A stretch of 64,000 nucleotides of DNA from Rhizoclosmatium globosum. Lineage: Eukaryota > Chytridiomycota > Chytridiomycetes > Chytridiales > Chytriomycetaceae. How positions within the stretch are numbered: position 1 is the stretch's first letter; each line of letters starts with the position of its first letter. The stretch spans positions 186,001 through 250,000 of the forward strand of contig MCGO01000061.1 of assembly GCA_002104985.1 (NCBI GenBank), given 5' to 3'. Of the stretch, positions 1-64,000 are shown in pieces. A program made the position numbers and the translations under genes. A model generated the notes under the pieces. The model had not been told where the DNA came from. It searched no databases and was given only the letters and a program-made list of their open reading frames with translations.

Positions 1-2942
1 AACTTGATTCCACTCAGGTATGTATCACCGTCTATCAAATAACCAATTTTTACTAATTCCAAAATACTGTCAGTTTGATTGTCACCATGGAATTCGTGAA
101 ATACTACATTGCCTCTCTTATCAACGCTGACCTTGATATGTACTACGAAGTCAACGACACCCCTGCTACAGCTCGTACTTCTTCCCTCGTCGAAGAACTT
201 GGTCAAGTCGATTTCATCTTCTCCGACAAAACTGGAACCTTGACTTGCAACATTATGGAGTTCAAAATGTGTTCTATTGCTGGAATTGCATACGCTGAGA
301 CTGTGCCTGAAGACAAGAAGGCTGTTGTAGATGACCGCGGGGTGTTGAGCGGATACCACGACTTCAAAACATTGCTTCGTAACGCGGAGGTTCATGAAAC
401 GGCTGGAGTTATTGCTGACTTTTGTACATTGTTGAGTGTTTGTCACACGGTTATTCCAGAGCGTGATGAATCAGACCCCAAGAATATTATTTATCAGGCG
501 AGTTCGCCGGATGAAGGTGCACTTGTCAAGGGTGTACAGTTGTTGGGATACACTTTCACAGTAAGTCGTTATTGCTTTGCCATTGGTTTGACTAACTTGA
601 GGTTTTCAGACTCGTCGACCGAAGTCTGTGTCGGTGGAACATTCTGGATACACGCATGAATACGAGGTTCTTAATATCTGTGAATTCAACTCAACGAGAA
701 AGAGAATGAGTGCTGTGATTCGTATGCCCGATGGATCTATCAAACTTTATATTAAGGGAGCTGATACTGTCATCTTTGAGCGATTGGCTAAACGCGGAAA
801 CCCATACGTTGATTCGACTATGATTCATTTGGAGGTAGATTTTCACCCTTCATAGTCATCGTATTCTGAAACTAAACATTATGACCGTAGGACTACGCAA
901 ACGAAGGTCTCCGTACCCTCTGTCTCGCATACCGTGACATCTCAGAATCCGAATACCAAGAATGGTCCCGTATCTACGACCGCGCCGCAACGACAATCAA
1001 CAACCGTTCCGAAGCCCTTGACGACGCTGCCGAACTTATCGAAAAGGACTTGATCCTCCTCGGTGCAACCGCCATCGAAGACAAGCTCCAAGACGGCGTG
1101 CCCGACACAATCCATACCCTCGCCAACGCGGGAATCAAACTCTGGGTCTTGACAGGAGATCGTCAGGAAACTGCTATTAACATTGGGTTCAGTTGTAAAC
1201 TCCTCACAGAGGAAATGACGATTCTGGTGTGTAACGAGTCCACACATCTCGACACGAAAATGTTCTTGATGGAGAAGTTGGATTATTTCCGGAAAGCTGT
1301 TGCGGCTGCTGAAGCGGAGGCTGCTGCGTCACGGAAGGAAAAGTATAGTGGGTTTGGGAAGGAAGTGTGGGAGTTGATTGATCGAGGTGGAGAGTGGCTT
1401 GCGAGTCAGAATGGGGCTGTGGGGATGTTCAGAAAGATTGTTAGTGGAGAGGTTAAGGGAATTGACAAAGATAAGGTGTTGGATCTTGAGGTAAGGCTTA
1501 TTGTTTTAAAGAGGTTTTGGGGTTGCTGATTAGGTTTTAGCCTTTCGCGCTTGTAATTGATGGACGGACTTTGGATTTCGCATTGGAACCTGATGTGAAG
1601 TTGATTTTCCTGGAATTGGCGTGCCTTTGTAAGGCTGTTGTCTGTTGCCGTGTCTCTCCACTTCAAAAGGCTCTTGTCGTTTCGCTCGTAAAGCAAAACG
1701 TTGACGGTGCAATCACTTTGGCAATCGGAGATGGAGCGAATGATGTTGGAATGATCCAAGCTGCGCATGTTGGAGTTGGTATTTCCGGAATGGAGGGTTT
1801 GCAGGCAGCGAGAAGTGCCGATGTTGCTATCGCTCAATTCCGATACTTGGAGAAGTTGTTGCTTGTTCATGGAGGTTGGGCTTATGATCGGTTGAGCAAG
1901 CTTGTCTTGTACTGTTTCTACAAGAACATTACTTTGTACTTGATTCAGTTCTGGTTTGCGTTTGATAATGGATTCTCTGGACAGGTTTGTCCCATTTTCT
2001 TAACTTTAAGAGTTTACTAACTCGTCAACAGACTATTTTCGAGTCTTGGATGCAATCTTGTTACAACGTCATGTTCACATTGTGTCAACCAGTCGCCTTG
2101 GGTATTTTCGATCAATACGTCAACTCTAGAATGTTGATCAAGTATCCACAACTGTATCGACTGGGTCAACGCTCCGAATTCTACAACAACAAGACTTTCA
2201 TCTTCTGGGTTGCAAACTCTTTCTTGCATTCCTTTATGATTTACTGGTTCATGAAAGTGACTTCTTCCGAATCACAAATGCTGGCTGACGGCCGAGTCGT
2301 GAACATTTGGCTGGTTGGAATGAACTTATACACCATCGATATCATTCTCGTCACACTGAAGGCAGCCATTACTGTAAACACTTGGACATGGTTCACACGT
2401 CTTGCTGTGTTGGGAAGTTTGGTTGCTTGGATGACATTGTTCCCATTGTATGCTTTACTCGCTCCAATGATCAATCTTTCACCAGAGTTGTACGGAATTC
2501 CAGGAACAATGTACTCGAGTTGGACATTCTGGTTCTCGATTCTTGTTGTTCCTGTGATGCCACTGATTCGTGACTTTGTCTGGAAATAGTTGAGTTGATG
2601 ATTCTTTGGTTGTTTGAGACTGTTTCGGCTAACTTTTATGTGAAGCTATAAGCGATCATACTGGCCTCGGTCGTACCACATCATTCAAGAAATGCAGGCA
2701 TTCAATATCCAGGATTACCGACCGCGCATGGATTGGTTCAAGAAGGCTGTGTACAAGGCTCGTCAGATTCAGCGATTGAAGAGGAGTCGTGGTTTCGCCT
2801 TCTCGCAGACGGAGACTGGACAGGCCAACTTGATTCGAAATTACGATACAACAATCAAGAAGCCAAGGTTTGTTTTAAGTCTTAGTTTGTACTGGATGTA
2901 TTGTTTTACTAATGTGGTTTTTTTGTTTGCAGTGGTTTATAG
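1..2942 (+). CDS. DRS2: Drs2-type P4-ATPase (aminophospholipid flippase), 5' truncated
   Basis: This is the 3' part of a P4-ATPase that would move phosphatidylserine/phosphatidylethanolamine to the cytosolic leaflet of Golgi/endosomal membranes. The gene starts before the window. Exons fit as 1-17, 74-560, 610-834, 891-1490, 1541-1984, 2032-2588, 2646-2867 and 2933-2942; together they give 854 codons in one frame including the stop. Exon 1 joins exon 2 to give the M4 motif [16 protein letters not shown] typical of the Drs2 class. DKTGTLT holds the phosphorylated Asp. [11 protein letters not shown] and [11 protein letters not shown] are nucleotide-domain motifs, and [11 protein letters not shown] is the hinge motif. 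The last exons carry [11 protein letters not shown] and GFAFSQTE, a C-terminal signature of Drs2 rather than Dnf or Neo1. All seven introns are 47-65 nt and GT-AG. The C terminus ends soon after KKPSGL, so a long regulatory tail is absent. Class assignment is confident; the exact lipid is inferred from family knowledge. Confidence 0.93.
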
Positions 2943-3103
2943 ATTTGAGGTTGGAGAGAGGGATGATGGGGTTTCGTTTCTTGAGGATAGTGATTATAGT
3001 AAAGTTATTCGTTCTGGTAGACTACTTTTGAAACGGCGAGATTGACGTGGCAGACATTCGGAAAATCCCCCCTTTCGCCCACGAGCAAAAAAGACAGGAT
3101 AAA

Positions 3104-4494
3104 ATGGTAACGTCGACCACAAGTCGAAACTGCCCAAGTTCTATGCGCATTTCGTTCTTCATCGCTCTTCGAAGTATCTGAATGCACTTGTACTAAATCC
3201 ATTATCGGCACTAGAAAGTCACGCTTCAGTCCAAGTCGGGAAAGGTGATCAAGAAGGACCTCGATGTCGGTGTTTCCGCCGCAGAAGCAACCGTGTCCGA
3301 TCTTTCTCGCGCCATCTTCAAAGCCTGTGAGTTTGAACAAGTGGCGGATTCGGAGGGAAAGAAGCGCTAAGCATTCGTTGTTAGATCCAAAGTGGGATGT
3401 GACTCGACAGCGTCTCTCGGATTCAAGTGGAAAAGCACTTGATAAGCAGAAGTCGTTGAAGGAACAGGGAATCAACGATGGCGATGTCGTCATCTTCAAG
3501 GTTGCTTTTACACACTACACTTACACCCCGACCTTGGTTAAACTCTTCTGGTTTGCAGGACCTCGGACCTCAAATTGGATGGACTACCGTCTTTATCCTC
3601 GAGTACCTCGGCCCAATCCTCATTCATGCCTTCTTTTTCTACAACCAGAAGCTGATTTATGGTTCAACTGCTCCAAAATCAACTGCTCAGACGTACGATA
3701 TCCTTCTATAAAACTCGCTCAATCAATTACTGAATATTCATGCAATAGTTGGACCTTCTACTGTGTTGTCTTGCACTTCTTGAAGCGTGAATATGAGACG
3801 CTCTTTGTGCACAGGTTCTCCAACGACACTATGCCTTTGACGAACCTCCCAAAGAACTGTGCTCACGTAATTTTATTCGATATTGATGGAAAAAGCTTTT
3901 GGTCTGATGATTGCTATCCTTAGTACTGGGTTCTTGGTGGTCTCATGCTTGCTTGGCCAATCTACGCGCCAGGATATTCCGGCCTTTGGACTATTCCAGA
4001 TGAATTCTTCATTTCAGTAATTGGACTCTGGCTGGTGAGCTTATATGGTATTCCCTTGCATTAGCTTAACTTCCGACTCAATTTAGTACGCCGAAGTCTC
4101 CAACTTTGTGACCCACTCGATTCTGGCTGGATTGCGTCCTCCTGGCTCTCGCGCTCGCGCTATTCCGTTTGGTTACGGATTCAACTTGGTTTCGTGCCCA
4201 AACTACACAGTAAGAATCTCGGATTTTGTGCCTCATATAATTACGCTCATGACTTCAATAGTATGAAATTTTGGGTTGGATCGCCGTCACTATTCTCAGT
4301 GGATCTCTCGCGTCTCTGTTCTTTACTATTGTTGGAGCTGTACAAGTATGTCGAAAATTCAGCTCCTTGTATTCTCTGACTTATTCTTGTTTTAGATGTA
4401 CTTTTGGGCTGTCAAGAAGCATCAGCGTTACTTGAAAGAGTTTGGCGATAAGTACCCAAAGAACCGCAAGATTCTTGTTCCGTATGTGCTCTAA
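3104..4494 (+). CDS. TSC13: Very-long-chain trans-2-enoyl-CoA reductase (Tsc13/TECR)
   Basis: Catalyses the last step of each ER fatty-acid elongation cycle, making very-long-chain acyl-CoA for sphingolipids. Exons fit as 3104-3106, 3230-3326, 3385-3500, 3559-3692, 3749-3866, 3924-4034, 4087-4209, 4262-4345 and 4396-4494, giving 294 residues, close to the usual ~300-310. The N-terminal part is ubiquitin-like, with a GINDGDVVIFKDLG segment. A steroid-reductase-like membrane domain follows, including PQIGWTTVFILEYLGP, LHFLKREYETLFVHRFS and the C-terminal HQRYLKEFGDKYPKNRK signature. The first exon being only an ATG is inferred: the reading frame upstream of 3230 hits a stop and a 123-nt GT-AG intron fits. 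The 3' end is ambiguous. The plain reading stops at 4494 after VPYVL, while a canonical 49-nt intron starting at 4482 could extend the tail. Function is confident; the two ends are less so. Confidence 0.9.
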
Positions 4495-6596
4495 ACCGAA
4501 ATTAAAACGAATGATCCATTCCTGTACAGTGCTGGACAGTCTTTGAAAGTATTTAGGGTGGCATTTGCAGAGTGGTGGAAAGGTTAAGTCTGGCTCGTCA
4601 CAAACGCTAATAAAGAAGAACAACCTAAAGATATTGTCGGTGATTCTGAGGGGTACATCATAACTGTGTTTTGAAACACGAGGAAAATCTAGGTTTCGTT
4701 ACAGCGTTTTCAGTGGAACATTAACCTCTCGATGAGAATAAGAAATATAAAACCTTTCTAAAAATATATCTTTATATGTGAGAAGAAAGAAAGGATTTTG
4801 ATTTACTCCTAATCTGTGCTCCACTTGTTCAGCTGCAGGCATCATTGTTAGAAAATTAAGAATTCAGATATTGTCTCACCACATCATCAACAGATAGCGC
4901 AAGTGAAGGTTGCAGAAGACTAAGTGGATCCGTTAGTTCCTTCGCCAAAAGCTCTGCTTCCCACACATTGCTGAATTCGTTGATTCGCAACGTCAGTTCA
5001 GATACATCCGATCGCATCTAACCTGTGCATCGGCTGAAAATCGCTATAGTATGAATAAGAAATCATTACATCTGAAACCCGTCATCAATTTAGAGGACTC
5101 CCGTGGAAAATAGTGCAGCCGCCAGTTAGGAAAATCTTGAGTCCATTATAGATTGATTCTCAGGTATTGGAAAAGTTTGAAACTGCGGAGGAAAGACATA
5201 TTTGGGGATGGCATTGGTATGTTACTTCCATTACTGATTTCTTTTGAATTTGATACAAGGATCTTGTTTCAGTGTTGTTTCTCACATAACTACTGAAAAT
5301 CTAAGGGGTTACTTCTCAATACTTCCAGTATTACCAACCCCTGAAAGAAGTTCGTCCGCGTGCGAAGTGAAAATTCGTCTAAAAAGTGATGCGAAAAACT
5401 CTAATTTGGCGGAACGGAAAGAAGCTTTGGGCTGCTGCATCATATATAGCTGTCACTTCTCCAGCCCATTCAGTTGCTTACTTTTCAATTGTTTTTGGAA
5501 TTTATTTCAATTCTTTCTTTCAGGGTTTGTTCAAGTTGAGTCTACAAGCCACGAGGAAAGGAACCCCTCAGATTCCAGGTTGTTATGATGGACCGCCCAA
5601 AAAACAAAACTCCCTGTATCAAAACCAAAAGGAATCAAGTTGATCGAAACCTAGGCAGCAATGGGATAGATACGCTAAGTTTGGAGGGAGTGACATATTT
5701 GGTCATATTTCAACGACCAGAACCGCAAACTTATCACTCATTTTGAACAACAGTTCTTTCAAGTAAAAGTCCGAATTCTAAGCTATTAACCGTGATACTA
5801 AAAGGGATTTAATCGGAAGTCTAATCTACATTCTCTCACTTCCATAACTACGTGTGAATGGATGATGAACTATGTGCACTTGCTGAGTTACCAACCAACC
5901 ACAACTCACCCCGAAACTTGGTCAAGTTTTCAAGCTGATGGATATAATAATTATGGACTTATCGTTTGTGCATTTAAGGGACAGTCTTGTGGTTGCAGCG
6001 CTGTTTGGCATTGGATTTTGTGATGAGCCTGGGAATAATTTCAAGTTGGAGCACTGTACTTGTACTAGCCTAAATATATTCTTGAGACTGTCCGGTGCTG
6101 TACAGGATTCATGCCTCACCAACTTGAAGACTTGGTTAACGATATCAACCAGTTCGAGAAGAAACGGGGCTACGTGATAAATTTTAAGGTGAAGACGAGG
6201 AGTTTTGGTTGGCTCAGCCGCCGTTGGTGATTGGTATGCACAGATTAGTAAGTTTATCTTTAGACAACTTCTTCAACTAAGCATTTTGCAGGAGGCAGCT
6301 GAAGAGTATCATTGAGCAAACACTGCCTCTTCAGATTCCCCGCATTTGTAATTTTTTGAATTGTTTTAATGAAGCTTTAAATCCCATAGAATGTTCGGTT
6401 GGATCAGAACGCGAAGATACTGCAAGGCAGCGAGATTAAAATAAAGAACTGCAGTGCAGGCTATAAGATAAAGAAGATATGTTGGAGGTTTATTTTTAAG
6501 TACGATGTATTCAACCATTCCCTGCTTCAAGCAGCTATGTTTTAGTACAAGATCATCCGTGTTTATTTTATCAACGAATAACACAAAGTAAACTTA
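4495..6596. other. Intergenic stretch without a supported gene
   Basis: About 2.1 kb between the 3' ends of two convergent genes. Open frames here are short (longest about 114 codons, at 5244-5588), lack recognisable motifs and cannot be linked by convincing introns. It is AT-rich with scattered stops. I see no RNA gene, repeat or conserved element. Confidence 0.55.
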
Positions 6597-8059
6597 TTAA
6601 GCAATAATCTCATCAACCATAAAGATACCCTCCTTCTCCAAAGCCTCCAGGATAGGGTTGTTGATTTCCGCATCCATAGGCGCAATAACACCACGTCTCT
6701 TCAAAACACCATCCAAAATGAGTTGAGTAGCAATACCACATGGAACACCGACAGTAGTAGCCATAGCCGAGTCTCCGTTGGGGACACCGAACCAAAGTCC
6801 AGTTGAAGTCCGAATCTCCTTCTTTCCGTTAGGGTACTCCACCCCGAATCTGTGCTGCAGCATGACCATGTCACGTTCACCTGGTGCGTACATCATCTTG
6901 TCTTCAAGGGTAGCACAGAGAGTGTCGAGCATAGTTCCACGAAGGTGCACGTTGGTTTCAGAGAACATTCCGAGCCACTTCATACCAAAGATGATACGTT
7001 CACCGTCATCACCAGAAAGGTTTGCAGTCTTTCTGACAGCAGCTTCGAGGGCGTCGACAGAGGTGAAGTTGACACCGACGGCCTGGGAGAGGAGGGCGCG
7101 CCATTGGATAGGGGCGGCAGTTGAAGCCAAGTGAGGGACTTCCTTGTCGTCCAAGAATCCAAGCTTCACGAGAGCGTTAATGAATTTAGGGAAACCGGCG
7201 TATCGGAGGGTTCCACGGATGACAGTCTTGGCTTCTGGGATGTGGTAGCGCTCGTTGTAAGGGGTAGAGTCACGGTTAGGGTATCCCTCGAAGGCAAAGG
7301 CTGGGTAGATTGGAATTGGTTTGGCGCTGTTCATGAGTTCTGGGCCTGGAATGTCGAGGATCTTTCCGTCCTGGACACACTTGGCGTTGTTTCTGAGGGC
7401 AAGGAGGACACCGCGAGACGACCAGGAGAACTTGTAACCAAGAGGGTTGTTTGAGCACTCTGGGGCAGGAAGACCGCCACAGTAGGAGGTGAAAGAGGTG
7501 ATCTTTCCGCCGAGTGCGTGGACTTCGTCGATTGTCTTGATTGCGTACAAGTGGTCGATTCCAGGATCCACACCAATCTCGTTCATGACAGTAATGCCAG
7601 CGTCCTTTGCGGCCTGGTCGTACTCCATCATTGCGGGCGAGATGTACGAGGTGGTCACGACGTGCTTTCGGTGCTTGACGGCCGCTTTGATGACACGCGC
7701 GTGGTGCGTGTATGGAATCAAACTTGGGTTGGATGGAGGGTGGTTGGTTGGTTGGTTGGTTGATGGTACGCTGCAGTTAAGCTCACCTAATGACAACATC
7801 GTGTTTCGCAACGGCAGCTTCGAGGGCGGCATCATCGTTGACATCAAGGGCAATTGCTGATGCGTTTGGGCGGCCGGCAATCAGGTTGGTGACATTGGCG
7901 ACTCGACGGGCAGCTGATTTACCACAGAGATAAGAGAAGATAAGAACAGGAACACTCAAGGGCCTTACCAACTGTGATCTTGTTCTCAGGACGCTTAAGA
8001 AGGTAGCTGAGACACGGGTCGGCAACAAAGCCTGAACCAAGAAGGAGAATTGAGGGCAT
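6597..8059 (-). CDS. LYS9: Saccharopine dehydrogenase (L-glutamate-forming), lysine biosynthesis
   Basis: Reduces the imine formed from alpha-aminoadipate semialdehyde and glutamate to saccharopine, the penultimate step of the fungal alpha-aminoadipate lysine pathway. Exons on the minus strand: 8059-7969, 7913-7787 and 7722-6597, giving 447 residues (yeast Lys9 is about 446). The start is an ATG followed at once by the Rossmann dinucleotide motif GSGFVADPC. ALDVNDDAAL and SYISPAMMEYDQAAKDAGI follow, then GVDPGIDHLYAIKTIDE and SFTSYCGGLPAPE, hallmarks of the C-terminal saccharopine dehydrogenase domain. Introns are 55 and 64 nt; the second contains a run of TTGG tetranucleotide repeats near 7738-7764 but still splices in frame. 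The gene is convergent with the Tsc13 gene and shares its strand with the CoA-synthesis gene downstream in coordinates. It looks intact. Confidence 0.95.
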
Positions 8060-8522
8060 TGGTTGGTGGTGGTGGTTGTTTGAGATGCTTTTCGAAAACG
8101 AGTGGCAAATGCAAACATCACTTCCGGTTGTTCCTTCCGAATCTCCACTTGCCACCTTGAAAGTCATTGTCCAACTATTCAGCCTTTGTTCCTGAAGCTC
8201 TTTCTTTGCTGAAGCCTGAGAAACATCGAGCGAAATGGCACAACACATTATACACCCTTGTGTTAGCAACTCAAGAAACGCTTTCATTTATTCGTTCAAA
8301 ATATACACAATTTCAAGCGAATCACTCCTCAATCAAACCAGCACGAACCTTCCAAGCCGGAATAACAACGACCAACACCGCCGAACTATACACATAATCA
8401 ACGGACGCCTCATTCCCATAATACGCATACTCATGCTGATTGATATTCTTTGCCTTTTAATAATTTAAACATTCTCTTGCAATGCTGCCATACTGAGATT
8501 GCTGAGATTTATTCAACTCGAT

Positions 8523-9596
8523 TCATTTTGGAGTCTTCTCAGCTTGTTCACTCAGATACCGCCTCAGAAAAGATGAACTAATCTTGTCTGCAAAGTTTTC
8601 TGAATCCTTTCCTTCCAACTCAGGATTCGCGACAACTCCAATCAGATAGATGTCTAGTTCACATAGCCCATTCTCCTTCCGAAGCTTATTGACTGCCAAA
8701 CAGCCTTGCTCAGTTTCGCCACTAGCAACAATAACTTGCATATCAGGTTCGTTTCGCGTTGGTCCAAAGTCATCAAGAATTCCTTCAATACGATATTGGA
8801 GGTTCGGCTTCAGGGATAAGGAACGAAATTAGTGTCTGAAACAAAGTCGAATATCACGCCCGATCCCATTCTCGCAACTCCAGGACCAGATGGGTTGGCA
8901 AATATCCCTCCTTCCTCAAAGTAAGTCCGCAATAACACCCACCTTGAAAAGCCTCAAAAACTCTTCTACCGCTTTAATACGAGCATCCAAGGACTCCATA
9001 AATTCATGATTTGCTTTCTTTAGTAGCCGTTGAGGGGTATTGGCAAAGTCTACATACATCAATAGGACGAATCAATACTTCACAACCAACCAACTATTTT
9101 ACGCACCATAAACTCCACAAATCAGTTTCTCTTCCGCAAGAAGCGCAGCCATAGACAACAGAATCAAATGACCTTGATGCAAATGATCAAACGTCCCACC
9201 AAGCACAACCGTCTTTGGATCCACCACATTCGTAACAGGAACATACTTGAACGCATGTGATGCTTCAAAGCGAGGCGTCGAAGGCAATGCCACTTTGACG
9301 TACTTCAAATGCCTCAATTCTAACGGTGCTTCGTCGTCCTCGCCAGTCACGCAATCAGCGCCTTCGACCGCACGCGAAACATCGCTGACTCCGCTGACTA
9401 AGACGCGCACGTGGCGGAGTGGATCGCTGATGACATAAGCGGCGGTGTAGATTGATGAAAGCATCGCGTGCATTGAGTCAAGCCCGGGTTGCTGTGGGAT
9501 AACAATCGTTACTTTGCTGACTGAAGCGTCTTGGATGCAGTGGCGAACGAGGGCTGGTGGGTTGGTGCATGAGGGGGTGACCACAATGACGTGCAT
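8523..9596 (-). CDS. CAB4: Phosphopantetheine adenylyltransferase (eukaryotic PPAT, Cab4 type)
   Basis: Transfers AMP from ATP to 4'-phosphopantetheine, the fourth step of CoA synthesis. Exons: 9596-9107, 9049-8943 and 8807-8523, giving 293 residues, close to fungal Cab4. About 130 N-terminal residues precede the nucleotidyltransferase core. The core has the GGTFDHLHQGH motif (the HxGH-like ATP site) and then a DDFGPTRNEPDMQVIVASGET block that matches the family's second motif. The downstream intron is 135 nt, long for this region. Its acceptor was chosen because the exon then aligns without gaps to the family (FLRLFK followed by PNLQYRIEG); an earlier acceptor would put a stop in frame. It lacks the dephospho-CoA kinase domain found in animal CoA synthase, as expected in fungi. 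Intact. Confidence 0.9.
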
Positions 9597-10461
9597 TCTT
9601 CAGAGACTTATTTCTCTACAAACACAATAAAAGGCTCACTTTCCATGCCGGTCCAAGTCCAACTTGAATAAATACAAAAAGAGCGGCGAGAAGGGGTCAT
9701 ACGCCGCGATTCCGTCGTTTCAACCTTTCAATTATGATAATTAACGGATTTTTTGAGCAGAGAGTGCAGAGAAAGAGTGTTAAGTCAGGGTTGGTGAGTT
9801 CGAGTTGGACTTGCAGTTATGAATACCGACTGTCGAATACATACACAACAAATAGTTGATATTCTTTCACGCAGTTTAATTGATTTTATTACGAAATTTG
9901 GTTTGCGGGGTTTCTTATCTTAAATTGTTGGTCGCATTCAGAACACGAAACTCACAACTTCCTGTTGTCGGAATGACGGCAGAAACAAAGTATGCCAATC
10001 AATTCTAATAAACTAAATCCTTTTTATTTTTAAATCAGTCATGTTGTAACGGTGGATTGAGGTGTAATGTGATATTGTCACTGATTCCGATCAAAACTCG
10101 CAAATCATTCGTCTTATACATTTATATTACTTTATCAATCATCTCTAATGCGTTAAAATGCTTGGTTGAATGGTAGATTGATTCCTTCCCCGACCTGTTT
10201 ATCACTTTGGCTCTTGGTTGTCTCCTACAGAAAAGGCAACATAAAATCGCCGCTATAATTGCTACAAGCTTCAGATTCGGCGTAATCGTTCATATAGTAC
10301 GATTATATAACTGGGGAAATCGAGGAGATCTGTGCTGCAGTGGAAAGGCGGTGGTGGTAAGTTTTGGTGGGGTTTGATTCTGATTGGCTCCTTTGGAATT
10401 GAAAGAATCTGATTGGCTCCTTTGAGATGAGCAGTGAGCCCAATAAAACGATATTCCATGT
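9597..10461. other. Intergenic stretch, nothing recognised
   Basis: AT-rich sequence upstream of the CAB4 start and downstream of the decayed F-box 3' end. No open frame of useful length, repeat or structured RNA is evident. It should hold the CAB4 promoter, but no specific site can be pinned down. Confidence 0.5.
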
Positions 10462-10928
10462 TTATTTGTTTTGATGTTGCCAAACATAACAAAAAATCTT
10501 GCCATATACAGCGAAACCAGCATACTTCAGCCATTGATAAATGAACCCTGCCTCGTTCATCATTCGATTCTGTTCCTGGATCGATAATGTCGGAGAAGGA
10601 AATGAGAGCCTCACTTTCCCGATACTCGTATGTGGTAAAATCCGAACCATATCCAAAAGGATTTCTCGATTATGATAGACCAATGAGAGTTCCTTGACGT
10701 GTTTTGCGACAGCAAGAACGGAGGAAACACTAAGAGTCGCTTTGACATTTCCCACATATTCCAATTTTAGACAGTGGAGCCGAGGACATGAGGACAACAG
10801 AGGGAGAATAATACTATCACCCAAGCAAGTGATTTCCGATGGATTCAAGGCTTCCAACGCCAATCGCACTTGGTCAATCTCATCAACTTTCGTGTTCTTT
10901 CGTATAGGCCCAAGGTGAATCCCTACTA
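10462..10928 (-). pseudogene. 3' half of an F-box-like gene cut by the transposon
   Basis: The minus-strand frame from about 10928 to 10462 encodes the C-terminal half of the local F-box-like family. It runs from VVGIHLGPIRKN through QVRLALEALNP and an LRR-like tail ending AGFAVYGKIFCYVWQHQNK. It aligns with the second half of the intact paralogues at 17017-17910 and 40989-41924 (their [10 protein letters not shown] and ISQAIVDCNP). It has no start of its own. Its missing N-terminal half lies at 16047-16490, beyond a 5.1-kb transposon. When the transposon and one TA copy are discounted the two halves meet in frame. The gene is therefore interrupted and presumably inactive, although each half is still open, which suggests a fairly recent insertion. 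Confidence 0.85.
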
Positions 10929-10940
10929 CATCAGGAAACT
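10929..10940 (+). repeat. Left terminal inverted repeat of the transposon
   Basis: CATCAGGAAACT, the exact reverse complement of the right terminus, preceded by TA at 10927-10928. Beyond 12 bp the two ends diverge, apart from shared AT-rich subterminal words. Confidence 0.85.
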
Positions 10941-11342
10941 GCAGATATGCCTAAATATTAATAAAAATGTATGGAAATGTATTCTTATGGAGCTTATGTA
11001 AAACATGCGACCCCCCCCCTGATTTCAATACCTGCCAAATTTGACATACGCGTTCTAATGCGTGACAAATGTTGCAAATGCATGAGCAAGGCATTACTAA
11101 TAGATTAGTGACAATACAAAGAAGGCCTTAGAATAAGAAGAATGAGTGGGGCATAACACTTATAAGAAATACATTTCCAATGTATTTGCAATGCATTCAG
11201 TATTCCAGCCCAACATAAGTCTCTATTTCTAATCTGCTTGAATATCTTACAATATGCACATAATGTGGGATAATAATGTTTATTTTTGGCTTGCATTTTG
11301 AGCCAGAAAGGATATGAAACGAAAGGATATAACAACAATGCA

Positions 11343-12985
11343 CTAGAACTTGAACTTTTTCACAGTGTTTGTGCTCTTGTTGAAACGACGACGTAAGACA
11401 GAGTAGAAACCACTGCATCCAGCTCTTACACGAGATTGTAAGTCGAAATCATGGACTCCGTCGGCATCGATACCTTTGTATGCGTTCAATAGCTGTTGGT
11501 AACAAGCAAACGATGCTGTGTGGTCGGTGAAAGCCAATGTAGTCTGGTCGACTCTTTCAAGTTGGTGGTGAACCTGGGCATGTCATTAATATTTATATAA
11601 TCAGAAGGAGAGTTGTTACCAAACTGACAAGAACTGCAAACGGATGGATTGACTTGTTCTCGAAAAACTCCTCAATTGTCAAACAGCGCTTGAATGACGC
11701 CAAATTGATAGCAGTTTCGCAGGCATTCAGGAAATGTGGATTCTGGTACTGTTGGCACATGGTTACTCCATCTTCTTCATTGGTTGTAGTTAGATGAAGA
11801 AATCTACAGAGAGATTAATGTCTTGTTTGGAATGAATCATGACTCACTGAAGCTCATCCAGTAATTCCGCAGCTTTGGGTTTGTTCCGAGCTCCAGTTTT
11901 GAGGCCTAAATCGTAAGGATCGGTTGCAAGCCACATCTTGTTGAAATCGCAGAAGAATGTACTTCTATACGTTTGGATTTTGTATTTATACTGTGGAAAC
12001 TGTTAGATTACGTATCTGGGATTAGAACAACGACTTACATCTTCATACATCTGAGTTGGGTCAGACGAGAGTAACGGCTCAACCTTGAATCCACAAGCAC
12101 GACTGAGAAGCAAATAAATCCGACTGCGTACTGCTTTATCTGGCTCTCCAGTGAATGAGTCAACAAAAAGGCGGTGTTTGATACAATCCTTGACACATAG
12201 AGACAGGAAGGTTGCGTATTGCCTGTTGATGACTAGAGTTAGAGTTGTGATCTGATCAATAAAGAGATACGTACTTCTTGGACAGTCCAGCTTCGTAGAA
12301 GAGATCACCCGCAATGAGTTCGTTCGGGGTTTCATTTGAATCGGGATCGGCATTGTTCCATCGCCTGGCACCAAGGCTTGCGCGACTCGCATCAGTCGCT
12401 GGGTTCTCGCCTTCTTCTGGAATTGTTTCGTTTGGACCATTGCGTCTGGAGCGTGGAGGCGTCACGTCTTCGCGGCGGGTTTCTTCGTCTTCGGTGTTGT
12501 TGTCCTCGCTGCCTTGGTTGCCCTCGTCACCCTCGTCGATTTCGTTGCCCTCGTCGTCGTCCTCCACGTTGTTGTCATCGTCGTTGTTGTTGTCGTCGTC
12601 GTCGTCGTCGTCGTCGTCTTCGTCCTCGTCCTCGTTGTCATCCGCTTTGTTGGTGGTCTTGACGTGTCTTCCATTTCTAATGAAGTTAAAAAACGAAGAA
12701 GAAGAGAGAACACCACTCACTTGTTCGATAAACGTTTTGCCTTCGCGATCAAGGCCTTTACGTTCGAGTTCCTTTTGATTTAAACGTAAGATTTGAAAGT
12801 TGAAATAAAGAGCCTTACAAAGATCCTGTTGAGGCAGCAAGTCTCTTGGTGTTCCGGCTCTTCTTCCCCTTGCGTATTTTCGAAAGACTAGAATCGAAAG
12901 TAGACGCATTGTTCTTCGGATGCGTTCGACGTTTGGCTGTTTGCTTTTGTTTCCGAGTGACGCCTTTGTCTTGCGATTGCGCCAT
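11343..12985 (-). CDS. Acidic, DUF6532-like protein encoded by the transposon
   Basis: A multi-exon minus-strand gene in the element. It starts at an ATG (12983-12985) with a Lys/Arg-rich head (MAQSQDKGVTRKQKQTAKRR). Two short introns follow, then a long Asp/Glu/Asn-rich tract encoded by a GTC-rich trinucleotide run (about 12540-12640). The C-terminal 250-300 residues are globular, with segments such as AVRSRIYLLLSRACGF, NPHFLNACETAINLASF and TASFACYQQLLNAYKGI, ending at 11343. The order of these segments (a helix after a short loop, then F-x-HP-like, then a Y-x3-Y/LL helix) resembles the fungal DUF6532 family, which I recall mostly from basidiomycetes; this match is tentative. The basic head and acidic stretch suggest a nuclear protein that binds DNA or chromatin. 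Its ATG is only 40 bp from the transposase ATG on the other strand. No clear frameshift was found, but exon joins in the middle were not all proven. Confidence 0.55.
12540..12640. repeat. Trinucleotide (GTC/GTT) low-complexity tract
   Basis: Dense GTC, GTT and CTC triplets that read as poly-Asp/Asn/Glu on the minus strand within the transposon-encoded acidic protein. The longest pure run is about nine GTC units near 12595-12616. Prone to length change. Confidence 0.8.
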
Positions 12986-13025
12986 TGTTTTCGTTTTGCA
13001 AACAAAAATTGAACAACTAAGTTGA

Positions 13026-15764
13026 ATGACTTTCCGTTGCAGGTTTAACTGCAAAGTCTTCAAATCAAAAGACAATCTTGGAAGACATATGCGATTATGT
13101 CATCCTGAATACTTGTCGATGAGCCATGGCCCAGCATTGTTCTCCGACCCTTCCGAATCAGACCAAAGCGCAACTGAGGAAACATAGGTCTACCACTTAA
13201 TGATGTCTATTACGATGAAGATAAAAGTCTTGTCAAGCAAATAACCGATACATTTCGTCCTCACGATATTGATTTAATTGTGCATTGTGTTGTTGAAAAT
13301 CCAATGGGGCAGACCGCTATCACCCGCAAAATTAAATTTGACAATCCGCGGTGGACACCTGAATGTCGAACAGCCTTTAAGACTGGGAAAGGGCTTTTGG
13401 AAGCCATTGATAAATTTGCTGGCTTGAGTGTTGTATGTAGTGCAAGTTTTTAAGGTTCAGTACTTCTGACATTCCTTTAGGATTACGAGTGTCTTGATGT
13501 ACCAATCGAACTTATTCTCTCTAATATGCCTGAAAGATATGAGGAAAAAGCAAGAGCTCATTGGGAAAATGATCCCGTTTCAGTCCATGTACGCCCACTA
13601 GACAAAGTAATCGAATGCATGCTCAGTGATTCGACTCTAAAAGACGTATTCAAATATTGTTATATGCAGCAGCTTGATGCCATTGGAAACCGTATTTATG
13701 ATGAAGCGTATTCAAGTGATTACTGCAAGACTCTTCAGGAAAAGATTCCTAATGGGGGGACACCACTTCTGCTAAAGTTTGGATCTGATGCTGCCCTTGC
13801 GACTAAAATTGGAAAGCAAACGTTTCATCCCATGATAATGACCTTTGGGAATATTGACAAACGTTGGCGTAATAAGCTCTCAAACCAAGCAAGTGTTATG
13901 GTGGCGTATCTCCCAGTGTTATCAAACCAAACTACTGGTGAACGTGAATCTCAATTCCTCACAGCATATAAACGTGCAGTTCATCATGCAACCTTGGCTA
14001 TTATTCTGTCTTGCATTGAGGATTGGGTTACACATGGAGTTGATTTGATAAGCCCAGATGGAAGAATGCGCTGCTACTATCCATGTTTATTCAATTATGA
14101 TGGCGACTATCCAGAGTTAACCTTGACTGCCACTGTTAGCCCTGGATGTCTTGCTGCCCCAATGCCTTGCTGTTTTGTGAAGCAGTGCGAACTCAGCAAC
14201 TGCGGGCGTAGTTGTCAGTCGTTTGTTCGAAAGAAGACTGAGTCTTTGGAACAAAATTTCAAATTTGCTATGCGCGGGAAATCATACACAATTCAACGGG
14301 CTCGTTTTGCAGCAAAAGGGCAGGTTCCATTTGTCAAAAATGCTTTCTACAAACTGCACATGGCATCTGAGCGATTCTGCATTCATTCCGCTGTTACTGC
14401 TGATCCGATGCATTCAATTTTTATTGGAGTCTTTGGTTATCACCTCTGGAAACTTGTGAAATCTGCCATCACTGAGAAGTTTGGTGATAAAGGCCTTCAG
14501 AAAATGGATCTTAGAATTTCAAAAATCCCTCCTTACCCTGGATTCAGCCGATTTCAGAAGGGAGCTTCGTCTCTAAGCAAGCTTACAAAGAAAGACTATG
14601 CAAGCATTATGATTTACCTTCTGCCATGTGTCTACGATTTGGTTTCAGTTGAAGTAATTGAATGCCTTGAAGCTCTTTTTGATATCACGATGATGGTTTC
14701 GGCAAAGAGCCATACCGATTCATCCTTAGCTATTTTGACTGCAAGACTTCAAGACTTTTCAGACTTAGTTCAAGTATTTGACACAGACAAGAAGTCTATG
14801 AACTTTCCCAAAATGCACATTTTGGCTTCATTTCCAGAAGCAATTAGAAGGTTCGGCGCCACTGACTCGTATGGAACAGAATTTTGGAGTCAACACAAAG
14901 AACAAACGTGGTCGCTGCTTATGCTGACACCAATAGGAAGGAATCAGAAAAGCAAATGATTCAGAACGGCACTCGAAAGGATAAGGTCAACAGAATGAGA
15001 AATCTGATGCTGAGACACAAGGGATTGACTTCTGGAGAAGCCAAAATGTTTACCTGGAGTGAATCTGCTGACCCGCACTTCAGTTTGGTAGCAAGAAAAC
15101 GACTCTTCTCCTTTCGTGAGTTTGAAGCTTCAGACAAAGTTTATCATGGCCTCAGCCATAAAGTTGGAAAGTATGGAATCAAAATTCATCTGTTTGTCAA
15201 GGTAAGCACAGTGTTAAAAAACCAAAGCTTATCTTTTAAATCTAGGAGCATACTTTATTTCGCTCCGCCAAAATTGTCAATTTTGACAAGAACAGCAGTC
15301 AGCATGTTGAGTTTCTTCGAATTGGCAACAAGGGATTGCCAGACTTTTGTGTCTACACGTTGAATAAGCTAAAGCCTCCTGTCATGGAGTCTGGCCTGGG
15401 TGGAAGTCAGTTCCTTGTTGGAAGAGCAAAACACTTCATGGCTGTTAAACATCAAGATAGCAATAATATATCACATTTTGTGGTATTGCAACGTTACCAG
15501 GCCCTACCGCAACACCAACAAAACAAGAGTGGCCTGTTCATTCTTGAGCCTGCCCATGTTGGAGACAAGAATTCGATTGTTGTGGCTCCTCTCAATTCAA
15601 TCAAAGGAAGAGCTCACATTATTCCTTATTTTCAGGATGGACAAAACGGAAAGTCTGGAAAGGTTTATTTGAATACGTATGCAGAACGTAACCTTTGGTC
15701 TATCATCCGCAAGAGTTACAATTTTTCTGCTGGATCTGACACTGAATCAATTTTGTCTGACTGA
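13026..15764 (+). pseudogene. Plavaka-like transposase, apparently frameshifted
   Basis: The ATG at 13026 begins a C2H2-like finger (CRFNC then NLGRHMRLCH), as common at the N terminus of Plavaka transposases. The core runs 13187-13432, intron 13433-13480, then 13481 onward. It includes FHPMIMTFGNIDKRWRNK, ASVMVAYLPV, CLFNYDGDYPELT and ADPMHSIFIGVFGYHLWK, matching the family pattern (nucleotide-like substrate list, GNI/LxxYLP and DYPE motifs). Two breaks are visible. The zinc-finger frame ends at TAG 13185-13187 while the core opens in another frame with a stop at 13175. Near 14882-14885, in a T4 run after SYGTEF, the frame must shift by one base to continue as TQRTNVVAAYADTNRKE. An intron at 15201-15245 leads to the C-terminal exon ending at 15764. 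The first break might hide an intron; the second is most simply a one-base deletion. The copy is probably non-autonomous now. Confidence 0.8.
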
Positions 15765-16034
15765 GCCTCTTGTGAAAGCTATAAAAGCTGCTTGTATCTG
15801 TCTTTTAAGAATGAATAAAAATACATAAGTTAGCTATTTATTATACACAATAATGTATGCATAATATGCCAAACAATTACTTTGAATGTCAAATCTATTA
15901 CGTTTCCATGTATGATCCATAATTTTGCATTTCATGCATTTGTAAGGCATTCTTAACATTTCAAATATGAAAAATTCCAAGAAATGTATTCGTAATGTTG
16001 CATATGCATCATCATGCTGCAAAATGTTGGGTTG

Positions 16035-16046
16035 AGTTTCCTGATG
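16035..16046 (-). repeat. Right terminal inverted repeat of the transposon
   Basis: AGTTTCCTGATG on the plus strand, the exact reverse complement of the left terminus, followed by TA at 16047-16048 and then F-box coding sequence. Confidence 0.85.
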
Positions 16047-16490
16047 TACGTTCTTGCCAGCACAAGAAACTCGTTTCGACCATTCACTTAACGCCAATGA
16101 TCCCAATGCACCAAACATCAAGCACACATTCCGAGAAGATACATCGCAAAACATCTGAATCTGATCAAGAGGAAAGTCTTCAGCAATCTCGAAACGTGTA
16201 ACACCGTTGAATCGTGATATCAGAGTCCCCAACGCTGCAATAGCTTTCTTGTGTTGTAGTAATATCGGTATAGTACGTTTGGAAAGCTTCATATCTGGCC
16301 AAGAGTACATGCCGCTGGTGCTGTTGAGAAGTTTCCCAGCTTTGACAATGATATCGACGTACTCAGTAAGTACTGGCATGACTCTACAGAAGCGAATCAT
16401 ATCATGAGTGGTAAGGTGCTTCAGGATCTCATCAAGCAATTCGACTGGAAGTGAGCAGATTGATGTCACAGTCATTTTAAGAACATTCAT
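16047..16490 (-). pseudogene. 5' half of the transposon-interrupted F-box-like gene
   Basis: The minus-strand frame from 16490 gives MNVLKMTVTSICSLPVEL, then an F-box-like helix set (LLDEILKHLTTHDMIRFCRV) and a middle region up to SEWSKRVSCAGKN, where the transposon begins. The true start may be the second Met (16475), which matches the paralogue starting MTCLSSLPTEILDEV. After the TA at 16047-16048 the frame continues into transposon sequence as non-homologous residues. The matching 3' half is at 10462-10928. F-box proteins recruit substrates to SCF ubiquitin ligases; this family is assigned from the LPxEILDE motif and an LRR-like remainder, not from a known orthologue. Confidence 0.85.
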
Positions 16491-16556
16491 AACAGAATCA
16501 GCAATCTGGTCAGCAATAGGATATTTGCCTCTTAGTCCTCATATTACTTTCTACTG

Positions 16557-16960
16557 TCATTTCTTGGCATTGCAACGAACCAAAGCCTCCAGCACTCTCA
16601 ATATCATTGACCTTTGCCCATTCGACCCTATATTTTCCGGAAGATATTCCTGAAGATCTCCATTCAAAGTGGAGATGGAAGGGGACGTCACTATTATTAG
16701 GAAGAGAGGGGGGTTTGGGTCAAAAGTGTCCACTGGTCCAAACATCACAATAATTTTCTTGGAAGTGACGTTGAAGAGGGAATTTATGGGAATATCGAAA
16801 CATGTAGTACCATTGAATCGAGATATCAGAGTCCCTAACGATCCCACGGCCGCACGATGTTGAACAATGACTGGTATAGATCGCATGTAAAGTGTCATGT
16901 TTGGCCAAACATGCACTGCTCGGCAAAAGCGAATTGTGTCATGTGCGAGCTCAACTAGAC
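16557..16960 (-). pseudogene. Decayed F-box-like copy with internal deletions
   Basis: On the minus strand, residues HDTIRFCRAV run straight into HVWPNMTLYMRSIPVIV. This skips the roughly 20-25 residues that follow the F-box in the intact copies. The stretch GSLGTLISRFNGTTCFDI is clearly homologous to the neighbour at 16047-16490 (ALGTLISRFNGVTRFEI). The homology then drifts, with a short LRVLEALVRC-like remnant before the stop at 16557. There is no proper start codon and most of the C-terminal LRR-like half is missing. It lies between the interrupted copy and the intact copy on the same strand, so the three look like old tandem duplicates. Confidence 0.8.
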
Positions 16961-17016
16961 GAAAGTCATTATATAAATGAAACTTTAAAGATATTTACTA
17001 GATATCGTTATCATTT

Positions 17017-17910
17017 TTACGTTTTGTACCAACATCCAGATTCAAAACGGATACTTTGGATACTTTGAGATTTCCGTGAAACAAATCCAACCTTCCTCAT
17101 TTTTCCATCCAGCTCAATCAGCTCATGATTGCTGACACTGTACAGGAACAGAATCTCTACTCTTTTAATAGCACTATTCGGCAACACTCGAATCAATTTC
17201 AAACAAGTATCTTGTTCAGGATATTTGAGGGTAATATCAGTAAGCATCTGCATTTGGAGCAACAAAGATTCAAAAGAAGCCAAGAGTCGAGATCCGTAAA
17301 GAAAAGACAGGCTGAGAGATTGTAATCGTGTGCATAAAGTTAGACTTGATATCAATTCATCTGCGAACCCAACATACTGTCGAGGATTCACATCAACAAT
17401 AATTTGACTGATTTTGTCCAAGTCGTGAGATGACTGAGTTTCGTTTGCATGCCCAACTGAAAGGCGTAATATCAACTTGCTGTGAATTTCCAACTGCTCC
17501 AACCAAACAGTCGCTGCTTCGTGGTGAGTTCTGTTGATGTGCAGCAAAACATTGTTGGATAACACTGAACAGATCACGCCAATATGGTCTGGAGTGACAT
17601 CCGAGTCGGACGTATTGATTACCAGTTCAGTTGCCCTTCCAAATCCCGCTACCACGGCCATAAGCCGCTGAAGAGCTGGAATGCGTGTGATAATCGATGG
17701 TACCATACTTGAAGTCATTATTGGATTCGGCCAGACTTGAAACAATGATGGAGCGTCATAAATGATCGATGCATAGGCATTCAGCCTCGGTACAGCTCGG
17801 CAGAACCTCATCATATCGCGAAGATACAGGAACTGTATAATCTCGTCCAAGATCTCTGGGGGAAGTAAGTCGAGCGGCGGAGCCTGCATTGGTTTGGTTG
17901 TTGTAAACAA
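17017..17910 (-). CDS. F-box-like/LRR protein, intact family member
   Basis: A single-exon gene of 297 residues. After a short N terminus comes an F-box-like motif ([20 protein letters not shown], then [13 protein letters not shown]). About 230 residues follow with leucine-rich periodicity ([42 protein letters not shown]), ending WYKT. The likely role is substrate choice for an SCF ubiquitin ligase, inferred from the family type only. Its start is 14 bp from the start of the divergent RidA gene, so both must share a very compact promoter, or an internal Met (17889) is used. The same family recurs at 10462-10928/16047-16490, 16557-16960, 40712-40812 and 40989-41924. Confidence 0.8.
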
Positions 17911-17924
17911 GAAATCAACCCGAA

Positions 17925-18613
17925 ATGTCCGAGCTTCCCAACGGAACCCCCTTCCTTCTCAAAGACCGCGCAGGAGGCCTTGCAAACTACCCACATGCCC
18001 GCAAGGCTGGTGGATTCATCTTTGTGTCTGGGATCAGCTCGAGACGGCCAGATAACACTTGGGAGGGAGTTGAGTGCCTGCGTCGTTCGTTGTCGGTGTC
18101 TCTCTAACATCTTATTTAAATGTGTTTCTAGGTTGAAGAGAATGCAGATGGGACTTGGACGCTGGATATTAAGGCTCAGACGAAGGCTGTCTTGCAAAAG
18201 TTCGTGTGCCAACCATTGCAGATGTTGCATGCATACTAACAATCAGTTAACATAGTATCAGCGTCATCCTTGCGGCTGCAGGCGCTTCGCTGGAGAACGT
18301 GATTGATCTGACTGTGTTTTTGGTTGATATGAAGGATTACAAGGAGATGAACGAGGTGTATAACACCTTCTTCCCAGTTCCAGAAAATGGTACGTTATGC
18401 ATTGCTAATATTGAGAGGCTGTGGAGGCAAGAGGCAGTGGAGGGAAACCAGGGAGAAGGAAACACAGAAGTGGTGGCGTCACCCGAAGATCTCCACCTAT
18501 TCATCTGTCTAACATATTCATTAGGACCATCACGTACAACTGTCGCAGTTAAGCAGCTCCCGAACCCACGCTTGTTGATTGAAATCAAATGCACTGCTGT
18601 TGCACCTCAATAA
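17925..18613 (+). CDS. RidA/YjgF family protein (2-aminomuconate deaminase-like)
   Basis: Exons 17925-18068, 18132-18199, 18256-18389 and 18525-18613 give 144 residues, the usual RidA size. RidA proteins hydrolyse reactive enamine/imine intermediates from PLP enzymes; some members are annotated as 2-aminomuconate deaminase in tryptophan/kynurenine breakdown. Visible family features are the [10 protein letters not shown] strand, the [20 protein letters not shown] helix with [20 protein letters not shown], and a C-terminal [20 protein letters not shown] block. The last block contains the Arg and Glu positions of the family active site. The third intron is 135 nt. The Trp-rich insert near [17 protein letters not shown] fits the 2-aminomuconate deaminase-like subgroup better than classic RidA; this finer call is tentative. 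Confidence 0.88.
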
Positions 18614-18700
18614 AGAGTTCGAAGTGACTGTCTTCAACAATCCTTCAATTCTACATGATATTATCATGACATGTTCTGCATTCATTATTATACAAAAAAG

Positions 18701-20500
18701 ATGCATTTAATTGGGGCATTGGCAGTGCTTGCCTGGTTGGCAGCCGCCTCACCCACCAGCCAATACTCCGAGCACCTCCAACTGACACAGCGCCCAAATG
18801 GCAAAGTCGGAGCGCACTTTTCGTTTTCGCAGGTTCTCGACGGGACAAAGTACCACGCGCTCGAGGCAATTGCGCACGAGTTTGGCGTGGCATCGCTCGA
18901 CTTGGCGTTTACTCAGGGCAAGGCCGGCGGATGCAAAGCACTCAACTTGGACGGAATTGAGTGTACTCCCGCGGGGCTGGTGCTGTGGGCCTGGCTGGAG
19001 TACGTGTGCTGCTACTTAAGTAGAGTATTGCTAACTAGTAAGGTTCCAGCAACGATCTCAGTCCGGCTCTCTCCTCGCAGAACTCTTCAGACTTTAGCTC
19101 GAGGTGGACAGGCTTAACGAATGCTCTCGCTGGAACCTTTTGTGCGTCAATCAACCAAATTGTACCAACAAAGGTCTCTGCAGAACCAAGGGAGTCTTTC
19201 AGAGTGGATGGCGTTGATCCTGGTAATATGATACGCTTACTTATGCCTGCTTCTGACCGGAAACTCAAATAGAGAAGCACTGGCTGAGATACGCTACTCT
19301 GCCTCGAGAAATCACCTGCACAGAGAACTTGACACCATGGGCGAAGCTTTTGCCATGTACCACTAAGGTACACTGCTTTTGAATCAGGGATGACACATCT
19401 AACTCTGTTCAGGCTGGTATCGCGTCTCTCTTCAATGGATATACTCTCTTTGATGCAGACTACCACTCTATGCGTGTACGCCTTCGTAAACAATGCAACT
19501 CTGCGTCATTAAAATGCGAAATCGAGTTGCACCAAGATTTAATAGTTATTTTGGATCCCGTCCGCAAGAATTATGACCGATCCATCAACTGGTCACTGAG
19601 ACTGTTGTTTGAACGCGAAATTACTGGACTGTGTCCTTTGGATGTGGATGGGTCTCAGGTGACTGTCACATTGCCGGGAGGCAAGAATGCAAATTGGTAT
19701 GGAGCTTCAGAACCAGTGAAGGATTCTACCGGAAACTTTGTATTCCCGCTCGAATTGGGTCCGTTTTTATTAATTTCATTATGCGGCTAACTTTGTTTTC
19801 AGGAAAGAGAGTTGACTTTGGTCTTACATACTATGACCAGGAGCCAGTTCGCGACAACATCTTTGTTCCTACGATTCAGTTACACCGCCACTTGACTGGA
19901 TATGGTCGTGAACGTGGGGGATTCAACCTGCGTTTGACAAACAACGACCCAACCACCCCTCAATCCGTCACTCTTCTCGAAGTTTTACCGTGGTATCTCC
20001 ACCTCTACTTGCACACTCTGCAAACAACCACAACTTCTGTGTCAGATAACAGTCGCATTCTCGCGACTCCAAACATCACGCAACGCTATCAACTCTCCAT
20101 CCCGCGTTCTCGTCCCTCAATTCTTGAGTTCTCATTAACTCTCCCACCTGCCTCAACAACAACCATCCACTATGAATTTGACCGTGCATTCATCAAATAC
20201 ACTGAACACCCACCCGATGCAAACAGAGGGTTTGATATTCCACCCTCCGTTCTCACTGTTCATGCGGAGAAGCCATACAGAATATTCAGTGAGATTCTGT
20301 TGATTGCTCTTCCAACACCTGATTTCTCGATGCCATACAACGTTATTACCATGACATGTACGATCGTAGCATTGTATTTCGGCACTGTGTTTAATTTAAT
20401 TGTGAAGCGGTTGGAGGGTTTGGAAAGGATTCCACCAAAGAAGGCTTGGTGGAAGTTTTGGATGAAGAAGGTTGATGAAGTCAAGGAAAAGACCTATTAG
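18701..20500 (+). CDS. GPI16: GPI transamidase subunit PIG-T / Gpi16
   Basis: A component of the ER complex that attaches GPI anchors to proteins. The ATG at 18701 starts a signal peptide ([18 protein letters not shown]). The luminal region has [52 protein letters not shown] and [11 protein letters not shown]; the C-terminal membrane helix ([20 protein letters not shown]) is followed by a Lys-rich cytosolic tail. Supported exons: 18701 to about 19000, about 19043-19222, 19273-19367, 19413-19758 and 19803-20500. The first junction is odd. Homology demands WAWLE followed by GSSNDLS, but no GT-AG pair between 19000 and 19043 gives that frame. Either a non-canonical or very short intron is used or a base is missing. 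The CxxNLTPWxKLLPC block contains the Cys that in PIG-T links to PIG-K. Otherwise complete. Confidence 0.88.
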
Positions 20501-20555
20501 ATGCTATTGCTGATTTATTAATGTTATAGATTCCAAGAATAATGAATAGGAAAAG

Positions 20556-23500
20556 ATGGGAGAAACTGTCGTTGTTCCGCTTCAGGAACTAGTCACATCG
20601 CTCTCCATCAATCCAAATGGCCACCACGTTGTTCTCGCAGCAAAACGTGGATTATTCCTCCTCGATTTAACGACGCCGTTCGCGCCTCCGATCGCATTCA
20701 AACACAATACCAAGTGGGAGGTGACAGATGTTATTTGGAACCCGCATCCGCAACACTCGTCCTGGATTGCCTCCACTGTAAGCTACTTATCAAATGCACT
20801 GTATTGGGTACTAACTCTGGCTGGCTGGTCGTAGAGCAACCAGAAAGTGCTGATTTGGAACGTGGATCCCACTGGCTCAATGTCCCTCTCAAACTCTCTC
20901 GCCTCCGCATCTTCAGCAGCAAATACTTCAGCCAGTGTCAGCAACGGCTCAACTCCAACGCCATCAACTCCTGCCGCCCATACCTCAAAGGCTTTCAGAG
21001 TAAGTCTCCCAACACCAAATCCAACTCAATCTTAACCCGTTTATTCCCTTATTAGACCTCAATCAATACCCCTGATGCATTCCGAACTGCATCAACCCGC
21101 GTAAACCCTCTCATAAACCCCTCCTCAATGCCCCAAAACCAAAATGTCGAAATCGTCCTCCACGTCCATAAACGCGCCGTCAGTGACTTCCACTGGTCTC
21201 CCTTCCGATCAGAAGTCATCGCTACATGCGGATACGACAATTTTGTACACGTATGGGACCTACGCACGCGCTCCGGATCCACATCATCAACAACCTCCGA
21301 CGACGGGAACCCACACAGCGAGACTGGAATTCCGGGGCGAAGTGGAATGGCTCTTGTTCTAAGCAAACCAGATGTATCGTTCTGTTCATGGACCTCAGGC
21401 GCAACAGCTGTGAAATGGAATCGCGTCTCGGAATATATGCTCGCTTCTTCACATGACACGGACCTGCGAGTCTGGGATACGCGATTCGGGTCGAAAGAAG
21501 TGTCGTTGATCACTGCTGCACACATGACAAAGATATACGGGATTGATTGGAGTCCGAGAAGTCCTGAGGAGATTATAACGTGTAGTCAGGATCAATGCGT
21601 GAAGTTGTGGAATATTCGGGAGACGAGGAAATGTGAAGGAACTATTATGACGAATAGTCCTGTTTGGAGGGCACGCTTCACGCCATTCGGGAATGGGATT
21701 GTTACTATGCCGTTGAGAAAGGAGAATGAGTTGACTATGTGGGGGCTTGGAGATAGCTTCGCGGGTGAGAATGTTGCAACGTTTACAGGTCATACGGATG
21801 TCGTTAAGGAGTTTGTGTGGAGAAATTGTGGAGGTACGCACTCGTTTTCCTGTTTGATAAATTCTGACTTGATTCGCCCAGACAATGAATACCAATTGGT
21901 GACTTGGTCGAAAGATCAAACTCTGCGTTTGTGGCCGATTGACAGAAAAATCCAGATTGTATGTATGGGTTGATATCCCGATCCGTTCATTAACACAAGC
22001 ACTACTGTAGGCCATCGGACACAAACCTCGTCGACTTTCTTCTCATACAACTCTCGCAGCTTTGTATGCGGCCTCTGGTGGAGATCCAAATGTAACTCCA
22101 ACACAACAAGCAATCCCAAATGCAGCTCAAAATTCGCCTGTCATTCATGCGTCACCAGCGCCCAATCGTCCGATTCAGTTCAATGACTTGGGACTTCCAC
22201 TTATTCAAGGATTAGAAGGTATTCCGGCAAAGAAACCAACTCAATCTATTGCTGCATCAGAAGATGATGGAGAACTTTCTGATAATGGGAGCTATGTTGG
22301 TAAGAGTGGAAATATGGCGCGACCAGGGAGCTTGAAAAGTGTGGGTAGTGCTCCCGGCGTTGGATTGTCGGAAATTGAAATGGAATTACTTCGCGTTGCC
22401 GCTGGTTTGAGAGAATGGGAGCCTGCCACAAAACAAAACTTGACAGTTGATAATGTGAGTAAATGTTGCTCAATATCAACAGTTTTCTCAACCAAAAATA
22501 GGTCGATACCGCAGCGAAAGTCATATCAATCACAATCCGACGACCAGTTTTCACGTCTGAACCAGTCCCAGTACACGTTAACATCCTCTTCCAAGATGAA
22601 ACTCCGCCGTCTCGGACACCATCGGTTGTCCTTACACCACAATCAAAACTCCAACAACACCCTCCACTCACACCATCCAGTAAAAAACTGACACTGTTTC
22701 CAACATTCGAAATTGTCCGTAGTGGTTTAATTCCCATGGCCCAGCGCCAAAACCTTGCGTCACGGCTCCAAACACTCACAATTTTTCTTGTTGCGAAACG
22801 AATTCCTACTTTTGAACCGTGTATGAGATTTCTAGCGTACGATGATCCTAATGCTGGAATCGATCCAGGCCAAGTTGGCTTTGTGGGAGGAGTTGATGGA
22901 TTGCTTTCCAATTCAGGATCTACGAATGTGGTTGTAGCTCCTGGAGGAAGTGGAAACAGTATACTGGGAAGAAATACGAGTTCTCTCTTTGGAGGAGGGG
23001 TAGGAAATTCCTTGGAAGAAGATGGATCAAGAGGCTCTCGAATCGGAGAGATGAAGAACTTGAGCCTTGGGGACGATGGAATTTCACCCCGTGGTTTACG
23101 GATTGTTGCTGGAGTCAGTCCGTTGGGGGCTGAGCGTTTACCAGCAACGGATGGTTTGAAAGTCGGATCCATGAATTCAAATGATATGCAAGATGCTGGA
23201 TTCTCAAGCGACGACAGTGATGAGCGGTTAGATGTTGGAGGTCGTGGAGGCTACAGACATTTAAAAGAACGACGATTGATGAAGGAATCTGGACCAACAT
23301 CAGGAAGCGGTGCAAACGTTCCTTTTCCACGATTATGCGGCGCTTCATTTTCCATGAGTGGTAAGTTCAATAATTGTGATGGCAGAAGCGTAATTCAGGG
23401 AAAATAGGACATCTCGTTTGTTTCTTTTCACCACTACCACATCCAACCAAAGTCAAATATGCAACGTATTCGCTATCAACGCGTCGTCAACAGCCCTTGT

Positions 23501-26265
23501 TTCAAACTCAACAACTGACAACATATCCTCGGAACTACGTCGCTTTCGAGCACTTTCGCAACTTTTTGGTCCAAAAAGCAACTGCAGGATCGACCGCCAG
23601 CCTAAGTAACCAGAAAACAGGTGTTGCAGCATCAGCACTTGTTCAAAGTGCAGCAAACCGAACATTTGCTGGGCTTTTGGGACAGAATCGAGAAGATTGG
23701 GTGGGCGATGACGAAGTTGATGGCGAAACGTCATTGCAGAACCTCTTTATGAATCAAACTCGTCAAGGTGGTGCGAACATGAATGGAATTGACGGACAAT
23801 ACGTCTCTACCTCAGAGCTTTTAAACAAGCTTCGATCTCATGGCATAGTTTCAGCTGTTCCACGTACTGATGCAGTTCTTTCTGACATGATGGATGCAGT
23901 GGCAGAACGAACAACTGCAATTCAGCAACAGCAATATAAGAACGAGAAATTTAGATTGACGCCTGACGAAGTATCAAGTCTTTCTCGATCCCGCAATAAT
24001 AGTCTTCCAAAACTGTACGAAGGACGTGAAGGGGGTCCAGCCGTGATTGCAGCTCCATTTGGGAGATCAGTCGCAAATAGTCCTCACGGTCGTGCCGTAT
24101 CCGATCCTGCCTCACAATCATCCACTCCAAATGCTTCTCGTGTTTCGCCACACCGAAAAGCATCCATTTTCACAGTTGGCAGTGAAGAGCGACTCAACGA
24201 ACTTGATGATCAATCCTCCTCTATTATCTCAGCTCTTGGATCAAGCACGGACTTATTGAGTCCCTTGTCGCAAAGGCGCGTCGCTTCAAATCGCTCGTCT
24301 AGGACACGAGCGAAAAGTGTTCAAGTCGATTCATTCTTGGGAGGTGCATCATTTGAGTCGGAAGGCTCGTCTCCTCGTGACCGAATTATGTATCCTGTTC
24401 CCGTGAGACGAGGTAGCTCAACAAGTTCTGGAGGTACTCCAACATCGTCTTACACTAATTCCGTCAAGAATCGAAATGCAAATGCAATGGGAAGTTGGAA
24501 ATCTGGCACAGAAACGAAATCAAACCATGCTCATGGTGGATTAGTGGGTCGACCACAAGACAGTGGCAAAAATGGAATCGGTATTATCGTGTTTGTGAAA
24601 GATGTGCGAGATACCATACCTGTTAGTGAAAAATTGGCTCGAGAATACACGTAAGTGGGGTTCATCGAAGTTCTGTCCTTAAAACTATTCTGTAGTCTCA
24701 CTGGAACGGATCCTGTAGCAATTTGCTCCGAAAACAGTGCAGTTGCAAGTCGAAATAATCGTGCCGACCTTGCAAAGCTTTGGACAATAGCAGGACTGAT
24801 AATAGGCCGTGTTTCTGGACTTCCAACAAAAGAAGACGATGAAACATTTGATGATGATGAATCTGAATACAGCGAGGACCATGTTGGTCCTAGAGCGACT
24901 ATTCTCTCAGGACCTTGTACCACAACGTTTGGAGCAAAGCGTCGGGCATCCATGGCTCTCATTGAAAGACTTGCAAGCGATCCAAGAGGAGCAAAATTGC
25001 ACTCTAAGGATAAATTAGAGCTTAAAAAAGATGGTACATTTGCCGTCAAAAATATTGTCGTTAAGGATCGCGAATCATATGTTTGGCTTCGGGCCGATTG
25101 GGCAAATCACCCACTTGGGAGAGGGCTTGTAGACAAAATGTGAGATTTATGCTGTTTTATTTCAACTGATTCTTTTATTAGATTAAGTTACTTGGAACGT
25201 ATCGGAGATGTACAAACGCTTGCGTTACTTTCGTGTGTTCTATCTGAACCATTTGGATGCACCAACTTTGATGACGTAGCTGACCATAATGTCCCCATAA
25301 TTTCTCCGAAACGATACACCAACCCTCCTCCCTCTCTCCCATCAACATTCTCAGATCGGTCCATTATAGAACAATCTCCTCAGCGAAGACCGTTAAAGCG
25401 GTCCAGTGTACCAAATGCGGCTTTGCTCTTTGGCAGATCTGTTGAGAGCGAGCAGAATTTCACAACACGAGCCGCAATAGCAAGAACATACAGTGGAGGC
25501 AAAATCGCAGGGCTGGTTGGAAAACCCATATTGAATTCCATAGCAACTGACAAGAACCATCAATCTTCATCGTTGAGCAGTCAACCTGTCATCGGAAGCT
25601 ATGTTAGTGACAACAGCAGTTTTCCAGATGGAAACGTAAGAGGGGGTAAACAATACGAACGCCTTCGAGACCATTCAACAGGAGACAGTCCTGTCAAAAA
25701 GTGGGGCGTTTATTCACGTGGTGGAGCTCCTGAATTGGACGCACCGGACTTGATAAACACGAGTGTCAACAGTGACTACCGCAAGGCACTAGATATAATA
25801 CCAAATCGAATGGAAAGTGCGGGAACAACGTATTCAACCCCCGGATGCACGGAGGAATCCCAACGAAGAGACTATCGTCTGGAACTTCTCGATCCCACTC
25901 GTCGAGCTGTATTTGATGGCTACAAAGTCAAGTATGCTGAAATATTGTTTGCATGGAGGATGCTGGAGAAGAGGTCTGAAGTTCTCAAGTTTTGCTCTCA
26001 CAGAAATAATGATGTGGTTGGGGGTTGGAAAGGAGAGTTTGCACTTGGGACTGACAGAGAAACGAATGATGGTGTGGATAAGTCGTTAGATTTGCAAATT
26101 GCTACGTGTAGTGTTTGTAGAATGCCTTGTAGAGGATTGTTGAGTTCTTGCATCAAGTGCGGCCATGGGGGTCACATCAAACATATCCAAGATTGGTTCC
26201 GTGGAGGAGAAGGGAAACCAAGGGAATGTCCAATTGGAGATTGCGGCTGTCGATGTGTAATATAA
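20556..26265 (+). CDS. WDR59: WDR59 / Sea3-like subunit of the SEA-GATOR2 complex
   Basis: A vacuole/lysosome-associated regulator of TORC1 amino-acid signalling. Exons: 20556-20777, 20835-20999, 21056-21833, 21882-21958, 22011-22454, 22502-23360, 23408-24650, 24696-25139 and 25182-26265; they sum to 1771 residues in one frame. An N-terminal WD40 propeller (EVTDVIWNP, AVSDFHWSPF, VHVWDLRT, LRVWDTRFG, CVKLWNIRETRK, QTLRLWPIDRK) leads into an RWD-like region. Then comes the diagnostic block FPRLCGASFSMSGHLVCFFS, the DVQTLALLSCVLSEPFG helix, and a C-terminal zinc module CSVCRMPCRGLLSSC...CGHGGH...CPIGDCGCRC. Both the LCG...GxLV block and this zinc module are characteristic of WDR59. The protein is much longer than animal WDR59 (about 974), mainly through Ser-rich linkers around 24.0-24.6 and 25.3-25.8 kb. 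No break is seen. Confidence 0.95.
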
Positions 26266-26270
26266 GCAAA

Positions 26271-27539
26271 TATGTAAAACATAATCCACATGAATTGACT
26301 CAGTCGATTGACACAACAAAATTCCTTCCACCCCAACAAACATTCCTATCAACCGTCACCATCTTTATAATGGCATTAACAAAACACAGTCGTCGCGAGC
26401 AGGCCCTAAAAGAAAGCCAAATATTGGGAGTTGTATGGTGAGTGAGTGCGCGCGGTTGAATCCACTAAACCCTTACCAACAAAGACATGGAAGGGAGTTT
26501 TCAAGGCATCGTATCCCTAGTCCACAATCTGATTCGGGTTTTGTCACAACTAAGAGCCCGCTTGAATAGTTTGGTACTCAACTGTTCTGAAGCAAAACCC
26601 TATCTGCTATTCGATCTCAACTTCACAATGCAGTCGGAAACTCGCCGCCTTCGTGAAACAAACATCTAATTAGAATTGGACCTTTCAAGACTACAGTTAC
26701 CAGTGACAACCATCGAAACCATACCCCTCGACTTGACGCCGCTTCACCAATCTCCTCACCACTTGCCATTACGCCTCAACTCTCCAACAAGTTCTTGACC
26801 AATGGAAGATAGAAGCTTTTCGTAACGGCTTGTTTATTACTCGCAAAGATTGATCTTCAGTATTGGTCAATGACTTCAGTTATTAGTCACGTTGTAAAGA
26901 ATTCACAACAAAGCCATCTATGGAAACCGTGAACCGATTGCTCTGAAATATCTTCGTTCAAATGACGCTGTATTCCGTGATATAGGTGTGTCTTTGCAAA
27001 TAGTGTGTGGTCACTCTCAAAGTTGCTCGCAGCCATAACAGCCAAGAAGAAGGAAATAATTGTGGTTAGACGGCATTCATTGATCAATTATTTAATGAAG
27101 CTTTGTTTGAAGTTTAATAAAGCAGCGGTGTTGTGGTTGTATGTTGATTTGGCTTTGATTTTTTCTGTTTCTTTCCAATATCCAAACAAACTACTTCGAT
27201 CAACACTAGCAATACGCTAATTGAATAGAGCTTTCCATTTTAAACTGGATATGTTGAAAATATGCGATTGTTTGCTGCGGATATGTGCCAATATGTGCCA
27301 ATTTACACGGATTGACTCGATTGACAAACCAATTTACTTCAGTTTACAGGGACAAAATTTGCAGAACCCGCCAACTTCATTCCAACAGAGCTCTACAAAG
27401 CATCTACAACAACGTCTTTATTTTATATACAGATTCGGAATCGTTGGAGTGTAAGGAACGCATGTATACCCAGGTTGCCCCTGGTATTGTGGGTGGCTCT
27501 CGAGTAAAGCGCCAGAGAGAAGGAGTCAATTCAACAGTA
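26271..27539. repeat. Copy 1 of a 1.27-kb tandem direct duplication
   Basis: A 1269-bp unit starting just past the WDR59 stop and repeated almost exactly at 27540-28810. It carries two short plus-strand open frames: 26370-26441 (MALTKHSRREQALKESQILG...) ending at a GTGAGT donor-like site, and 26487-26669 (MEGSFQGIVSLVHNLIRVLS...RRLRETNI). The second ends at a TAA, but the same frame stays open beyond it with an amphipathic LELDLSRLQLPV segment. This could be a small coiled-coil gene broken by a stop, but no GT-AG join gives a clean product and I do not recognise the protein. The tail holds about 130 bp shared with the RABL2 upstream region. Confidence 0.9.
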
Positions 27540-28810
27540 TATGTAAAACATAATCCACATGAATTGACTCAGTCGATTGACACAACAAAATTCCTTCCAC
27601 CCCAACAAACATTCCTATCAACCGTCACCATCTTTATAATGGCATTAACAAAACACAGTCGTCGCGAGCAGGCCCTAAAAGAAAGCCAAATATTGGGAGT
27701 TGTATGGTGAGTGAGTGCGCGCGGTTGAATCCACTAAACCCTTACCAACAAAGACATGGAAGGGAGTTTTCAAGGCATCGTATCCCTAGTCCACAATCTG
27801 ATTCGGGTTTTGTCACAACTAAGAGCCCGCTTGAATAGTTTGGTACTCAACTGTTCTGAAGCAAAACCCTATCTGCTATTCGATCTCAACTTCACAATGC
27901 AGTCGGAAACTCGCCGCCTTCGTGAAACAAACATCTAATTAGAATTGGACCTTTCAAGACTACAGTTACCAGTGACAACCATCGAAACCATACCCCTCGA
28001 CTTGACGCCGCTTCACCAATCTCCTCACCACTTGCCATTACGCCTCAACTCTCCAACAAGTTCTTGACCAATGGAAGATAGAAGCTTTTCGTAACGGCTT
28101 GTTTATTACTCGCAAAGATTGATCTTCAGTATTGGTCAATGACTTCAGTTATTAGTCACGTTGTAAAGAATTCACAACAAAGCCATCTATGGAAACCGTG
28201 AACCGATTGCTCTGAAATATCTTCGTTCAAATGACGCTGTATTCCGTGATATAGGTGTGTCTTTGCAAATAGTGTGTGGTCACTCTCAAAGTTGCTCGCA
28301 GCCATAACAGCCAAGAAGAAGGAAATAATTGTGGTTAGACGGCATTCATTGATCAATTATTTAATGAAGCTTTGTTTGAAGTTTAATAAAGCAGCGGTGT
28401 TGTGGTTGTATGTTGATTTGGCTTTGATTTTTTCTGTTTCTTTCCAATATCCAAACAAACTACTTCGATCAACACTAGCAATACGTTAATTGAATAGAGC
28501 TTTCCATTTTAAACTGGATATGTCGAAAATATGCGATTGTTTGCTGCGGATATGTGCCAAATATGTGCCAATTTACACGGATTGACTCGATTGACAAACC
28601 AATTTACTTCAGTTTACAGGGACAAAATTTGCAGAACCCGCCAACTTCATTCCAACAGAGCTCTACAAAGCATCTACAACAACGTCTTTATTTTATCTAC
28701 AGATTCGGAATCGTTGGAGTGTAAGGAACGCATGTATACCCAGGTTGCCCCTGGTATTGTGGGTGGCTCTCGAGTAAAGCGCGCAGAGAGAAGGAGTCAA
28801 TTCAACAGTA
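27540..28810. repeat. Copy 2 of the 1.27-kb tandem duplication
   Basis: Nearly identical to copy 1 at an offset of 1269 bp. The few differences seen include C/T near 27216 vs 28486, T/C in ATGTTG/ATGTCG near 27252 vs 28522, an extra A in GTGCCAAATATG near 28560, A/C in TTTATATAC/TTTATCTAC near 28696, and an extra base at GCGCGCAGAG near 28783. Both copies keep the same short frames and the same in-frame TAA. Identity is about 99% by eye, so the duplication is recent (or the assembly doubled a single unit). It ends where the RABL2 promoter begins. Confidence 0.9.
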
Positions 28811-28897
28811 TATGTTGTGATTCTTTAAAATTGTCGTGAAAATCAAACATCCAAAAACCCACCCAACAACCTGCAACATAATTCTGCGTCTATCAAT

Positions 28898-29945
28898 ATG
28901 GCTTCATCGAAATCAAACTTTGAGAAACCAGCAGATATTAAGGTGGGTGGGTGTTGTTGAGCATCACAGGAAACGAGCTGTCAAAACTAAAGTCCATCTG
29001 ACACTCTCTAACAGATCATCCTCCTTGGAGACAGTGCTGTCGGCAAATCAAAACTGATTGAACGATTCCTTTTAAATGACTTTGTATCTCATCAACTGTC
29101 CACTTACGCGTTAACACTCTATCGTCACCAATGCAATCACCCCACCAAACCAGGAAAGAAAATCACAGTTGAATTCTGGGTAACGCCTCTCTCATAAATC
29201 TTTTGAGCGTCGAGCTAAACTGATATTCTTTAAGGACACGGCCGGCCAAGAACGTTTCCATTCAATGCATCCGTCCTACTACATCTCCGCACACGCCTGC
29301 ATCCTCTGCTTTGACATGACACGTAAAATCACATACAAACACCTCGACACGTGGTACGACCAGCTCTCAGCCTACCGCGGCCACACAATCCCAATCATCA
29401 TCGTTGCAAACAAAGTCGACATGGATCCGTCACGCGCGAGAAAGAGTTTCGGGTTTGTTGAACGGCGGCGCGAAGAACGGCGGAGTTTCAAAGAGGAGAA
29501 TGGGATGAAGGTGTCCGAGTCGGACGAAGAAGAGCTTCCACTCTTCTTTTGTAGTGCAAGTGACGGTTCGAATGTTGTTGCTGCATTTAAAGAAGCTGTT
29601 CGGAGAGCTGTGGCGTTTAAGGAAGGTGGTGAAGTTGGTGGAACGTTTGTTGATGAAGTACTCAACTTTATTCGTGAGGAGGAAGAGAGGGGTGATGCAG
29701 GTCTGTTTTCAAAGGACAAGGAATTCGTTAATAGTCTGGCAAATAAGTTTGAAAGTGGATTGTCGGTGGGTGATAGTTTGAATACGTTGAGGGGAAGTGA
29801 TACAAGTGTGGTTGACGTGAAAGAGAAGCACCCCAGTGATCGACGTGCATATAACCCGCTGGACTCGGATGAAGAAGATGAAATTGCTATGGCCAAGAAT
29901 TTGGCACGTGTTAAAGATATGAGAAAGGTCAACTCGGTGCAATAA
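28898..29945 (+). CDS. RABL2: RABL2-like ciliary small GTPase
   Basis: Exons 28898-28942, 29015-29179 and 29235-29945 give 306 residues. RABL2 controls entry of IFT-B trains into cilia/flagella in animals and algae. G1 is GDSAVGKSK and the signature LSTYALTLYRH replaces the usual Rab switch I (human RABL2 has LSTYALTLYKH). G3 is DTAGQERFHSMHPSYY, G4 is ANKVD and G5 is CSASDG. There is no C-terminal prenylation cysteine, which also fits RABL2. Compared with animals it has an acidic/basic insert after ANKVD (RRREERRSFKEE...SDEEE) and a longer tail with YNPLDSDEEDEIAMAKNLARV. RABL2 is lost in non-flagellated fungi, so its presence points to a zoospore-forming lineage; that is inference from gene distribution. 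Confidence 0.94.
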
Positions 29946-29982
29946 AAAACGTTTCGTTGACACCCAAAATAGATTCTTTACT

Positions 29983-31580
29983 TTAATCTTCCCTCTCCTT
30001 TCTCTTTCCACACAAAGCCGCTGGAATCTGAATACCGGTTGCAGCCAGAGCACTTGCAGTAGCCTTTCTGGCATTTTGTTGCATTAAAGCGCTGTACAGA
30101 TGTTATCAGTGTTCATTGCATTAAACGGAACCAAACTTACTCCATAATCGCTAATGTGGCCATGGATTCCACGATTGGAGCAGCTCTTGGAAGCACGCAT
30201 GGATCGTGTCGTCCCTTCGCCGCCAACACTCCTGCGGTTCCATCGTATTGAGCCGTTGGTTGTGCCTGTGAAATAGTCGCCACAGATTTGAATCCGACCT
30301 TGAAGTACACATTCTCTCCGTTCGAGATACCACCTTGAATACCACCACTGAAGTTGGTGACAGTTCCCAACTTTCCGTTCTCACGTTTCACAAACTTGTC
30401 ATTGTGAATGTGTCCAGGAACAGTGGTTCCAGCCAAACCACTTCCGATTTCAAAGGACTTTGTAGCGGGGATGGAGAGCATGGCATGGGCAAGCTTTGCT
30501 TCCAACTTATCGAAGCATGGCTCTCCAAGTCCAGTTGGCAGATTTCGGATAACACAGACCACGGTTCCTCCAATTGAATCGTTTGAATCCTTAGCTTTGA
30601 TGATACGCTAAAAGCAGATTAATACTTGGTGAACAATTCTTGTCGAGTCACCTCTCTCATCTTTTGAGCAGCTTTCTCATCAGGGCACCTGACTTCATTG
30701 GAATCAACCTGTTCTCTGGTAACAGTGTTGAGACGCTCCCACCATCCTTCCCAAGACTTCATCCATTCTGCTTCTTTGGCAGCGTCATCTGGGAAGCCTC
30801 CATTTGGATCTCCAAAAGGAATCATGGACACGTTTCCTACTGACGCAACAAATGCAACAATCTCGATTCCGTGTACGAGTTTGAGGTACTTTTCAGCAAC
30901 AGCAGAGGCAGCGACTCTTCCTATTTTTTGAGTCAACACACGTCAGTGTCTGGACTTGAAAGTAAATGTGATTCATTACCGATAGTCTCTCTGGCACTGC
31001 TTCTGCCTCCTCCAGAACCTGCCTTGATTCCGTACTTTTCGAGGTAAGTATAATCGGCATGGGATGGTCTGAAAACGAAGTACAGGTTTCAGCTTCCCAT
31101 ACTTTCCACCACGAGAGCCTAATCAAAGGCAAATAGAACAAACGAACCGTGGGTAAAAGTCCATCTCGCCATAGTCATGTGGACGTTGGTCCTCGTTGGG
31201 GACGGTGAGAGCAATCGGAGTCCCCAGAGTAATTCCCTGTTCAGTTCCCGAGAGGATCGTAACCTTGTCCTTCTCGTCTCTCTGTGGAAAAGCAAGTTAG
31301 ATTTGGGTCAGATAAAAGCAAGAATGACAGCTGAACGCACTGGAGTTGTCAGGGCGGACTGGCCTGGGCGTCTGCGACTCAACTGCGGCTGAACATCGGC
31401 TTCGGAGAGCGGAAGGCCTGGTGGGCAGCCGTCGATGATCACTCCAACGGCTTTGCAGTGCGATTCGCCAAAGGTGGTAACGCGGTAGAGACTGGTGGTT
31501 GGTTCATTGGCAGCATTAGTATTGGAGCTAGTTGGAGGCGGTGCATTCAGAGAGAGGACGTACCTTCCAAAGGTGCTCAT
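29983..31580 (-). CDS. ARO2: Chorismate synthase
   Basis: Makes chorismate from EPSP, the last shikimate step before aromatic amino acids. Minus-strand exons 31580-31341, 31281-31148, 31068-30980, 30920-30651, 30606-30141 and 30091-29983 give 435 residues, all phases consistent. Motifs: [21 protein letters not shown] near the N terminus, [12 protein letters not shown], then [19 protein letters not shown], the FMN/substrate-binding signature, and [20 protein letters not shown] and [18 protein letters not shown] near the C terminus. It contains a modest insert ([17 protein letters not shown]) between the first strand and the GESH motif. The gene is convergent with RABL2 (37 bp between stop codons) and divergent from the first Cache gene. 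Intact. Confidence 0.96.
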
Positions 31581-31786
31581 CTTTCCTTGATTTGTTTTTG
31601 GTCAGAGATTTGTGAGATAACGAAAGGGGTAGTGACGTCACGATTTTTGCAAGATCGAAAGTTAATGTTCATTGTTTGATATAGAACAAAAGAACCCAAT
31701 CAGATTAGACCACTTACAGCAATTGAATGAAAACAATTGGTCTTCTTTCAAGTCTGTTCAAATCTTGTCTACAGCTTTAACTCAAG

Positions 31787-33559
31787 ATGCCCGACCCATC
31801 GCCCAAATACAAGAAGCGCGCAATCACTATCCCTGTACTTCTCGTTGTATTTTTTCAGACAATGATTGTAGTAAGTATTTTTAAACTGATAGAGACCGAC
31901 GAATACTCAAACTAGAAACATAGTCCATCGTGATTGTTGCCGTTCCTTTGAGCATCGTGTTTCAAGGAACAAAAGATACAAACGCAAAGGGCACCAAAAC
32001 AGGAAGGTCGACTGCATATGATCTAGCTGTCAAGATTCAAAATAATGAAGGAGAGATTGCAGTGGCGAATATCCGTAAGTTCTTTTCTGCACATGCTACT
32101 TTATTCATACTGCTATCGTAGAAACGCTTCTTTCGTCTGTCGAGAGTGTAGTTACGGATGTTCAGTACTCAATGAACACCTTTGTTGATACTTCCAACCC
32201 ACAACAAATTTTGAATAACCTCGCATATATTGTAAGTTGTGCGTAGAATCATGTTAGAACCTCACTTATCATCAAATAGCAAAGTTATCAAAGCTACTTC
32301 AAAAACCTATATTACACATCTTCTCAGAATGGATTTATTGGCCTCTTTACCATCGCAAACAGCAATCAAGTGTGGGTATCGCTCCCACTTAACTCAGTAA
32401 ATCCAAATTGTGCTGTCTGCGAATTCTGGAAAACAATGTCTCCAACTGATCTCGCACTGGCTGCAAAGTCGAGCAACCTTTCCTGGGCTCCGTGGAACAT
32501 TGGCAAACAGATTGCGACGGGTCCTTACCGTTCAATGAGTACTCCATTTGTTCCTGTCACAAGGCCTTGGTATGTTCAAGCCGCGAAATCTCTTCCAACA
32601 AATATCAGTGTTCAATACACGAGCCCGTACTTGTTTCTGAAAGGAATTCCGGGAATTTCTGCGGTATGAGCCATCCCAATTGAACCTTCAAAATTATCTC
32701 TTTATAACACCGCAACAACAGAATGTTCCTGTCTTCGACAAGTCAGGATCTCTCCAAGGCGTCATCGCCACAGACATTCCCTTCTCCGATATCCAATCAA
32801 ACCTTGTAAACTATTTACAAACACCAAATGCGTTCATGTATGTCTTCACAGCCGATGGAACTCTTGTTGGGAACACTATCAATGAAACACTCGTCCTACC
32901 AAACGGCTCCCTAAAGACAATCTACACGATGGAACATGTTGTTATGCTTCAAGTAGCAAAGTACATTCAATCCCTCGTATCCCAAAACCAAACTCTCCAA
33001 TCTCTTGCCTCCCCAGCAACGTACTTTGAAAACAATGGGTACCTATTCCAACTCAGAATGATGGACTCAGCACCCTTCTTTTTCATCGTGAATGGAGCGC
33101 CAAAGACAGATTACACACTTCGAATTGATGAAATGTTCAATTCATTGCAGTCTACACTGGATGGAACAGTGGGAACTGTGATTGAACTGACAGCGGGTAT
33201 TTTCGTGCTTGTGGTGGTTGCGAGCTGTTTCTTGATTTACTTTGGTATCGCAAAGCCATTGAAAGTCTGGACGGATGTCATGGTTCAGGTACCGTGCATG
33301 CAACCATGAAGTTTAACACTCTGTTAACATGATTTATTAGGCTGCAGATTACGATTTCGATGCAATCAAGAATTTCAAGAGACGAGGAAACTTTATTTCA
33401 GAGTTGAATGAGATTGAGGTTGCGTTCTTTGAAATGATTGCAAAGTTTGCGACTGCAATTTCAAGCAACAAGGCTATTACTCAGCGGTCAGGGGCTGTTG
33501 TCAGTAAGGCCTCGTCTCAAAACACTGTTTCGGCTTCTCCTGACAAGAGCGTCGCATGA
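31787..33559 (+). CDS. Cache-domain membrane protein A (putative extracellular sensor)
   Basis: Exons 31787-31870, 31924-32074, 32122-32231, 32280-32663, 32722-33288 and 33341-33559 give 504 residues. A basic N terminus leads to TM1 (AITIPVLLVVFFQ...SIVIVAVPLSIVF). About 340 extracellular residues follow with double-Cache features: a long helix (AVANIQTLLSSVESVVTDVQ), the RPWYVQAAKS motif, and GSLQGVIATDIPFSDIQ. TM2 is TAGIFVLVVVASCFLIYFGIA, followed by only about 75 cytosolic residues. Cache domains bind small extracellular ligands such as amino acids or organic acids and usually feed a kinase, cyclase or methyl-accepting domain. None is present here, so any output must be through a partner. 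The gene is tandem with the paralogue 164 bp downstream. Function is inferred from domain type only. Confidence 0.85.
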
Positions 33560-33723
33560 GAGGCACTTCAGATTTTTCCTTGGCTACTATTTTATTCTTC
33601 ATTGTTATCGTTCATTTTTATAATACCATTGTTTTTGCTTGACAAAACGTGATTGGCCCACATTGTTTTCAAGTACTCGAATCAAATATTCCATCAAATA
33701 CCCCTCGCAATAGTCACTTCAAA

Positions 33724-35515
33724 ATGTCAAACGAGCCTGAACAACCAAAGCGTCGCTTTACATGCTCGTTTCTCACCGTTGTATTTGTGCAGACACTTGC
33801 AGTGGTACCTAGAATACTCCATTCCACACTATCCTTACCCCTAACCACCTCAGTAGTCAGTTGTCGTACTTTCGGTTCCACTCTTCATGGCCTTGAATTC
33901 TTGGAAAGGATCCAATATACTGAGTAGATATACGAGCGCAGATCAACTTGATATCTTGGCACAGAAGATTCAGTTTAATGAAGGCTCTATCGCGTTTACG
34001 CATATGCAGAGTATTATCGAAGAGGTGGAATCCATCTTACATGATCTGCAACTGTCCATGACCAACTATATCGACGTAACAAATCCCCAAGCTGTATTTG
34101 ATAACCTGGTTCAACTAGTTGAGTCCTTCTAACTTCTTTCGAAATATTATAACAGCAGCTTTTAGCAAAAATACAAAACCTATGGCAACAGTATTTTCTA
34201 TGCGACAGTGAAAGACGACTTTGTCGGCTTGATGGGGGGAAACAAAGTTGCAGTCCAACTCCCACTCCAAACTTCCACCCTGAACTGCCAACTTTGCCAA
34301 TATACTTCCCAATTTACACCGGCTCAAGTTGCACAGGCGCAGAAAACTGGAACGTTGTCAACAGCACCATGGGATCCAACTAAACAGCAGTACGGCGCGT
34401 TTAAGTTGCTAAACGCAAACTATTATCCCACCCAAAGGCCTTGGTTTATACAAGCGGCAGCTCAATCGCCAGCGTACGCCAAAATTCAATGGACGGCTCC
34501 TTATACTTACCAAGACGGAAACACAGGACTCACAGCTGTAATAACCTCCTTTGTTCTTCTACCTAAAATCTAATCATCCAAAAACCAAACAGGCATACCC
34601 CATGTTCAGCCCTAAAGACAACAGCTTCCTCGGGGTATACGGTGTCGATCTTCAATTTGGTGCAATGCAACAAGCCTTGAAAGTCCTAGAGCGCAGTAAC
34701 AACACATTTGTATTCGTAATGACACCGTCAGGAACAGTTCTTGGAACGTCGTCTCAAGAACCTGTCATGTTTGCAAACGGAACTTTGAAAAAGGTTTCTG
34801 ATTTAACGGATTATAATATTCATGTTATATCCGAGTTTTTTGTTCGATGGACGGCTCCAGGACAAGGTACGATGACATTTATACTTAGAGTCACTAACAG
34901 TTTCATCATGAAGACTACACTTTATTCGGTCCCAGAAATAGTTATGAATACAACGGGTTCTATTTTCAAGTTCGTGTGATGGAGAACTCGCCAAAACTGA
35001 TTATTGTGAATGGAGCACCCAAAAGCGACTTCTTGAGAATAATTGATAATATGGCAAATGAAATCGATGGAGACTATACCGCTGTATTACAAAAGTCAGT
35101 TGGAGCGGCGGTTGGGGTGTTCATTGTTATGGTCAGCCTGGCCTGCCTATTGACGCACTTTACAGTGACAAGGACGTTGCGTTTGATTAAGGAGATTATG
35201 GTTCAGGTACGCAAGGATCTAACAGGAATTTGAAAATTCTAACTTGTGGATTAGGCCACCAGCTTTGACTTCTCAGCATACAAGAACATGTCTGAGCGTC
35301 AAGGAAATATCATGACAGAGTTCTCGTTCATGGAATATACCTTCTTTAAAATGATTGAGCGATTCGCTGAAGGTCTGAAATCAAACAAAAACTCCAGCAA
35401 AACAGCCAAGTCAACTGGAACTAGTAACTCAAGCAAGAATTTGGCCACATTTGCAAGTCGGAGAGAGTCACAACAGGGATTATCTGATACGAAGGGGGAA
35501 GAATCCAAGCACTGA
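33724..35515 (+). CDS. Cache-domain membrane protein B, tandem paralogue of A
   Basis: Exons 33724-33804, 33857-34117, 34166-34537, 34593-34866, 34914-35206 and 35255-35515 give 513 residues with the same layout and intron positions as gene A. TM1 is near FLTVVFVQTLAV...VVLSVPLFMAL, with the extracellular Cache motif QRPWFIQAAAQS and FLGVYGVDLQFGAM. TM2 is VGAAVGVFIVMVSLACLLTHF, with a 90-residue cytosolic tail rich in Ser/Lys. Shared blocks with A include LSTAPWD/LSWAPWN, NGTLKK/NGSLKT and IIVNGAPKSD/FIVNGAPKTD. Overall identity is modest, so the duplication is old. The intron at 34867-34913 was chosen because it alone restores the frame into SYEYNGFYFQVRVM. No enzymatic domain is seen. Confidence 0.84.
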
Positions 35516-36660
35516 TTTCATATTTGTCCCCACCCCTCAAACTTTTGAATTTAGTTGTTTTGGCGTTATTATTTATAAAGACTGATATCATCGCAAAATT
35601 TGACCCTAGGAGGATCGATACTCAATTGGTGCCGTATGGAAAGCTTAAAATTTGATTAATAATAAATGCTGATGTCATGCTGTTGTTTTACGGTTGAGTT
35701 TTGGTGGCGGCGTATTTCAAAGCGGACTTGCCATTTGTAATAGTCGAACATCAACAAAATATGGTGCCAGATGTTTACCGTATATTGTGAGACACTAACA
35801 TTGTTTCTTTTACCAAATAAGCGTCGTAAATATTATGCCAGAATAGTAACAGATACTATATCTGCTTTTTGTCGTAACACACACACATAAGTCGAGATTT
35901 AACTTTGAATTAGTTGTGACAATTACGTTATAAAACTGGCGCAATATAAAATAATTAGCGCTTGAGACTGGGTTGATAATCAAATTGCAGCCTAAACGAA
36001 CAACATGTGGACAAACGGGGCCTTTTAAAGGCGTCTCATTTATTATAGCTATCTGTCAAACAATCTAAATGCTTTATTTTGTATCCACTGTTTGAAAGCC
36101 TGGCCTAAATATGGGACTTGTGTCAAATACTTAGCAGAAAAGTGGTATTGCTGCCTTTCTCTTTGCCTTTTTTCATCAAAATTCATCAATCAACCAGCAT
36201 CGCAAATTGGCCAGCTGGCGCTTTCGCCCGACCATAGCCACAGCTGCCAGAACAAGTGAGTTGTCTTGGGTTATGGAGAATCGGCGGTTCTCAACCAACT
36301 TCCTCTCCCTGTCTCGGTGATGCATCTTTTTGTTAACCTTAGTATCTGCATTTTAGAGACGGTACGTCTCGTCTTGACGTTTGAGTCCGCTCCAATCCAA
36401 CCCTTTGATCAACGATGATTCCAATCAACCTTGGGTTAGTCTTGCGCTAATGCAATCTTTACTTATTCTATTTTCTTTTTCCCTCATCGTTGATGGCTGA
36501 TTTGACTCTGTTCTGCTCGTCATCTTAAATCCTGCCTTAGTGCAGCATTGGCCATCAACTCAGAGGCAAAGGTACGAATTCGCTGTTTTCATTTTAACCT
36601 GCACATTCAGCCCCTTCGTCGTTCGTTCCTTCAATCGTTATGAGAGCAAGTTGAGTTCGT
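35516..36660. other. Intergenic stretch, nothing recognised
   Basis: AT-rich non-coding sequence downstream of Cache gene B. From about 36180 GC rises and GT/AG-like junctions appear, which may be the start of the exon-like array described next, but no confident coding join can be made. Confidence 0.45.
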
Positions 36661-36687
36661 AGTGTGGACTAAAGGACTCACCCGTTA

Positions 36688-37105
36688 CACCGATCCAGTG
36701 CGTCCGTTATTTGGAACATACGGCTTTCGGAACGATACGGAAGGAATGGACGTGAATTTGGAGGGAAAAGAGGTGAGTTAGGTTTATATTGTCTAAAAAA
36801 GTACTCACTCTTGCTACAGATCCAGCACGGCTGTCGTTTTGTGCAAGCGAAGTTGATACAATGGTTTGGGAATGGACTCGCAATCTGGAATGAAAACGAG
36901 GTGAGTTGCATTTTTACGTGCAGCACCGTGCTCACCTTTCACTCAATCCAGTGTAATAGTCGTCTTGTGCAGTGGCTTTCGAAACGATACGGACCTAAAT
37001 TCTGGAGAATAAGCGAGATGAGTTGAGTTTATGAGTTGTCACCCATTACACAGATCCAAGAATGCGAGTCCCGTCAAGGCAGAAAATGGGTTTCAGGTGA
37101 TAAGC
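36688..37105 (+). repeat. Tandem array of four exon-like units of about 110-130 bp
   Basis: Four degenerate copies begin at about 36692, 36819, 36946 and 37052, each opening with (A/G)ATCCA. Units 1-3 share a later block like TTTCG-AACGATACGGA or its variants and then GA(G)GTGAGTT, a splice-donor-like end. Each unit is followed by 40-60 bp ending in an acceptor-like ACAG or CA(A/G). In one frame the units read as related peptides: IQHGCRFVQAKLIQWF...NENE, IQCNSRLVQWLSKRYG...ISE and IQECESRQGRKW. This looks like duplicated exon plus intron units, or a minisatellite that resembles them. No start, stop or known domain can be tied to it. Confidence 0.5.
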
Positions 37106-37959
37106 TGTGAGTCGTTTCGCTTTGTGCATCAATTAATCACGCTCAAACCCCATTTACTGAATACCGGCTGTTGGTGGAACAGTTGGCATCACACCCCCTT
37201 GACGAACGAGTATCAAACGAGCACCGCCGGCATTGGGGCTGGATTTAGAGCATATTGTGTGTGGTGAGTTGTTGTAGAGTGATCCTTGTACTGATACATT
37301 CTTGAATTATTGGAAGAATCATTTGATTGCTGTATCTGCTGGGATTATTCAAAATAAATGAATTGATTATTATATGATAATTTGTAGTCTTTTGACAGAA
37401 GGGAGGGTAATCGGCACCTGTAGTATGCGATGGACAAAATGTGATGTTATGTACAATAATTTGATGTCAGCTATTTCTTTTATTAACTACCATCTATCAC
37501 AGAAAGAAGTTAGCAGGATGAAGAACTATTGTTTGTCGAATCCTGGCGAGGATCGTTCAAGTCCATACGACACCGTTTTGGTGCCGTATATGCTGACTAT
37601 TTGTAATCTCGATTACACACCTTTTCATTGACAATTCCTGTACGTCTTACTCATCATGGCTTGATACCAAACCGCTACTGGATAATACGGCGAATTCGCA
37701 TCCAATTCTCACAACCATTTCGATCCCTGACATATCTACATTTGAGGTCTGTCATATACATCAACAAAAAGTTATGCTAAACCATTAACCACCTGTTCAG
37801 GTTTCGATCGAGGCAAATTTTTGCGATGATTGCTTCTTTCGCTGAGACTGGTATGGATCGTACGCTTGACTTAGTGAACTCTTCAATGTTGGATCGTGTA
37901 ATAAATCTATTTTTATTCAGTTAAAACTAGTACGATGAAAGACTTGGCTCGCGTTCCAT
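37106..37959. other. Intergenic stretch, only a weak short open frame
   Basis: Downstream of the PHO89 gene. It contains one 85-codon open frame at 37374-37631 with no recognised motif and no supporting context. I see nothing else definite. Confidence 0.4.
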
Positions 37960-39675
37960 TTACTTTGGAGCGACTGGGGCCTGGTTGAAGGATGGTCCAC
38001 GGGTGACAAAAGCGAACAAGCATCCAGCGGAGACACCTGCAATTGGAAGAGTCAAGACCCAGGAGAACAACGTCCAAGAGACCATCTTCCAGTTGACGGA
38101 CTTGAGGTTTCCGTTCATCAAACCAACACCAATAGTGGCTCCGACAATACACTGAGTGGTGGAGACTGGGAGGGCCAAGAAGGAGGCAGTGATAACAGAC
38201 AAAGCAGCACCGAGCTCCATGGAGAAACCACGGGATGGGGAGTGGTAGGTCAAGTTGTTACCCAAGTTGATCATGATTCTCCAACCGTACAAAGCCAAAC
38301 CACAGTCAATAGCGAAACCTCCCATGGCCAACATCCAGGTTTGAACGTTAGCGTTCTTGGCGACCTGACCAGTGGACCACAAGTCGTAGACAGCAGCAAG
38401 TGGACCAATGGCGTTGGCAACATCGTTGGAACCGTGACCGAAGGAAGCGAAGGAGGCAGTCATGACCTGGAGGAAAGAGAAAAGGAACTCAACCTTGTTG
38501 TCGTACAAAGTCGCGTGGGCATGGGCGTCCTTAGCGTTGGCAGACTGGATTCCGGCAACATCCAAGAAAAGACCCTTCTTGGCAAGCTCGTAGGTACCAC
38601 GGAAACCGTTCTTGACAGTGTCGAGAATACCAATGGAATCAGTGGTGTCACCGGCAGCCTTGATAGCAGAGACCTTCTCAGTGTGGACAACAACTGGCTC
38701 CTCCTTGTGGCCATCCTCAACAAGGTGTGGGGTAAATTGAAGAGCAAGCTGGCGCTCAAGGTTCTCGTTCTTTGGCTGCGTTGGAACGGCGAAAATGTAG
38801 AAGATGTGGTACCACTTGAGGTCCTCCTCCTTCTCAAGTCTACGGATGAAGTATGGGATGGCGAAAATGGTGGTGAAGAGCAAGACAAATCCGGATACAG
38901 ACGCGACGATGATCATACAAAGGGTAACATCACCAGTGAAGACAACTGGGGCACCGAAATAGGCGGCAGTGATCTTGAGAGTAGACTTTCCGTTCTTGGA
39001 GGCAACGTAGAAGGTAACAATGAAGGCAGTGATTGTGAAGTAAACTGGAATAGCGTAGATACCGGCACGAAGTGGGTTCTTGGCCTTCAAGACAAACTGC
39101 CGGGTAAGACCGTAGATGATCATGGCAAGAATACCAGCAACGGCTGGGGAAATCAACCAAGAGGCAACAATCTGTCCAACACCCTTGTTCTCCCAACCCC
39201 AGTTGACGGCATTAGTACCGAAAGCGGAAATACCGACACCAATAATGGCACCAACAATGGAGTGGGTGGTTGAAACTGGCCAACCGAAACGAGTGGCCAA
39301 CATAACCCAAGAGGAAGATCCGATCAAAGCACACATAAATCCAGCCATCAAAAGATCCTGACGCTTGTCGAACTGACCAAGGGAGATAATACCATCCTTG
39401 ATGGTTCCAGTGGTGGAAGCTCCGAGAAGGATGGCTCCAAGGAACTCAGTGAAGATGGCAATACAACAGGCTTGCCACAACTTCAAGGAACGGGAACCGA
39501 CGGAAGTGGCGAAGGAGTTGGCAACATCGTTAGCACCTGTGCATTAACTTGTTAGCGGATAGCAGAAAGAATCTAATGTATCGATACCGATGGCGTATGC
39601 ATCGAGGAAGGCAAAGGCCACAGTGAGGCCGAAGATCCATGTGTAGGAGTTCACTGGGAGAGGAAGCGGAGCCAT
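37960..39675 (-). CDS. PHO89: PHO89/PiT-type Na+- or H+-coupled phosphate permease
   Basis: Minus-strand exons 39675-39588 and 39536-37960 give 554 residues, normal for fungal Pho89. The gene imports inorganic phosphate across the plasma membrane. The PiT signature occurs twice, as an inverted repeat of the fold: GANDVANSFATSVGS after the first helix (across the intron) and HGSNDVANAIGPLA in the second half. PVSTTHSIVGAIIGVG and PVSTTQCIVGATIGVG are the paired re-entrant segments. About ten to twelve hydrophobic helices are seen, with a cytosolic loop in the middle (QFTPHLVEDGHKEEP...). A single 51-nt intron lies inside the first signature. Codon use is noticeably biased to C-ending, GC-rich codons compared with neighbours, as expected of a highly expressed gene. 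Intact. Confidence 0.96.
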
Positions 39676-40711
39676 CTGAAGAGTGGTACTTTTTTTGGAT
39701 AGGAAGAGGAACAGCAGGTGTGTTGGTTTTTGTAGGTTGTTGCAAGCCCAAAATTTATTGTTTGTGCACGCGCCGATTTTGAACCCGGTGATTTGAACTG
39801 TCCATACAATTTCACCCAAAATCTGTGATATCCATTACTTAAACCTCCATTGAAAAGGCATCTTAGCGTTAGTCTTCATTCTGCGAAAATCGAGTTGGTT
39901 GACGAGACACTTTGGCTGTCACGGATCAAAAATTTCGGGCACGCGGCGAGAGCGTGTTGTAAAGGCACGGGGGGTTCAATTTAAAAACGACCAACAGGAA
40001 TTGTCAGGCCATCTATGATGGTATGGCTCCATTTCTCTCCTCCCTCATAACGCATCCATCTCCCTCCTTCACTTGATATCTGATTGAAACGGGAAGATAA
40101 GTTGATGGTAAGAAGCCGTGCCGCTTTTCAAGTTAAAGAGTTAAAAGAAGATGTGCGGTGTGCTTCAGTTTGGTGTTTTGACCAGGGCAATAAGTTGTGT
40201 GATATCAACCAAAGCCCCTGAAATCCCTCGAAATGATATCACTGGTTCGCTATATCTCTATACCGTCGACCACATGCATGAGTTTGATGCATTTGTTTTA
40301 CTTGGGACATGGAAAGAGTCCATTGGCTTGTGGTAATTAGATGCCATGCCGACATTCAAGCTAGCCTCGAATCGACATGGGTATTGTCCTTTGCTTTAAT
40401 ATATTAGAAAAGATATCCCTCTCTAGTACTGAACTTGAACTGCAAAAGTCCAGTCAATCATTTACGCACATGATCAACGTCTTTTACGTGCGGGATAACT
40501 TCCGCTTAAAGAAGGTTTAAATGGTGTTCCGATCTTGCATGAGCTTAAATTCAAAAGAATGGCAGAATTTTATCAACATGGGAATATGTGGTCTAAATAA
40601 CCGCTTTCACTGAGCGAGATTAGTTTAAAGTTTTTTGATTCACTTCGTGATTTGTTCCAAAATTGAATGAAGTTTACGAAATTTAATTTTGCAAATCATG
40701 TCTTAACTTGA
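39676..40711. other. Intergenic region upstream of PHO89
   Basis: Should contain the PHO89 promoter and, further on, DNA duplicated with the F-box gene's upstream region. No clear regulatory motif could be assigned. A 61-codon frame at 40151-40336 has no recognised motif. Confidence 0.4.
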
Positions 40712-40812
40712 GGTTGAGCCACAAAACGAGGTCTGAGATACTCGATGCCTTCGTCCGTTACCTGGACTCCAAGTCACTTCTGCAGAGCCATTCCGCAATT
40801 GAATGAGTATGA
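40712..40812 (+). pseudogene. Truncated duplicate of the F-box gene 5' end
   Basis: This segment matches the start of the intact gene at 40977-41105: shared GTTGAGCCACAAAA, then GAGATACTCGATG, GTTACCTGGACTC, CTTCTGCAGAGC and ATTCCGCAATTGAA. Compared with the intact copy it has lost the ATG region (about 20 nt) and 8 nt inside the F-box (the ATGGTTCG before CTTCTGC), so it cannot code. It sits directly upstream in the same orientation, which makes it a relic of tandem duplication. Confidence 0.8.
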
Positions 40813-40988
40813 GCGAGATTGGTTTCAATGTATCTTGGAAGTATTTTGTCATCTAAAACTTTGATTTCGAAAAAATGTCGCCGAACATCGTTCTGAAGGA
40901 GATTGGTTTTATATGTTGATTCAGAATTTGGTTCACGAAATTTTTTAATTTCGCATCGATTGCCTAAACACGAAAGTTGAGCCACAAA

Positions 40989-41924
40989 ATGACGTGCCTA
41001 TCCTCACTCCCTACAGAGATACTCGATGAAGTTGTTCGCTACCTGGACTCAAAGTCAATGGTTCGCTTCTGCAGAGCGATTCCGCAATTGAACGAGTACG
41101 CCGATACGTTAGTCAATGTCGGCACATCGCTGAAGGTCCCGCTTTCCAGCCTCTGGCCCAGATTGATTATCTACCGAAATCCAACGGACTTGATCTTCAT
41201 TGAAAAGAACGAAAAGCTTATCACTAGGCTTGGGAGATTGGTATCTCGATTCAACGGACTCACTACATTCATTGGGACCTTTGATGGTGAAAATATTGCA
41301 CGTGTGTGTGCAATGGCATCAACTACGATTGATATTTATGTCAACTTTTTGGTTGATAAGGATGAAGTGTGCTTGTGGGCTGAACAAGTTCGTCTTCAAA
41401 ACAAACGAGTGAATCATTTGATTTTGGATCGTGCTGACCGCTCCGACCTTGGTCCAGCTATAATAAGTCAAGCTATTGTCGATTGCAATCCTCGCAAACT
41501 TTCTTGTGGGTCAACTGAGGTTGTTTTGGCTGATTTGGTTAATTGCAGCCGGCTACGTTCGTTGCAATTAGACTACAAACTTGGTTTGACAGAGGGATTA
41601 ATGCTTTCTTCAATCCTTGTTCAATTGGTTGAGTTACGGGAGCTTGATCTGAAGTGTACCGATTCTAAAATAGTCATGGATGTCGTGAAGGCTTTCCCTA
41701 AAATGAAAATTAGAAAGGCACGTTTTGAGATTAATCCAGATAGTGAATATTCTTGGAATGATGAGAAAGATCCAATTTATTTGGGAGAAGATGAAGTGGA
41801 GTTGGCTCGCTTGTTACGTGAAGCACGGTTTGTGTTCAAAGGGAAAAAACGATTCAGGAGTATTTTGGTGAATGACAAGGACCGGGAGTGGGAAAACGGT
41901 TATTGGTACTTTCAACCAAAGTAA
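40989..41924 (+). CDS. F-box-like/LRR protein, intact family member
   Basis: A single-exon gene of 311 residues. MTCLSSLPTEILDEVVRYLD is an F-box-like start, followed by MVRFCRAIPQLNEYAD, a feature shared by all copies in the window. The middle has RLGRLVSRFNGLTTF. The C-terminal half has leucine-rich periodicity (LADLVNCSRLRSLQLDY, ILVQLVELRELDLK) and ends GYWYFQPK. The start at 40989 is the first ATG and coincides with the family start. The likely role is an SCF adaptor, by family type only. Its sister copies are on the opposite strand 25-30 kb away, so the family has spread beyond tandem duplication. Confidence 0.82.
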   Translation: MTCLSSLPTEILDEVVRYLDSKSMVRFCRAIPQLNEYADTLVNVGTSLKVPLSSLWPRLIIYRNPTDLIFIEKNEKLITRLGRLVSRFNGLTTFIGTFDGENIARVCAMASTTIDIYVNFLVDKDEVCLWAEQVRLQNKRVNHLILDRADRSDLGPAIISQAIVDCNPRKLSCGSTEVVLADLVNCSRLRSLQLDYKLGLTEGLMLSSILVQLVELRELDLKCTDSKIVMDVVKAFPKMKIRKARFEINPDSEYSWNDEKDPIYLGEDEVELARLLREARFVFKGKKRFRSILVNDKDREWENGYWYFQPK

Positions 41925-42107
41925 TGATCATTTATCACCCACATTTATCACCCACATTTGAATACAGTCTCTTTCTTAACCGTTAATCATTGTGGAGAAG
42001 AAGGGGATTCTTGAAGTTCGACTCACCATATTCGAAATCAGAAATCCAACAAAGAAAAAGAAAGAGAGGAGTTCAAGCTTTCCAGAAACCACCCTTGAAA
42101 CACACGC

Positions 42108-43859
42108 ATGAGCAGCAAGCAAGAGTACATCGCCGCCCTCGAGACAGCCGCGGCACTTCTCCTGAGCGAGAACGGATACGCAGCGTCGGCAATCCGGCGT
42201 CTTCCGGCGTCGCAGCTCCGCGAAATCACATCGCAGCTTTTGTGTGTGCGGTCGCCCTCGTCGGACATTGCGAAAGACGCGGCGCTGTTTTCGGCCGTCG
42301 ATCGCGTGCTCGGCTTCGAGGCGGCCAAGGCGAAAACAAACCAGGTGGCGGCCGCATCGCTTGAACCAGTTGGTGGCACTGATTCGCAACTTGTTCTTTG
42401 GAAGGGCGACATTACTTTGTTGAACGCCGATGTCGTCGTGAATGCCGCGAACTCGGCGCTGTTGGGCTGTTTCCAGCCAGACCACAAATGCATCGACAAT
42501 GTCATCCACGCACATGCTGGGCCTGCGCTGAGAAACGCTTGTGCCGAGATTGTTAAGGAGAAGCTCGGTGAAGAAGGTCTGCCCGTGGGTCAGGTCGTTG
42601 CTACTCCCGCCTTCAACTTGCCTGCAACTTATGTCTACCACACTGTCGGTCCTCAGATTGAGCGTGGAAAACTACCCACGGAGATTCAGAAATCTCAGCT
42701 TGTTTCTTGTTACCTGAACTCGCTGGATCTCGCACTCACTCTCAACAAACCTGACCTTTCAATCGCGTTCCCATGTATCTCGACGGGCTTGTATGGATTT
42801 CCTTCATCACTTGCAGCCCCTCTCGTAATTGAAGCTGTCAAGACGTGGGCTGCTACACATCCTCAAGCTGCCAACTGGAAAATCATCTTCAACACTTTCT
42901 TAGACAAGGACTACGAATTGTATTCAAAGACGTTGGAACAAATCTTTAACGCTCCAGTTCCCCGCCAGATTCCTGCCAAATCTGACAACCTTGCGACTGC
43001 AAAAGCGTTGATCCAAAACGCAGACTATTTAATCATTTCTGCCGCCGCCGGTCTGTCTGCCTCAGCCGGCCTCGACTACACATCAGAAGAAGTCTTCAAA
43101 AAACATCACGCCGGAATGCACAAACGCGGCTTCCGAAACATGTACCAATTCATCGGCTTCAGCGACTGGGAACCAAAACTCCAATGGGGCTACTACTTCC
43201 AACAAACCCTTACAGCTCGTTTCTCCTGGCAACAACACGCCACTCAACCCACATACAATCTCCTCAAAACCCTCGTCGCAAACTTTGAATCAAAAATCCC
43301 TCATAGCACGTACGTCGTCACGTCCAACGCTGACGGAATGTTTGATCAATACGGGTTCGACAAGTCTCGCATCTACACGCGGCAAGGCGATTACTCTCGT
43401 ATTCAGTGCCTCTCAGCATGTCGTGGCGATGCAGTATGGGATATCAAGCCATACCTCGAAAAGGGACTGCAATCATTCAACCCGGAAACATACGAACTCA
43501 TGGACCCGGCTGGAATTCCAAAGTGCCCACATTGTGGTGGATCAATGATGTGGAACGTGCGTGGTGGGGACTGGTTCTTGGAGAACGAGTACTTGAAGCA
43601 GCAGGTTGTGTATGAAGCGTGGAAAGCCGATGTGTTGAGGAAGGTGAAAGGGGAAGGGAAGAAGCTGGTTATTTTGGAGGTGGGGGCTGGGTTTAATACT
43701 CCTGGTGTGTTGAGGTTTCCGAATGAGAAACTTGCACAAGAAGTTGATGGAGTATCGCTCGTGCGTGTGAATCGGGATCATGCAGAGGTGCCTGTGTTGG
43801 CGGAAGGTGTTGGGTTGAATATTGATGCGACTCTATTGTTGGAGGAACTTTTGGCTTGA
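42108..43859 (+). CDS. Macrodomain-SirTM sirtuin fusion (reversible ADP-ribosylation)
   Basis: An uninterrupted gene of 583 residues. Residues 1-85 form a helical lead. Residues about 95-280 form a macrodomain with GDITLLNADVVVNAAN, then GCFQPDHKCIDNVIH (residues 120-134), the zinc-type macrodomain motif, and PCISTGLYGFP. Residues about 290-583 form a class M sirtuin: AAAGLSASAGLDY (312-324, NAD loop), TSNADGMF (405-412), RQGDYSRIQC (425-434), and zinc-like pairs at C434/C438 and C473/C476. The usual catalytic His of sirtuins is replaced by Gln in the RQGDY motif, as known for SirTM enzymes that ADP-ribosylate rather than deacylate. In bacteria SirTM and this macrodomain are encoded side by side with lipoyl-carrier genes and add or remove ADP-ribose. 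Here both activities would sit in one chain. No lipoyl partner lies nearby. The lack of introns and GC-rich 5' end set it apart from its neighbours. Confidence 0.92.
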   Translation: MSSKQEYIAALETAAALLLSENGYAASAIRRLPASQLREITSQLLCVRSPSSDIAKDAALFSAVDRVLGFEAAKAKTNQVAAASLEPVGGTDSQLVLWKGDITLLNADVVVNAANSALLGCFQPDHKCIDNVIHAHAGPALRNACAEIVKEKLGEEGLPVGQVVATPAFNLPATYVYHTVGPQIERGKLPTEIQKSQLVSCYLNSLDLALTLNKPDLSIAFPCISTGLYGFPSSLAAPLVIEAVKTWAATHPQAANWKIIFNTFLDKDYELYSKTLEQIFNAPVPRQIPAKSDNLATAKALIQNADYLIISAAAGLSASAGLDYTSEEVFKKHHAGMHKRGFRNMYQFIGFSDWEPKLQWGYYFQQTLTARFSWQQHATQPTYNLLKTLVANFESKIPHSTYVVTSNADGMFDQYGFDKSRIYTRQGDYSRIQCLSACRGDAVWDIKPYLEKGLQSFNPETYELMDPAGIPKCPHCGGSMMWNVRGGDWFLENEYLKQQVVYEAWKADVLRKVKGEGKKLVILEVGAGFNTPGVLRFPNEKLAQEVDGVSLVRVNRDHAEVPVLAEGVGLNIDATLLLEELLA

Positions 43860-43908
43860 TTTATATTCTATAAAAAGCAAATTTGACTAAATGAAAACAT
43901 GTTAATTC

Positions 43909-44931
43909 CTATGCAATTGATTCATTGGTGCCCCCACGTGTCTGACTTTGACTCTGGCTTTGCCCATGACTCTGGCTTCCAGTAGTACTCAAAAGCTTAT
44001 TCTGCGCGTTTGAAATTTGTCTTGCTTTGGTAACTTTGCCTTTGTTTGCTTCTTTGTGGTTCAGTTCTTCAATATGCAACGACAACTTCATTGCGAGCTG
44101 TAGCGCAAAGTACACCAACGGCCCAAGGTCCTGGATATACATACTCGTGTACCAATTTGGAAAGTTATCAAAGGTCACGTTTGCTTCACTTGGGGCAATC
44201 ACAGTCGTGATTCCAACCGCCTGCATCACAATAAACGATGCAACACCATAATACGCCAAGATTTTCAGCTTCAATACATCAAGTCTGTCACTTCTTACCA
44301 TCCACAGATATGAAATATAAATCAAACAAATGAGAACATCGAAAATCAAAACTAAGCCCAGTAAAGCGTAGTTGCAGTTGGGAAGCACAATGGTCTGAAG
44401 CAAAGTTTGCAAATTTGAATCTTGACTGGTTGTAGCAATAGCAAACACAAAAAGCATACAAAGCTCAAATATCCCTGCAAAAACAAGAAACACAATAACA
44501 GGGATCTGAAGTGACGGAAATATAGCTTGGATGACGGGACGACCACGATTAAACAGATAAACCAAGAAAGAGAAAATAAACAAATACTCGAAATCAGCAC
44601 CAAAATTCGTCTGTAAAATATACGTTGGCAAATCTATCCAGGTAAACTGGCATATTTGATAGTACATTCTCAGGCAATACGATAGCATCATCGCGACGAT
44701 GGGAATATTGACTCCACTCAAAACCGTTCGTATTGGTTTACTGAAGTTAGTTCGTTTTAAATCGAGCCAAATTAGAATACATAGCACAACAAATTCTCCA
44801 GCCGAAACTCCCCAAAATATCTGGGCGAGGAGGGTATAGGTTCCTGGGAAGTTCACTTGATAGGTTTGGTACGCCGTTGGGCTTGCATCCTCTTTTGAAG
44901 CGGCTTTTGAAGACCACAGACGGAACGTCAT
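43909..44931 (-). CDS. Seven-TM membrane protein, unrecognised family
   Basis: A single-exon minus-strand gene of 340 residues. Hydrophobic segments follow one another: YTLLAQIFWGVSAGEFVVLCI, VNIPIVAMMLSYCLRMYY, YLFIFSFLVYLF, IPVIVFLVFAGIFELCMLFV, YALLGLVLIFDVLICLIYIS, ILAYYGVASFIVMQAVGITTV and YIQDLGPLVYFALQLAM. That makes about seven helices, with an extracellular-looking N terminus of about 30 residues and a hydrophilic C-terminal tail (KARQISNAQNKL, then a QSQSQSQ run). This is the layout of a receptor or transporter of GPCR-like topology, but no family motif such as DRY or NPxxY is visible. I do not recognise it. It is convergent with the macro-SirTM gene (49 bp between stops). Confidence 0.75.
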   Translation of the reverse strand: MTFRLWSSKAASKEDASPTAYQTYQVNFPGTYTLLAQIFWGVSAGEFVVLCILIWLDLKRTNFSKPIRTVLSGVNIPIVAMMLSYCLRMYYQICQFTWIDLPTYILQTNFGADFEYLFIFSFLVYLFNRGRPVIQAIFPSLQIPVIVFLVFAGIFELCMLFVFAIATTSQDSNLQTLLQTIVLPNCNYALLGLVLIFDVLICLIYISYLWMVRSDRLDVLKLKILAYYGVASFIVMQAVGITTVIAPSEANVTFDNFPNWYTSMYIQDLGPLVYFALQLAMKLSLHIEELNHKEANKGKVTKARQISNAQNKLLSTTGSQSHGQSQSQSQTRGGTNESIA

Positions 44932-45038
44932 TCTACGTCAAAGTGTAAATCTCTTGTCGTTATGAACTCGCATTGTCGGTTACCTCTGAAAAGTGGGTTT
45001 GACTTTGTTTTCAAACCAAGTTAATGAGGGTGATGTAT

Positions 45039-46394
45039 TTATTCAGCCATACTATACACAAGTTTCTTGATATTCTCGGAAACAAGAACATCATCCGATT
45101 CATACTTCTCTCTCGCCAATTTCCCCATACGCCTCCTCTCTTCTAGACTCATTTTCATTACTCGTTTGATTCCATCGCAAATGTTTCCCGAAGACACGTG
45201 AACAGGAGATATGAAATACGGCGAAAGAGCTTGATACCCTTCCGCGGCGACTTTTGAGCTTTTCAGTAAAATTCCACTGACACCGTCATCCACGAATTCA
45301 TTCATTGGCGGATGATTCGTTGTGAGTACAACAGCACCCAGAGCTCTGGCTTCGTTGATGTAATGGCCGTATCCTTCTTGAGAGGACGGGCAGATGTGGA
45401 CTCCATTCGACAACTGTTTTTCTCGCAAATTACGAATTGGCAGGTGTTCATGAATGTGGACGTTTGAGGGAACGTATCCGAACCATAGCTCTTTCTTGAT
45501 GTTTGCGACAGATCGTTCGCCAATTACAGTAAGAGTTGGCCAGGATGGATGACGACGCCAGCATTGCAACACTTGCATTGTTGATTTACGGCCACTTCCA
45601 CCATACAAATGTATAAATTTGTTGAAGTCTTGTGTCATGTTCCTGACTGTAGACTCTCCCAGGACCTCAATTGCATTTGCACGAGTGTCTGGTGATGAAT
45701 GGGACATGAAAATTGTTTTCGGAGTTTTTAAGTTCAACTGCTTGAAGTGCTTCTCAAATGCCATACAAGTGACTCTGGTCTTGCAAAGGATAGCCTTGTA
45801 GTTTATAACTTTTGCCAACCCTTCGCCATTGACTTGCTCAATGTTTGGTAACCACAAGTTCTCGATAGGCAGATCTAAAAGAGACCAAATCGGGTATTCA
45901 CCGTGAATATACATTGATTTCGGACAATGTTTCGCTTTATCTTTGAAGGTTTCGCCGTCATGTTGGTCAGAACTCAAACGCCCCCCGCCGTGCTTTATAT
46001 ACAGCGCAAAGTCCGAGCAGTGCCCCATACTTCGACCGCCTTGCGATGTCGAGATTTCTATGGGATGGCAAGTGTTCAGGTAGTCTTTTTTCCGTTGATT
46101 GGGATGAATCAAAGCGTAAGTTGCTGTTACAGTGAGTTCAGTCTTTCCCATGTATCCGTTATGACATAGTTCGAGAAGATCGGACATTGAAAATGTGGGT
46201 CCGCTGCTGGGTAAGATGTAGTTTGTTCCATTGACGATGAAGTTGTGGCTTGAAGTTGCGGCACCCTCCGAGTTAATCAAAGTTGGATGTGATTGTGACA
46301 GCTTTCCCGATTCGTTTCGTAGGCTGAAAAGCCCATAACCGATTAGAATAAAAGTGAGCAAGGCTGAAAGAACACGGGACTTTGCAGATCGCAT
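45039..46394 (-). CDS. Type II membrane glycosyltransferase, GT-B fold (GT4-like)
   Basis: A single-exon gene of 451 residues. A short cytosolic head and one helix (VLSALLTFILIGYGLFSL) predict a Golgi/ER type II protein. The catalytic part has IEQVNGEGLAKVINYKAILCKTR, the sugar-acceptor side VLQCWRRHPSWPTLTVIGE, and the C-terminal motif CPSSQEGYGHYINEARALGAVVLTTNHPPMNE, which is the nucleotide-sugar site of retaining GT-B enzymes (E-x7-E type: EGYGHYINE). YVPSNVHIHEHLP precedes it, as in GT4 proteins. Donor and acceptor are unknown; GDP-mannose or UDP-GlcNAc are typical for such enzymes. The start lies 342 bp from the divergent Neo1 gene. Confident as a glycosyltransferase, unsure about family number. 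Confidence 0.82.
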   Translation of the reverse strand: MRSAKSRVLSALLTFILIGYGLFSLRNESGKLSQSHPTLINSEGAATSSHNFIVNGTNYILPSSGPTFSMSDLLELCHNGYMGKTELTVTATYALIHPNQRKKDYLNTCHPIEISTSQGGRSMGHCSDFALYIKHGGGRLSSDQHDGETFKDKAKHCPKSMYIHGEYPIWSLLDLPIENLWLPNIEQVNGEGLAKVINYKAILCKTRVTCMAFEKHFKQLNLKTPKTIFMSHSSPDTRANAIEVLGESTVRNMTQDFNKFIHLYGGSGRKSTMQVLQCWRRHPSWPTLTVIGERSVANIKKELWFGYVPSNVHIHEHLPIRNLREKQLSNGVHICPSSQEGYGHYINEARALGAVVLTTNHPPMNEFVDDGVSGILLKSSKVAAEGYQALSPYFISPVHVSSGNICDGIKRVMKMSLEERRRMGKLAREKYESDDVLVSENIKKLVYSMAE

Positions 46395-46736
46395 TGATTG
46401 GGCTGTGTGTGTAAGAAAATTGCAATGAAAATTTCTGTTGTTTCACATATTTTCAGTACTGAACAAAGATAAGGAAAAGCGGAAGTATTCGAAATAGGAA
46501 GCGAGGATGTAAGAACTTTATAGGAGGAGAATGGATGAAAAACGGTCAAAACGATTGTTTCAAGAACGAAGCTGAATTAAATGCTATACTCGACCTTAAG
46601 TGATGGGGAATGTTGTTATTTCTTTTGCGTTCTTTTTTTCAGTTACTTGTTACTTACATCTACGAAAACAGTAAGTAAGTTGCTCTTATTTTATTGCTTT
46701 CGCGTGGCGGTTCCATTTTGTTTCCACAACGGCTAA
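46395..46736. promoter_or_regulatory. Shared upstream region of two divergent genes
   Basis: The 342 bp between the starts of the glycosyltransferase (minus) and the Neo1-type flippase (plus) must hold both promoters. It is AT-rich; no TATA box or named site can be assigned with confidence. Confidence 0.5.
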
Positions 46737-49700
46737 ATGACCCCTTTGACGCCAATGTCCAAGTATCGGCAACTCCGCGACGACGAGGCAACATCAAGCC
46801 CGACGCTGATGCGGCGGAGATCGACGTCGCAGCCCGAAGTTGGGTTTGAGTCGCCGGCACCGTCCGCCGCCTCGTCCGTGTCGAAAAGCCTCACTCGCAA
46901 AGTTCGGCGAAAAGCTTCCTCGGTCAAACTATCCGCCGCCGCTCTTTGGCGAACTGTGGTGGACGCATTTGGTCGCCAGAAAGCATCGCTCTCTCCCCGC
47001 TCAGTCTCATGGTCAACGCCTGATCCGCTCGCTCAATACCCTCAAAACATTACGCGAAACCAAAAATATAACGCAATCTCGTTCTTACCGACGGTCCTCT
47101 ATGAGCAGTTCAAGTTCTTCTTCAACCTGTACTTTCTTGTGATTGCACTATCTCAGTTCATTCCTGCATTCAAAATCGGTCTATTGTTCTCGTACATTGC
47201 ACCTTTAGCGTTTGTCTTGCTGGTTACTCTCGGCAAAGAGGCGGCGGATGATTTGGAACGGATGCGAAGGGACGCAGAGGCGAATTCTGCTCTATACAAA
47301 CGAGTAAACACTGACATAGAAGAACTTGAATATTTAGAAGATGGAGACAACGCATTTGAATGGGTTAAGTCGGCAGACCTTCAAGTTGGTGATTTAATAT
47401 TGCTGGAAAAGGATCAACGGGTGAGTAAATCAAATGAGTGAAGTGAGACGCTATCAAAAAAGCCTTTGTTGTTCGGAGCTATTAGTTGGAATTCGTCTTG
47501 TTCATACCGAAACGCAACTCACAAATCCCTTTCCTCCAGGTTCCTGCAGACTGCATCCTCCTGAAAACATCTGACGCGTCTGGAACATGTTTTATCCGCA
47601 CTGATCAACTCGATGGAGAAACCGACTGGAAAATGCGAATCGCGGTGCCAACAACTCAACGTCTCCCGAATCTCTCGTCACTCGTCTCTTATCCTGCCTC
47701 AGTCTATGCCGAAAAGCCTTCAAAAGATATCCACACGTTTCTTGGAACATTTTCATCTGCGACTGCACCTCAAAAAGAACCTCTCACCATTGAGAACACA
47801 TTGTGGGCGAATACGGTTGTTGCTTCCCCCGGCATCCTGACAGCTCTGATTCTCTATACGGGCCCTGAAACCAGGGCTGTCCTGAACACATCATTTCCGC
47901 CACAAAAAGTTGGACTTCTTGACCTTGAAATCAACCGCTTATCCAAAATTCTCGCTATTGTATCCCTCCTTCTCTCTCTTCTCCTCGTCGCGCTTGACGG
48001 CTTTAAAGGGGCTTGGGCTGTTACTACTTTCCGATTCTTGATTCTTTTCTCCTCTATTATCCCTATTTCCCTTCGTGTGAATCTTGATATGGGAAAGACT
48101 GTGTATTCACGGCAGATTATGGCAGATCAAGATATTAAAGGTACAGTTGTGCGGACGAGTACGATTCCCGAAGAGCTTGGACGGGTTGGTTATTTGCTCA
48201 CTGACAAAACTGGGACTCTGACAAGAAATGAAATGGAATTGAAGAAGCTACATATGGGAACTATGGCTTTTGCTGGAGAAGAAGGTATGACGGAAGTAAG
48301 GAGGGTTGTAAGAGAAGGAGCTGGAGGTGATACTACAGCAGGAAAAGGTAGAGATATTGGTGTTAGAGTGAGGGACATCGTGTTTGCTCTGGGATTATGT
48401 CATAATGTAAGTGTTCATTTCCAAAATAATCTGTGGCTGATTTTTCTCAGGTAACGCCTGTTTTGGCCGATGATGGCGGTGTAGAGTATCAGGCTTCATC
48501 GCCTGACGAAGTCGCGATCGTCAAATGGACGGCGCAAGTCGGTCTTTCTCTTCATCATCGCTCATTGACACACATTCATCTTCATCTTGATTCCGTCCGA
48601 CCGGAACCAGCCTCAAGTGGCTGGTCCCAAAATGTGCAACAACTCATGTCTCCTCTTTCTTCATCACCTACGCACACTTCCGCGCCACTGCTGCCGAAAA
48701 TCTTGTCCTACAAAATATTGCACACTTTCCCTTTCACGTCTGAATCAAAGCGAATGGGAATCATTCTGCGAGATGAGGCGACACATGAAATTTGGTTCTT
48801 TGTGAAGGGAGCTGATGGAGTGATGGCTCCCCTCGTTCGATATAACGATTGGCTTGAAGAAGAGTGTGGAAATATGGCTCGGGAAGGACTCCGAACTCTA
48901 GTCATTGCACGCCGTCGCCTTACTGAAGATGAATTTCGCTCTTTTGATCAAATTTACACGGAGGCTCTTGTAGATGTTACGGCTGCGCGTGGAGATAAAG
49001 TACGGAATGCTTTGCGAAGAATTGAGCACGATTTGGAGCTGTTGGGGTTGACTGGTGTGGAGGACAAACTCCAAGAAGATGTGAAACTGACTTTGGAGTT
49101 GCTTCGAAATGCTGGACTCAAGATTTGGATGCTCACGGGAGACAAGATTGAGACTGCGCAGTGTATTGCGGTCAGTAGTAAATTAGTTGCGCGGAATCAG
49201 GGAATTCATATCATTTCGAAAGGCATGTGGTATTTTGTTTCAATTTTAAGAAACTCATTCCTCGAAACAGTGACAGATCCGATAGCAGCTCTGGATGAGC
49301 TTGATTTACTCCGAAATCGTACAGACTTGGCTTTGATTATTGACGGCGAGTCACTACATACTTTCACAACGCATCACAAGGCAGCATTCATCTCAACGGC
49401 ATTGCTCCTTTCTGTTGTTATATGTTGTCGATGTTCTCCAACGCAAAAGGCCGATATGACGTACATGATTCGGGCAGCTACGACAAAAGGGCGTGTTTGT
49501 GCAATCGGTGATGGAGGTAACGACGTCAGTATGATTCAAGCCGCCGATGTGGGAGTTGGGATTGTGGGAAAAGAGGGAAAGCAGGCGTCATTGGCTGCAG
49601 ACTTTTCAGTGACACAGTTCAGTTATTTAACCAAGTTATTACTATGGCACGGCAGAAACAGCTGTAAGTCTAATTGATGGCTCCATAGTCTTATTGACAG

Positions 49701-50517
49701 ATTTCGTGCAGATAAACGGTCAGCGAAACTTGGGCAGTTTGTGTTTCATCGAGGATTGATTATTTCAGTAATGCAAGCTGTCTTTTCGGCCATCTTTTAT
49801 TACGCCCCGATTCCATTGTACCAAGTGAGTCGAATTTCAAATCTATTTCAGCTCACCTCTAATTTGTTTGCCAGGGTCTGCTTTTGGTGGGATACGCAAC
49901 GGCTTACACGATGGCGCCTGTTTTCTCTCTCGTTTTGGACAGAGACTTGTCAGAAGATATGGCATTGTTGTATCCTGAACTGTACAAAGATTTGCGGAAG
50001 GTAATCACGATAGAATGAAAAATAGTGGAAAAATAGGAAATCTCAAACCCAACTTGAATAGGGACGTTCTCTGTCGTATCGAACCTTCTTTACCTGGCTC
50101 ACAATCAGCGTGTATCAAGGAGGTGCGATTATGCTCCTTAGTCTAATGCTATTCGAAACTGAGTTTGTCAACATTGTGTCGATATCGTTCACATCTCTCA
50201 TCTTCAATGAACTGCTGATGGTGGCATTCGAGATCAACACTTGGCATCCTTGGATGATATATTCGGAAATTGTCACTGTTTTGGTGTATATTGGGAGTAT
50301 GTGGATTTTAACGACAGATTTTGGTGAGCATCTTCGTTCCACAGATCATTATTCAGGCGATTAACGATATATAACACTAGACATGGCATTCATTCTGACA
50401 TGGAATTTTGTATGGAAGGTTCTTGTGATAACAGCCGTGTCTGCACTTCCTCTGTATGCAATGAAGCTGGTGAACAGAAAACTGAATCCACCATCGTACA
50501 CCAAGATCATGGATTGA
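46737..50517 (+). CDS. NEO1: Neo1/ATP9-type P4-ATPase flippase
   Basis: Exons 46737-47420, 47540-48406, 48451-49663, 49712-49824, 49875-50000, 50062-50323 and 50381-50517 give 1133 residues. Neo1-class P4-ATPases work at Golgi/endosomes without a Cdc50 partner and control phosphatidylethanolamine asymmetry. Motifs: [20 protein letters not shown] near the N terminus, [10 protein letters not shown], then [14 protein letters not shown] (the M4 PISLRVNLD sequence specific to Neo1/ATP9), [12 protein letters not shown] (phosphorylated Asp), [40 protein letters not shown] and [12 protein letters not shown]. After the last helix it ends YTKIMD. A likely GC-AG intron at 49223-49270 (48 nt, in frame) would remove 16 residues with no counterpart in the family, giving 1117. 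The N terminus has a 70-residue Ser/Arg-rich extension. Intact, and of a different class from the flippase at 1-2942. Confidence 0.95.
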
Positions 50518-51121
50518 TGAGGTTTATTGCTATAATAAAATAAATGCATATTCGTTCATTAAGCGTTTGCAAATCCCTGAACTAGAGTTGAGGAGTGTGA
50601 TAGGGCTCACAAGAAAAATCGTTGGAAGACCTTCGACACCTTTTGGCTTTGCTTTGCAGGTGATTGTCTTGTCATTATGTACCCTATGAAGAGATGAATC
50701 AATGGACTTCGGTTTCGAAATATTGTCGGAGATTCAAGAGCAGATTGGATGGATAGTCGTCAATGAGATGCTTGTTTGACAGCTCTGCAACTTCGAAGGA
50801 CACTGGAACCACCTCGCTCGAAAACACAAAGTATTATTTCGAATCAAAGAACTGGAAGCGGATCACTCACTCGCATTGGGACCCGGTTGCCTCTCCAATC
50901 TAACAATCACCCCCACCACCATTTACGCCGTTTGAATTGAAAGGTCTCCGAATTTCAAGAGCTTCCAACCTCTTCTTTTTTACAACTGTTTACTGGAGAA
51001 CTGCTCTCAGTCGTTTGTCGTTCAATTTGAAGGTTTGGTGCTGGGCTTCCTCTCTTACCATCCTAACAGGCTCCTTCCGTCTAGTTTATCACCTGTTTTC
51101 AGCACTCAATTTGAATTCTTC
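50518..51121. other. Intergenic region upstream of ataxin-2
   Basis: About 600 bp with no convincing coding frame; a 62-codon frame at 50937-51125 runs into the ataxin-2 start and is probably 5' untranslated sequence. The region must carry the ataxin-2 promoter. No RNA gene seen. Confidence 0.45.
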
Positions 51122-54100
51122 ATGATGAGCACCAGCGGAAACGGAAACGGGAACAGAGCCGGCGCTGGCAACCAACCGCAGCAGCAGGCGTACCGTGGGG
51201 GTCGCGGTGGTGGACGGGGCGGGTACAGAGGTGGAAACAATAACAGTGCTGGTACTGTTGGTGGTGCTGGAAGAGGTTCTGGGCCAACTGGATCGAATGA
51301 CGGAGTTCAAGTGTGAGTCCGTGACTTCTATTGACACCGAGGCAATTTACCATCCTCAAACACACATAGGAAAGGAAAGTGGGGTAATGGTCCTCCAGCC
51401 TCAGTCAAAAGCGACTCGAGACCTCCTTCAGCCTTGAGCCATAACGGCGCGAAGCCGCATACTCAACCTGCACCTCCAAACGAACAACTGGACCGCATCT
51501 ATTACCTTCTTATGCATATGGTGGTATGTTGTAATTTGTCGTAATTTGTGTGATTAACTTGGTTTGTTAGGGCTCGAAAGTCACCGTCAAAGTCAAAGGA
51601 AACTTGACATTCGAAGGAATCTTGCATACAGCGACTGCCTTGCCTGATTTGGGCGTATCTCTTGGAATGGCGCGACAATTGGTGGACGGAAAGCCTAGTG
51701 CAACCGTGATTCCTTCTCTTTTGATTCTGCCAAATGACTTGATCACATTGTCTGTGGCTGGCCTTGAGGTAGCCGAAACAAAAGCCGAACCTGCATCAAG
51801 AGGTGAATATCCTCTTATCGCTTGTGTATCCTAAACACGATACTTCTCTAGGTGGATTCCAAACTGATTCCGCCATTGGTTCTCGTGTTGGAGAATTTGG
51901 CCGTGAACGCGAACTTGTTCAATGGTCAACTGACGAAGTCGATAACACAATGTCGCTTGAAGAAAATGGTCTTACTGGAGAAAAGTGGGATCAGTTCGCC
52001 ACCAACGAATCATTGTTTGGAGTTGAAACTGATTTCAAGGAAGAAATGTACACTACCGTAATCGACAAGAGTGATCCTGCATTCAAACGCAAAGAAGCTG
52101 AGGCTGCTCGATTGGCGAGAGAAATTGAATCTGGATTCCGTGATGTACGCGACCTCTTCTTGTTGACACTTCAGAAGCCAAACTAACCTAAAAATCAGAC
52201 TGACAATATTCATATGCTTGAAGAACGTAATATTATTACTGCTCAAGACAATGTTAACGAAGAAGACAAATATTCGTCTGTTCTTCGTAAATCGGAAAAC
52301 CCAGAAAACGTCTACGTCCCTCCCGGTGCTCGTGCCCGTGCGCCAGCCCCTACTGCAGCTGCTTCCAAAAAGCCTGAAATTGCCGTCTCGACCGCCAAGA
52401 ATGAGAACCAGATTCCAGCATCCTTACAAACTGCTCCGGCATCTACGAAGTCTATGCCCATTCCTGCCCCTGTTACGCGTTCAAAGTCTCCTTCGGGATC
52501 TGCTTCTGCGACTGCATCGGTTCCATCAAATGCGGCAAAATCCGTAAACAACGTTCCAGCTGTTGACGCAAAGTCAGCGACTCCCTCGTCACCTGCAACT
52601 GCTGCTAAAGCTGGAACTGCTCGCAGAGAAGAATTATTGAAACAGTTGCCAATCAAGGTAAGGTTTTTTCATCTTTCCTTTAACACAAAACTGACTGAAT
52701 TGTTTTTTGAAGGACTTGCCAAACATTCCACAAACTCGTGATCCCGTTGGCGACACATTCCAAAAGTTCCAAATGTTTGCTGTCAATGAGCGCAAACAAA
52801 TGAAGAAACCACTGCGCGAAATGATTACCAAACCTAAACCAGAAATGTTGAATGAATTGCGAGCTTTCAGTAACTCATTTAAGTTGCCAATGCCGTTTCC
52901 GAATGAGCTGAAAGAAATCATCAAAAAGAGTCCTGAAACTGAGGAAGCGCCTGTTTTAACCACTAAACCACGTCCTACTTCTGTCCCGAATGATCGAAGT
53001 GTTTCGGAAGTTTCTCCACCAACTGCTCCTACCGGCGCTGCTCCACCTCGGACAGCTTCCTCAAACGCAGGTCCAGCTTCTACAACGGCGGCCACTACTG
53101 AAGCATCAACAGCTGCCGGTGAAAAAAAATTCAAATTCAACTTGTCTGCCGTTGAGTTCACTCCTGGTGGCGCTTCTCCAATTCAACAAAATCAAAATCT
53201 TCCCTACGATAAGGTACCTTCATCCTACCTCGCCTTGTGACTTCTGATGCTTTTTTTAGCAACGTTCTGGTTCAATCACAGGTGGTCCACCAAAGCAACA
53301 AATGCGAAACAATTCTGGAGGAGGGTATAACAAAAACTACCAAAAGACTGGTAAGCTTGGACTGCTGACCTTTTCAGATTGTTCTAACTAATTTCGCAGG
53401 TTACGGCTACCCTCAAAACTACCGACCGCCCTATGGACAACCTTATGAAGATGGAAGCTACCCACCGCCACCTATGGATCCTAACCAGCCATACTTTTAT
53501 CCTGTTCAAGGCGTTCCATACCCTGGCGTTCCATATAGGGTAAGTTAAAATATTCGCAATAATAACAAGCACTAACTCCCATTGTGAAATAGCCTATGGT
53601 CGCCCGTCCTGGATATGGTCCTCCTCCACAACAAATGATGCCACCCGGAGCCTACATGATGCCATATCCAGTACCTCCAGGTGCTATGATTCCTCAGATG
53701 ATGGGCGCACCCCCAATGGGCGCAGTTCCCGTCGGAATGTACGCTCGTCCTGGTGCCCCACCTCCACCCCCTCAAGGAGCTGGCAAAAACGGTCCCCCAA
53801 CTCCAAGCTCTGCACCAACGCAATTACAGGGCGGTCAGGCTCCGTCCCCAACATCTGCTGGTCCGCAGATGATTCAATACCGTCCTCCACCTCCAGGCGC
53901 GGATGGACGTCCACCATACATGACGTCGCCACAGTCAGGTGTTCCACCAGAAGCTATGTATCATCAAGCAGCTATGATGGGATACCCGCCACAGGGCTTT
54001 TATGGCGCTCATCCTGGAATGATGGTTCCTATGGGCTGGCCTGCGGATCCAATGCAAATGGGTATGTGATCTTCGAACTTTCGGAAATGTCCATTTACTG

Positions 54101-54305
54101 ACATATGATATTATAAGCTGAAATGCAACAGCACATGATGGCATCGGGAGGTCATCAACAAATGCCTATGCATATGCAACATCAACAGCAACCTCATGAA
54201 ATGCAAGGAGAAGAAGGAATTGAAGGTGGAGAAGAAGTCGAGGGAGAAGGCGTAGAAGGTCAGGAAGAGTTTGATGAAGCTGCAGGAGAGGAAGCCGACG
54301 CATAA
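51122..54305 (+). CDS. PBP1: Ataxin-2 / Pbp1-like RNA-binding stress-granule protein
   Basis: Exons 51122-51312, 51370-51523, 51571-51802, 51852-52144, 52199-52657, 52713-53213, 53260-53350, 53400-53539, 53593-54061 and 54118-54305 give 905 residues. Order: a Gly/Arg-rich head (RGGRGGGRGGYRGG), an LSm-like fold (DRIYYLLMHMVGSKVTVKVKG...LITLSVAGLEV), then the LsmAD domain (WDQFATNESLFGVETDFKEE, HMLEERNIITAQ). A long disordered Ala/Pro/Ser part follows, then a PAM2-like motif FNLSAVEFTPGG near 53140-53170 that should bind the MLLE domain of poly(A)-binding protein. The Pro/Met/Gly-rich tail ends in Glu-rich repeats. Pbp1/ataxin-2 tunes polyadenylation, mRNA stability, stress granules and TORC1. 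The second Met (51125) could also serve as start. No break seen. Confidence 0.94.
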
Positions 54306-54621
54306 TTTGAGGAGTGATTGTTTTTGTTTTGTTTTTGTTTTTTGGGGGGGAAGTTGATGCATTGGACGTGGAAAGAAGGCTAGAGGAAGTAAGTGCTAAG
54401 GAATTGTGTTCATACTTGTGTGGGAGTAGGATGAAGGATTGTGTTGTGAGCGTATTCGTGTTGGAAGTTGATGTGTGTTGTGTGCGAGTGAGAAGGCAAA
54501 CGCGCCTGTTCGTTTTTTTTATAACCTTTTCAGTTTGATTTCTTTTTACAATAAAGTGTATAACTGAACGGTATAGAAAAGTAGCTTTTACTATTTAACA
54601 AATAACTGTTGTGAAGTGAAT

Positions 54622-54674
54622 CGCACAGTTGGGAATTGCACCCAAGATTCGAAGCCTCATTCGCGACCTGTGCG
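54622..54674 (-). other. tRNA-like stem-loop (degenerate or chance structure)
   Basis: On the minus strand a 7-bp stem (CGCACAG with CTGTGCG) encloses a T-arm-like hairpin (TTGGG-TGCAATT-CCCAA) and only 22 nt in place of the D and anticodon arms. The two stems abut directly, as acceptor and T stems do in tRNA. It has no D arm and no convincing anticodon stem, so it is at most a tRNA relic. Confidence 0.25.
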
Positions 54675-54795
54675 ACGTGGACGCTGATACCCAAACCCAT
54701 AAAAATAGGTACCAGGAACATATGATAAAGAAGACGCGTATACAGGTGTACCAAGTGACAAGTGTCACCACACACATGTATCAGCAAGTAGCTTG

Positions 54796-55125
54796 AGAAC
54801 CTTTGTAGAGCCGAGACCATAAACCCCGCCGAAGCCGAAGCTAGCGTGTCTGATGTGAAGCGACTCAGTGCTAGGTAGCCTCTTGCTTGATCACTCCAGG
54901 TAGACTGGGGAACCTTTTGGCATCGGGACCATAAACCCCGCCGAAGCCGAAGCTAGCGTGTCTGATGTGAAACGACCCAGTATAGGTAGACTTGCTTGAC
55001 TGGAGAAGAGATAGACTGGGGAACCTTTTGGCATCGGGACCATAAACCCCGCCGAAGCCGAAGCTAGCGTGTCTGATGTGAAACGACCCAGTATAGGTAG
55101 ACTTGCTTGACTGGTAAGAGGGATC
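54796..55125 (-). repeat. Three tandem units of about 107-111 bp
   Basis: Copies at about 54796-54901, 54902-55012 and 55013-55125. Copies 2 and 3 are almost identical; copy 1 has about 20% changes. Each contains CATAAACCCCGCCGAAGCCG and AAGCTAGCGTGTCTGATGTG. On the minus strand an open frame (54871-55161, 96 codons) reads through as repeats of SFHIRHASFGFGGVYGPDAK. No known family is recognised. It may be a small repeat protein or simply non-coding minisatellite DNA. Confidence 0.85.
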
Positions 55126-55214
55126 TGTTGTAGTTGTTATTTGGCGAGAAGAAAATAACACGACGGGATGGTGTCAAATCTGACAATGCAGCAAACCACC
55201 AAAACAAATTTCAA

Positions 55215-56020
55215 AATATGAAGCAAACAATCACAGCTGTTGCCGCTACGCGACTCTCTGTTACCAACAGGCGGCATCAGCGAAAGGCAATACTAAAAAA
55301 GGAATATAAGCTGGCTAACACGCCTTCCCTCCCATTACCAAAAACGAAGTTTGCAACAACAAACCCATCAAAGTTGAAGTCGGCAACTAACTTCCCACTC
55401 TCGTTTCCAAAAAAAAAAAAGACTTTCATTTCAGCAACCCCTTAAAAATAACTGAAATAAAGGATTTGTAGTTTCTACTTGACAACTTCAGTAATTTGAT
55501 AGCAAAATTGAAAAGTGTTGAGTTCACAAAAAGATTCACGACTCCTATGATAACACTGCAGCCTTCCAGCCTAAAGACAACGCTGTATGCGTAAAATCAA
55601 GCAAAATGCGCTGTACAGGCTACAGCAGCAACAACAGAAGATATACGAGGATGCGGAAGTAGCTGAGACATCAAAAATGTCAATAAAATATGCTCCAGGC
55701 ATACCTTCCAAGTTGAAGTATGGATGCAACTTTCCATTGGCATTCAAGACAAAATAAACGTAAAATTGTTACTACTGTTCATTGTTTTGAGACACTGCAA
55801 ATTATTGTTACAAACTAACAGTTTCAAGTGAGGCAGGCTGTTAGAATTTTCGTTTGTCACTTCAACGCTTCCAGTCTTTGAAACCTTTGGATGCGTTATC
55901 TTATCTTAAAAACATTGACTGCAGACACTGGAACAGCTACAATAAACGAAGACATCCAAGACGTGATGGCTATTTTAAAGTATATTCCAGGCGTTCCTGC
56001 AAATGTCCAGCTCAAATAAA
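55215..56020 (+). repeat. Three degenerate units of about 300 bp
   Basis: Similar segments end near 55445, 55757 and 56018. Shared core phrases are SKLKSATNFPLSF (55364-55410), IKYAPGIPSKLKYGCNFPLAF (in two overlapping parts, 55685-55750) and LKYIPGVPANVQLK (55975-56016), each soon followed by a stop. Upstream parts share CAGCTACA/CAGCAACAA-like words. They look like decayed duplicates of a small unknown coding unit. Similarity was judged by eye. Confidence 0.4.
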
Positions 56021-56290
56021 CTTCTCTATTGCCTTCTATATTTGGTTTGAAAACCGCGAGTTACAGTCTGTTATAGTTATACTTTAGTAACCAAACAAAT
56101 CGCTGGTATTTCACTGAATGAGGTACGAGTTGGAAGTTTGACAGGAGTATTGTGAACCTGAGACAATAAGAATGTTTGTTTTACTTTTCTGAAAAGTCAA
56201 TATTTTATGAGGCAAACGGAAGAAAGAAATATATCTCTATGAGGTAGCACAGTAGGAAACGAGGTAGAAGGAATAGAAGAAACAGAGGAA

Positions 56291-57151
56291 TCAGTTGAAG
56301 GCAACGTTCATGAGACCAAGACCAGCGTATCCCTTGAAAGAACCAAAAGAATCCTGCTTGGCAACCCAACCCTTGGCAGTACCAGTGTAGATGGAAACAT
56401 TGTGGCCACCAACAATCGCAGGGCCAGAAACGCGCAAGGGGCCGAGACCTGAGCTAGCCTGGAACTTGCCCTTGAAACCAAAGACACTGACCAAGACATT
56501 TCCGGTACCAGTCTGCAAATCAATATTTGCGTCATGCACGGCAGGGTACAAGTCGGCCTGAATGGACCCAACATCTGCACGCATGATCAAGTCTTTGAAG
56601 CCCTTGATGGCATCAGCTCTGACAGCACCGACATTTGTGATAACGGTGACTGTGTTGCGGGCAGTCACTTGGCCGAGATCGACAGCGCCGACATTTGTGT
56701 TGATTGAAACGTTTTCAGCGGTAATAGAAGCGGCCTTGACTGAACCGACGTTGTAGTCTGCGGTAAAGTTCTTCTTGAGATCCGGGCCCTGGTAGTTGAG
56801 GGATCCGACAGAACCCTTTATGGCAAAGTCGGTGATTGATTGAGGGATGGTTACTTCGAGGGCTGTCTTTGGGGGAGTGTTGAATCCGAAGAAGGAAGTC
56901 GCCGAGGCCCAGGAAAAGGCCAGCGCGTCGTCGTTGTAGGCGACATTGACTTGCAGTTTGTTGTCCGAAGTTGTCTCGTACGAAAGCGTGGCCTTGGACG
57001 TGGGATCGGTGAGGGAAACGGTTGTTTGGCCGGCCGAGAAGAACGACGACGCCGCGGTTCGGACGATCGTGTCCGTCTGCCCCTTTCCCGTCGATACGAT
57101 CACTAGTCCTTCGAATTTGGTGGGGAGGATCGTGGTGGTGGTGGTGCTCAT
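56291..57151 (-). CDS. DUF4097-like beta-rich protein
   Basis: A single-exon gene of 286 residues with no signal peptide and no TM helix. The second half consists of short beta repeats in which NVGAV/NVGSV/DVGSI recur every 20-25 residues (YNVGSVKAAS, INTNVGAVDLGQ, ITNVGAVRADA, MRADVGSIQADL, TGTGNVLVSV). This is the pattern of the DUF4097/adhesin-like beta-solenoid fold, common in bacteria and found in many fungi. Function is unknown in eukaryotes. The Gly-rich C terminus ends GLGLMNVAFN. It is divergent from the LRR gene with only 49 bp between starts. The family call rests on repeat pattern, not on a search. Confidence 0.7.
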   Translation of the reverse strand: MSTTTTTILPTKFEGLVIVSTGKGQTDTIVRTAASSFFSAGQTTVSLTDPTSKATLSYETTSDNKLQVNVAYNDDALAFSWASATSFFGFNTPPKTALEVTIPQSITDFAIKGSVGSLNYQGPDLKKNFTADYNVGSVKAASITAENVSINTNVGAVDLGQVTARNTVTVITNVGAVRADAIKGFKDLIMRADVGSIQADLYPAVHDANIDLQTGTGNVLVSVFGFKGKFQASSGLGPLRVSGPAIVGGHNVSIYTGTAKGWVAKQDSFGSFKGYAGLGLMNVAFN

Positions 57152-57200
57152 TAGTAGGTGCTTTTTGATTGAAAACTAGGAGACACAGTGTACCAGCCAC

Positions 57201-58157
57201 ATGGAAGATCCTATCCTTCACTTTGATATCCTTGTTCTCATTCTCGGCTGGATTCCTCCTAAAGTCGCTCTGCCACTGGCAAGAGTATGTTCTGCATTCA
57301 ACAATGTCATCCGCTCTTCAGCCTACGCCATCCAGGCCATGCAGAACCTGTGTGAACCTGGAAACCCATTCATGAATAAGCCTGAATTGATTCCGACCGA
57401 CTTTGATCTACTCTTCATCAATGGGCCTCCAAGTGTTGCGGATGCGTATGTCCGCCATCGAATGCAGCATTACACCCACTTCTGGTTCAATGCCTTTTTA
57501 TTGAGTTCGGTTAAAGCAAAGAGACGTGGTCCCTTTCCCGTGGCATTATGTTCTTTGACGAACTTGAGCATACTTGAACTCTCTTGCTGCAGCCGCATTG
57601 GCACTGTACCGTTTGAGATTGGCCAACTCATCAACCTAGAACGGCTGGATTTGAGTAAAAATTCTGAACTGACTGGACCGTTGCCAGATTCCATTGCTGC
57701 CTTGGCGGCTTTGAAAGTCCTCAAAATCAGTGACACAAGCATCAACGGTCCACTGCCAAACGGGTTTAGTCGCTTAAGCAACCTCGAAAAGATTTATGCA
57801 TTCAACACGTCAATTACCGGGCCCCTTCCATCTTTCGAAAATCTTGTCAATTTGGTTATGCTACATATGGCGAATTCTAAGCTGACGGGGACTATCCCGG
57901 CTTCTCTAGCATGCTGCTCCGATCTTGAACGCATTATTCTAAGCAAAAATTTACTTGTGGGCGAGATCCCTTCTTCACTGGGCCGGCTTCAACAACTCAC
58001 TCATCTGAATCTGGAAAACAATTCACTCCAAGGTGTCGTTCCTGATGAACTTGATAATTTGCCGTTGTTGGAATTAAAACTTGGAGGTAATCCAGAGTTG
58101 ATTCTTAAGGAGCCGAGTTTGGCTCCCGTAGAATTGACAAATCCAGTTATGCCTTGA
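57201..58157 (+). CDS. F-box-like head with plant-type leucine-rich repeats
   Basis: A single-exon gene of 318 residues. The head (HFDILVLILGWIPPKVALPLARVCSAFNNVI) resembles an F-box helix set. From about residue 115, seven or so LRRs of 22-24 residues follow with the plant-specific pattern LxxLxxLxLSxNxLTGxIP: LTNLSILELSCCSRIGTVP, INLERLDLSKNSELTGPLP, LVMLHMANSKLTGTIP and LTHLNLENNSLQGVVP. It lacks a signal peptide and TM helix, so it is probably cytosolic. Plant-type LRR proteins of this sort are expanded in chytrids (recalled, not searched). It is unlike the F-box family elsewhere in the window. Confidence 0.8.
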   Translation: MEDPILHFDILVLILGWIPPKVALPLARVCSAFNNVIRSSAYAIQAMQNLCEPGNPFMNKPELIPTDFDLLFINGPPSVADAYVRHRMQHYTHFWFNAFLLSSVKAKRRGPFPVALCSLTNLSILELSCCSRIGTVPFEIGQLINLERLDLSKNSELTGPLPDSIAALAALKVLKISDTSINGPLPNGFSRLSNLEKIYAFNTSITGPLPSFENLVNLVMLHMANSKLTGTIPASLACCSDLERIILSKNLLVGEIPSSLGRLQQLTHLNLENNSLQGVVPDELDNLPLLELKLGGNPELILKEPSLAPVELTNPVMP

Positions 58158-58217
58158 CATTTTCGAATTTATTCAGTTAATGTGATATGAAAACGGACAA
58201 TGACAATATACAAAACT

Positions 58218-60712
58218 TCAATTGGTTGCATTCTTCAATCGGTTCTTTTCCAACACAACTAAAACCGCGTCTCTGTCACGACCGGTCCTTATCATCAATA
58301 TTTGAATCAATTCCTCATTGAATTTTTCCCTCTCTTCAGCATTCCCCAACTTTTCATGCAGCAAAATAACATCTTGCAATGCATCAATCGTCTTAAAGTC
58401 CTGGGAGCCTCTTGTTTCACGATGGTATTCCAACAGTTGAGTCAAATATGGTTCAGATTTTGCAAAGTCTCCATCCTTGAACAGTCGCTTAGCATACCGC
58501 TCAAGTGTCGCCATCGTATCTTCATGATTCGCTCCTTGCAACTCCCTTCTTGCATTCAAACACTGCAAATAGTAATCCGAGGCTACAGAGTGTAACCCAG
58601 CCTTCTCATACAGCATACCAAGCGTCTCTAGCAAAAGACAACGCGTCTTATTAAGTGGCGAGTATTTCATATGGAACTCAAGGTTCATAACGAGGAACGG
58701 CTCGGCCTCGCGCAATCGGTTTTGGGTATAGTACAATAACGCGAGATTCGTCCAACTAATATACGTTTGAGGATGACTTTCGGGGAGAATGTCTTGTCCC
58801 GCGGACGTGGCCATCAAATAAAGCTGTTCCGCTTCTTCCTCGTTGCCGAGTTTTTCCATCACATCACCGAGGGCGTTCATTGTTATCAAAGTGGATACGT
58901 GTTTTCCCAGGGTGGCCTTGAGTTTTTCAAGGCAGGAACGGAGGATTGGTTCTGCTTCTTGAAGTCGATTTTGAGCGACATAAAAGTGACCCAGATTGTG
59001 CATGGAGTTCAAGGTGTCAGCGTGATTCTCTCCGAGGAAGACGGTCCGCTCTTGGATACACTGCTTGAACATTGATTCCGCTTCTTCCCAACGCTGTAGG
59101 GCTTGGTATACTCCGCCAAGACTGTTCATAGTCGAAAGTGTTTGGCTGTGCTTGAGTCCAAACACTCGCATTTGCTTGTCTAATATACGTGTAAAAAGAG
59201 TTTCGGCTTCGTTGAAAGCTCCCATCCGAAGCTTCAGTTGTGCGACATTTGATAAGGTTGTGTGAACGAGATTATGGTCAGGACCAAATGTTTCTTCCAA
59301 TAGAGCAGTACTGGATTCGTACAACTTCAAAGCTTCTTGTTCACGAGAGAAGGATGAGTAGCAAAGGGCCAGATTATTTTGGGCCATCAATGTACGCTCA
59401 TGTTTGGGTCCAAAAAGCTCGGATGCAAGTTGAAAGCAACTTTCGTTCACAGAAAGGGCTCGTTCGGCTTGGCCCTGCTTGATTAAGCTGTTTAGAGTTA
59501 GTTTACAGTTGGATGAACTGAACATCTAAATCTTACGCAAGTCCCAATACTGCCTTTGCTCCCAGCTCCAATTCCTGCGGCAGATTGTCACGTTCAAGAA
59601 TACTGTCCATCATTTCCACAGATTCCTTCCACTTGCCAGTATCATTCAACAACGAACCCAAAGCAATTGAAGCAACAATAACTTCCCCTTCCTCCCCATT
59701 CTCCTTCCAAGTCGCAATACAATCCTGATACAACAATATCGCTTTTTCATACTCATTTCTGGCCTTGAAGATTCTGCCTAGCGCGTACTTCCAAGACGCT
59801 CCCAGCAATGCATCTGAATCAGAAGCATCAACCAGGTCTTGTAATCGCTTCACGATCCATTCATTAAATACACGGAACACCATTCTATCCATTTCAATAT
59901 AACCAACTTCCTCTCGCACAATTTGAGAGATTTTCGCCAAGTCCGCTGGATTCGTAGCCTGTGCCGTTTCCGTGTTCACCGCCGCCAGAAGATTATAAAA
60001 CTCAGCAGGATCACGCTTCAAGCTCTCCAAAAACTTTGATGCTTGTGTGGGGGCCATCGCAACATGAAACTCACTGCTCGTCTTGATGCACGCATACAAC
60101 TCAAAGATACACCAAGCTCGTTTCAATGGAATCGGGTCATGCACAGGCTCCAAAATCATGACTACATTCTTCATTTTCTTGATCGCCGTCAAGAACGTAG
60201 TCTGCCACCAATGAAACGGTTTCGCTGCTGTATTGTGCTGCGAGTTTGAAAAGAGGTCGAACCAAAGGATTGTAGTTGATTCGTCGAGGTTGTTTTCGGT
60301 GATCCAGTGTTGCAGGGCGTCGATGACAGTGAGGAAGGGGTACATCCACGCGTGGGATATGAACCATTGTGATTCTTGTACGAGTTGCGATGTTGAGTGG
60401 GTGGACTTGTAGTGCGCACAGAGGGAGAGGCCCGTGGCGGTTGTCATTGGCTTCACAAACTCGAAACAAATGTCTGTCGTTGTTTTGCCGGTGAGAGCAG
60501 ATCGGCCGCCCCAGGCCTCAACGAGGTGTTTGAAGTGCGAGAAGGGAAGGCCCAGTGTCGACATGGCATTTGGGTCTGAGAGCGGCTCGTTCTGTGGAAA
60601 GTGTTTAGATTGCAAAGTGGGAAACGGAGACTGTACTTACGATACTCTGGAAGGGAGACAGAGGTGGGAAACACTGTACCATTGGCTTACGTGGTCCCAT
60701 TTTGTTGTCCAT
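58218..60712 (-). CDS. TIR-like domain joined to kinesin-light-chain-type TPRs
   Basis: Minus-strand exons 60712-60641, 60591-59537 and 59487-58218 give 798 residues; the ATG at 60712 lies in the small first exon. Residues about 95-195 resemble a TIR/SEFIR-type flavodoxin-like fold: WFISHAW (100-106), ILWFDLFSN (132-140), AIKKMKNVVMILEP and RAWCIFEL (182-189). The W184-x3-E188 spacing equals that around the catalytic Glu of NAD-cleaving TIR domains such as SARM1. From about residue 290 to the end there are ten or more TPRs of 42 residues (E-x-HPxTL.. NNLALxYxxxxRxxEAExLxxxxL), as in kinesin light chain and NLR-type TPR proteins. No NB-ARC/NACHT ATPase lies between. The family recurs in chytrids and oomycetes as I recall. 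The NADase role is only an inference. Confidence 0.75.
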
Positions 60713-61022
60713 TTTCGCCAAGATCTACCAACTAATTCAAATCTAATTGCGTCGTATATTACTATGACTGTGCTACACTGCTACTTTTGTTTAATGTGAG
60801 GGAGAGTCTATGCAAACTGCTCAAACCATCAGCTTACCTCATCCACTGACCTTGACTGCCAGAAAATACAGCCAGATGTATTACAATTCATGTTTTTATT
60901 TTTATTTGATCAGTTGCTGTTCTTTGAAGGCTTGCACTTCAGACCCTCGTTTTTTTTGCAGTTGAAATCTCCTCAACGACTGAATCTAAATTGAGTCTTC
61001 GTCAATACAAAGCAGCAATTCA

Positions 61023-62440
61023 ATGATTGCAGTGCCGGAAAGCTCGGCCCCTGTCAAGGAGGCAGTTGAGACTGCGTTAACATCAGTTCCAAGCACAGAA
61101 GTCGACGAAGTGATATCGGATTACCCAGATGGCGGCCTCCAAGCATGGCTCGTCGTTGCCGGAACATTCATAGCGCATTTCCTCGTAAGTCGAAAGCTTT
61201 CTGTTACCCTCCGGTCATGCCTATAAACTCACCAAGGCCACAACCATCAGGTCTTTGGAGTCATCTACTCATTCGGAATCTACAATTCATACTATTTGAA
61301 CCTTGGTGTAAGTGTTTCCCCTCCACCCTTCATTTCATTAGATCCGGTCCTGATTCCTCTGATTTGATAATCACAATTAGATTGGAAGTGCCGCAGCTGT
61401 ATCAATGATTGGAAGCGTTGGAATCGCATTAATGGACTTACTATGTATCTCTGCAAGTATACTTGCTGAGAAATTCGGGTTTCGTCAAGTCATATTCCTT
61501 GGCACAGTGTTCATGTCGCTGGGCCTTTTCCTCTCATCGTTCACAACGTCGCTCCCGTTGTTGATTTGTAGTCAAGGTGTTATGTTTGGTATTGGAGCAA
61601 GTTTCATTTATTTACCTGCTGTGTCGTTACCTGCACAATGGTTTCTTAAGAAACGTGGGTTGGCGATGGGGATTGCTGTGAGTGGAAGCGGGTGTGGAGG
61701 TTTAGTCTTCTCGATTCTCTCAGCAAAGCTTTTGGAAAGCGTTGGCCTCGCTGGACGCTTCGTGTTACTGCCATTATTTGTTTGGTTCTCATGTCACTCT
61801 TTGTGCCGTTCATGAAAACTCGAATTCCACCAAGGAAAGGAAAAGCTGATTACACGTTCCTCAAGAAAGCGTCGTTTTACTACCTCTTCTTTGCTTGCTT
61901 CTTCTTCACGTTTAGCGAGTACATTTCTGTGGACTTTATCCCACTCTATGCACAAATGCGGTTAGGACTGCCATTGGGCGATCAAGCAACGATCATGTCG
62001 GTTTACAATGGAAGTAATATTGCAGGTCGACTGTTGATGGGCTTTTTGTCTGACAAGTATCTCGGTCACTTGAATTCCTGGGTTATTTGCTTGTGGGTAA
62101 CTGTGATTGGTGTGTGCACATGGCTTGCAGCAGCTAGTTACGTGTCACTGGCAGTTGTGAGTGCTGTTATTGGATTCTTTGATGGTGGATTTTGGTGCCT
62201 ATTTCCCGTCGTTGTCGCGAAAGTATTTGATGGAGATTCCAGTCTTGCCACATTACTTGGAACGACTTATACACTTGTAACTATTGCAAACTTGGCCGGA
62301 CCTCCGTTATCAGGGTTGATTTTAGAAAATATGGCTTGGATTGGATGGTTATCTTTGTTGCAGGATTGGCACTTTTGGCCGCTCTACCAGGAACCCAAGG
62401 ACGTCTTTCATACTCAAAAACTATATTCGCAAAAGTTTAA
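61023..62440 (+). CDS. MFS monocarboxylate-type transporter, with two frameshifts
   Basis: Exons 61023-61184, 61251-61307 and 61381 onward. An N-terminal hydrophilic head (EVISDYPDGGLQAWLVVAGT) carries the SLC16-like motif [D/E]G[G/S][W/F/Y][G/A]W as DGGLQAW. Helices and loops follow: SMIGSVGIALMDLLCISASI, ASFIYLPAVSLPAQWFLKKRGLAMGIAVSGSG, then FVPFMKTRIPPRKGK and GSNIAGRLLMGFLSDKYLG. Two single-base shifts are needed: near 61755 (SVGL must continue as RWTLRVTAII) and near 62348 (GW must continue as FVAGLALLAALPGTQG to a stop at 62438-62440). Without them the frame breaks mid-domain. It is either a decayed gene or, more likely given the same defect in the next gene, a sequence with consensus errors. 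Substrate unknown; fungal relatives carry monocarboxylates, riboflavin or similar. Confidence 0.8.
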
Positions 62441-62597
62441 ATCATTGTATAATAGAATAAATACACGCCTTGTAAAAATCAGCATTTATTTCAAAAAACA
62501 AACAATAGAGTAAATTAGAGCAATGGCAAAAGAAAACCAAAAACCAATCACGTTATAAAAACAGTAACACCAAATACACGGACCAACTTCAATTCCC

Positions 62598-64000
62598 TTA
62601 GTCCATCATGCCATCGTCAGGTCGGTCGTACACCTTGACCATTCCAGGAATCCTCAATGCAGCAGCCCTTCACTCTCCAACTTCATCTTGGCTTCGGCCT
62701 CCTTCTCCTCCAAGTACAAGTCACTGTTATCATCTCCACTAAACTCCTTCAACGTAATCAAGAAGTCTCTCAAGTGCATCTTGAAAGCCATCAAGTCCTT
62801 GTTGTGTTCAAACAACCAAGGACGAATTGACGGACTTGGTTTGGTTGAAGGTGAGGGAATGCGTTGTGCAAGAGAAGCATGACGTGCTCTCGCAGGAACT
62901 CTTGGTTTGACATGTTGGGGTTTGGAACTGAAGCTGGGTTAAAGAGAGGGGCGGAGATTTGGTTGCTGTCAACCATTTGGAACATTTGGGCGAGGATGAC
63001 TGATTGCAGCTTAAAACCAGATTTGTGGAAGGCATTGGTGAGGACAAAGAAGATGTCTTGAAGAATGTTGAGGTAGTAGGTTTGGAAGAACGAGTTTGAG
63101 ATGGATCGGTCGCACTTTGCAAAGTTGTTGATCAAGTCAAGACAAATAGTCAATCCAAGGTCACTGATGTCTCTCATTGTATGCTTGAATCCCCAAACAA
63201 CACTGTCCAGGAAGAGTTTGAACATTGGTGCAGGGAGGTTGAGCAAGGCTACAAAACAAAATCAGAGATTCAATATCAAGGGAAAAAAGGCATACCTGGG
63301 AAACAGCTGACGTTGATCGAGTAAATCATCTTGAAGAATCCAGCACGATGCTCTGGGTAATTCTCAAAGTCCTTGTTGATCATATTCAGTGTACACTCGA
63401 AAACAGCATCCAAAATCGGTGGAACTTTATCAACAATCAAATCCTGTCGTCCAAGATCCTTCACGATTAGTATATTCAGTTCTGCAACACAACAAAAAAG
63501 ACAAAACTCACCCCGAATCTTGTATAACACCCGCCATCAAGTTCAAGACTCAGCCTCTCTCGCCTGCTCCACGTTTCTAGCGTAATCGACCAACACGGCC
63601 TCCAACAGAGGTGGAATCATATTCTGGTTGATGGCTTGCAAATCTTCAACCTTTCCAATGAAGGTATCAATCAACTTCAGACTTCTTTCTTGATTGTGCG
63701 CATTCCTCGAACGCGTGGAGTTTGCGTGGCAATAAGACCCTGTGTTGCAACAGAGTCGCTGATGAGTTGTGACACCGCCTTGTACAATTCCAAAAGCTCA
63801 AAGTAGATTTTCTGGATCTGGAATATGAAAGGAGCTCCAATGGAGGTGCAAGCGGCAACGTTGGTTTTGATAATGTTTCCAAGAATTTTCACACTGTCGG
63901 GGCTGTTAAGGATGTTTGGGTTGCGGCCAGCCTCCTGGATAATGTTTGCCCACTACACCAAGATTTAACAACCAAAAAACAAAGAAAGCGAAACTCACAG
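62598..64000 (-). CDS. CRM1: Exportin-1 / CRM1, C-terminal part, with apparent frameshifts
   Basis: The 3' third of the nuclear export receptor for leucine-rich NES cargo; it continues past the window end. Exons are at about 63999-64000, 63952-63512, 63481-63296 and 63248-62598. The C-terminal HEAT repeats match CRM1 closely: [68 protein letters not shown] and [15 protein letters not shown], ending [18 protein letters not shown]. Four single-base shifts are needed to keep this frame: near 63690 (after KKE), 63555 (after QAREAE), 62812 (after FVLG) and 62675 (after KLESEG). Each is restored by changing one base. A CRM1 gene cannot be lost in a living fungus, so error in the sequence or a second pseudogene copy is likelier than true decay. 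The intron at 63482-63511 is only 30 nt. Confidence 0.9.

Follow-up and report, generated by a model that had tools for sequence, protein, structure and literature searches.

Plavaka DNA transposons have been moved to the EnSpm-like CMCT clade in a study that describes Plavaka families from Agaricomycotina and gives termini and duplications for its newly characterised families (Kojima 2025, PMC12730594). PlavakaA has TGT..ACA ends and a 2-bp target-site duplication; PlavakaB has CATCA..TGATG ends and a duplication of 2 or 3 bp (Kojima 2025, PMC12730594). Further afield, a Plavaka transposase has been reported in the protist Amoebidium (PMC11244446), and Plavaka elements of Rhizophagus irregularis, like the one described here from a fungus outside Dikarya, were annotated by domain profiles, with neither ends nor an empty site given in the accessible text of that paper (PMC11075540). 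No chytrid is named among the titles of the Plavaka papers listed in a literature search, and we do not claim chytrid Plavaka as unpublished.

We analysed a 64,000-nucleotide stretch of Rhizoclosmatium globosum DNA (C379:186001-250000, hereafter the window) from a 56.9-Mb assembly of 420 contigs, denoted by C and a number. We are highly confident that it contains a PlavakaB-like DNA transposon that interrupts a minus-strand F-box gene and is flanked by a 2-bp duplication, TA (Table 1); this is a well-founded and largely ordinary transposon insertion. The perfect 12-bp inverted ends and the flanking TA reported in a preliminary description of the locus are both present and together form a perfect 14-bp inverted pair, TACATCAGGAAACT (10927-10940) and AGTTTCCTGATGTA (16035-16048). 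Within the window the exact 12-mer CATCAGGAAACT occurs solely at the two element ends, the eight further matches carrying one or two mismatches. That description has held up as to the ends, the transposase, the F-box target and the junction; its views of the target rule and of the rarity of such data have not. It was silent on the broken transposase gene of the window copy and on a second gene, both treated below.

Table 1. Features of the window by position, and target-site duplications by contig.
Feature	Position	Strand	Basis
PlavakaB-like DNA transposon, 5118 bp	10929..16046	+	inverted ends, four more both-end places, C131 empty site
Target-site duplication, left TA	10927..10928	.	single TA at C131 empty site
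Target-site duplication, right TA	16047..16048	.	sequence; C131 single TA
Left 12-bp terminal inverted repeat CATCAGGAAACT	10929..10940	+	sequence
Right 12-bp terminal inverted repeat	16035..16046	-	sequence
Interrupted F-box gene, 5' part with F-box	16049..16535	-	PF00646; C131 homologue uninterrupted
Interrupted F-box gene, 3' part	10465..10926	-	joined 318-codon frame
Transposase exon 1, C2H2-like finger (C-X3-C ... H-X4-H)	13026..13187	+	copy alignment, C417 model; in-frame stop closes it here
Transposase exon 2	13188..13432	+	homology to C417 model
Transposase exon 3, PF18759 Plavaka domain	13481..15201	+	open frame, profile match
Transposase exon 4, C-terminal 172 codons	15246..15764	+	C417 model
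Second gene, predicted 453-aa protein	11343..12985	-	spliced model; same model open in C417
Second-gene exons	12985-12819, 12771-12721, 12676-12275, 12222-12039, 11990-11848, 11803-11620, 11573-11343	-	predicted
TA duplication	C379/C368, C157, C380		
AA duplication	C417		
GT duplication	C366		
AT duplication	C171, C97, C105		
CT duplication	C94		
TT duplication	C113		

The interrupted gene was identified by the F-box profile PF00646 (E 2.8e-4, 21.1 bits against a cut-off of 20.5), in agreement with the target named earlier. When its flanks are joined with one TA, the minus strand is open over 318 codons from stop to stop and reads CAGKN-VVGIHLG across the junction. An uninterrupted homologue on C131 aligns over the whole junction and has a single TA exactly at the predicted point: the left flank (to window 10926) corresponds to C131:17718-18212 at 90% identity, the right flank (from 16049) to C131:18215-18753 at 91%, and the two bases between them are TA. 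There is no alignment break at this place, and the joined window version and C131 both read CAGKNVVGIHLG. The empty homologous site shows exactly the junction that had been predicted. The C131 frame is open over 354 codons from stop to stop, compared with 318 in the joined window version.

A second empty site was found for the copy on C366, whose 1000-bp left flank matches C74 at 96%; the alignment of both flanks together to C74 spans 3007 columns at 96.5% identity and contains one GT only. For the C417 copy neither flank yielded an empty site, the left flank being a repeat and C390 matching the right flank only, and none was found for C157 from the one flank searched.

Over window positions 5000-22000 the related contigs are C368 (at least 99% identical from about 6.4 kb onwards) and C131 (90-95% for the most part); at 5000-6170 both are just 85-88% identical, which gives a patchy picture of haplotypes or duplications. 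A dispersed repeat (9633-10425) lying immediately downstream of the F-box gene recurs at about 96-97% on C99, C231, C409 and C224 and more weakly elsewhere. Upstream of the gene, a stretch of about 95 bp (16619-16713), possibly a small non-autonomous element, recurs at 90-95% on 10 other contigs.

Copies were sought by a whole-element DNA search of the genome followed by inspection of ends. Besides the window, four more places (C368, C157, C417 and C366) have both ends with the same termini, giving five both-end places. C368 is 99.87% identical to the window over 9.5 kb, and the only differences between the two element copies are two single-base gaps; since its flanks are the same as those of C379, it represents the same insertion event. 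The copies on C157, C417 and C366 lie in unrelated flanks and are separate insertions. Divergence between copies is 0.49-1.25%, and 0 for C379 versus C368 with gaps left out. With its copies separated by only about 1%, the family is a candidate for recent activity.

The C157 copy carries a nested 5.5-kb insert (C157:102831-108375, loci L012 and L013), which lies within the second gene and has about 6 bp of element sequence at either side; by eye, its frames may resemble a DDE integrase. Partial copies of the element were found on C1, C418, C273, C301, C364 and C212. Right-end relics at C418:32576, C273:25544, C301:174679 and C364:470 (90-96% identity) all have an identical 25-bp outer flank, suggesting that one old fragment probably spread inside a larger repeat.

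Target-site duplications were evaluated in three related families with similar ends, which together provide 11 distinguishable insertions; C379 and C368 were counted once and one-ended partial copies were left out. The two related families with definable ends comprise C380, C21 and C171, and C94, C97, C105 and C113, respectively. A 2-bp duplication is seen at 10 of the 11 insertions and a 3-bp match at none. The single miss is C21, where one end is flanked by CG and the other by TG. The left end of C171 lies within a CAT repeat, where two tested placements give AT and a third, further out, would give AA and a miss; with C171 counted as a miss, the chance probability of at least 9 duplications out of 11 is 9e-10 at the base composition of the window. 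The targets lean to A/T, and TA is not required.

A TA-specific element, ESTA- or PHISTA-like and always targeting TA, would agree with the duplications at the window insertion, C157 and C380, and TA-duplicating fungal ESTA and PHISTA elements have been described (Kojima 2025, PMC12730594). We nevertheless regard this reading as highly improbable: AA (C417) and GT (C366) flank copies that belong to this family and have identical ends, the GT case being backed by its single-GT empty site, and the related families carry CT, AT and TT. A TA-only target is therefore rejected, and with it the earlier expectation that other copies would be flanked by TA.

The window and C368 alone could, with their long near-identical match, be one duplicated segment. 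Yet it is next to impossible that the inverted ends are a chance pair or a segmental-duplication part and that something else split the F-box gene, given that the same ends recur in unrelated flanks at C157, C417 and C366 and that C131 is uninterrupted. A less extreme but still unlikely alternative concerns C131 itself, which could be the product of precise excision or gene conversion and not an ancestral empty site. Empty sites by themselves give no direction, and C379, C368 and C131 are patchily related. However, cut-and-paste excision usually leaves footprints, whereas C131 has a clean single TA, and its flanks are diverged, mostly at 90-95%, as for a separate lineage.

The Plavaka assignment of the transposase, made in the preliminary description, is borne out by profile PF18759, which matches the window exon at 13481-14956 with an E-value of 2.5e-39 (135.8 bits, cut-off 26.3) and the spliced C417 transposase with 1.4e-40 (140 bits). 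All 14 genomic matches to this profile exceed the curated Pfam cut-off. The C417 model has four exons and 938 residues, with a finger-like C-X3-C followed by H-X4-H at the N-terminus, where the zf-C2H2_4 profile matches weakly (E 0.52, below its cut-off). This transposase is 99% identical to a protein of Rhizoclosmatium sp. JEL0117 and 50-53% identical, over at least half of the searched part, to five proteins of Obelidium mucronatum; a comparable N-terminal finger stretch is present in three of these five (P0003, P0004 and P0005), the other two records beginning further in. A sequence comparison of the transposase alignment with solved structures gave no match at E-values up to 1, and the AlphaFold model of the transposase exon (mean pLDDT 49.5) was too poor to test for an RNase-H-like DDE fold.

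The window and C368 copies are without about 220 bp compared with C417 and C366, nearly all of it around the first intron of the transposase, resulting in an in-frame stop after the finger exon. The long transposase exon is open over 492 codons in the window copy, against 627 in four further copies of this family, C368 included. Because of this lack and the early closing of the long exon, the window copy is probably not autonomous and would likely depend on transposase from another copy in order to move; more open copies than that of the window exist in the genome.

The termini CATCA..TGATG are exact at all five both-end places of the window's family; in the two sister families the right end is CATCA, and the left end is CATCT or, in C171, a CAT-repeat variant. 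The ends and the 2-bp duplication are those of PlavakaB, whose families were reconstructed from Agaricomycotina (PMC12730594), whereas the element described here is from a chytrid. The earlier view that termini, duplication and target from a single locus are rarely available for this group is not supported, PlavakaB having already been defined by these very ends, though from Agaricomycotina (PMC12730594). PlavakaA shares the 2-bp duplication and a Plavaka transposase with our element but differs in its ends, TGT..ACA (PMC12730594), and the fungal EnSpm families described have CAC..GTG ends and 3-bp duplications, as opposed to CATCA and 2 bp here (PMC12730594). More broadly, the CA..TG ends of EnSpm/CACTA elements (CMC group) are found in the window's family as well. 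Kinship with KDZ was considered and rejected, since Zisupton makes 8-bp duplications (PMC12730594) and the present element 2-bp ones.

Two motifs given for the CMCT clade, C(2)C and H(3-4)H (PMC12730594), are not seen in their literal form in the window's family. Searched as written, they are absent from all five proteins compared (the spliced C417 transposase, P0002, P0003, P0004 and P0006), each of which has C-X3-C instead. The place where we presume the H pair should lie, by comparison with basidiomycete sequences, reads HILAS, HSLSC or HTLSC in the transposase alignment; the second D (GDYPE) and the E (GTE) are likewise our putative assignments of catalytic residues. No C-X2-C is found in the C94 and C171 exons, and the C380 exon has one between the putative catalytic residues, at a different place, which spoils a clean contrast. 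Since the two motifs were not found as written, we classify the element as PlavakaB-like, a variant and not a strict PlavakaB member. Three distant Plavaka exons (C405, C335 and C404; loci L048-L050), which end before the last E, all have C-X2-C and perhaps belong to another Plavaka lineage.

A TET/JBP dioxygenase, the trait of TET+ Plavaka elements, was not detected, neither of the two gene products matching Tet_JBP. Elsewhere in the genome there are six TET/JBP-like matches to PF12851 (C301:150553, C101:69261, C110:28361, C334:415134, C1:221290 and C17:92922), three of them over the cut-off. None shares a contig with a PF18759 match; C301 and C1 carry element relics, about 23 kb and about 800 kb away, respectively. 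Counts of 8-mers near the ends barely leave the range of shuffled sequence, and we do not claim subterminal repeats.

The second gene lies on the opposite strand and is open in the window copy. It has seven predicted exons and six introns, all GT-AG and 44-52 nt long, and its product has a basic N-terminus and an acidic D/E/N-rich middle. Its start codon (12985) and that of the transposase (13026) have 40 bp between them, as they do in C417. Searching the genome with the C-terminal 263 residues yielded 31 matches on 13 contigs, 12 of which have a Plavaka transposase or its remnant in divergent orientation on the opposite strand; at the remaining locus, on C212, a 3.2-kb stretch gave no transposase match. 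Conversely, the second gene accompanies 11 of the 14 Plavaka matches in the genome, and none was found at the distant C405, C335 and C404 exons among the matches to that query. The divergent pair is conserved between families: the C380 protein, rebuilt from DNA, is 32.9% identical to the window protein over 255 aligned residues, and four of four introns are at the same columns and in the same phase, which strongly supports a gene common to both. The C379 and C417 versions are separated by 8 synonymous and 8 nonsynonymous differences across 453 codons, numbers too small for a judgement on selection. No such gene is mentioned for PlavakaB in the accessible text of Kojima 2025 (PMC12730594).

Beyond a Rhizoclosmatium hyalinum protein, to which the C-terminal part is 99% identical, no relatives of the second protein outside these elements were detected in sequence and two-row alignment searches, which need shared exact words and limit length, so that distant relatives may be missed. 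No family in the Pfam scan reaches its cut-off, and the predicted structure (mean pLDDT 37.8) is too poor for fold comparison. A DUF6532 identity, suggested by the gene layout, was rejected as there is no Pfam match; the PF20149 profile matched neither the genome nor the controls, and its silence hence shows little. DUF6532 and Plavaka domains are listed together in Ganoderma (PMC8955403), which is not evidence for the second gene here.

Judging by its sequence, the element would move by cut-and-paste through the predicted DDE transposase, whose cuts in the target would be staggered by 2 nt and which would recognise the ends, perhaps through the N-terminal C2H2-like finger. EnSpm/CACTA elements often have a second DNA-binding protein, and by analogy with TnpA of CACTA elements the opposite-strand protein may assist transposition as an accessory factor. 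A bolder proposal, which we put forward tentatively and regard as possible but doubtful, is that these elements form a chytrid-own two-gene Plavaka lineage with gene starts 40 bp apart, in which two proteins jointly bind the CATCA ends: a finger transposase whose metal site is rewired (C-X3-C, H-x3-S/C), and an obligate partner unique to the lineage. If this were true, the partner protein would represent a novel type of accessory factor for transposition.

A type of element known by its ends from Agaricomycotina since 2025 (PMC12730594) is now extended to a chytrid. The empty sites fix the ends and the duplication length without guesswork, and TA, although present at the window copy, proves not to be the rule. 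These Plavaka elements are, in addition, given a conserved second gene, a testable candidate for a role in transposition.
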